Assembly: GCA_947459655.1 (NCBI GenBank)
Contig: CANHEE010000017.1
Coordinates: 1 to 36,695, forward strand
Source of the DNA: Lewinellaceae bacterium
GTDB taxonomy: Bacteria; Bacteroidota; Bacteroidia; Chitinophagales; Saprospiraceae
Direction of reading: 5' to 3'
Length of the DNA stretch: 36,695 nt
Shown: positions 1 through 36,695 of the stretch, piece by piece
Layout of the letters: every line of letters begins with the position of its first letter
Position numbering within the stretch: the first letter of the stretch is position 1
Program-made: the position numbers and the translations under genes
The notes under the pieces: model-generated
What the model saw: only the letters and a program-made list of their open reading frames with translations
What the model was told of the DNA's origin: nothing
The model's database searches: none

Positions 1-1010
1 CTTAGCGCCCTGATTGTGGCCACCAGGACAATTGCATCCGGTGAAAGACCTGCATAGCCACACTTGATGTCCATAAATTTTTCTGCACCCAAATCGGCTC
101 CAAAACCCGCTTCAGTAACTACGAAATCGCCCAACGACATGCCCATCTTAGTGGCAATAATGGTGTTGGTTCCCTGGGCAATATTGGCAAAAGGGCCTCC
201 ATGGAGAATTGCAGGATTACCCTCGAGGGTTTGCACAAGATTTGGCTTGATGGCATCTTTTAACAAAAGGGCCATTGCGCCTTCTGCCTTGAGGTCGCGG
301 GCATACACAGGTTTTTTATCAAAAGTAAAACCAATAAAAATAGCACCAAGGCGCTTTTTCAGGTCATCTATGTCTTTGCTCATGCAAAGGATGGCCATGA
401 CCTCTGATGCTGGAGTAATGTTGAATCCATCCTCTCGAGGAATACCATTGGCAGTTCCACCAAGGCCGATGATGATGTTGCGAAGAGATCTGTCATTCAT
501 ATCCATAACCCGTTTCCAGGTGATGGTGCGTGGATCAATATTGAGACTGTATTCTTTATTCTGTAAGTTATTGTCTATCAAAGCTGCCAGAAGATTATTG
601 GCCTTTTCAATTGCACCAAAATCACCTGTAAAATGCAGATTGATGTCTTCCATCGGGATGACCTGAGAATAACCACCACCTGCAGCTCCACCCTTGATTC
701 CGAAAACTGGTCCGAGAGAAGGTTCGCGTAGAACTGCAATGGTTTTTTTACCAATTTTATTCATACCGTCGGTGAGTCCAACGGTAACTGTTGTTTTCCC
801 TTCGCCGGCAGGTGTCGGATTGATCGCACTTACCAGCACCAGTTTTGCTTTCTTAATTTTATTTTCATCAATCAGATTCAGTGGTAATTTGGCCTTGTAC
901 TTTCCGTAGTATTCAAGATTGTCCTCAGCAATGTTGATGGTGTGGGCTATCTCTTTGATGTGGCGAAGCGGTGCATTTTGGGCTATTTCTAAGTCTGTTG
1001 GAAAAGACAT
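1..1010 (-). CDS. fhs: Formate--tetrahydrofolate ligase, N-terminal part (cut by left edge)
   Basis: The minus strand encodes about 336 residues from the ATG at 1010 and runs off the left edge. Formate-tetrahydrofolate ligase makes 10-formyl-THF from formate, ATP and THF in the cytoplasm, feeding one-carbon units to purine and formyl-Met synthesis. The nucleotide-binding loop [10 protein letters not shown] lies at residues 65-74, followed by [19 protein letters not shown] and the family segments around HFTGDFGAI and [15 protein letters not shown]. The family is usually about 555 residues, so roughly 60% is visible. The start fits the family, and a TATATTTG box lies about 43 bp upstream. It is divergent from the frameshifted barrel gene. 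The identification is secure; only the C-terminal part is unseen. Confidence 0.95.
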
Positions 1011-1052
1011 ACTGTTTTGATCTTGTTTAGAAAGTTTTAAAAATAAATATGG

Positions 1053-1060
1053 CAAATATA
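1053..1060 (-). promoter_or_regulatory. Putative -7 promoter box for fhs
   Basis: On the minus strand this reads TATATTTG, matching the Bacteroidota -7 consensus TAnnTTTG, 42 nt upstream of the fhs ATG. The nearest upstream TTG (-33 candidate) is only 14 bp away, shorter than usual, so only the -7 element is supported. Confidence 0.35.
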
Positions 1061-1158
1061 GTATTTTAATTTATCAATCCTGCCTAGCATGAATCAGCGC
1101 ATTCAATGAGTTAATAAAATTTATTTAACACATTGATTAACGAACATTTAACGAGTTT

Positions 1159-1193
1159 TTGTCCCATCAAATTAACATCACTCCATACTTTTG
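1159..1193 (+). promoter_or_regulatory. Putative promoter of the HhH/outer-membrane gene
   Basis: TTG at 1159-1161 and TACTTTTG at 1186-1193 are separated by 24 bp. This resembles the Bacteroidota TTG-N(17-23)-TAnnTTTG promoter, with a spacer one base longer than typical. The start codon at 1218 would leave a leader of about 20 nt. The rest of the 207-bp gap to fhs is A+T-rich with nothing else recognised. Confidence 0.45.
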
Positions 1194-1217
1194 TGCACAC
1201 AATAAGCCAACAACTCT

Positions 1218-2894
1218 ATGAAAAGCAACCTGATTTGCCTGCTGGCATTGAACTTCCTATTTGGGCTTTGTCATGCCTTTGGTCAGCGCGATCTCATTCC
1301 TGCTGAATTGAAGACTGGCATGCCCGCCGAACTTTTTCCATCCATTGAAAATGCCATTGAAGAGCAAGACTGGAGTGCAGTAACAGAGCGTTTCGAGCAC
1401 TTTAAAAAGAACCCGTTTTGCATTAATAGTGCCACAATAGATGATTTTCAAAAATCAGGTTTGTTCAATGCGCATCAAATTGACCGGATTTTTTCGTGGA
1501 GAGAGGAAACGGGTGCTTTTCTGGAAATATTTGAATTACAAGCGATACCGGAATTTACTCTAGAGGAAATAAAAAAACTGTTGCCATTCATCTGTATTGA
1601 CAACAATAAGGAAGGTCTTTCGCTAAAAAAAGAATTTATCAATGCCAAGACCAGACTGAGTATGAGAAACGCAGTACTGCTCGAAAAAGCGCAGGGATAC
1701 AGCAATGGCAATTATCTCGGAAACCGTTTTTCACAATACCTTAGGTACAAGAAATCAAGTGAAAAATTCAGTCTCTCTGTCGCTTTGGAAAAGGATCCCG
1801 GCGAACCGTATCTGCAAATACCTAAAATTGTAATTTCTGACTTCACAACTTTTCATCTGAGATTTCCATGGAAAAAATGGGACTTCATACTGGGTGATTA
1901 CAGCGCAAGCTTCGGACAAGGACTAATCCTCATGCAAGATTTTGTTCCGGGAAAAAGTCCGCTGATTACAGAATTAAAACGAATTCCAAAAGTCATTAAG
2001 GCATATTCTTCGAGAGATGAGTCCTCGTTTTTCCGTGGTGCTGCAGTTAATATTCCTGTGAGCAGAAATATTAGTGTTGCTTTTCTGCAATCAGCAAGAC
2101 GAATTGATGGAAATATTCTTGTGGATAGTCTTAGCGATTTGCAGCAGTTTTCGGCATTTCAGTTTTCGGGTCTACACCGCACAAAAAGCGAAATTTCCGA
2201 TAAAAAAAGCGTCAAACAATTTACAATTGGTTCATCTGTACAGTATCAAAAGCGGAATGCTAATTTTGGCTGGCAGTTCATTTGGCATCATTTAAATAAG
2301 CAGGCCAGCCAATCAGGTTTGCTTTACCGAAAATATGCATTTGCAGGTAGAAATCTTCTGAATTCCAGCATAAATTACAGTTACATCCTTCACAACATAA
2401 ATTTTTTTGGTGAGAGTGGCATTTCAGATAATGGTGCCTTGGGGACATTGAACGGCCTTTTAGTGGGTGTGGACAAAACAATACAGGTCAGCTTTCTCTA
2501 CCGTTATTTCAGTCGTGAATTCCACAGCATGTACGCGTCGGCTATGTCTGAAACGGCCGGAAACAACAATGAAAAAGGCCTCTACTGGGGAGTTACGCTC
2601 TCACCACTTCGAAAAATTAAATTCGAAAACTTTTTAGATCTGTGGAAACACCCCTGGTTGAAATACCAGACAAATGCTCCATCTGTGGGACAGGAATATT
2701 TGTGTAAAATGACCTATAAACATAACAAAACCAATGAATTTTATCTGCAATTCCGATATTCCGTCAAGGAAAAAAATCAGCAGAAAAACAGTACTACCAA
2801 CCGTCTAGGTACAGTCAGTGCACAACAACTCAGACTCCACTTTTCCCCAAATAACAGCAAAAATGAGGTGGCAATGCCGCGCAGAATTTTCTGA
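1218..2894 (+). CDS. Helix-hairpin-helix domain outer-membrane protein, frameshifted N-terminal part
   Basis: The 558-residue reading frame has a signal peptide (residues 1-22, cleavage near CHAFGQ) and a ComEA-like helix-hairpin-helix region around residues 70-130, with the NSATIDDF motif and the spaced GAF-EIFELQAI repeat. A long stretch of alternating aromatic and polar strands follows, suggesting an outer-membrane beta-barrel. Proteins with this architecture are common in Bacteroidota and of unknown function; the HhH unit alone does not prove DNA uptake. The frame ends early in an unrelated tail (EVAMPRRIF) after about residue 549. The expected barrel end continues in the next frame at 2818-3252, so the whole protein would be about 677 residues. 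The shift can be explained by one extra base in the A-run at 2859-2863 or in the C-run at 2845-2848. Confidence 0.75.
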   Translation: MKSNLICLLALNFLFGLCHAFGQRDLIPAELKTGMPAELFPSIENAIEEQDWSAVTERFEHFKKNPFCINSATIDDFQKSGLFNAHQIDRIFSWREETGAFLEIFELQAIPEFTLEEIKKLLPFICIDNNKEGLSLKKEFINAKTRLSMRNAVLLEKAQGYSNGNYLGNRFSQYLRYKKSSEKFSLSVALEKDPGEPYLQIPKIVISDFTTFHLRFPWKKWDFILGDYSASFGQGLILMQDFVPGKSPLITELKRIPKVIKAYSSRDESSFFRGAAVNIPVSRNISVAFLQSARRIDGNILVDSLSDLQQFSAFQFSGLHRTKSEISDKKSVKQFTIGSSVQYQKRNANFGWQFIWHHLNKQASQSGLLYRKYAFAGRNLLNSSINYSYILHNINFFGESGISDNGALGTLNGLLVGVDKTIQVSFLYRYFSREFHSMYASAMSETAGNNNEKGLYWGVTLSPLRKIKFENFLDLWKHPWLKYQTNAPSVGQEYLCKMTYKHNKTNEFYLQFRYSVKEKNQQKNSTTNRLGTVSAQQLRLHFSPNNSKNEVAMPRRIF

Positions 2895-3252
2895 TTATAG
2901 AGCGACCGCTAACTCAAAGGGCTCAATGTTGTACACCGATTTGCACTGGAGACCCGAAACAATTCCAATTTCTTTGAATACGCGCTTTTGTATTTTTTCT
3001 ACATCCGATTTTGACAGTCGTATTTATGCATTCGAAAACTCCTTCTCCGGAAGTTTTGCACTTACCGGCATTTATGGAAAAGGCCGGCGATATTATGTCA
3101 ATTTGAAATACACTGGAATAAAGGATATTTCTATTGAATGTCGACTGTCGCAAACATATACTTCAAACAGTAGCTCATCAGGCAGTGGTAATGATTTTAT
3201 TATGGGCAACAAAAGAACGGAGATCGGTTTACAAATCAACTACCAAAAATAA
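2818..3252 (+). pseudogene. C-terminal barrel fragment of the same HhH protein, out of frame
   Basis: This frame holds the missing end of the gene that starts at 1218. From about KMRWQCRAEF onward it reads as strong beta-strands with aromatic girdles and closes with GNKRTEIGLQINYQK, an ending typical of Bacteroidota outer-membrane barrels. The Met at 2818 lies inside the upstream frame and is probably not a real start. The fragment has no signal peptide and would not be exported alone. The stop is 8 bp from the convergent murI stop. The break may be a sequencing or assembly error in a homopolymer, or a real inactivating mutation; the sequence cannot decide. Confidence 0.7.
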
Positions 3253-3260
3253 ATATGAAA

Positions 3261-4079
3261 TTAATGTATCTGTATTTGTTCACTGCTGGAACGCTTGCCA
3301 AAGAAAAGCTCGCTCTGCTCATCAAAGAAGGCCGCAGATTCAGTCGTCTGAAAACGGATGCCGGCATTCTTACTACAACGGGACTCAATCTCAGGATGAC
3401 GAACCAGATAGTCCTCCAAACTGTGAACTACAATTTCTCCCTGGGTTACAATTCTGATGTGAGTAGGCATAAATTCTTTCAACTTATGCATAAGCAGCGG
3501 ATAGTGTGTACAGCCAAGCAATACTGTATCAATCCTCGAAGATTGCACAAGGAGGTTGCGGATGTGCTTCTGAATAAAATAATCAGCACCGGCATCCAGA
3601 TGCTCACCATTTTCCACGAGGGGAACCCACATCGGACAGGCCTCCTGAAAAACCTTCAGGTCAGGGAAAAACTTGCCGATTTCTATGGGGTAAGACTTAG
3701 AGTTGACTGTCCCTTTGGTCGCAAAAATTCCAATATGCTTGGTCTGACTATATCTGCCAATCACTTCGGTTGTCGGACGAATGACACCGAGAACCCTTCT
3801 GTCAGGGGCAAGTCTTGGAAGGTCGCGCATCTGAATGCTGCGCAAGGCATGTGCGGAAGCAGTATTACAGGCAAGAATTACGAGGTTACAGCCTTCATCA
3901 AACAATTTTTCAACACATTGCAGCGTGTACTTGTAAACTGTTTCAAAAGACCGCGTACCATACGGACTTCTCGCATTGTCTCCGAGGTACAGATAATCGT
4001 ACTGAGGCAAATGCTGATGAAGCTCTTTCAGAATGGTCAGTCCGCCGAATCCGGAATCAAAAACACCTATTGGTCCCAT
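3261..4079 (-). CDS. murI: Glutamate racemase
   Basis: This 272-residue cytoplasmic enzyme interconverts L- and D-glutamate, supplying D-Glu for peptidoglycan. Family motifs are complete: GVFDSGFGGL at residues 5-14 (Asp8), LGDNARSPYGTRS at 32-44, the first catalytic Cys71 in ACNTASA, and the second catalytic Cys190 in GCTHYPLL followed by an essential His. Length is normal. The ATG is 3 bp downstream of the kdsB stop, so the two genes are very probably co-transcribed from a promoter upstream of kdsB. It converges with the frameshifted barrel gene. A long reading frame on the opposite strand (3255-4196) is its antisense shadow. Confidence 0.96.
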   Translation of the reverse strand: MGPIGVFDSGFGGLTILKELHQHLPQYDYLYLGDNARSPYGTRSFETVYKYTLQCVEKLFDEGCNLVILACNTASAHALRSIQMRDLPRLAPDRRVLGVIRPTTEVIGRYSQTKHIGIFATKGTVNSKSYPIEIGKFFPDLKVFQEACPMWVPLVENGEHLDAGADYFIQKHIRNLLVQSSRIDTVLLGCTHYPLLMHKLKEFMPTHIRIVTQGEIVVHSLEDYLVRHPEIESRCSKNAGIRFQTTESAAFFDEQSELFFGKRSSSEQIQIH

Positions 4080-4082
4080 ACA

Positions 4083-4832
4083 TTAGTTTATAAATTTTGC
4101 AAGATCTTCCGGAGTGTCTATTCCTCGGGTTTCCATTTCTGTTTCAGCAACACCAATGGAAAAACCATTTTCAAGCCAGCGCAATTGTTCAAGTGACTCA
4201 GCCTTTTCAAGCGGTGAGACCGGCAACTCAGAAATTTTAGGAAGCACTTCAGATCTGAATGCATACATACCGATGTGCTTGAAAAAAACCGCTTGCTGCA
4301 ACCATTCATTTTGTTCAAAACCACGCACATAAGGAATGGGGTGGCGGCTGAAATAAAGGGCTTTACGATCAGAGGAACATACCGCTTTTACGATGTTGGG
4401 ATTGAATAGTACATCAGTATCGTCGATCCTTCTTACAAGCGTAGCTATATCGCATGAGGGATTATCTATCATAAACTGAAGAAGCAAATCAATCTGCTCC
4501 GGCCGAATAAATGGTTCATCGCCCTGAACATTCAAAATTATTTCTTCCAAATCAGAGGGAGCGAGGTCACGAAGTACAGCAGCGCATCTGTCTGTTCCAC
4601 TGGCAAGGAGGGGAGAGGTATATTTGACTTCGCAGAATTCACTCACGTGAGTGTAAATGCGTTCATCATCCGTCGCTACGATAATTCTGTCTACGAGTTT
4701 TGACTTTTTCACCTGCTCGACTACCCGGAATATCATGCTTTTGCCCATTATATCCACCAGTGGCTTGCCAGGAAAACGAGTAGAGGCAAAACGTGCAGGA
4801 ATGATGGCTGTGACGGATTTTTTCAAGATCAA
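4083..4832 (-). CDS. kdsB: 3-deoxy-manno-octulosonate cytidylyltransferase (CMP-Kdo synthetase)
   Basis: The enzyme activates Kdo with CTP for lipopolysaccharide inner-core assembly in the cytoplasm. The nucleotide-binding segment IPARFASTRFPGKPL sits at residues 11-25, the metal-binding NVQGDEPFI at 101-109, and EQLRWLENG near the C-terminus. No ATG fits the N-terminus. In-frame TTG codons occur at 4832 and 4826, and the second gives MKKSVTAIIPARF, the spacing usual for KdsB, so 4826 may be the real start. An in-frame stop lies about 27 codons upstream... of the visible leader region, ruling out a much longer protein. It is followed after 3 bp by murI. Its partner in the pathway, waaA, is encoded at 27998. 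Confidence 0.94.
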   Translation of the reverse strand: MILKKSVTAIIPARFASTRFPGKPLVDIMGKSMIFRVVEQVKKSKLVDRIIVATDDERIYTHVSEFCEVKYTSPLLASGTDRCAAVLRDLAPSDLEEIILNVQGDEPFIRPEQIDLLLQFMIDNPSCDIATLVRRIDDTDVLFNPNIVKAVCSSDRKALYFSRHPIPYVRGFEQNEWLQQAVFFKHIGMYAFRSEVLPKISELPVSPLEKAESLEQLRWLENGFSIGVAETEMETRGIDTPEDLAKFIN

Positions 4833-4833
4833 G

Positions 4834-4848
4834 ATTTTTGCAAAAATA
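4834..4848 (-). promoter_or_regulatory. Palindrome-containing -7 box upstream of kdsB
   Basis: The minus strand reads TATTTTTG at 4848-4841, matching TAnnTTTG, and the following bases complete a perfect palindrome ATTTTTGCAAAAAT (4834-4847). The box ends 8 nt before the TTG at 4832, so the leader would be a few nucleotides at most. No well-spaced -33 TTG is visible. A nearly identical palindrome lies upstream of the phosphoribosyltransferase gene at 6297-6312. Confidence 0.45.
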
Positions 4849-4925
4849 TAAACTGTTGGTCAAAATAAGTGCTTTTCATTCATTAGTTTACCTTCATCAC
4901 TGAAAAACAATACATTAGAATCGCC

Positions 4926-5756
4926 ATGAAAACAATCACACTTTTACTATTTTTATTTTGTTGCGCAACGCTTTCGAGCGAAAGTTTTGGGCAAATTTAT
5001 GATCCGGGAAGTTTCAATTCGGGTTACGCATCATCATTTGACCGCTCCCGCATTTTATTTGCCAATCCAGCTTTACTTGATAATTATCCGATGCAGTACT
5101 TCTGTGCAGGAACCACTTCTACTTATCATTTTCAGGAGGTACAGCAATATCATTGTGGATTGTACTCGTGCTGGAGGAGGCAAAGCTTGGGACTTTCATC
5201 CTTGATTGTTGCCTCCGATTATTCATCTGCCGTCACGATCCAAGGTCAGTATGGCAGACAACTATTTGAAAATTTCCATACAGGTATCAGGGTAAAAATG
5301 ATGCACCTCAACTTTGGACCTTACGGCAATGATAATCGAGTCAATGCTGATTTTGGAATGCTTTACAGGTTGTCCTCACGGTGGCAATTGGCAATGTTAC
5401 TTCAGCAAATCCGTCCGGTGCAGATGGGCACCCAAGAACAAACCGGCCCTGCAATTTGCGCGGGATTAGCTTTCATTCCGTCAACCAAGGCGAGACTTAT
5501 AATGGAGCTTGAGCAGAGAACGACTTCAGGTATCGGTTTTCGCTGTGCATTAGAGTATAGTCCCCGGGCTCAAATTATTATAAAATCATTTCTACAAAGT
5601 CAGCCATCAAGATTTGGCTTTGGTATATCCTACAGAATAGCGAGGAATGTTGTACTGGAGAGCATTGGTATTTACCATCCGGTTTTGGGACTGAGCACGG
5701 GGTTGGATGTAAAAATCCTAAGTCATAATTTGAAAAAAAAAGTCCCGGATGACTAA
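4926..5756 (+). CDS. Predicted outer-membrane beta-barrel protein of unknown function
   Basis: This 276-residue protein starts with a signal peptide (residues 1-22, ending SESFGQ). It then shows the pattern of small Bacteroidota barrels of the PorV/PorQ/PorP-like kind: an early FANPALLDNYP segment near residue 46, repeated 10-12 residue amphipathic strands, and glycine-rich turns. I cannot place it in a named family with confidence; a T9SS-associated outer-membrane protein is one possibility. It is divergent from kdsB-murI (93 bp gap) and converges with the phosphoribosyltransferase gene. The ATG at 4926 is directly followed by the hydrophobic core of the signal peptide. A basic KKK segment at the extreme C-terminus, after the last strand, is slightly unusual. 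Confidence 0.65.
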   Translation: MKTITLLLFLFCCATLSSESFGQIYDPGSFNSGYASSFDRSRILFANPALLDNYPMQYFCAGTTSTYHFQEVQQYHCGLYSCWRRQSLGLSSLIVASDYSSAVTIQGQYGRQLFENFHTGIRVKMMHLNFGPYGNDNRVNADFGMLYRLSSRWQLAMLLQQIRPVQMGTQEQTGPAICAGLAFIPSTKARLIMELEQRTTSGIGFRCALEYSPRAQIIIKSFLQSQPSRFGFGISYRIARNVVLESIGIYHPVLGLSTGLDVKILSHNLKKKVPDD

Positions 5757-5799
5757 AAATTCTTAACAAAATTTGACAATGATGAATTATGGTTTTCCA

Positions 5800-6288
5800 T
5801 CACAACAGATAGACTGCCGGCTCATCAAGGTTAACATCGATATGCTCTTGAAAAGTGGTGGCCAATGAAATACCAAAGTAAGTTATTGCAATGGGAAAGG
5901 ATTTGTGCTTGCGATCAACAAGTACTATGGTCTCAATTTTCTTAGGTAAAATATTGAGCAATGGTTTGACCGCGTAGAATATGGTTCTCCCTGTGTTGGC
6001 AACATCGTCTACAATGAGAATCGTTTTGCCGCTAAGTGAATCAAGAGGCATGTCGATAGTCACTTCACCTCCAACGGGATTTGCCGGATTTAACCGTATG
6101 CTCGTGAGTAAAATGCTTTTTCCTCTGGCTAAACTCTTCAATTCATCCACAATCAGGTTGGCAAAACGGAGCCCATTGTTGTTGATTCCGGCTACGATGA
6201 TTTCGCTCTCATTGTAGTTGTTTTCCAGAATCTGAATTGCAAGCCGCTTAATTTTCTGAGAAATCTGTTTTTGATGAAGAATTTGCAT
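5800..6288 (-). CDS. PyrR-like phosphoribosyltransferase
   Basis: This 162-residue type I phosphoribosyltransferase carries the PRPP-binding loop ILIVDDVANTGRT at residues 90-102 (Asp94, Asp95) and an upstream GINNNGLRFA segment at 35-43 resembling the R/G-rich PPi loop. Size and layout match PyrR/uracil phosphoribosyltransferase-like proteins, which transfer the phosphoribosyl group of PRPP to a pyrimidine base; in Firmicutes PyrR also binds pyr mRNA. No pyrimidine gene or PyrR-binding mRNA loop is visible nearby, so a regulatory role is not supported here. Substrate is uncertain, and hypoxanthine/guanine relatives are possible. It is transcribed divergently from the Fe-S gene across a palindromic promoter. 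Confidence 0.8.
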   Translation of the reverse strand: MQILHQKQISQKIKRLAIQILENNYNESEIIVAGINNNGLRFANLIVDELKSLARGKSILLTSIRLNPANPVGGEVTIDMPLDSLSGKTILIVDDVANTGRTIFYAVKPLLNILPKKIETIVLVDRKHKSFPIAITYFGISLATTFQEHIDVNLDEPAVYLL

Positions 6289-6304
6289 AAAAAGTATATT
6301 TTTG
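6271..6304 (+). promoter_or_regulatory. Putative promoter of the Fe-S/MFS/paaEB block
   Basis: TTG at 6271-6273 is followed after 23 bp by TATTTTTG at 6297-6304, fitting TTG-N(17-23)-TAnnTTTG. The -33 element lies inside the beginning of the divergent phosphoribosyltransferase gene. Transcription would leave a leader of about 50 nt before the ATG at 6360. Confidence 0.5.
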
Positions 6305-6312
6305 CAAAAATA
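6297..6312. repeat. 16-bp perfect palindrome with back-to-back -7 boxes
   Basis: TATTTTTGCAAAAATA is its own reverse complement. Each half is a TAnnTTTG -7 box, one facing the Fe-S gene (6360, +) and the other facing the phosphoribosyltransferase gene (6288, -). RNA polymerase, or a dimeric regulator, could bind the site in either orientation. A 14-bp version lies at 4834-4847. Confidence 0.6.
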
Positions 6313-6359
6313 AGAAAATTTATTTTACCATCATTTCAGGGGAAAGTAAACTAAAGTAT

Positions 6360-7718
6360 ATGCAGCAAATCATTTTTATTTTAGTGGCATTGGTAGCGCT
6401 TGGACTGGCTTTCAGACAATTTGCCAAACTTAGGAGAAACATCCTCTTAGGTAAAGATGAGCAAATCGGGGGAAACCATTCTGAACGATGGAAAAATGTG
6501 ATGCTTATCGCATTCGGGCAACAGAAAATGTTTACGAGATGGACTCCTGCTATTTTTCACTTTTTCATTTACGCTGCATTTTTACTCACCCAGGTCGAAC
6601 TGATAGAAATTTTCGTTGATGGAACTTTCGGTACTCACCGTTTTTTCTCTCCTTACCTCGGTGGCTTCTACACTTTCATTATCAATTTTATCGAAACGCT
6701 GTCGGTATTGGCATTTGTTGCCACTTTTGTTTTCCTCTACCGCAGGAATATCATGAAGATTGCAAGATTTCAAAAGCCGGAAATGAATGGTTGGCCTTCT
6801 CTGGATGCAAATCTGATATTGGTTTTTGAGATAGTCCTTCTTATTGGAATTTTCAGCATGAACGGAGCAGATGTCCTCCTCCAACAGGCCGGAAACGAGC
6901 ATTACATCGACACCGGACACCTGTTCTTTAGCTCCATAATAGGCCAAAATTTATTTGGGAACTTTTCTACAGATTCACTGATATTGCTGGAAAGGTTTGG
7001 CTGGTGGCTGCACATCATTATGGTCTTTGTTTTCATGAACTACCTTCCGATTTCCAAGCACCTGCACGTATTTCTCGCATTTCCGAATGTGTATTACGGA
7101 AAACTCCATCCGAGAGGCGAAATGGAAAATATGCCGGAGATTATGAATGAGGTAAAATCCATGATGGGATTTACAGAGCCAACTGTCGGAGAACAAACAG
7201 AAATTCCTGAGTTTGGATCTAACGACGTCTTTTCCCTCAGCTGGAAGAATGTCATGGATGCCTATTCATGCACCGAGTGCGGAAGGTGCACCTCGGTTTG
7301 CCCGGCCAATCTCACAGGTAAAAAACTATCGCCGAGAAAAGTCATGATGGATGTGCGTGATCGTGCAACAGAAGTCGGCAGAAAATTAGACAGCGGTGAC
7401 TTGCAATTTGTCAGAAAGGACATAAAAGAAAGTGCAGTAAAACCTGACAGAGAAAATTTTGATGACGGCAAATCGCTTTTCGATTACATTACTCCTGAAG
7501 AGTTGCACGCATGTACTACCTGTAATGCCTGCGTCGAGGCATGTCCGGTAACCATCAATCCACTCGATATCATCCTAAAGATGCGTAGGTATGAAATACT
7601 GACCCTGTCCCAGGGACCTACAGACTGGATTCCCATGTTTACCAGTCTTGAAAACAGCGGTTGCGTATGGCAGATGACCACAGAACGCGACCAGTGGGTT
7701 AGCGAACTCAACAACTGA
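6360..7718 (+). CDS. Membrane-bound (Fe-S)-binding protein, HdrC/GlpC-like
   Basis: The 452-residue protein has an N-terminal membrane half with about five hydrophobic segments (roughly residues 3-18, 62-82, 93-125, 150-175, 215-235) resembling the cytochrome b/NarI-like part of Fe-S oxidoreductases. The C-terminal half carries two ferredoxin-like 4Fe-4S motifs: C304-x2-C307-x2-C310-x3-C314P and C385-x2-C388-x2-C391-x3-C395P. Such proteins pass electrons between the quinone pool and soluble partners. In other Bacteroidota this gene is typically followed by a CCG-domain subunit; here the next gene, 32 bp away, is an MFS transporter and no CCG protein is present in the window. The role in this organism is therefore open. 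Confidence 0.85.
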   Translation: MQQIIFILVALVALGLAFRQFAKLRRNILLGKDEQIGGNHSERWKNVMLIAFGQQKMFTRWTPAIFHFFIYAAFLLTQVELIEIFVDGTFGTHRFFSPYLGGFYTFIINFIETLSVLAFVATFVFLYRRNIMKIARFQKPEMNGWPSLDANLILVFEIVLLIGIFSMNGADVLLQQAGNEHYIDTGHLFFSSIIGQNLFGNFSTDSLILLERFGWWLHIIMVFVFMNYLPISKHLHVFLAFPNVYYGKLHPRGEMENMPEIMNEVKSMMGFTEPTVGEQTEIPEFGSNDVFSLSWKNVMDAYSCTECGRCTSVCPANLTGKKLSPRKVMMDVRDRATEVGRKLDSGDLQFVRKDIKESAVKPDRENFDDGKSLFDYITPEELHACTTCNACVEACPVTINPLDIILKMRRYEILTLSQGPTDWIPMFTSLENSGCVWQMTTERDQWVSELNN

Positions 7719-7750
7719 CCTGATTAGAACATATTATCAACCACCAAATT

Positions 7751-9271
7751 ATGTCTGATAAACAGGCCCATTTTCACAAAAAAAACCTCGGATTTTGGGA
7801 AATCTGGAACATGAGTTTCGGTTTCCTTGGAATTCAGTTTGGCTGGGGATTGCAAATGGCCAATATGAGCGCCATATACGAAAACCTTGGGGCTAAAGCA
7901 GATGAAATACCGGGATTGTGGCTTGCCGCTCCTTTGACAGGTCTAATTGTACAACCTATTATTGGTTACATGAGCGATAGGACGTGGACACCAATGGGTC
8001 GACGAAAACCTTACTTCCTCACTGGAGCCATTCTCGCTTCAGCCATGCTTTTACTAATGCCGAACAGCTCAACTCTATGGATGGCTGCCGGCCTGCTGTG
8101 GATTCTGGACGCCTCTATCAACATCAGCATGGAACCTTTCAGGGCTTTCGTAGCCGACATGCTACCCGAAGAACAACAGGCGCAGGGATACACAATGCAA
8201 AGTATGTTTATCGGACTTGGAGCCATTGTCGCATCAGCATTGCCTTGGATTTTTACTAATGTAGTCGGCATGTCAACTGAGACAGATTCGGGACAGATTC
8301 CTGCAAATGTGAGATGGTCATTTTATCTGGGTGCATTTGCATTTCTTGCGGCAGTATTGTACACCATCACTAAAACAAAGGAATACCCGCCTGCAGACAT
8401 GGAGGAATTTGAAGCAGAAAAAATCGCTGACCGTTCGGCGGGTCTTATCCCAAGATTCAATAAAGCCGTCATCGAAATTTTTGATGCCATTTTGAATATG
8501 CCAAAAGTGATGAGGCAACTCGCGCTTGTTCAATTTCTTACCTGGCCAGGTTTGTTTCTCATGTGGTTTTACTTTGGTGTTGGAATCACGCGTCAGGTGT
8601 TCAATTATGTTGACTACGGCAAAGAGGAAACGGAGTACTTTGCATACCTGACTGCCTTAGAAAATAACAAAACCTATGATATTAGCAGGGAACTAATAAT
8701 CAAATATGGCTCAGCGATAGAATTCAACGCAAAAATGGAGCAGAAGATCAGTGTTCAATTTGGTTCTGCCAATGCTTTTTACGAGGAAATGAAAGCAAAT
8801 ACCAAAAGGAAAAGTGACGGAAACGACTGGGGTGGATTGTGCTTTGCATTTTACTCACTTGTTACCTTTATATTCTCCTTTTTATTTCTACCGAAAATGG
8901 TGCACCAATGGGGTAAAAAGCAAACACATTTTATTTGTCTGTTAGCCGGTGCCGCTGGCTTGCTTTCTGTGGGCCTATTTGGAAATAAGTTCCTTCTACT
9001 GATTTCAATGACAGGCGTTGGAATTGCTTGGTCAAGTATACTTTCGATGCCGTATGCTATGCTCGTTCCGCATTTAAGTGACCGAAAAACTGGTCTGTAT
9101 GTCGGCATATTTAATTTTTTCATTGTCCTTCCGGAGATTCTGGCTACACTGGGTTTTGGCTGGATAATGAGCAATCTACTTAACAACAACCGTATTTCGG
9201 GGGTGATTTGTGGAGGGTTCTTACTAGTGGCTGCAGCTATAGCAACCCTGCGGGTTCACTCGGACGACTAA
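7751..9271 (+). CDS. MFS transporter, SLC45/sugar-cation symporter-like
   Basis: This 506-residue inner-membrane protein has about 12 predicted transmembrane segments. The loop 2-3 signature is GYMSDRTWTPMGRRKPY (residues 76-92), typical of the SLC45/GPH sugar:cation symporter branch of the major facilitator superfamily. A distinctive hydrophilic insert (roughly residues 285-355, rich in E, K and N) separates the two halves, longer than a normal central loop. Substrate cannot be read from sequence; disaccharides are the commonest cargo in related proteins. It lies 32 bp after the Fe-S gene and 59 bp before paaE on the same strand, possibly one transcript. No glycoside hydrolase neighbour supports a sugar assignment. 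Confidence 0.85.
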   Translation: MSDKQAHFHKKNLGFWEIWNMSFGFLGIQFGWGLQMANMSAIYENLGAKADEIPGLWLAAPLTGLIVQPIIGYMSDRTWTPMGRRKPYFLTGAILASAMLLLMPNSSTLWMAAGLLWILDASINISMEPFRAFVADMLPEEQQAQGYTMQSMFIGLGAIVASALPWIFTNVVGMSTETDSGQIPANVRWSFYLGAFAFLAAVLYTITKTKEYPPADMEEFEAEKIADRSAGLIPRFNKAVIEIFDAILNMPKVMRQLALVQFLTWPGLFLMWFYFGVGITRQVFNYVDYGKEETEYFAYLTALENNKTYDISRELIIKYGSAIEFNAKMEQKISVQFGSANAFYEEMKANTKRKSDGNDWGGLCFAFYSLVTFIFSFLFLPKMVHQWGKKQTHFICLLAGAAGLLSVGLFGNKFLLLISMTGVGIAWSSILSMPYAMLVPHLSDRKTGLYVGIFNFFIVLPEILATLGFGWIMSNLLNNNRISGVICGGFLLVAAAIATLRVHSDD

Positions 9272-9330
9272 CTTAAATTCTTTCTTAATTTAACCACCGG
9301 ACTCAGCATTCTGGATGTTTTACCCAAAAA

Positions 9331-10407
9331 ATGTCAACTGTAAAATTTTATTCACTAAGAGTATCTGATATCAGACGGGAGACTTCCGACTGCGTTTCCT
9401 TGTCTTTTGAAGTTCCTGAAGAATTGAAGAACGATTTTTCATTCAAACAGGGACAATATCTCACACTACGAAGAGAAATCGGTGGGCAAGATGTCCGCCG
9501 ATCTTATTCCATTTGCAGCAGTCCACTGGATAATGAGCTTCGTGTAGCAATAAAAAAGGTACCACATGGCATTTTTTCAACTTATGCAAATGAGCATTTG
9601 AAGACAGGTGATGTGCTGCAAGTGATGACACCTGCCGGCAGATTCTTTACGGAAATGGACGAGAAACACGACAAAAATTATGTCGCGTTCGCTTCAGGTT
9701 CCGGGATTACACCTGTGATGTCCATCATGAAAACAGTTTTGAAGAGCGAACCAAAATCTACATTTACACTTTTTTACGGCAACAAAAATGCGGCGTCAGT
9801 TATCTTTAGAGAAGGCATAGAAGGGTTGAAAAACAAATACCTCGAACGTCTAAGTGTTTATTATATTCTTTCTAGAGAAACAAGTGATTCTGAGATCCTG
9901 AATGGAAGAATAGACGGTAAAAAATGTGATGCCTTTTGTGAGCATTTTATCAATGTAGACAATATCAGTGATTTTTTCCTTTGCGGCCCTGAAGAGATGA
10001 TTTTTGCAGTGGAAGAAAACCTTGAAAATAGAGGAGTTGACAAGAAAAAAATTCATTTTGAGCTGTTCAGCAGCCATGCATCTCAAAAAGCTGTATTAAA
10101 AAATACGGATCTCGTTGAAAGTGAATCACTAAGTGAAGTCAACATCAGGCTCGATGGAAAAGTCATGACGTTTGGTCTTGCTAAAAATGGAATCAATATT
10201 CTTGATGCAGCCCTCCAAATGGGAGCCGATCTTCCCTACGCATGCAAGGGAGGCGTTTGCTGTACTTGTAAAGCAAAAATTACCGAGGGCGAGGTCAAAA
10301 TGGACCTCAATTATGGGTTGGAGGAAGATGAAATTCAAAACAATTATATTTTAACCTGTCAGGCACACCCAATTTCAGAGAGAATTGTGGTTGACTTTGA
10401 CGTTTAA
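9331..10407 (+). CDS. paaE: PaaE-type ferredoxin reductase (phenylacetyl-CoA epoxidase reductase-like)
   Basis: The 358-residue flavoprotein has the three-part order of PaaE: an FAD domain with RRSYSIC at residues 56-62, an NAD(P)H domain with GSGITPVMSI at about 127-136 and FLCGPEEM near 218, and a C-terminal plant-type 2Fe-2S ferredoxin domain with C305-x4-C310-x2-C313 and distal C343. PaaE passes NADPH electrons to the di-iron PaaA-PaaC oxygenase that epoxidises phenylacetyl-CoA. The next gene, 11 bp downstream, encodes PaaB, which supports the assignment. PaaA, PaaC and PaaD are absent from this window, so another electron acceptor cannot be excluded. An extra Cys311 within the CGGVCC-like motif replaces the common Gly. 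Confidence 0.88.
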   Translation: MSTVKFYSLRVSDIRRETSDCVSLSFEVPEELKNDFSFKQGQYLTLRREIGGQDVRRSYSICSSPLDNELRVAIKKVPHGIFSTYANEHLKTGDVLQVMTPAGRFFTEMDEKHDKNYVAFASGSGITPVMSIMKTVLKSEPKSTFTLFYGNKNAASVIFREGIEGLKNKYLERLSVYYILSRETSDSEILNGRIDGKKCDAFCEHFINVDNISDFFLCGPEEMIFAVEENLENRGVDKKKIHFELFSSHASQKAVLKNTDLVESESLSEVNIRLDGKVMTFGLAKNGINILDAALQMGADLPYACKGGVCCTCKAKITEGEVKMDLNYGLEEDEIQNNYILTCQAHPISERIVVDFDV

Positions 10408-10418
10408 ATCTAGATAAA

Positions 10419-10703
10419 ATGAACAAAGACTGGCCACTATGGGAAGTTTTTATCCGTAGTAAAAATGGACTATCCCACAAGCATGCTGGAAGTTTACACG
10501 CGGTTGATGCAGCTATGGCAATTGAAAACGCAAGAGATGTTTACACGCGCAGAGCAGAGGGCGTTAGTATCTGGGTAATCGAGTCCAAAAACATTACCGC
10601 GTCTGATCCTGCAGACACAGACATGCTGTTTGAGCCGTCAGTTAGTAAAGTTTACAGGCATCCGACATTTTATGATGTGCCTGATTCAATTACACACATG
10701 TAA
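10419..10703 (+). CDS. paaB: 1,2-phenylacetyl-CoA epoxidase subunit PaaB
   Basis: This 94-residue protein matches PaaB throughout: the N-terminal WPLWEVFIRSKNGLSHKHAG, the central DAAMAIENARDVYTRR, and EGVSIWVI in the second half. PaaB is a small non-catalytic subunit of the multicomponent phenylacetyl-CoA epoxidase in aerobic phenylacetate breakdown. It is thought to bridge or stabilise the PaaA-PaaC di-iron complex. Length is normal. It follows paaE by 11 bp and is surely co-transcribed with it. The usual neighbours paaA, paaC and paaD do not follow; instead there is a 152-bp gap and then a secreted peptidase gene. Confidence 0.9.
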   Translation: MNKDWPLWEVFIRSKNGLSHKHAGSLHAVDAAMAIENARDVYTRRAEGVSIWVIESKNITASDPADTDMLFEPSVSKVYRHPTFYDVPDSITHM

Positions 10704-10855
10704 GTCATCCCAAGAAAGTTGGTCAACAACCTAAACTCAAGTGGCAGATATTTCGTCATTTTTCGTTTCGAAACAGCAAACAGTTTTACCCAATTGACCG
10801 ATATTACAAATGACTTCTCATTGAAATTTAGAAGTGTACGCTAACACGCACAATT

Positions 10856-13800
10856 ATGAAAAAACTACTTCCAATATTGCTTTTTTTATCCTGTATTCGG
10901 AGCGGCACAGCCCAAACTCAGGATTACAGACTACATTTTCAAAATGAAACAATTCTTCTTCCGGAAAATGGAACGGACATTCTGGGTAGAACATTTTTAC
11001 CAGAGCATGCATTTTTCGGAGGTAAAGGCTACGCAGTTGTGCAGTTTTTCGATATTCCGAATAGCTCCGTAAGGATAAGTCTGAGCAGAAGCGGTGTGGA
11101 ATTGCTGGATTATCTCCCTGAAAAGGCATACATAGCTTCAATTTCAAAAAATGTCCGGCCCGAAGCACTCAGAAAATTCGCGTTTCGTTCTGTTGTTCCG
11201 GTAAAGCCGGAATGGAAAATCAGTAAGGCTCTTTTTGAAATTTTGCAGAATCATCCGCAACAACTTCTTGTGCAATTTTATGATGATGTAGATTATTCAG
11301 CAGCAGTTGACTTGATAACCGGGAACGGACTAGAAATCATCAAACAGTTCCCCTCACGAAAATACCTTTATCTCAAAGCGAATGGCGCAACTATTGAGCA
11401 GATTGCAGCTTACCCATTTGTTGTACACCTGGATGTCATCGCTCCTAAAGGTGAGCCCGAAGATCAGGATTCACGCTCACTTCATCAGTCATCGCAGCTT
11501 GACAATGAATATGCATCTGACCTAAGATTGAATGGTGAGGGTGTAAATGTGCAGGTACGAGATGATGGCACAGTTGGACCTCACATAGACTTCAAGGGGC
11601 GTCTTACAGAGCTTTCAAGATACAATGGTTCAGTAAACCATGCTGATATGGTTGCCGGGAGTTCTGGCGGAGCTGGCAATCTCAATCCCTTGATGAAAGG
11701 CATTGCAACAGGTGCCGGATTTTTCATCACTGAGTACGATCAAAGTTTTACGGATACAACCATAGGACTACACCGATACAAAAAGGTGATGGTAACAAAC
11801 ACCTCTTACACCGATGGATGCAATCGCTATACAAGTGTGAGCCAAACCATTGATGTTCAGCACCTTCAAAACAAGAAACTGATTCATGTCTTTTCTGCTG
11901 GAAACAACAATGGAACCAGCTGTGGCTACGGTGCAGGAACCCAATGGGGCAATGTGACCGGCGGACACAAACAAGGTAAAAACGGAATTGCAGCAGCCAA
12001 CATTGATGACAATATTGATATCGCTCCATCCAGCAGCAGGGGACCGGCTCACGATGGTCGCATCAAACCGGACGTTTCAGCACATGGCACCAATGTGAAC
12101 ATGACTTTCCCAAACAATACCTACACAGTTAATTCAGGCACATCTTTCTCTTCGCCTATAACTGCTGGTATCCTGGCAGTAATGTATCAAACCTATAGAA
12201 TGGAAAACCAAGGTAACGATCCTGATGGTGCCTTGATGAAAGCCATTCTGCTCAATACGGCAACAGAAATTGGAAATTACGGACCTGACTTTAAATTCGG
12301 ATGGGGTGTGGCCAATGCGCAGCGTGCTACAGAGGCCATCCAAAACCAGCAATACAGCACGGACTCCATTGACCAATCAGAAGTAAGAACCATAAAGCTC
12401 AAGATGCCCGTCAATATCAAACAAGCTAAGATTATGTTGCTTTGGCCGGACTACCAGGCATCACCGAATGTGAAAAAAGCGCTTGTGAATGACCTTGACC
12501 TCACTGTTACTTCACCTGATGGCAAAACCATCTTGCCATTCGTGCTCGATCCCACGCCAAATGTCGTCAATCTTGATTCTCCGGCAAAAAGAGGCAGAGA
12601 TTCATTGAATAATGTAGAGCAGGTGGCCATAGAAAATCCGCTCCCCGATGCAGAATACACAGTAACGGTTTCAGGATATAACATTCCAAAGGGGCTTCAG
12701 CAATTTTATCTTACATGGGATTTCCTTGAAGACAACTTCATCCCTATGGAAATGAAAAAGGAAAGCTATTTACCCGGTGAAAAAATTGCAGTTCGCTGGA
12801 TCACTCCTGCCGTTGATACGGGAGCTGTAAAAATAGAGTTCACCCCCAATAACGGTCAAACCTGGAGCAACCTGGGCTACAAAAATATTAATCTGACACA
12901 CACCACTTACACACTACCTAAAGTGAATACAGAATGGGCAAAATTCAGATTTACATACAAAAACAGGCAGTACCAAACCTCCTTTTTCTCCATTTGCGAG
13001 CAGCCAAAAACATTTACAGTTACCAAAATTTGCCCAGATTCTATAAGCATGACCTGGGATGCAATAGCCGCACCGGTTAGTTACGAACCAATGTTTCTTG
13101 GTGACAAGTACATGGAACCACTCGGTAAAACCAAAGGCAAAACATTGACAGCTGGAACTCCGAAAGGTTTTTTCAGCAACAGTAGTAACTGGTTTACCAT
13201 ACGTTCTGAATTTGATAGTTCGGGGATGATCAGCAAGCGAAAAAATGCCATTTCTGTTCCTGCTGCTTTGCTCAACTGTCCGCTTAGTAAAGACCTAGCA
13301 CTGGAGGGTAATTTTCTCTCCACAGAAGACTACTATTCCTCTCAGTGTGATTCCATGCTTACCGACTCGGTTGAGATTTCTATCATGAACGCAGGTGATG
13401 ACATTCAGTCAGACGCATATGTTTCTTATCAGATTGGCAGTAATGCCGTGGTGACCGACACTATAGCAATCAAGCTCGGAAGAAAGGAGAATTCAACACA
13501 TACTTTCAGCAGAAGATTCAGCGTAAGCGGAAATGGATCTGCCACCCTTAAGGCCTGGGTTACTCTTAGCGACGGAGATTTGTTTGAAGCTAATGACACC
13601 ATCCGAAAAACGATTTCATACAATGTTTCAGACGTGACTAATCAGGTAAAATCCATTACATATTCTGAAAATTTCAACAGACAAAACGTCGGCTACCCGG
13701 AGGGATGGACAACCAGACAAATTCCTACAGACAACTTCACATGGGAAAATGTCGTGGTGCCTGGAGTTAACGGATTGCGTTCCAATGCACTCAGTATAAA

Positions 13801-14944
13801 TCTTAACCAGGCGTCACTCAACAGAAGCGATGAATTGTTTACCCCACCAGTTTACATTGACAGTACAGTAGCTAATCCTTACCTGATGTTTGACATGGCC
13901 TATGGTGCAGGAAACTCAACCCTGGGAACCGATCTAATGGAGATTTTTGCTTACGAAAATTGTGATAAATCCGATGAGAAAAGATTGCTTTCTCTGTCGG
14001 ACAAAAACCTTTCAACCGATTCGGAACCAAACGTATGGCAACCTAACTACTCAAGCAGTTGGAGACTAGTGCCTGTCAACATTAGTGCACTGAAAGGAAA
14101 AACAATTATCTTCGGTTTCCGAGCTACGAGTAAAAAAATCAGTGTACTATATATTGACAACGTTAGATTCGGAGATTACAATCCTGTAACTGCAAAAGCA
14201 GAGATAATTGCCTCAAAATCTACACTTTGTCCACTGGGTGTAAATACCTACGCAGCTAAAAATACTGACCCAAGTTTTATTTACGAATGGACTTTCGCCG
14301 GAGGAAATCCTGCCAGGGGAGTTGGACCCGGACCCATTGATGTGATCTATCCAACTGCAACGGCAAATACAGCTGTAACCTTAAAATTGACGAGCCCGCT
14401 GGGCACCTCTTCTGCACAGTTTAATAATCTTGTGATTCAACAGTTGCCGGTGGCAAGATTTTCAGTGCTACTGAACGGACTTGCGGTGGAATGCAAAAAC
14501 CAAAGTCAGTACGCGAACAGCTATCTTTGGGATTTTGGCGATACAAACACCTCCGATCAATTTGAGCCTGCGCACGTGTACAATAAGGAAGGGTCTTATA
14601 GTGTTGTTCTGAGCTCAAAAAATGAATGTGGAGAAGGGCGACTAACCCGAAAAGTCAACATGACCACTACTTCGACAGGTGCAATAGGATCATCCGGAAC
14701 AGCACAGTTACTTCCCAATCCAAATGAAGGAAGTTTTAATATCATACTTAACGATATGACACCTGCAGATGCTCAGTTGAGTATTACCAACCTTAACGGC
14801 ACAACTTTATGGGAATCGAATATAGTCATCAACAGCCCTTCGCAGACTATTAAATTTGATCAACCCGACCTTGCTTCTGGTGTCTATTTGTTCAACATCC
14901 TAACGAAAGACAATACTCTGACGCTGAAATTTATTAAAAAATGA
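10856..14944 (+). CDS. Secreted S8 (subtilisin-like) serine peptidase with PKD and T9SS sorting domain
   Basis: The 1362-residue protein is a large exported protease. A signal peptide covers residues 1-19 (ending SGTAQ), followed by a propeptide-like region to about 215. The subtilase domain shows the triad: Asp236 in VQVRDDG, His262 in VNHADMVAG, and Ser430 in GTSFSSP. Immunoglobulin/fibronectin-like modules follow (about 640-810), then a jelly-roll-like region with a MAM-type appearance (about 940-1110), a PKD domain from about 1199 (YLWDFGD) and a type A T9SS sorting domain at 1285-1362 (LLPNPNEGSF...GVYLFNI). It should cross the outer membrane by T9SS and be surface-anchored or released. 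The 152 bp upstream hold no clear promoter. Three cytoplasmic or membrane genes follow with almost no gap. Confidence 0.92.
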   Translation: MKKLLPILLFLSCIRSGTAQTQDYRLHFQNETILLPENGTDILGRTFLPEHAFFGGKGYAVVQFFDIPNSSVRISLSRSGVELLDYLPEKAYIASISKNVRPEALRKFAFRSVVPVKPEWKISKALFEILQNHPQQLLVQFYDDVDYSAAVDLITGNGLEIIKQFPSRKYLYLKANGATIEQIAAYPFVVHLDVIAPKGEPEDQDSRSLHQSSQLDNEYASDLRLNGEGVNVQVRDDGTVGPHIDFKGRLTELSRYNGSVNHADMVAGSSGGAGNLNPLMKGIATGAGFFITEYDQSFTDTTIGLHRYKKVMVTNTSYTDGCNRYTSVSQTIDVQHLQNKKLIHVFSAGNNNGTSCGYGAGTQWGNVTGGHKQGKNGIAAANIDDNIDIAPSSSRGPAHDGRIKPDVSAHGTNVNMTFPNNTYTVNSGTSFSSPITAGILAVMYQTYRMENQGNDPDGALMKAILLNTATEIGNYGPDFKFGWGVANAQRATEAIQNQQYSTDSIDQSEVRTIKLKMPVNIKQAKIMLLWPDYQASPNVKKALVNDLDLTVTSPDGKTILPFVLDPTPNVVNLDSPAKRGRDSLNNVEQVAIENPLPDAEYTVTVSGYNIPKGLQQFYLTWDFLEDNFIPMEMKKESYLPGEKIAVRWITPAVDTGAVKIEFTPNNGQTWSNLGYKNINLTHTTYTLPKVNTEWAKFRFTYKNRQYQTSFFSICEQPKTFTVTKICPDSISMTWDAIAAPVSYEPMFLGDKYMEPLGKTKGKTLTAGTPKGFFSNSSNWFTIRSEFDSSGMISKRKNAISVPAALLNCPLSKDLALEGNFLSTEDYYSSQCDSMLTDSVEISIMNAGDDIQSDAYVSYQIGSNAVVTDTIAIKLGRKENSTHTFSRRFSVSGNGSATLKAWVTLSDGDLFEANDTIRKTISYNVSDVTNQVKSITYSENFNRQNVGYPEGWTTRQIPTDNFTWENVVVPGVNGLRSNALSINLNQASLNRSDELFTPPVYIDSTVANPYLMFDMAYGAGNSTLGTDLMEIFAYENCDKSDEKRLLSLSDKNLSTDSEPNVWQPNYSSSWRLVPVNISALKGKTIIFGFRATSKKISVLYIDNVRFGDYNPVTAKAEIIASKSTLCPLGVNTYAAKNTDPSFIYEWTFAGGNPARGVGPGPIDVIYPTATANTAVTLKLTSPLGTSSAQFNNLVIQQLPVARFSVLLNGLAVECKNQSQYANSYLWDFGDTNTSDQFEPAHVYNKEGSYSVVLSSKNECGEGRLTRKVNMTTTSTGAIGSSGTAQLLPNPNEGSFNIILNDMTPADAQLSITNLNGTTLWESNIVINSPSQTIKFDQPDLASGVYLFNILTKDNTLTLKFIKK

Positions 14945-14956
14945 CGGGGAGACAAT

Positions 14957-15373
14957 ATGTACACATTTGAAACCAAATTAAGGGTACGATATGCTGAAAC
15001 CGATCAGATGAAATATCTTTACTATGGAAACTATGCGCAGTACTTTGAAGTAGGAAGGGTAGAGTTAATGAGATCACTGGGACTTAGTTACAAGGAGCTT
15101 GAGGAAAACCACAAGGTCATGATGCCCGTAATTTACATGCAGCAGCGATTTCTAAGGCCGGCGCTATATGATGATGTGCTGACGATAGAAACATCTGTAA
15201 GGGTACTAGAGGAAAACTCCCTTACCTTTCACTCAGAAATATTTAACGATACCCAAAAGCTATTGAATAGCGGCCATGTTCGATTGTGCTTTATAGATAT
15301 GAACAGCGGAAAACGAATTGCAATGCCCAAACACCTCTATGAAAAACTTCATCCGTTTTTTATTCAGAATTAA
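14957..15373 (+). CDS. Acyl-CoA thioesterase, YbgC/FadM-type 4HBT fold
   Basis: This 138-residue hotdog-fold protein has the YbgC/4HBT signature RVRYAETDQMKYLYYGNYAQYFE, with catalytic Asp16 followed by the usual tyrosine-rich helix. These enzymes hydrolyse acyl-CoA thioesters in the cytoplasm. It begins 12 bp after the S8 peptidase stop, with a purine-rich stretch (GGGGAGA) just before the ATG. Its end overlaps the next gene by 35 nt, so translation is probably coupled. Where most relatives have a Gly-Val-Val-Tyr sequence after the catalytic Asp, this one has Lys-Tyr-Leu-Tyr. The substrate is unknown, and a link to the nearby paa genes is only positional. Confidence 0.88.
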   Translation: MYTFETKLRVRYAETDQMKYLYYGNYAQYFEVGRVELMRSLGLSYKELEENHKVMMPVIYMQQRFLRPALYDDVLTIETSVRVLEENSLTFHSEIFNDTQKLLNSGHVRLCFIDMNSGKRIAMPKHLYEKLHPFFIQN

Positions 15374-16340
15374 CTTTCTGAAATTACTTTCGAAAATTGG
15401 AGGGCTGGCCCGAAAATCCTACCCCTACAAGACACTTGTCAGCTGGTCGAAAGTAACCATTTTTCCTGGTTCCGAGGGCAATTCCATTTATGATATCCTT
15501 TCTTTTATCTGGCTGGAGTGGAAAACAGATGCACTTAATTCCAGGGCAAATGCCATCAGTTTTAGTTTCTTCATATCTATTTTCCCTTCGCTCATCGTCC
15601 TTTTTACGCTGATCGCGTACACACCACTGTATTCCAATTTTAATGACCTGATAAAAGTGACCGTTCATGACTTGATGCCGGGTAGTGCAGAGCAGGTTGT
15701 ACTCAAGACCATTAAAGACATAACTACCATAAAAAGAAGCAGTTTGCTCTCCGTGGGTTTTGTACTAGCCATTTACTTCTCAAGCAATGGAATGCTAGCA
15801 ATGATGAAGGGATTTGAAAAAGCCAACCATACCACTTTTCATGACCATGGTGCCTTGCAAAAAAGGTGGATTGCCATCAAACTGACCTTTTTACTCGGCG
15901 TCCTGTTACTTGCATCGGTAATACTTGGGATCATGGGAAGCAGTATAGTGGAATACATTTCTGATTTTATAAAACTGAAAAAATTTGAGAAAATCGGACT
16001 AACCCTTATTCGCTGGTTGGTTATGGTTTCATTACTGTATGGCGGAATTTCAGTCATCTATAGATTGGGAGTGCCATTGAAAAAGAAATTACCACTTGTT
16101 AATCCGGGTGCCACACTAGCCACCATATTATCCATAATCATTTCACTGTTGTTCTCGTATTATGTGGACAACTTTGGTTCTTACAACAAACTCTATGGCT
16201 CTATCGGAACGCTGATTGTTTTTCTGTTGTGGTTGCAGTTAAATGTGTTTAATATGCTGCTTGGATTTGAACTCAATGCCGCCATTGCCGTAAACAGGGA
16301 TTTAAAAACCTTTAATAGTCACATAAAAGACACTGAATAA
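15339..16340 (+). CDS. YihY/BrkB-family inner-membrane protein
   Basis: The 333-residue membrane protein has the YihY/BrkB pattern: a cytoplasmic N-terminus, about six transmembrane segments, the early SRANAISFSFFISIFPSL motif, and the late NKLYGSIGTLIVFLLWLQL and FELNAA motifs. The family was once annotated as ribonuclease BN, which is not supported; its function remains unclear (transport or envelope roles are proposed). I chose the ATG at 15339; an in-frame TTG at 15318 would add seven residues. Either way it overlaps the thioesterase gene, and it is followed after 2 bp by the queuosine-precursor transporter, so all are likely translated from one mRNA. Confidence 0.9.
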   Translation: MKNFIRFLFRINFLKLLSKIGGLARKSYPYKTLVSWSKVTIFPGSEGNSIYDILSFIWLEWKTDALNSRANAISFSFFISIFPSLIVLFTLIAYTPLYSNFNDLIKVTVHDLMPGSAEQVVLKTIKDITTIKRSSLLSVGFVLAIYFSSNGMLAMMKGFEKANHTTFHDHGALQKRWIAIKLTFLLGVLLLASVILGIMGSSIVEYISDFIKLKKFEKIGLTLIRWLVMVSLLYGGISVIYRLGVPLKKKLPLVNPGATLATILSIIISLLFSYYVDNFGSYNKLYGSIGTLIVFLLWLQLNVFNMLLGFELNAAIAVNRDLKTFNSHIKDTE

Positions 16341-16342
16341 AG

Positions 16343-17158
16343 ATGCATTCAACCAAGCCTTCTTTTTTCGAAGACAAAAGCAAAAAACTATTCATCATCC
16401 TTGGAGGCTTTTTTATCGCCAATGCTTTGGTTGCCGAATTCATCGGTGTGAAAATTTTCTCTGTAGAACAGACGCTGGGTATACCTCCTTTTCACATTAG
16501 CTTGTTCGGACTGGAGAATCTCTCATTCAATATGACTGCAGGGGTTATCCAGTGGCCATTTGTATTTGTTATGACAGATATTATCAATGAATACTATGGT
16601 CAAAAAGGGGTACGATTTCTTTCCTACATTGCTGCCGGTTTGATAGCATATTCTTTTTTAATGGTAAATCTCGCCATACACTTGCAACCGGCAGATTTTT
16701 GGCCTCAATCACATATCAATTCTGCTTTACCAATCTCAGAACAGGAAACGCTAAGACAGCAGGTGGGTGATTACAACACCGCATTTAAAATGGTTTACAG
16801 CCAAGGCAGTTGGATAATACTAGGTTCGATTACCGCATTTTTGTTTGGACAACTTGTAGACGTGGTTGTTTTTCACAAGATCAAAAAAATGACCGGAGAA
16901 AAAGCGATATGGTTACGATCAACAGGATCAACGCTTGTTTCTCAGTTCTTTGATAGCTTTATAGTCCTTTTTATTGCTTTTTACATCGGTGCAGGCTGGA
17001 GTATTCAGAGGGTGTTTGCGTTAGGGCTGGTTGCCTACGTTTACAAGTTTGTTGTGGCCTTACTGATGACGCCGGTTATTTACATAGTTCATTTCGCCAT
17101 CGAGCAATATCTGGGGTCAGCGCTAGCAACAGAAATGAAAGACCAGAGTGCAGCCTAA
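16343..17158 (+). CDS. Queuosine precursor transporter (YhhQ/VUT family)
   Basis: This 271-residue inner-membrane protein has the YhhQ family features: NALVAEFIGVKIF in the first segment, the conserved FVMTDIINEYYGQKGVRF loop, and the late STLVSQFFDSFIVLFIAFY motif. About six to seven hydrophobic helices are visible. E. coli YhhQ imports preQ0/preQ1 for the queuosine tRNA modification, and the same role is inferred here. It has a longer periplasmic or cytoplasmic loop (about 115-150) than the E. coli protein, as is common in Bacteroidota. It starts 2 bp after the YihY gene, and its stop is 10 bp from the convergent CHU_C gene. Confidence 0.9.
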   Translation: MHSTKPSFFEDKSKKLFIILGGFFIANALVAEFIGVKIFSVEQTLGIPPFHISLFGLENLSFNMTAGVIQWPFVFVMTDIINEYYGQKGVRFLSYIAAGLIAYSFLMVNLAIHLQPADFWPQSHINSALPISEQETLRQQVGDYNTAFKMVYSQGSWIILGSITAFLFGQLVDVVVFHKIKKMTGEKAIWLRSTGSTLVSQFFDSFIVLFIAFYIGAGWSIQRVFALGLVAYVYKFVVALLMTPVIYIVHFAIEQYLGSALATEMKDQSAA

Positions 17159-17168
17159 TATTGATGAA

Positions 17169-19364
17169 TCACCTTATCAGTGTTACATTACCTTTTTTGA
17201 TGTATTTTTCACCATTGAGGCACTTGACCTCCAGGTAATAACCATACACATCCGGCGGACAGGGCTTTGAATGATAGGTGCCGTCCCACGCACCATTGAC
17301 GTCAGTTGATTCAAATACCTTTTCGCCCCAGCGGTCGTATATCAGTAGTTTTACCTCGTCAATAACAATACCCCGGACTTTAAGCAAATCGTTGTACCCA
17401 TCATCATTGGGCGTAAAGGCACTGGGTAGAAAAATATTTGGTTCTCCGCAAACCGGCAGAATCACAAAAACCCTAGCCTGTGCAGTGGCCGAGCACTGCG
17501 ACTTTGTATTGGTAACCGTAACAGTATAAGTTGTAGTAACCGATGGAGCTGCATTGGGATTGAAGATGTTGTTGCTGCTCAACGTATTTTCAGGACTCCA
17601 TTGATAGAGGTACGCACCAGGCAAGAATGTCGCTTCCAGCTGTGATTTGCCCCCTAGATTTATTGTATCTGGTTTTGCCGTGGCCTGAATATTGGGGGTA
17701 CTACTGTCTTTGAGGACATAGATAAACTTCTTTTTAGTACAATTTCCATTACTCACCACTACAGCATAAACTTTCAACTCCTCTGAAACCACAACTTCCT
17801 GACGTGCTTGTTTGGGGTCGGCGAATGCTACTGCCGGCTGCCATTCGAATGTCATCGAGCTGTTGCCCCCTTTGGGATTCAGCTGAACTTTTCGCCCAAC
17901 ACATGCCCTCAATGTGTCCGGCAGCTCTATTTCTATCAAATCTGCATTCACGTCCCTTCGAATGGACTTCTCACAACCATTGTCCGAAACCACCTTTAGT
18001 TTTATTGTCCAGGCGCCGGCTAATTTCAGATTAAAAATGGGGTCTTTTTCCACCGATCGGAGCGTGTCCATATCATTGTGAACTAACTCCCAGTAGTAAG
18101 AAACAATTTTATGACCTTGATTTTCCGTTGATTTATTGGTAATTTTCAACACCAGACTATCCTCGCAACTGAGCTCTTCCCATAAAAAGTTGGCATTAAT
18201 TCCGGACTCCTTTAATGTCACAGTGTGGTACGAAGTATCGGCACACACTGATCCCGGCTGTGTAATAAGCCGGATAGTATAAGTGCCGGTGTCAGGATAA
18301 ACAAATGCAGGATCCTTCATCGTTGAAGTGTCATAATCTGCACTGGGAACGCCGAAATCCCATTCATACCTATTCGAATTGAGGCTATTGTTGGTAAAAA
18401 ACACAGTGCTGTTATCGCAAACGACAGTAGGAGCAAAAATGGACGCAACCGACTGACCGCATACACCAACGTTAAATTGAAAGTCCCGGCGGGTTGTTGA
18501 GATTAAAACACCCTTTCGGAACTCCTCTATGCAGATTCCTACGACAAATTGACCAATGGTGTTGGGCGTACCTGATAGGATACCTGTTCTTGGATCTATC
18601 TTCAATGGGATTCCTCCAAGAATATTATCAATGCTATATGGTGGTTTCCAAATTACATTTCCGTAGGGTGGAGGGCCCGATGGCATGGGTTGTGCGACAG
18701 AGTCATTTGCCGTAAATGGGGTACAAAGCTTGTAAAAAACTGAGTCGCCATCAATATCAACAACGGACTGGTCAAAGTCTATTGGTTTGTTTACGCAAAT
18801 ATAAATGGGTGGCCAGGTTTTGAATTTCGCACTTGAATTGCATTGTTGTAGTGCCAGTTCTGATATCTCAACGATAAAAGTAGCACCGTTTTCCAACGGC
18901 TTTACAATATTCAGTATACTCTTGTTTCGGCAGCAACGCTGGTATGCCAATACATAACCTCCTGCCCGGGGTAAAAGGGTGATGGTGTCCTTGTAGGTTG
19001 TGGTAGATACGCAAACATTAGGTGGTATGACCAAACAGGTATCATTCAAAACCGGATTCAGTTTTAATGTGTCTCTTCGGGCAATTTTTATTGTATTCAG
19101 CAGTTTATTGTCACTTCCAAATACACCAATATATGCAATAGGATCGAATGGCGGAACCCCATTAACACAATCCCGATACAGGGTAAGAGAAATTTCATAG
19201 CGGTTGTTTCCCAAACAGGAATACGTTAATTCCCCTCCAACTATATGCGTGGCCTCAGCATGTTTTGGAATGCAAAACAATAACAACAAAATAAAAGCAC
19301 ACTTCATCAGCAAACGTTGAGTATTTCCTGCCATGTTTCCGTAAGAATGAAATTGCGATATCAT
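17169..19364 (-). CDS. Large secreted PKD protein with gliding-motility-associated (CHU_C, type B) sorting domain
   Basis: The 731-residue protein has a signal peptide (hydrophobic core CAFILLLLFCIP) followed by HIVGGELTYSC, a start shared by many Bacteroidota surface proteins. The N-terminal module to about residue 300 is followed by PKD/Ig-like modules (YEWDFG near 335, YYWELV near 425, further Ig-like repeats to 640). The C-terminal 90 residues are the CHU_C/type B T9SS domain: LPSAFTPNDDGYNDLL, YDRWGEKVFES, AWDGTY and a final KGNVTLIR. It is predicted to be exported by T9SS and to be structural or adhesive; no catalytic motif is seen. The start at 19364 leaves 9 bp to the upstream CoA-transferase; Met codons at 19334 and 19307 are alternatives, with 19307 giving a tidier signal peptide. 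Confidence 0.9.
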   Translation of the reverse strand: MISQFHSYGNMAGNTQRLLMKCAFILLLLFCIPKHAEATHIVGGELTYSCLGNNRYEISLTLYRDCVNGVPPFDPIAYIGVFGSDNKLLNTIKIARRDTLKLNPVLNDTCLVIPPNVCVSTTTYKDTITLLPRAGGYVLAYQRCCRNKSILNIVKPLENGATFIVEISELALQQCNSSAKFKTWPPIYICVNKPIDFDQSVVDIDGDSVFYKLCTPFTANDSVAQPMPSGPPPYGNVIWKPPYSIDNILGGIPLKIDPRTGILSGTPNTIGQFVVGICIEEFRKGVLISTTRRDFQFNVGVCGQSVASIFAPTVVCDNSTVFFTNNSLNSNRYEWDFGVPSADYDTSTMKDPAFVYPDTGTYTIRLITQPGSVCADTSYHTVTLKESGINANFLWEELSCEDSLVLKITNKSTENQGHKIVSYYWELVHNDMDTLRSVEKDPIFNLKLAGAWTIKLKVVSDNGCEKSIRRDVNADLIEIELPDTLRACVGRKVQLNPKGGNSSMTFEWQPAVAFADPKQARQEVVVSEELKVYAVVVSNGNCTKKKFIYVLKDSSTPNIQATAKPDTINLGGKSQLEATFLPGAYLYQWSPENTLSSNNIFNPNAAPSVTTTYTVTVTNTKSQCSATAQARVFVILPVCGEPNIFLPSAFTPNDDGYNDLLKVRGIVIDEVKLLIYDRWGEKVFESTDVNGAWDGTYHSKPCPPDVYGYYLEVKCLNGEKYIKKGNVTLIR

Positions 19365-19373
19365 CCACCAAAG

Positions 19374-20456
19374 TTAATGTCTTATTTTAAAAACAGCAGT
19401 TTTTACGCGCTTTGTTGTCTTCCCATCATGCATTTTTTCGGTCAGCACTAGCCTTTGCGCAGATTCCCGGGCAAATACTTCCTTCAAGTCTTTTACACTA
19501 CCGGCTGGTATCTGGTACAGTTTGCAATCCGCAATGATGCTATCGCTGTTCAATAAAATTATCTTATCCTGAAGGGCGGTTACAAGTTCTGACCTATGTA
19601 TAACCCGAAGAGCATTACTAACAAAACCCGGGTATTGCAAAAGCGACTCCGCACCAAGTACCTTGCACAACTTTTCAAACTGTACATCAGTACCCACGGC
19701 AAAAACGAGCATTTGGTTATCCTTACTGATGAAAACATCACCATACGGAGCTATATTGGGATGTTGCGATCCCATACGTTGGGGGATAACACCTGTCATA
19801 AGGTAGTTTGATGCCTGGTTGGCAAGCGATGCGAGTGCTGCATCATATAGCGACACTGATACAAAAGCTCCTTTGCCGGTACGGTACTTTTCAATCATTG
19901 CCAAGAGGATGCCCTCCTTCAACTGGTGGGAAGCCATCAAATCAATCATTGCTATCGGCATCCTGACAGGAAGGCGGTCTTTTTCACCGGTCATAGAAAG
20001 AAAACCAGTCTCTGCTTGCAATACGATATCGTATGCAGGAACATCGTTTTCCTCTTCAAAAGAATAAATCTGTGCAAAAATTAATGTCGGGTTGATGCTC
20101 TTCAAGGTAGCGTAATCCATACGCATTTTTAGTGCGGAGGACGTCTTGAAGTTGCTGATCACCACATCAGCTGCCTTGATCCATTCATGCACTCGTAACT
20201 GGTGATTTTCCTGAGATAAGTCAAGAAAAAAGTGCTTTTTTTGCCAGTTCACCGAGCAAAAGTAGGCTGAATATTCGCACTCTGTATCCTCCACCGGCAA
20301 TTTCCAACTACGGGTCACATCCCCACCACCTGGTTTGTTTTCAACCTTTATCACATCAGCGCCCAATTCGGAGAAAAACATGCCAACAGCAGGTCCTGCC
20401 AACACAGAAGCTAATTCAATGACCTTCAGGTCTTTGAAATATTTTGATGTATCCAT
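19374..20456 (-). CDS. CaiB/BaiF family (class III) CoA-transferase
   Basis: This 360-residue enzyme moves CoA between carboxylic acids in the cytoplasm. Typical motifs are KVIELASVLAGPAVGMFFSELGADVIKVE (residues 11-39, the CoA-binding start), GGDVTRSW at 44-51, and the putative catalytic Asp172 in PIAMIDLMASH, corresponding to Asp169 of formyl-CoA transferase. The family's small C-terminal half is short. Donor and acceptor cannot be deduced. It lies 33 bp downstream of the arginine deiminase gene and 9 bp upstream of the CHU_C gene, suggesting a three-gene transcript of unrelated-looking functions. The name racemase is sometimes given to relatives (alpha-methylacyl-CoA racemase) and cannot be excluded. 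Confidence 0.87.
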   Translation of the reverse strand: MDTSKYFKDLKVIELASVLAGPAVGMFFSELGADVIKVENKPGGGDVTRSWKLPVEDTECEYSAYFCSVNWQKKHFFLDLSQENHQLRVHEWIKAADVVISNFKTSSALKMRMDYATLKSINPTLIFAQIYSFEEENDVPAYDIVLQAETGFLSMTGEKDRLPVRMPIAMIDLMASHQLKEGILLAMIEKYRTGKGAFVSVSLYDAALASLANQASNYLMTGVIPQRMGSQHPNIAPYGDVFISKDNQMLVFAVGTDVQFEKLCKVLGAESLLQYPGFVSNALRVIHRSELVTALQDKIILLNSDSIIADCKLYQIPAGSVKDLKEVFARESAQRLVLTEKMHDGKTTKRVKTAVFKIRH

Positions 20457-20489
20457 TAGCTAAAAATTATGGCGTCAGTCAGCAGGAAG

Positions 20490-21764
20490 TCAAAGGGATT
20501 CACGCTCTATGGGACAGGTCATACAATGCGAACCTCCGCGTGCTCTTGAAAGCTCATTGGATGGCAATGTAATGATGGTGTTTTTTATGTCCTCAGGCTT
20601 CAACTTTCCACTTTCAAAATCTGCGAGCAATTGACGGGCATGTATCACGGTATACCCATAGTCACGAAAAGCAAGTTCCGTTTTCGGATTGCGATCATAA
20701 GTCAGTGCAACACCCTGACGCAGTGCCACAAGATTGCAACCATCGGTCCATTGCTCTCGCTCCTGCCATGGTGATTCACCATCACCTGAGAGGATAAACT
20801 TCATTTTGGTGTTGATTTCAGCCTTCAAAAACTCATCAAGTGAAGCATAAGTCGTGGAAGTTCCGGTATGGCGATGCACTTCGACATATGAGCTAAGTCC
20901 CTCGAGTATAATTGGTTTGAATGCACAGGTGTGATTCGCATTGATCTGCGTAAATATGGTGTCCAAGTGCATGTACGCACGGTCTAAAGGTATGTTTACC
21001 TGTACAACATTTTTGACCACTTTCCGTGAGAAAAGTGCGTCTTTAAGCAACTTGATGGAGTAGGCGTTGGTCCTTTCACTACAGCCGATCAAAAGGTAAT
21101 CCTTGTTGATGATCATCATGTCACCACCTTCAATGGAAATAAAGTCTCCTTTTCGCGATGGCGGAAATTCATTCACATCATTCATGTTGATGATCTTGTT
21201 CTGGTCTCTGGTCTCTTTGAAAATCGGATGTGCAAAGAAGATGAATCTCGCAAGAAAATTCTCCCTGAACCTCGCTGATCTGGCAGCTTTAGTAATAATA
21301 ACAAAATCATTTACCACGACCGCAATATCGCGTGTGAAAATGAAATTTGGAATGGGGTCAAACAGATAGTAATCTTCTTTCTCCATGTAACCACTGATGA
21401 GCAAGTCAGCTAATTCGTCATTCGACAAGCCCTGAAGTAGTTCTTTTACATCTGTTGGCAACTCTTCATAATCAATGATTTCATTGATCATCCATTGTTT
21501 GGATTCCTCATCGGCACCAAGCGCCTCCGCAAGCAGCTGCTGTGTCTCGAGAACATTTTCCTTGCCAAGAAAGGCACGCAGGACAGCTGTGAAAACATCG
21601 TGCTCTTCCTGCATGTTGGGAAGGTGTACAATATCATCAAAAAGCAATTCCTCAGCATCTTTCGGCGAAATGCGCGCAATACCTTCATCAGGTCGATGCA
21701 CGATTACACGTTTCAACGGAGCAATTTCAGAACTACAGAAGACAGAACCTGGCAGACATTTCAT
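20490..21764 (-). CDS. arcA: Arginine deiminase
   Basis: The 424-residue protein belongs to the guanidino-group-modifying superfamily and matches arginine deiminase, which converts arginine to citrulline and ammonia. Motifs: NFIFTRD at 140-146 (Asp146), EGGD at 212-215, HLDT at 266-269 (catalytic His266, Asp268), and the nucleophile Cys414 in RARGGSHCMTCPI. Length fits the family. No arcB or arcC (ornithine transcarbamylase, carbamate kinase) is nearby, so a complete arginine-fermentation pathway cannot be claimed locally; it may serve nitrogen or pH balance. The start codon ATG at 21764 gives a normal N-terminus, and a good promoter lies 60 nt upstream. It heads the arcA/CoA-transferase/CHU_C transcript. 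Confidence 0.92.
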   Translation of the reverse strand: MKCLPGSVFCSSEIAPLKRVIVHRPDEGIARISPKDAEELLFDDIVHLPNMQEEHDVFTAVLRAFLGKENVLETQQLLAEALGADEESKQWMINEIIDYEELPTDVKELLQGLSNDELADLLISGYMEKEDYYLFDPIPNFIFTRDIAVVVNDFVIITKAARSARFRENFLARFIFFAHPIFKETRDQNKIINMNDVNEFPPSRKGDFISIEGGDMMIINKDYLLIGCSERTNAYSIKLLKDALFSRKVVKNVVQVNIPLDRAYMHLDTIFTQINANHTCAFKPIILEGLSSYVEVHRHTGTSTTYASLDEFLKAEINTKMKFILSGDGESPWQEREQWTDGCNLVALRQGVALTYDRNPKTELAFRDYGYTVIHARQLLADFESGKLKPEDIKNTIITLPSNELSRARGGSHCMTCPIERESL

Positions 21765-21824
21765 ACGATTAGAAGCTTAATTATCAGAATTTCAGATGCC
21801 GAAAAATGCATCTTTATTTAGGCT

Positions 21825-21852
21825 CAAAGGTAAGGCAAGTTTATTCAACCAA
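21825..21852 (-). promoter_or_regulatory. Putative promoter of arcA
   Basis: On the minus strand TTG (21852-21850) is followed after 17 bp by TACCTTTG (21832-21825), a good match to TTG-N(17-23)-TAnnTTTG. The leader would be about 55-60 nt and contains a small hairpin, AGATGC/GCATCT, at 21794-21813. Confidence 0.55.
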
Positions 21853-21981
21853 GTACCAAATAAAGAAAAAAATCCATTCCCTAAAGTATCGTGTTCAGTT
21901 TTAAAGGAGCTAAAAACAAAGCTGAATCATCTTTCAAAAAGCAGATGAGCACAAATACGTGCGCAATTGTCACAAAGAAAA

Positions 21982-22009
21982 TTGGTTTTTAATTTAAACG
22001 TTATCTTTG
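21982..22009 (+). promoter_or_regulatory. Putative promoter of the TraB/GumN-ruvA pair
   Basis: TTG at 21982-21984, a 17-bp spacer and TATCTTTG at 22002-22009 match the phylum consensus. The box ends only 6 nt before the ATG at 22016, so the transcript would begin at or within a base or two of the start codon, i.e. be nearly leaderless. Confidence 0.6.
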
Positions 22010-22015
22010 CAGCAG

Positions 22016-22834
22016 ATGAAAAAAAACAAAAATACGCTGCTTTGGAGGATTTCTAAACCTGGCCTGGAGCATGAATCCTACATATTCGGCACCATACACA
22101 TCTGGAATGACGAGATTGAAAAAATCCTTCTTTCGGTGTTGCCATATCTGAGATCATGCAGCGTATTTGCTGCAGAATCAGACATCAACGAGCTGGAAAA
22201 TATTTCAAGAGATTTTCTTTTGCTCAGAGAGGACCAACAGCTAAAAGACCTTTTCAAGCCTGGGAAATTCAAAAAATTATCTGCTCAATTGAAGAAAAAA
22301 TTTGGCATTTCAATTGAGGATGTGAAGCAAATGTCGCCGTTCGCACTCTACACTACCCTTGGTAAAAACTTTCTGGAAACGGGTCATTCTTCTTTGGATG
22401 AAAAGCTATGGGATATCGCTTTGTCAGAGGGCAAACCAACAACCGGGATCGAAAGTGCCGCAGAACAAATAGCCTATTACACCGAAATCCCATTGAGGAT
22501 ACAATCAGACATGCTGTACCAACTGGTCATGCAATCTGCCAACTTTCGCAGGAAATTCAGCCGCATGGTCAAAGATTACCTGGAAATGGACATTGCGGCA
22601 TTGTATAAAAGCTCAAAGAAGGGGAATAAATTTATCCGAAAAGTTCTGGTGTACAGGAGAAATGACCTAATGTCTGCCCGAATAGCCGAAACGGCAAACC
22701 GAATGTCTGTGTTTACAGCACTTGGAGCAGGACACCTGGCCGGAAAAAAGGGGATATTAAAGCAATTGAAAGACAGCGGTTTTATCATAAAACCCGTAAA
22801 CATTAAAATTAACGACAACAAATCACTTGTATGA
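22016..22834 (+). CDS. TraB/GumN family protein
   Basis: This 272-residue protein has both family hallmarks: the N-terminal GTIH motif at residues 25-28 (YIFGTIHIW) and the C-terminal GAGHLAGKKGI at 237-247. The conserved Glu of IESAAEQ near residue 144 is also present. TraB/GumN (Tiki-like) proteins are proposed metal-dependent peptidases, but bacterial members are mostly uncharacterised. Unlike many homologues it shows no clear signal peptide, so it may be cytoplasmic. I start it at the ATG 22016; a TTG at 22007 overlaps the promoter box and is not credible. Its last 4 nt overlap the ruvA start (ATGA), indicating coupled translation. Confidence 0.87.
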   Translation: MKKNKNTLLWRISKPGLEHESYIFGTIHIWNDEIEKILLSVLPYLRSCSVFAAESDINELENISRDFLLLREDQQLKDLFKPGKFKKLSAQLKKKFGISIEDVKQMSPFALYTTLGKNFLETGHSSLDEKLWDIALSEGKPTTGIESAAEQIAYYTEIPLRIQSDMLYQLVMQSANFRRKFSRMVKDYLEMDIAALYKSSKKGNKFIRKVLVYRRNDLMSARIAETANRMSVFTALGAGHLAGKKGILKQLKDSGFIIKPVNIKINDNKSLV

Positions 22835-23442
22835 TCAGCTACATCAAAGGTCAGATTACCGAAAAATCTGCAACGCACATCATTATAGAAAACAACGGTA
22901 TAGGTTATCACCTGAACATCAGCCTTGCAACTTTCTCCAAGATTGAGCATGAAACGAACGTAAAAATTTTCGTTCATGCGCAGATAAAAGAGGACTCTCC
23001 GCGTTCCTTTTTGCAAGTATTGTACGGATTTGCAGAGTCTTCTGAAAGGGAGATGTTCATTTTGCTGACCAGCGTTTCCGGAGTAGGATACAACACGGCA
23101 AGACTGATGCTTTCATCCATGAGTGTTGACGAAATTAGAGCAGCGATTGCGCATGAAAACGTTGTAGCCATTAACAAAATCAAGGGAATTGGACCGAAGA
23201 CAGCCAAACAGATCATTTTGGATCTAAAGGACAAAGTTAGTAAAACTACAGACGCAGCGAATATGCAACTTTCTGCGTTATCTGTAGAGAGCCCGCTCCG
23301 CGAAGAAGCCTGCTCTGCACTTGTGGCACTTGGGTTCCAGAAAATCAATGTCCAAAAAGCACTGAATAGACTAAGCAAAGAACAGCCTGATATCAATACT
23401 GTTGAAGAACTCATTAAGCAATCTTTGAAAATACTTTCTTAA
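22831..23442 (+). CDS. ruvA: Holliday junction branch migration protein RuvA
   Basis: The 203-residue protein has the three RuvA domains: an N-terminal OB fold (MISYIKGQI...NGIGYHLNI), two helix-hairpin-helix motifs (SVSGVGYNTARLML near 81-94 and IKGIGPKTAKQIIL near 116-129), and a C-terminal RuvB-binding domain (REEACSALVALGFQ near 152-165). RuvA binds four-way junctions as a tetramer and loads RuvB for branch migration in recombination repair. Length is typical. It overlaps the TraB/GumN gene by 4 nt; ruvB and ruvC are not in the window. The GT4 gene follows after 42 bp. Confidence 0.96.
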   Translation: MISYIKGQITEKSATHIIIENNGIGYHLNISLATFSKIEHETNVKIFVHAQIKEDSPRSFLQVLYGFAESSEREMFILLTSVSGVGYNTARLMLSSMSVDEIRAAIAHENVVAINKIKGIGPKTAKQIILDLKDKVSKTTDAANMQLSALSVESPLREEACSALVALGFQKINVQKALNRLSKEQPDINTVEELIKQSLKILS

Positions 23443-23484
23443 CCCAAAAACTATCCTGGAAAACTACGCAGCTGTCTGAATACG

Positions 23485-24729
23485 ATGAAAATATTGCAGA
23501 TTTGTAAAAAATTTCCTTTTCCACTAAAAGACGGGGAATCCATTGCTGTCACCAATCTTAGTAAGGCGTTGAAAACCTGTGGTGCGGAGGTTTCCTTGTT
23601 GGCCATGAACACTTCAAAGCACTATTACAAGATAGACAAGCTCCCTGAAGAGCTGTCATATTACAATGATATTTGGACAGTCGATATTGACAACCAAATC
23701 AGGGTATCTGATGCATTTAAAAATCTGTTTTCATCAAAATCTTTTCACATTGAGCGCTTCAACAGTGCAGCCTTCGAAAAGCAACTCTCCGAGATTTTAC
23801 AGCAGGAGATTTTTGATGTAATTCAACTTGAAACACTGTATCTGACGCCCTATATCGATTGCATCAGAAAATATTCCAATGCAAAGATTGTCCTACGCTC
23901 TCACAATGTAGAATTTGAAATCTGGGAGAGGCTCACCGCAAACGAGTGCAACTTTTTTAGAAAAAACTACCTCAAATATCTCACCCGCAAACTTAAAAAA
24001 TACGAAATTGCTCAATTGGCGCGTGTAGACGCCATAGTGCCAATCACAGAAAGAGACCTTGAACTGTACCGATTACTCGGCTACCGGAGAGACGGGCTTG
24101 CTTTGCCGATAGGAATAAATCTGCAGGATTACCAATACGACGAAAGCAGTTTTCAGCAACCGCTTTCGCTTTCATTTATCGGTTCACTGGACTGGCAACC
24201 CAATATAGAAGGACTGTTATGGTTCTTAAATGGACCATGGAAACTGTTGCAATCTACTTTTAAAGACCTCAGTTTCCATATTGCCGGTAGAAATATGCCT
24301 CAAGAACTCAGAAAATATGAGAGCAAGCAGGTAGTCTTGCACGGTGAAGTGGCAGATGCTTCATCATTTATTTCGGATCATTCCATCATGGTGGTTCCAC
24401 TTTTGTCCGGGGGTGGCATGAGGGCAAAGATCCTCGAAGGCATGGCTTTAGGAAAGGTCGTCTTATCAACGCGTATTGGTATTGAGGGAATACCAGCAGT
24501 TAATGGAGAGCATGTTTACATTGCGGACAAGCCGGAAGAGTTTAAATCTGCTATCCAATATTGCCTCACTCAGCATGGTGACCTGAAGGAAATGGGAAGA
24601 AACGCCCGGGAATTTATCGGCAATAACTACGACAATGTACGGCTAGCTGAACATCTGCTAGCATTTTACCACAAAATCTGCAATCTAAAATTGGACAAAA
24701 AAGAAGCCGAACCCATTTTGGCTTCCTGA
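23485..24729 (+). CDS. Family 4-type glycosyltransferase
   Basis: This 414-residue GT-B protein has an N-terminal acceptor domain (ICKKFPFPLKDGESIAVTNL) and a C-terminal nucleotide-sugar domain with SFIGSLDWQPNIEGLLWFL near 231, HGEVAD near 289, and GGGMRAKILEGMALGKVVLST near 311-331, the E-x7-E-like sugar-nucleotide segment. It probably acts at the cytoplasmic face in building a surface polysaccharide or glycolipid. It has no signal peptide. A second glycosyltransferase lies 48 bp downstream but has its own promoter-like box. The exact sugar and acceptor cannot be deduced. Confidence 0.9.
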   Translation: MKILQICKKFPFPLKDGESIAVTNLSKALKTCGAEVSLLAMNTSKHYYKIDKLPEELSYYNDIWTVDIDNQIRVSDAFKNLFSSKSFHIERFNSAAFEKQLSEILQQEIFDVIQLETLYLTPYIDCIRKYSNAKIVLRSHNVEFEIWERLTANECNFFRKNYLKYLTRKLKKYEIAQLARVDAIVPITERDLELYRLLGYRRDGLALPIGINLQDYQYDESSFQQPLSLSFIGSLDWQPNIEGLLWFLNGPWKLLQSTFKDLSFHIAGRNMPQELRKYESKQVVLHGEVADASSFISDHSIMVVPLLSGGGMRAKILEGMALGKVVLSTRIGIEGIPAVNGEHVYIADKPEEFKSAIQYCLTQHGDLKEMGRNAREFIGNNYDNVRLAEHLLAFYHKICNLKLDKKEAEPILAS

Positions 24730-24750
24730 GCGTATTTTTTTGTACCTTCG
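24718..24750 (+). promoter_or_regulatory. Putative promoter of the GT2 gene
   Basis: TTG at 24718-24720 and TACCTTCG at 24743-24750 are separated by 22 bp. The -7 box is the TAnnTTCG variant also seen at 33606-33613. The -33 element overlaps the end of the GT4 gene, and the leader would be about 22 nt. Confidence 0.5.
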
Positions 24751-24777
24751 CCACTCAAATAACCTGCATACTTTCTT

Positions 24778-25968
24778 ATGTATTTTCTGGGTGTGATTTA
24801 TGCGCTTTGTATCGGATTGTTGCTGTACACCTATGTGCTTTATCCACTCATCATCAGAATATTTCAACGTTTTTATACAGCAAATCAGCAGACTTACAGC
24901 GATGCTGATGAATTTCCGTTCCTCTCGATACTAATCGCAGCCTACAACGAGGAAAAAGTTATCGGTGCAAAAATTGAATCCGTCATTTCAAGTTTGAATG
25001 CTGCCGGCGTTAAAAATGCAGCTATCTGGGTGGGGTCCGACAATTCATCAGATGCTACTAATGAGATACTGACAGAGCTTTCCAGCAAATACAATTTTAT
25101 CTATCCGGTTTATTTTAACAACCGCCAGGGCAAGCCCAGCATAATAAACTATCTCGCGGCGAGAGCAAAAGAAGTAAACCATGAACACATTCTAATGATT
25201 ACAGATGCCAACGTAATGTTCAGCGAGGCAACGATCTTCGAATTGATGAAGCATTTCAAATCATCTGACATAGCAATTGTTGAAAGCAACATAATCAGTA
25301 CCGGACTGGCCGAAAAAGGGATCTCAAAGTCAGAAAAAACCTACGTTTCTGGGGAGATTGCCTTGAAGCATGGTGAAGGAAAAATTTTTCGTGTATTTTC
25401 TGGCCCAATGGGTGGATGCTTCTGTATCAGGTCATCATTTTACAAGAACGTACCTTCGCACTTTCTAGTCGATGACTTTTATATTGCTATGACTGCCATT
25501 GAGCAGGGAGGGAAGGCCATCGTTGAACCAAAATCTGTTTGCTACGAAGCAGTTTCACACGAAATAACTGATGAAATAAAAAGAAAATCCAGAATTGGAA
25601 CCGGTAATTACCAAAATATGATTCGTTTCAGAAAGCTCTGGATAAACTTTCCCTTTTCAGGAATCAGCATCGTTCTTTTCTCTCATAAAATTATTCGCTG
25701 GATAGGTCCTGTATTATTGCTTATTGCGCTCTTAACTTTGGTGCCGCTTGCAATGAACAACACACTTTTTCTTTTGTTACTTGGTTTTCACATCGGTATG
25801 ATGATTTTCATTCCACTGGTGTACAAAGTAATGGAAAAACTGCACATACATTTTTCCCCATTCAGACTCATCACCTATTTTTTTGCAGCCAATTTTGCAC
25901 TATTGCTGGGTTTGATCAGGTATTGGGGAGGAAGACAAAACGGCATCTGGGAACCCACCAGGAGATAA
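24778..25968 (+). CDS. Membrane-bound family 2 glycosyltransferase
   Basis: The 396-residue protein has a transmembrane helix at residues 4-26, a GT-A catalytic domain (ILIAAYNEEKVIG at 51-63, GSDNSSDATNE at 86-96, TDANVMF at 142-148 as the DxD-like site, VDDFYIAM near 235 as the catalytic region, and RKSRIGTGNYQNM near 271), and three C-terminal transmembrane helices. This is the cellulose-synthase/IcaA-like arrangement of processive or polysaccharide-building GT2 enzymes. It acts in the inner membrane. With the GT4 gene just upstream it suggests exopolysaccharide or glycolipid synthesis, though no polymerase, flippase or export genes are present. Confidence 0.9.
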   Translation: MYFLGVIYALCIGLLLYTYVLYPLIIRIFQRFYTANQQTYSDADEFPFLSILIAAYNEEKVIGAKIESVISSLNAAGVKNAAIWVGSDNSSDATNEILTELSSKYNFIYPVYFNNRQGKPSIINYLAARAKEVNHEHILMITDANVMFSEATIFELMKHFKSSDIAIVESNIISTGLAEKGISKSEKTYVSGEIALKHGEGKIFRVFSGPMGGCFCIRSSFYKNVPSHFLVDDFYIAMTAIEQGGKAIVEPKSVCYEAVSHEITDEIKRKSRIGTGNYQNMIRFRKLWINFPFSGISIVLFSHKIIRWIGPVLLLIALLTLVPLAMNNTLFLLLLGFHIGMMIFIPLVYKVMEKLHIHFSPFRLITYFFAANFALLLGLIRYWGGRQNGIWEPTRR

Positions 25969-25989
25969 ATTAATCAAAAAAACTGAATA

Positions 25990-27081
25990 ATGCGGCTGAA
26001 CACAATAGAAGAAGCAATTGAAGACATTAGGAACGGAAAAGTCATCATCGTCGTAGATGATGAAGACCGCGAAAACGAAGGAGACTTCGTATGCGCCGCA
26101 GAACTGGTCACGCCCGAGATCATCAATTTTATGGCTACCCACGGAAGAGGACTCATCTGTACTCCACTCGAGGAAAAGCGTGCTGATGAACTTGAACTGC
26201 CCTTGATGGTATCTTCAAATACCGCAGTCCATGAAACCGCATTCACGGTTTCCATTGACATGATAGGTCATGGATGCACGACAGGAATTTCTGCCTACGA
26301 TCGCGCAATGGGAATTCGTGGCCTTACCAAGGCAGAAATCAAGGCATCTGACTACGCCAGACCCGGTCATATTTTCCCGCTCAGAGCCAAAACAGGTGGA
26401 GTACTCAGGAGAACAGGGCACACCGAAGCAGCTGTTGACTTATCGAGGCTTGCCGGCCTTTATCCGGCGGGTGTACTAGTAGAAATACTCAATGAAGATG
26501 GCACCATGGCAAGATTGCCCCAATTGTTGAAGGTTGCTGAAAAATTTCAACTCAAGATTGTGTCCATTGACGATCTGGTAGCCTATCGAATGCAGAAAGA
26601 AAGACTGGTCAAAAGAGAAGTTACTGCCTCAATTTCGACACCTTACGGAGAGTTTCAGGCAATTGCATTCTCGCACATAAATGAAGGTGATGTTCATTTG
26701 GCGCTAAAGAAAGGCTCTTGGTCACCGGGTGATGCAGTCCCCGTTAAAGTATACTCTGACAATGAAACCGGAGACATAATGGGACTTCTGTTTGATGGTT
26801 ATGATAAGCAACTGCACAGTGCCTTGTCTATGATTGAGGCAGAGGGCAGGGGAGTGCTTCTTTGTATGAGACACGGTGAAAGGGGAGCCAACCTCATCAA
26901 TAGGCTGCTGAGTTTGCAAGGTCATCACGGAGAAAGAAAGGAAATGGAACAACGTGATTATGGTGTAGGTGCCCAAATTCTACATGATTTGGGTATCACC
27001 AAATTAAAATTAATCTCAAACAATCCGAAAAAACGCATTGGACTTACGGGCTACGGACTTGAAATTGTGGAGGTAATTTAA
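25990..27081 (+). CDS. ribBA: RibBA: 3,4-dihydroxy-2-butanone-4-phosphate synthase with degenerate GTP cyclohydrolase II domain
   Basis: This 363-residue protein joins a RibB domain (about 1-205) to a RibA-like domain (about 210-363). The RibB half is intact: VVDDEDRENEGD at 21-32, HGCTTGISAYDR at 94-105, RPGHIFPLRA at 124-133, GHTEAAVDL at 143-151 and NEDGTMAR at 168-175, so ribulose-5-phosphate conversion for riboflavin synthesis is expected. The RibA half has lost the zinc-binding cysteines: the canonical ECLTGD and GSLRCDCGxQL segments read DNETGD (257-262) and GLLFDGYDKQL (265-275). RQEGRGIGL has become RHGERGANL (294-302), and a segment before RDYGVGAQIL is shortened. GTP cyclohydrolase II activity is unlikely, so a separate enzyme should exist elsewhere in the genome. 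Confidence 0.9.
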   Translation: MRLNTIEEAIEDIRNGKVIIVVDDEDRENEGDFVCAAELVTPEIINFMATHGRGLICTPLEEKRADELELPLMVSSNTAVHETAFTVSIDMIGHGCTTGISAYDRAMGIRGLTKAEIKASDYARPGHIFPLRAKTGGVLRRTGHTEAAVDLSRLAGLYPAGVLVEILNEDGTMARLPQLLKVAEKFQLKIVSIDDLVAYRMQKERLVKREVTASISTPYGEFQAIAFSHINEGDVHLALKKGSWSPGDAVPVKVYSDNETGDIMGLLFDGYDKQLHSALSMIEAEGRGVLLCMRHGERGANLINRLLSLQGHHGERKEMEQRDYGVGAQILHDLGITKLKLISNNPKKRIGLTGYGLEIVEVI

Positions 27082-27119
27082 TTTTTATATGTTTTGTAAA
27101 AAAAATGATCTGTATCTTA

Positions 27120-27147
27120 TTTGAAGAATACAATCTGTTTATATTTG
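27120..27147 (+). promoter_or_regulatory. Putative promoter of the small T9SS protein gene
   Basis: TTTG at 27120-27123 and TATATTTG at 27140-27147 are separated by 16 bp. The leader to the ATG at 27199 would be about 45-50 nt. The gap from ribBA (118 bp) is otherwise A+T-rich without further recognisable sites. Confidence 0.5.
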
Positions 27148-27198
27148 CAATACGTTTACAAATACCATATTATATTCTTTCACAAAAAAATTAAACTT

Positions 27199-27930
27199 AT
27201 GAAAAAAATCTACTTCATTTTCGGTCTTGCTCTGGCTGTAGCAGGAAATCTTTCTGCTCAGACAAACCCGGCTATTTCTGCATGTAAACTGAACAATCAA
27301 GGTGGCTTCAGGCTCATCTACAATGACAAAAATAGTTGCAAAAACCAGTTGGCCTCATTTTCTAAAATCGGTTTCCATTCAGGCGTAACCATCGGAGCTG
27401 CAAAATGGCAAAACGTTGTACCTGCAGACAAGGATGGCTACATAGCAGGTATTGCGAAAGGTGCGGGAATATTCTGGATTGATGTCCCAAATCCAAAATC
27501 GTACTATAGCATTACTACACCTCTAACTGAAGTGAGTTGCGTTTTCAATCAGCACCCGATTGACCCTAATTCACCATGGGGAAATGAAGGGAAAGGAAAG
27601 GGCGTTGCCGATCCGACTGCCTGCGAAGATTTCTTCGTAACTGTTTCTGGACTGCCAAGCTGTACTTCAAGCATTGAAGATCAGTTGCTGAACATCAGCA
27701 CTACGGTAGCTCCAAATCCAATGGAAGAATTTGCCTTACTTTCTATCAACGGTGCAAAAGAAATGTACAATGTTGATATTACTTCGGTAAATGGTCAGGT
27801 GGTTCGCAAGTACACAAATGTGAGTGAATCCTTGCTGATTGAGAAGAATGACCTAAGTAAGGGACTTTATTTCATCGTCATCAAAAACAACGAGAATAAA
27901 TTCCGTACTGAGAAGCTTATTATTGAATAA
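27199..27930 (+). CDS. Small secreted protein with T9SS type A sorting domain, function unknown
   Basis: The 243-residue protein has a signal peptide (1-20, ending NLSAQ), an N-terminal module of about 135 residues and a C-terminal type A sorting domain (about 170-243: VAPNPMEEFALL, DITSVNGQVV, LSKGLYFIVIK). The central module contains FHSGVTIGAAKWQNVV, DPNSPWGNEGKGKG and CEDFFV, with cysteines at 29, 47, 114, 142 and 155. I do not recognise the module; similar-looking short T9SS proteins occur in related bacteria. It should be exported across the outer membrane. I start it at the ATG 27199, which precedes an excellent signal peptide; an in-frame TTG at 27121 falls within the promoter. It has its own promoter and a strong terminator, so is monocistronic. 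Confidence 0.75.
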   Translation: MKKIYFIFGLALAVAGNLSAQTNPAISACKLNNQGGFRLIYNDKNSCKNQLASFSKIGFHSGVTIGAAKWQNVVPADKDGYIAGIAKGAGIFWIDVPNPKSYYSITTPLTEVSCVFNQHPIDPNSPWGNEGKGKGVADPTACEDFFVTVSGLPSCTSSIEDQLLNISTTVAPNPMEEFALLSINGAKEMYNVDITSVNGQVVRKYTNVSESLLIEKNDLSKGLYFIVIKNNENKFRTEKLIIE

Positions 27931-27950
27931 CACAAGCTCTTTTGTTCATC

Positions 27951-27988
27951 AACCACCTGTTTACATCTGAAAACAGGTGGTTTTTTTT
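27951..27988 (+). terminator. Strong Rho-independent terminator
   Basis: A 12-bp perfect stem (27951-27962 with 27971-27982, AACCACCTGTTT/AAACAGGTGGTT) encloses an 8-nt loop and is followed by a run of T to 27988. It ends the small T9SS gene, 20 bp after its stop. The waaA start codon lies only 9 bp beyond the T-run. Confidence 0.9.
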
Positions 27989-27997
27989 ATTTTCATT

Positions 27998-29275
27998 ATG
28001 ATTTTTCTGTACAACATTTGCCTAAAATTATTCGTGGCTATGATTCGCATTGCTGCGAAAACAGGTCACCCAAAGGCAAAAAACTGGGTGGAGGGCAGAA
28101 AAAATATTTTTGAGCTGCTGAAAAACAAAATCCACGAAAAGGATAAAATTATTTGGTTCCATGCAGCATCGCTGGGGGAATTTGAGCAGGGTAGACCGCT
28201 GATTGAAAAAGTGAAGGCGAACTACCCTGATTATAAAATTTTGCTGACATTTTACTCTCCTTCAGGTTATGAGATACGCAAAAATTATCCAAATGCAGAT
28301 ATAGTAACCTTCCTTCCGGCAGACAGTCGTTGGAATGCCGTCAAATTTCTTGACCTCGTCAAGCCGTCTTTAATTGTCTTCATCAAATACGAATTCTGGT
28401 ACCATTTTCTTCATGAGGCTACATTGCGAAAAATAAATACCATTTACATTGCTGCCATATTTCGACCTGAAATGATTTATTTTTCTCGCCTTTTCACTCT
28501 TTTTCGGTCTGTTTTCACAAAAATAACCCACTTCTTTGTTCAAAACACATCATCGAGAGACACGATTGTTTCAAAATTCGCGGATTTGGATCCGACCAGA
28601 ATTACAGTTGCGGGTGATCCGCGAATTGACAGGGTGCTGGACATAGCCAAAGCAGCTATTGAATTTCCAATAGTAGAGCAATTCTGTTATGGCAAAAAAA
28701 TACTGGTAGCCGGAAGCACATGGAAAAGGGACGTTGAAATATTAAAAAGATTTCAAAACTTCCCCGACTGGAAACTGATTATCGCACCACACGAATTAAA
28801 TGAAACTCATTACCTGCAGATAGAAAACCAATGGGGAAATGAAAGATGCCTGCGTTATTCCAACGCCACTGCTGAAAACACTGCTGCAGCATCAGTACTG
28901 ATAATTGACAACATCGGCATGCTTTCATCCCTTTACAGATATGCCCGAATAGCCTACATAGGCGGTGGTTTTGGAGCGGGGATTCACAATACACTTGAAC
29001 CGATGGCATTCGGAATACCTGTGATTTTCGGACCAAAATATCGTCAGTTTGAGGAATCCTACCAAATGGTCGAAGCGGAAGGGGCATTTTCCGTAAGAAA
29101 TTCTGATGAATTTATACTGAAATTCAATATGTTATCAAACATTGACTTCTATAACAAAGCTTCTAAAACGATAAAAAAGTACATGGCGGACAATAGGGGA
29201 GCGACAAATAAAATTTTTGAGTATTGCAAAACTATCCTGCATCAAGAGGAACAGAATGAATCTGCCCAGACTTAA
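27998..29275 (+). CDS. waaA: 3-deoxy-D-manno-octulosonic acid (Kdo) transferase
   Basis: This 425-residue GT30 enzyme transfers Kdo from CMP-Kdo to lipid A precursor at the inner membrane. An N-terminal hydrophobic anchor (residues 1-20) precedes WFHAASLGEFEQGRPLIE, where Glu61 is the expected catalytic base. The C-terminal domain has GDPRIDRV, VAGSTWKRD, and GGGFGAGIHNTLEPMAFGIPVIFGP, the nucleotide-sugar site. I begin at the ATG 27998; an in-frame GTG at 27977 lies inside the terminator stem. Its last 44 nt overlap the 3' end of the convergent MFS gene. KdsB, making its substrate, is encoded at 4083-4832. Confidence 0.94.
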   Translation: MIFLYNICLKLFVAMIRIAAKTGHPKAKNWVEGRKNIFELLKNKIHEKDKIIWFHAASLGEFEQGRPLIEKVKANYPDYKILLTFYSPSGYEIRKNYPNADIVTFLPADSRWNAVKFLDLVKPSLIVFIKYEFWYHFLHEATLRKINTIYIAAIFRPEMIYFSRLFTLFRSVFTKITHFFVQNTSSRDTIVSKFADLDPTRITVAGDPRIDRVLDIAKAAIEFPIVEQFCYGKKILVAGSTWKRDVEILKRFQNFPDWKLIIAPHELNETHYLQIENQWGNERCLRYSNATAENTAAASVLIIDNIGMLSSLYRYARIAYIGGGFGAGIHNTLEPMAFGIPVIFGPKYRQFEESYQMVEAEGAFSVRNSDEFILKFNMLSNIDFYNKASKTIKKYMADNRGATNKIFEYCKTILHQEEQNESAQT

Positions 29276-30494
29276 CAAGTCTACGCTCAAGCCAATAAAA
29301 TCCCAGCAGACTACATGTAGAAACCACCACCATGGCCATCCACAAATAGGAATAGCCCAGTTGTGCAATTATTTGCGTACCAATCCACGGGGATAGTACA
29401 TTGGAAAAGGAATAAGACATGGTGTATAAGGCAAGATATTCACCCTGGTTTTGCAAGGGCGAACGAAAGGTGACCCAGGTAGAGCTAAATGGCATGACAA
29501 GCATCTCACCGAAAGAAATGATGACCATATATGCAATTGCCCAAAGTATCCCAAATTCAGCCGGCAAGGTGAGCATGATGTAAGATAATCCATACAGAAT
29601 GATACCCAACCGGACCATCCACAAGGTTTTCTTTTTGCCCTCGAGAACAAAAATCAAAGGAAGTTCAATCAGCATTACGACTAATCCATTTAATGCTGAA
29701 ACCATTCCAATTCTGGACTCTGACCACCCATATACATGCTTGAAAAATGCAGGAACTGTCCATAGAATCTGCATAAAAGCTACAGCACTGAGAAAGGTAA
29801 AGAGAAGAAACAGTATGAAATCTGTATCCTGGCAAGCTACTGAGCGCTTTACATCAGGATAACCTTGAGTTCCGTTTTCTGGCTCATAAGTTGATTGGGG
29901 CAAAGTAACAAACAGCAACACGGCTGCAAAAAAACAGGTAATGGCATCACAAATAAAAATCCATTTCCAACCAAAACCGATAATGATACCGCCTAGAGTA
30001 AGGGCCAAAGATATGGCCAGATTGATAAATACGCGATAAAGTGAAAATGACCTCGCCCGAATCTCTTCCGTACTATTGACTTTTATGGAAACCGAAGACG
30101 CAGGACGAAACGCCTCAGAGACACAATTCAACAGAAACAGGATTGTGCACATCGAGAAGAATTTCGTAACCAACATTGTTAAAAGCATTATAATGCCGGT
30201 GCCGCTCAAAGTTAGCAACATGACATTCCGATACCCGATCCGATCTGTCAATTTTCCACCTAAAAATGCTCCAACAATCGCTCCCAACCCGTAAGACGAC
30301 ATTGCATACCCAGCTTGCTCAATGGTAAAATTAAGATTTTCAGTCAGATACAACGCCAAAAAACAAATGACCATGGCTCCGCTTCGGTTAATCAGGCTAA
30401 CAAAAGAGAGCAACCAGATTTTAGGTGGGATACCGGAAAAAGCACTTTTCAAAAGGGTATACAACGATGTAAAGTTGAAGCGTTTAAAAACCAT
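29232..30494 (-). CDS. MFS transporter, drug-efflux-like
   Basis: This 420-residue inner-membrane protein has about 12 hydrophobic segments and the classic MFS loop motif GGKLTDRIGYRNVM near residues 77-90. The N-terminal WLLSFVSLINRSGAMV and the central CVSEAFRPASSVSIKV resemble MdtG/YfcJ-like multidrug exporters of Bacteroidota. Substrate is unknown. The ATG at 30494 gives a normal short N-terminus; the upstream in-frame extension contains no good signal and would overlap the divergent hydrolase gene. Its 3' end overlaps waaA by 44 nt. A TATCTTTG box lies immediately upstream of the ATG. Confidence 0.87.
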   Translation of the reverse strand: MVFKRFNFTSLYTLLKSAFSGIPPKIWLLSFVSLINRSGAMVICFLALYLTENLNFTIEQAGYAMSSYGLGAIVGAFLGGKLTDRIGYRNVMLLTLSGTGIIMLLTMLVTKFFSMCTILFLLNCVSEAFRPASSVSIKVNSTEEIRARSFSLYRVFINLAISLALTLGGIIIGFGWKWIFICDAITCFFAAVLLFVTLPQSTYEPENGTQGYPDVKRSVACQDTDFILFLLFTFLSAVAFMQILWTVPAFFKHVYGWSESRIGMVSALNGLVVMLIELPLIFVLEGKKKTLWMVRLGIILYGLSYIMLTLPAEFGILWAIAYMVIISFGEMLVMPFSSTWVTFRSPLQNQGEYLALYTMSYSFSNVLSPWIGTQIIAQLGYSYLWMAMVVVSTCSLLGFYWLERRLVKSGQIHSVPLDAG

Positions 30495-30495
30495 A

Positions 30496-30503
30496 CAAAG
30501 ATA
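30496..30503 (-). promoter_or_regulatory. -7-like box abutting the MFS start codon
   Basis: The minus strand reads TATCTTTG, ending one base before the ATG at 30494. If used, transcription would start at or inside the start codon. No TTG at a suitable -33 distance is visible, so this may be fortuitous. Confidence 0.3.
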
Positions 30504-30540
30504 ATAATTGACAACAAATAGAACCTTTACAGGGTAAAAT

Positions 30541-31452
30541 ATGTATTTTAGCATCGTGAAAGCAGCAATTCTGATATTTTTCCTTATTCTTTTTACACTG
30601 CCACCGGCATTCACAAAATCGGTTGCTGACACTACCGACGTTCTGCTGTTGGTAAATGGTTTTTGGGGAAAGCAAAAATTTTCTCCAAGTCAATGTAACC
30701 TCCAGTGCTACTGGCAATTCGATTCCATACAGACCAAATCGCTGGAAAAATGGAACTACAACCAGCAGCAGATAAAACTCTTTTTTGAGCATACCTACCA
30801 ATATTTCAACACAAGAAAACTGGTATTTGTAGATGGTGGGGATTTTACCGTTAACACTGGCGCAAAAAAACGGCAGAGAAAAGGTTACCGCTACGTTGAA
30901 AAACATATCGCAGAATTATTGGGCGACAGTATCTCCCTTAACAACACAAGGGTACATTTTCTGACGCATAGTATGGGTGCTGCATACGCCGAGGGAATGA
31001 TTAAATACCTGGTCAATAGTAAAATAATGGTTGGAAAGGTTATTCATTTGGCCCCATCTGAAGCCAGCGACATCCGCACGACCAGAAACAGATTCGGTCC
31101 GGAAAAACGAATTCAGATTATTTCGGAATCTGATCATATCGTAAAAATGGTCAACCGATGGCATTTATACAAAAAAGACAACGTTGTAGCACAAATGAAC
31201 GACACCGATTTGTTTGCGTGCTTTTACGAAAGTGAAATTACCAGGCCACAAGCCGGCGACATCCTACACGCATTGCATATGCGTAAAATCACCTACGACA
31301 TCATACAAGACCTTGAAAAACTAAATTTCTGTGGTGACGAAAAATGCATTGTGATTGAAGATCTCAGCAACAATATTCCATATCGAAAAGTATGTAAAAA
31401 CGGAATCTGTGCAGAGTTCATACCAAAGAAAGGATATTTCATACGGATATGA
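30541..31452 (+). CDS. Exported alpha/beta-hydrolase-like protein, function unknown
   Basis: This 303-residue protein has a signal peptide (hydrophobic 7-24, possible cleavage near FTKSVA). Its hydrolase features are LLLVNGFWG near 34 (oxyanion-strand position) and VHFLTHSMGAAYAEG near 139-153, a lipase-type elbow in which the first Gly of GxSxG is Thr. A later LAPSEASD and ESDHIVKMVNRWH fit the acid and the region before the catalytic His, and DILHALHM holds candidate His residues. The C-terminal part contains four cysteines in short spacing (GDEKC, YRKVCKNGICAEF). It is periplasmic or secreted; substrate unknown. An in-frame GTG at 30556 (MKAAILIFF) is an equally good start. It is divergent from the MFS gene. 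Confidence 0.65.
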   Translation: MYFSIVKAAILIFFLILFTLPPAFTKSVADTTDVLLLVNGFWGKQKFSPSQCNLQCYWQFDSIQTKSLEKWNYNQQQIKLFFEHTYQYFNTRKLVFVDGGDFTVNTGAKKRQRKGYRYVEKHIAELLGDSISLNNTRVHFLTHSMGAAYAEGMIKYLVNSKIMVGKVIHLAPSEASDIRTTRNRFGPEKRIQIISESDHIVKMVNRWHLYKKDNVVAQMNDTDLFACFYESEITRPQAGDILHALHMRKITYDIIQDLEKLNFCGDEKCIVIEDLSNNIPYRKVCKNGICAEFIPKKGYFIRI

Positions 31453-31636
31453 TTTGGGTAACATAATGGAGAGATTTTGCCATTACTATTTTTCCTATAA
31501 TTAAAATTATGTTAATTAACTGTTCGCAAACCAATAGTCATACCATATAGCCCATCTTATTGGAATCAACCACCTATTCGGCAACTCAACATGATTATAC
31601 AAGCCTGTAGCTGATCTCTTTGAAACTTTTTTTACC

Positions 31637-31644
31637 TATGTTCG
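31637..31644 (+). promoter_or_regulatory. -7-like box upstream of the DUF3467 gene
   Basis: TATGTTCG matches the TAnnTTCG variant and lies 30 nt before the ATG at 31675. The nearest upstream TTG (31620-31622) is 14 bp away, shorter than usual. The remaining 31453-31636 gap is A+T-rich and includes a 10-bp palindrome GTTAATTAAC at 31511-31520, with nothing else recognised. Confidence 0.35.
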
Positions 31645-31674
31645 TAAAAAAACATAAATCTAAATTACACTTAC

Positions 31675-31983
31675 ATGGACAATCAACAGAACCAATTTAA
31701 TGTTGAACTTTCGGAGGAAATGGCGGACGGAACATATGCCAACCTTGCCGTAATTTCCCACTCCCCTACTGAATTTGTGCTGGATTACATCAGGGTGATG
31801 CCCAATATGCCAAAAGCCAAAGTAGTATCTCGAATCATTCTCACTCCAGAACATGCGAAAAGACTTCTGCAGGCTCTTGCAGACAACGTGAGAAGATTTG
31901 AACAACAGTTTGGTGTGATCAGTGAAAACCAAGGCGGTGGGTTTCCACCGATGAATTTTAATACCCCAACTGCTCAGGCATAA
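31675..31983 (+). CDS. DUF3467 family protein
   Basis: The 102-residue cytoplasmic protein matches DUF3467 across its length: FNVELSEEMADGTYANLAVISHSPTEFVLDY at 8-38, then RVMPNMPKAKVVSRIILTPEHAKRLLQALADNVRRFEQQFG. Small proteins of this family are nearly universal in Bacteroidota, often close to RNA polymerase genes, but their function is unknown. The glycine- and proline-rich tail (GGGFPPMNF) is typical. It stands alone here with its own putative promoter and a 12-bp inverted repeat just downstream. Confidence 0.85.
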   Translation: MDNQQNQFNVELSEEMADGTYANLAVISHSPTEFVLDYIRVMPNMPKAKVVSRIILTPEHAKRLLQALADNVRRFEQQFGVISENQGGGFPPMNFNTPTAQA

Positions 31984-32015
31984 AATAAATTTATATTTAT
32001 AATAATCTCATTTAC

Positions 32016-32078
32016 AATAGTCTGTAAATAAATGGCTTTTTTAATAACCTTAAATTGCTGTCTATCTTACAGACTATT
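32016..32078. repeat. 12-bp inverted repeat with a competing hairpin
   Basis: AATAGTCTGTAA (32016-32027) and TTACAGACTATT (32067-32078) are perfect reverse complements separated by 39 nt. The GTAAAT at 32024-32029 can alternatively pair with ATTTAC at 32010-32015 across an 8-nt loop. The two structures exclude each other. The repeat lies between the DUF3467 stop and the OmpA gene and lacks a T-tract, so it is not a standard terminator. Confidence 0.65.
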
Positions 32079-32162
32079 TTGATTTATAGCATAACAACGA
32101 AAATCAGAAAACCTAACTGCTTTTGATGCTTAATGTGCACTAAAAACCATTTAAACCTTGAT

Positions 32163-33128
32163 ATGAAAAATCTCATCTTTATCGCTTTTGGAATTTTGAT
32201 GCTATCATCCTGTGTTTCTTCAAAAAAGTACAAACAACTTGAAGCATCTGTTAAAGATCTGAAATCCAGTTCCCTATCCGAGAGTAAAAAAAATCAGGAA
32301 GAAAAAGAGTTGCTACTACAAAAAACACAGCAACAGACTGCTACCCTTTTGAAATTGGAGAACGAAATATCTGAAATTAATGCACGAAATGCAGCACTTC
32401 AGAAAGAAAACAAAGATCTCTATGAAAAATATGATAGATTGCTTGACCAGAACAGAAGTGTGCTGAATTCAGCATCATCAGAAAAAGAGGAACTGTATGA
32501 CCAGCTTATCAGACAAAAGAAAGACCTTGAACAGAAAGAACGGACCCTATCTGAAACCGAAAAAGCGCTAAAGATGAAGTCCGCTGCACTCAAAGAGGCT
32601 TCGGCTCAGCTGGATGAAAAAATCAGAAAAATCGATGACCTGCAGAAGATTATTGATGCGCAGAACAAAAAATCGATGGAACTAAAAGGGAAACTAAGTT
32701 CTGCCCTGAAGGGTTTTTCAGATGCCGATTTAAGTGTGCGGGAAAGCAATGGCAAAGTGTATGTCTCTTTGAGTCAGAATCTGCTATTTGCTTCAGGTAG
32801 TGACAAAATAGACGCGAAAGGACAGAATGCAGTAAAACAACTGGCTGAAATTCTGGCATTAAATCAAGATATTGAAATTCAGGTGGAGGGCCATACAGAC
32901 AATACCGGTACTGCCGACCTTAACTGGGATCTCAGTACCAACAGAGCGCTCGCTATTGTAAAAATACTGACAGCCAATAAAATAGAGGGAAAAAGAATTA
33001 CTGCTGCAGGTCGCGGAATGTTCGTGCCGCTACAAGCCAATGACACTCCCGCTAACAGAGCGGTGAACAGAAGAACTGAAATTATTCTCTCCCCAAAGCT
33101 GGACGAATTGTACAAATTACTCAATTGA
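32163..33128 (+). CDS. OmpA-family lipoprotein with coiled coil
   Basis: This 321-residue protein has a lipoprotein signal peptide with lipobox LSSC (Cys17). A long Lys/Glu/Gln-rich coiled coil spans about 25-185. The C-terminal OmpA-like peptidoglycan-binding domain (about 207-321) holds LLFASGSDKIDAKGQ, VEGHTDNTGTADLNWDLSTNRA and RAVNRRTEIIL. It would be anchored in the outer membrane by lipid and bind peptidoglycan non-covalently, a Pal-like tethering role. I start at the ATG 32163; an upstream in-frame start at 32133 would spoil the signal peptide. The 179-bp gap upstream contains the inverted repeat described separately. Confidence 0.92.
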   Translation: MKNLIFIAFGILMLSSCVSSKKYKQLEASVKDLKSSSLSESKKNQEEKELLLQKTQQQTATLLKLENEISEINARNAALQKENKDLYEKYDRLLDQNRSVLNSASSEKEELYDQLIRQKKDLEQKERTLSETEKALKMKSAALKEASAQLDEKIRKIDDLQKIIDAQNKKSMELKGKLSSALKGFSDADLSVRESNGKVYVSLSQNLLFASGSDKIDAKGQNAVKQLAEILALNQDIEIQVEGHTDNTGTADLNWDLSTNRALAIVKILTANKIEGKRITAAGRGMFVPLQANDTPANRAVNRRTEIILSPKLDELYKLLN

Positions 33129-33172
33129 ACAAATTGGCCAGATGATTCGCCATCAGATTTGCACAACAAACC

Positions 33173-33586
33173 ATGGAAAAAAGACATTTTGAATCAGAAT
33201 TTGTTTTCAGAACTTCTCGTTCTGGCGGTGCCGGTGGCCAGCATGTAAACAAGGTGGAAACGAAAGTAGAAGCAATTTGGAATCCTGCGCAATCAAATCT
33301 TATCTCAATCACGGAATTGTATTTGATCAGGCACAATCTTGGTTCAAAAATCGATAAGGAAGGAAACATCAGTACAGTATCCCAGGAATTCAGGTCTCAG
33401 CTCGAGAATAAACAAATGGCCATTGAGAAGCTAAATGAGCTGATCCGTAAAGGGCTGATAAAAGTGATAAAAAGAAAAATAACCCTTAAACCACAGGCTG
33501 CAAGGGATAAGAATCGACGACAAAAAGCACGACATTCAGAGCGAAAGGCAATGCGTAAACGGCCAAATTTATCAGATGAAAATTGA
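33173..33586 (+). CDS. arfB: Alternative ribosome-rescue peptidyl-tRNA hydrolase ArfB
   Basis: This 137-residue release-factor-like protein has the catalytic GGQ at residues 21-23 inside RTSRSGGAGGQHVNKVETKVEA. The basic C-terminal tail (KPQAARDKNRRQKARHSERKAMRKR) inserts into the empty mRNA channel of stalled ribosomes in characterised ArfB proteins. It hydrolyses peptidyl-tRNA on ribosomes that reached an mRNA end, in the cytoplasm. Length is normal and no codon-recognition domain is present, unlike RF1/RF2. It begins 44 bp after the OmpA gene. The promoter for the next gene lies across its last codons. Confidence 0.94.
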   Translation: MEKRHFESEFVFRTSRSGGAGGQHVNKVETKVEAIWNPAQSNLISITELYLIRHNLGSKIDKEGNISTVSQEFRSQLENKQMAIEKLNELIRKGLIKVIKRKITLKPQAARDKNRRQKARHSERKAMRKRPNLSDEN

Positions 33587-33613
33587 GAAATCGTTCAAAT
33601 AACTGTATCTTCG
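33583..33613 (+). promoter_or_regulatory. Putative promoter of the DUF6580 gene
   Basis: TTG at 33583-33585 (inside the arfB end) and TATCTTCG at 33606-33613 are separated by 20 bp, a good match to the phylum promoter with the TTCG variant. The leader would be about 20 nt. Confidence 0.5.
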
Positions 33614-33636
33614 CCGCATATTCCAACACTGAAATT

Positions 33637-34167
33637 ATGAATAATACTAACATTTCTTTTGGTCTCGCAGTAACGATTGTTCTCGCAGCAGCCTCTACCA
33701 GGTTCCTACCACATCCGCCAAACTTTACTGCTATTGGATCACTGGCTCTTTTTGGTGGTGTTTATTTTTCCGGAAAGCACTTATCCTGGCTCATCCCGTT
33801 CGTAACACTCCTGCTTACTGACATCGTCCTGAATAATTTTGTTTATCATACCGAGTTTACCTGGTACTCCACCGGCACTTATCTTGCTTTTGGATTGATA
33901 TATCTTATTGGCCGCCTACTGAATGGAAGAATCTCTGCACAAACCGTATTTGCAGGTAGTTTTACAGCATCAATGATCTTTTTTTTGGTGACCAACATAT
34001 TTTGCTGGCAAAGTATGCCAATCTATTCAAAAGACCTCACCGGATTGATTAGCTGCTATGCTGCAGCACTACCCTACTTCTGGAATACATTAGCCGGAGA
34101 TCTGACCTTCTCTGCAGTGATGTTTGGCACATATTACCTCAGCATCAGGCAGACGAAACTGGTATAA
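33637..34167 (+). CDS. DUF6580-type membrane protein
   Basis: The 176-residue integral membrane protein has about five hydrophobic segments and the family start STRFLPHPPNFTAIGSLALFGGVYF (residues 21-45), followed by LLTDIVLNNFVYH and the late YFWNTLAGDLTFSAVMFGTYYL. These proteins resemble S components of ECF vitamin transporters in topology, but no function is established. The ATG at 33637 is preferred; an upstream in-frame TTG at 33583 lies inside arfB and before the promoter box. It is the last gene of the plus-strand run and is followed by a good terminator. Confidence 0.8.
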   Translation: MNNTNISFGLAVTIVLAAASTRFLPHPPNFTAIGSLALFGGVYFSGKHLSWLIPFVTLLLTDIVLNNFVYHTEFTWYSTGTYLAFGLIYLIGRLLNGRISAQTVFAGSFTASMIFFLVTNIFCWQSMPIYSKDLTGLISCYAAALPYFWNTLAGDLTFSAVMFGTYYLSIRQTKLV

Positions 34168-34204
34168 AACAGTACCATGAATATTTCCCCCCGTTGGAAA
34201 AAAG

Positions 34205-34246
34205 AAAAGCGACTTTCACTGCTACTGAAGTAAAGTCGCTTTTTTT
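34205..34246. terminator. Rho-independent terminator after the DUF6580 gene
   Basis: A 12-bp stem (AAAAGCGACTTT at 34205-34216, AAAGTCGCTTTT at 34232-34243) with a 15-nt loop is followed by T residues to 34246 and preceded by A residues. It could work in both directions, but the plus-strand orientation fits the gene ending at 34167. Confidence 0.85.
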
Positions 34247-34268
34247 GGTGCTTGTACTTAACGAATAC

Positions 34269-34285
34269 TAAGCATGGAATGCTTA
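34269..34285. other. Short perfect hairpin between two terminators
   Basis: TAAGCAT (34269-34275) and ATGCTTA (34279-34285) pair around a 3-nt GGA loop. It lies between the DUF6580 terminator and the esterase terminator. No T-run follows on either strand, so its role is unknown. Confidence 0.4.
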
Positions 34286-34321
34286 CGCACAGATACCATT
34301 TTTTCTCTTTTGTATCTGCAC

Positions 34322-34355
34322 AAAAAAAGCAGCTCCCAAATAAACGGGAACTGCT
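34322..34355 (-). terminator. Rho-independent terminator of the esterase-like gene
   Basis: On the minus strand AGCAGTTCCC (34355-34346) pairs with GGGAGCTGCT (34337-34328), with one mismatch, around an 8-nt loop, followed by a T-run (34328-34322). It lies 27 bp after the esterase gene stop. Confidence 0.8.
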
Positions 34356-34381
34356 TATGTATTTTAAACTACTGGAGAAAT

Positions 34382-36695
34382 TTACTTCTCCAGTACAATT
34401 CTCTTGGTGCTAAACTTCTCACCATCAGTGATGTGAATCATGTAAATGCCCGCGCTCATTGAACTAAGGTCAAATGAAGTATTGCCGGACAATACACCCT
34501 GAAGATCACGGTTAGTCACAGTCTGTCCAAGCGCATTCATAATTTTGACATTCAACTTGTTCATCGTCTGATCAAAGTTAAACGCAAGTGTAACCTGACC
34601 AGAAGTTGGGTTTGGATAGATTTCCAGTGAATTGTCGAAAGCAACATCGTTGGTTGCAACTGCACAAGAAACACAAACGCCGAAACATACGTCCGGAGCA
34701 GTAACATCACCGCTTACAGTAATAACACGGTTAGTAGAACCAGCTTTGTTACAAGGTGCACCAGCAGCAATGATTTCATCGCTACCCCATGCATTTCCGT
34801 TAACGAATTTGTATTCCTGCTCACCGGCCTTCATACCCACAGTCACTTCGTATTTCTTGGAAGTTCCAACCTGCTTCATAGGCGTTTTGGATGGATCCCA
34901 GCCCTGGAAAGCACCCGCTACGTGAACACCATTAGGTGAAGCAGTAACTTTACTTGGCAATTCAACACTTAGTCTAACCGCGAATACATCGCAGGCAAAA
35001 CACTTATTGTAGCAGAAAGTACCAACAGTCATGTCACTTGAGCCAACTGTGAATGAACGGTTGTCACCAGAGTAGCAACCCTTACCATTCATTTTCTCTT
35101 CTTTTCCATTCCATCCATCATCATTGATGAACTTGTACTCGTAAATTTTACCGATTGGAAGATCTGCGGTGTATTCCCAGATAGTTGTACCAGATTTGTT
35201 TACCAACTTTGTGATACCCGGTGTCCAGTCACTTGCAAATCCAGCATCTTTCTGGAAGTTACCGGCAATGCAAACTCCTTTAGCAGGATCGATGGTTTCA
35301 TTTTTCATATCGACTGAGAAAGTAACTTTCACAGAAGGAGCCTGACATACCTCAGTGCTACCAAGTTTCATCGAAACATAAGCGCGAGGAGTGAAATAAC
35401 CAACAATTGAATCCAGGTAGCGACGAGCTTTTGCCGGACCTGCATCAGGAACGGATAGCAATGAAACCTTGTGGATGGATAATCCACCGGCAGCAGGGTT
35501 CGGGTGTGGAATCGTATCGTACTTTTTGATATCCCAAAATGCCCATGGATCGGCATCGTTTACATTTGGTTTTCCAGTATTATCAACGGTGCCGTATACA
35601 GGGAAAAGTCCTTCGTAACCGCTGTTTTTTGCAGCTGCAGCTTCTCCGTATGGATCATACTGCTTCTTGAATTTACAATCAGTAAATGATTTGTTTGTAC
35701 CTAGCTCTTTCGCTTTCTTCTGTACTTCATATGAACCCTGTACCTCTACCACAGGTAGCGGACTTGGTGGAACCGGTACATACAAAATATTTGACTTGTA
35801 AGGTGCATTTTGATCATAAGGCACCTGGAAAGACACAATCGGTGGTGTATTTTGGTCCATCCATGAAATATCTCCCATTGCGCCACCCATATTTACACAG
35901 AAATGGAATTTGGAAGTATGGTTGACCCAATTCGGAAAACAAAGGGTATCTCCTGTCGGAGGAACGCCAGGACCACCCGGAGGAACTGTACCGAGCAACT
36001 TTGCTTCGCGGTCACCATTCACAACTGTTCCACCCAATGCAGGAGGCAACTGCTGGATAACCATTGGCAAGCCATTTGAACCGATAAATTTGTTGGCAGG
36101 AGATGTTGTAGAAATCACTTTAAGGTAACTGTCCATAGAAGCAGTAGCCAAAGTGATGTACCCACCGGTTCCTGCACCAATCAACATGATTTTGTTGGTA
36201 TCTACACCAAACAAATCAGCTTTCTCTTTAAAATAACGGATACAAGTGTTGGCATCCTGAAGACCACGATAGGCTGCATTGATCAAACCGTTGATACGGC
36301 TTTCCTGCGTAGAAGCTAGTGGATTCCAGCCCAAACGATAGTCTGCAGAAGCAGTTACGTATCCCATTTTTGCTAAGCGGGTACATACTTCGATAGCTGT
36401 TGAGTCAATTCTCAAACCGGAGTAAGAACCATTTTGAGGACTTGGCAAGAAGTTGCCGGAGTGAAAGAAAATCGCCAACGGACGCTTTGTCTCGGTATCC
36501 CCTTTAGGTGTGTACACATCAGCAACCAGAGGCTGACCAAGCGTACGGCCTATTTGAGGAACTGCAAGCACCGTGTAGTTCTTTCCATAGATTGTTGTTG
36601 TTTTGCTCACATCAGAAAACTGAGGGGTCAGATAACGCTGGGCGTTCAGACCTACAGTCATCATAGAGAAAGCAGCCAACAATAAAAGTAAATGC
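34382..36695 (-). CDS. T9SS-exported esterase-fold protein with two starch-binding-like modules (5' end cut by right edge)
   Basis: The frame is open to the edge (HLLLLLAAFSMMTVGLNAQ), so only a few start residues are missing. Numbered from the TTG at 36682 (766 residues): signal peptide to about 15, an alpha/beta-hydrolase region 20-435, two E-set/CBM-like modules at about 452-565 and 567-673, and a type A T9SS domain at 688-766 (IYPNPTSGQVTLAF, SAGIYMIHI). In the hydrolase region, FFHSGNF at 72-78 sits at the oxyanion position, and VTASADYRLGW and DANTCIRYF are typical of BD-FAE/carboxylesterases. The nucleophile elbow reads GAGTGG (169-174), with Gly171 where Ser is expected; Asp290 in PYDQNAPY matches the acid site. 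It may be a non-catalytic binder. A terminator follows. Confidence 0.85.
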   Translation of the reverse strand, partial: HLLLLLAAFSMMTVGLNAQRYLTPQFSDVSKTTTIYGKNYTVLAVPQIGRTLGQPLVADVYTPKGDTETKRPLAIFFHSGNFLPSPQNGSYSGLRIDSTAIEVCTRLAKMGYVTASADYRLGWNPLASTQESRINGLINAAYRGLQDANTCIRYFKEKADLFGVDTNKIMLIGAGTGGYITLATASMDSYLKVISTTSPANKFIGSNGLPMVIQQLPPALGGTVVNGDREAKLLGTVPPGGPGVPPTGDTLCFPNWVNHTSKFHFCVNMGGAMGDISWMDQNTPPIVSFQVPYDQNAPYKSNILYVPVPPSPLPVVEVQGSYEVQKKAKELGTNKSFTDCKFKKQYDPYGEAAAAKNSGYEGLFPVYGTVDNTGKPNVNDADPWAFWDIKKYDTIPHPNPAAGGLSIHKVSLLSVPDAGPAKARRYLDSIVGYFTPRAYVSMKLGSTEVCQAPSVKVTFSVDMKNETIDPAKGVCIAGNFQKDAGFASDWTPGITKLVNKSGTTIWEYTADLPIGKIYEYKFINDDGWNGKEEKMNGKGCYSGDNRSFTVGSSDMTVGTFCYNKCFACDVFAVRLSVELPSKVTASPNGVHVAGAFQGWDPSKTPMKQVGTSKKYEVTVGMKAGEQEYKFVNGNAWGSDEIIAAGAPCNKAGSTNRVITVSGDVTAPDVCFGVCVSCAVATNDVAFDNSLEIYPNPTSGQVTLAFNFDQTMNKLNVKIMNALGQTVTNRDLQGVLSGNTSFDLSSMSAGIYMIHITDGEKFSTKRIVLEK

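Follow-up and report, generated by a model that had tools for sequence, protein, structure and literature searches.

The paaE-paaB pair and its surroundings

We examined a 36,695-nucleotide stretch of DNA from a Lewinellaceae bacterium (hereafter the window; contig C17 of the assembly), in which the genes for two subunits of the phenylacetyl-CoA epoxidase, PaaE and PaaB, stand next to each other without paaA, paaC or paaD, and which raises the question of which oxygenase this pair serves. A sequence-only reading of the window had labelled the pair as orphan, and had proposed either that a catabolic operon was split or that the two subunits serve a different di-iron oxygenase in an unusual electron-transfer system.

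The paaE gene (positions 9331-10407, forward strand) encodes the NAD(P)H reductase subunit of 358 aa, which covered the whole TIGR02160 profile in the profile search (470.9 bits, cut-off 420.8) and contained the FAD_binding_6, NAD_binding_1 and Fer2 Pfam domains (FAD-binding, NAD-binding and 2Fe-2S, respectively). The bridging subunit of 94 aa is encoded by paaB (10419-10703, forward strand); it also covered its whole profile (TIGR02157, 136.6 bits, cut-off 85.45), scored 140 bits against PF06243 and aligned over almost its whole length with the PaaB sequences of known structure, 3egr and 4iit. The two genes are thus as clearly recognisable as first described, 11 bp apart. The spacer between them (10408-10418) is the site of paaA in relatives with the E-A-B order, and no remnant of paaA was found in it. 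Whole-genome searches recovered a single PaaE at E≤1e-90 and a single PaaB at E≤0.001, while tblastn of the window with the PaaA, PaaC and PaaD proteins of the same genome (E≤1) confirmed that these three genes are missing from it.

Upstream of paaE, a gene on the forward strand (6360-7718) encodes an Fe-S protein with a two-cluster 4Fe-4S domain that weakly resembles HdrC-type subunits. HdrC-type proteins are often adjoined by an HdrB-like partner; here the next gene encodes an MFS-type transporter (7751-9271), so no HdrB-like partner is adjacent downstream. The Fe-S protein had been put forward as a partner of PaaE-PaaB, and we found no tie between them, the transporter gene lying in between. 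Downstream of paaB we detected a YbgC/FadM-type thioesterase gene and the gene for a subtilase of 1362 aa that carries PKD and Por-secretion-tail domains, which agrees with the T9SS peptidase first described there.

The remaining subunits are encoded at three other loci

The genome assembly comprises 2,986,537 bases (2.99 Mb) in 175 contigs, with 99.83% completeness and 1.33% contamination. The search for paaA, paaC and paaD that the sequence-only reading had called for recovered one gene each: paaA on contig C10 (C10:31782-32606; TIGR02156, 545 bits, cut-off 280), paaC on C74 (C74:13234-14004; TIGR02158, 284 bits, cut-off 133.35) and paaD on C39 (C39:15848-16288; TIGR02159, 194 bits, cut-off 108.15). 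The PaaD protein was the sole match in the genome and combined the Zn_ribbon_PaaD and FeS_assembly_P domains, while the PF05138 search of the genome gave two proteins only, namely the one PaaA and the one PaaC. All five epoxidase subunits are therefore present, each above its curated cut-off, and their genes occupy four loci (E-B, A, C and D). The orphan label does not hold, since the missing genes sit elsewhere in the same genome.

Among the further paa genes that had been named, we looked for paaZ, paaG and paaK, with mixed outcome. A paaZ gene was found on C2, with Aldedh and MaoC domains (TIGR02278, 867.5 bits, cut-off 563); it was the only one of seven TIGR02278 matches in the genome above the cut-off. 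A paaG-like gene was found on C46 (61% identity, 310 bits), together with two weaker matches in the genome, when we used as query an enoyl-CoA hydratase-family protein encoded next to paaD in a relative; the best family of that query was PaaG (TIGR02280), at 294 bits and below the cut-off of 345. Finally, a genome-wide search with the PaaK profile TIGR02155 (E≤0.001) gave no match.

The stretches around paaA (19.9 kb), paaC (10.8 kb), paaD (15.8 kb) and paaZ (5.0 kb) contained no second gene of the paaA-E set, and neither the TetR nor the PaaG-like protein of relatives had a match in them. An assembly in 175 contigs, with paaC about 0.8 kb from a contig end, could in principle have broken a normal operon and misjoined its pieces between contigs. 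Against such an artefact, paaE is followed by paaB on one contig, both frames being open and paaA absent between them, and paaA and paaD lie among unrelated genes in the interior of contigs of 44.9 kb and 22.3 kb, respectively, so that several independent misjoins would be needed. A chimeric join remains a slight possibility in an assembly so fragmented; as the explanation of the scatter, we consider the artefact exceedingly unlikely.

The repeat content of the five loci was also compared as a possible cause of the scatter. Filtered blastn at E≤0.01 gave nothing common between loci and three within-locus palindromic matches, and this candidate was rejected.

Conservation of the five subunits

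The reading frames of all five subunits were open. Our PaaA aligned with E. coli PaaA (3pvr) over residues 4-308, and the SEIVG, DEAGHG and EESFHQ segments, which we take to hold the di-iron ligands, were identical in both. We then counted the near-invariant positions (conserved in at least 97% of the other loci, excluding proteins shorter than 85% of our own) that are broken in this genome: 1 out of 74 in PaaE, 3 out of 171 in PaaA, 3 out of 50 in PaaB, 0 out of 46 in PaaC and 1 out of 45 in PaaD. The other loci had a median of 0 broken positions (1 for PaaA) and maxima of 24, 8, 5, 3 and 2 for PaaE, PaaA, PaaB, PaaC and PaaD, respectively. PaaB had three breaks against none in the median locus and the longest root-to-tip distance among 36 sequences, in a tree that was weakly supported.

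The mean identity of our five proteins to the other loci was somewhat low (0.54-0.73, compared to medians of 0.62-0.79 among the others), possibly because the named loci are mostly from another family. Tree placement had low support for PaaE, PaaB and PaaC (0.16-0.34), while PaaA grouped with the Saprospiraceae-labelled locus L058 (support 0.82) and PaaD with loci labelled as Saprospiraceae and Flavobacteriales (support 0.98). L058 was also the best full-length named match of our PaaA (81%), and a Saprospiraceae-labelled locus was the best full-length named PaaA match for 17 out of 24 same-family genomes; a looser comparison kept two truncated PaaA sequences, and a fragment was then often the best match, also for our genome. 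Acquisition of single paa genes by horizontal transfer is conceivable.

The distance of paaE-paaB from paaA and paaC, in a genome without a PaaK match, could be taken to mean that the pair was co-opted by another di-iron oxygenase and has ceased to work with PaaA and PaaC. However, the search for the PaaA/PaaC family yielded just two proteins, a clear PaaA and a clear PaaC, a single PaaB and a single PaaE passed the thresholds, near-invariant residues were mostly retained in all five subunits, and no di-iron oxygenase was recognised among the scanned window proteins (genes from about 5.8 to 16.3 kb). Co-option is thus highly improbable, and nothing that we found points to a new electron-transfer system. 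Since PaaE and PaaB are single at these thresholds and accompanied by only one PaaA and one PaaC, they most likely work together as a canonical PaaABCE. We consider it highly probable that the window pair is the reductase and bridging pair of a complete, canonical phenylacetyl-CoA 1,2-epoxidase, PaaABCDE, whose genes probably formed one ancestral operon and now lie at four loci.

Gene order in relatives

We scanned named genomes for PaaE and obtained 71 loci. Of these, 32 contained the five genes together in the order E-A-B-C-D, and paaA adjoined paaE in 40. In the other 31 loci paaE had none of the other four genes with it in the fetched stretch, which extended 3 kb or more to either side in 18 cases; the E-B order without A was found in none of the 71. 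Like-for-like subunits of the Bacteroidota paaE-A-B-C-D operons shared about 39-84% protein identity with ours (tblastn, cross-matches between A and C set aside).

We also classified gene order in a panel of 80 genomes, ours included, of which 38 gave a total of 39 places with a paaB score above the cut-off. Genes were counted as near when they started within 6 kb of each other, and the classes omit both paaE-family places of 372.6 bits or less (none of them sharing a contig with an over-cut-off paaB) and genomes in which no paaB passed the cut-off, G005 and G011 among them. The 39 places comprised 19 ABC, 13 EABC, 4 BC, 1 AB, 1 EAB and 1 EB, the sole EB place being our window. Relatives thus keep A-B-C together in 32 of the 39 paaB places, whereas A, C and D are apart in our genome. 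Contig breaks blur some of these classes: in two ABC cases (G034 and G069) paaA is cut by the contig end, in one BC case (G022) paaA sits at the edge of a contig, and another (G015) has only one PaaA/PaaC match, which leaves G040 and G077 as BC cases.

Separated paa genes were also observed in other genomes. G040 has paaA, paaB-C and paaE on three contigs. In G012 and G049, paaC and paaD form a pair at a distance from paaB. G341 and G370 carry the same genus label (about 9 and 7 contigs, respectively); in both, a paaA-like and a paaC-like match were on different contigs among the matches listed, A and C being told apart by frame length and profile start. Operon splitting therefore recurs in this group, in more than one form, and the E-B/A/C/D split of our genome was seen in none of the relatives examined. 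The proposal of a split operon is supported, with the partners at three other loci and many relatives keeping E-A-B-C-D or A-B-C together. It had also been suggested that intact paaACD elsewhere, with the same split in relatives, would point to an ordinary rearranged pathway: the frames of A, C and D are indeed intact, but each gene stands apart and the splits differ among the relatives examined.

We compared the open reading frames of 12 stretches from five genomes (G011, G012, G040, G047 and G049), the stretches being hand-chosen for odd placement, with those of the five stretches of our genome (E≤1e-8). Two stronger non-paa matches were found. In G040 a transporter 64% identical to the product of 7751-9271 lies at about 6.3 kb from paaA, and in G047 a 62.5% match to window positions 31675-31980 lies beside paaE; four further non-paa matches were 25-29% identical. 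None of the five genomes shows the split of ours, and shared synteny of the split pieces was rejected, the two stronger matches being taken as coincidence.

Some other arrangements were observed in the relatives. In G047 a 1251-aa frame lies between paaA and paaB (contig C80; L126:6977-10729), that is, a gene inside the operon; it has a weak match (25%) to a protein of our genome that is subtilase-like by look. Other families of the order, e.g. G060, G068 and G050, contain PaaB-like proteins of a second class with weaker scores (about 65-84 bits, frames of about 120-160 aa), often beside lower-scoring PaaA/PaaC-family genes, and possibly representing a diverged epoxidase. In G005 two tandem PaaB matches occupy one open frame of 179 aa (C14:100898-101416), which suggests a duplicated or fused PaaB. 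Finally, many relatives have a second PaaE-like reductase (about 300-373 bits), and our genome has none at the same threshold.

PaaK, the regulator and upstream regions

The profile search for PaaK was checked on 14 control genomes, with a match in 10 and a score above the cut-off in one. In the 80-genome panel, 14 genomes had a PaaK match of at least 470 bits, all of them below the curated cut-off of 646.3, and the next best match scored 181.5 bits. Among the 34 same-family genomes with an over-cut-off paaB, 11 had such a strong PaaK and 23 did not, ours included, while PaaZ was present in 34 out of 34 as counted from the listing. Given that no PaaK was matched, we assign to our genome the epoxidase, and not the full phenylacetate pathway.

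A TetR-like gene of about 200 aa was present in the fetched stretch of 55 of the 71 paaE loci and lay no further than about 170 bp upstream of paaE in 54 of these; the member that we scanned had TetR_N and TetR C-terminal domains. Our genome, in contrast, had only a weak best match to the TetR protein of relatives (23% identity, 35 bits). Without a PaaK match and with such a weak TetR match, the usual entry step and the local regulation are not accounted for.

A scattered pathway that lacks its ligase and regulator, with a broken operon and somewhat diverged proteins, might be decaying and heading for loss. Yet the five frames are open with their near-invariant residues mostly kept, and PaaZ is found throughout the family members with paaB, most of which lack a strong PaaK. 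Absence of PaaK is so common (23 of 34) that it does not point to decay by itself, and we regard decay as very unlikely. The canonical, dispersed epoxidase remains our preferred reading.

The upstream regions were searched for shared sequences. At the named loci we counted the 8-mers that precede the TetR gene and paaE, the sequence ahead of paaE often overlapping the TetR gene itself, and no operator is claimed. We take TANNTTTG to be the Bacteroidota -7-like motif. It occurred twice in the 250 bases upstream of paaA and once upstream of paaD, with no occurrence upstream of paaE, paaC or paaZ, and in such AT-rich DNA these occurrences are weak evidence.

A probable canonical epoxidase with dispersed genes

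The E. coli-type PaaABC(D)E epoxidase (3pvr, 4ii4, 4iit, 3egr) has the same five subunits that were recognised here at the family level, and E. coli PaaA and the solved PaaB match our proteins nearly end to end; it differs in that our genes lie at four loci instead of one operon, in a genome with no PaaK match. By analogy with the known family, electrons taken from NAD(P)H would pass via the FAD and 2Fe-2S centres of PaaE to the di-iron PaaA, in an oxygenase presumably formed by contacts of PaaA with PaaC and PaaB, and the substrate would be phenylacetyl-CoA. PaaD probably aids in the assembly of Fe-S cofactors, and the ring would be opened by the PaaG-like isomerase and the PaaZ hydrolase/dehydrogenase. 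An outline of the pathway is available from PMC9007349. The ancestral operon was probably paaE-A-B-C-D; paaA would then have left its place between paaE and paaB, and paaC and paaD theirs behind them.

In an older survey of 102 genomes, paaA, paaB, paaC and paaD were each in an operon in 25 out of 25 cases according to Table 1 of PMC2653477, and the same source places paaE in the cluster in 19 out of 23. Set against that table, our genome is a counter-example to paaA, B, C and D always sharing one operon. A second survey, of 6,536 genomes, was centred on paaK with 20 genes on each side (PMC13186573), and the word beginnings "bacteroid" and "chitinophag" are absent from its main text; surveys anchored on PaaK in this way would miss genomes of this kind. 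In the open-access literature we found no description of fully scattered paaABCD genes, and nothing on a phenylacetyl-CoA epoxidase in Saprospiraceae or on paa genes in Chitinophagaceae.

What is mildly unusual is the scatter itself and how often PaaK is lacking; otherwise, this is ordinary biochemistry with an unusual gene placement. As a tentative and rather doubtful possibility, the epoxidase pathway may often run without PaaK in this family, on phenylacetyl-CoA that the cell itself makes directly (candidate sources being the oxidative decarboxylation of phenylpyruvate and the beta-oxidation of phenyl-alkanoates, among others), with the epoxidase acting as an unregulated clean-up enzyme. 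If so, there would be less need for a regulated operon and the genes would be free to scatter, as they have done fully in this genome.
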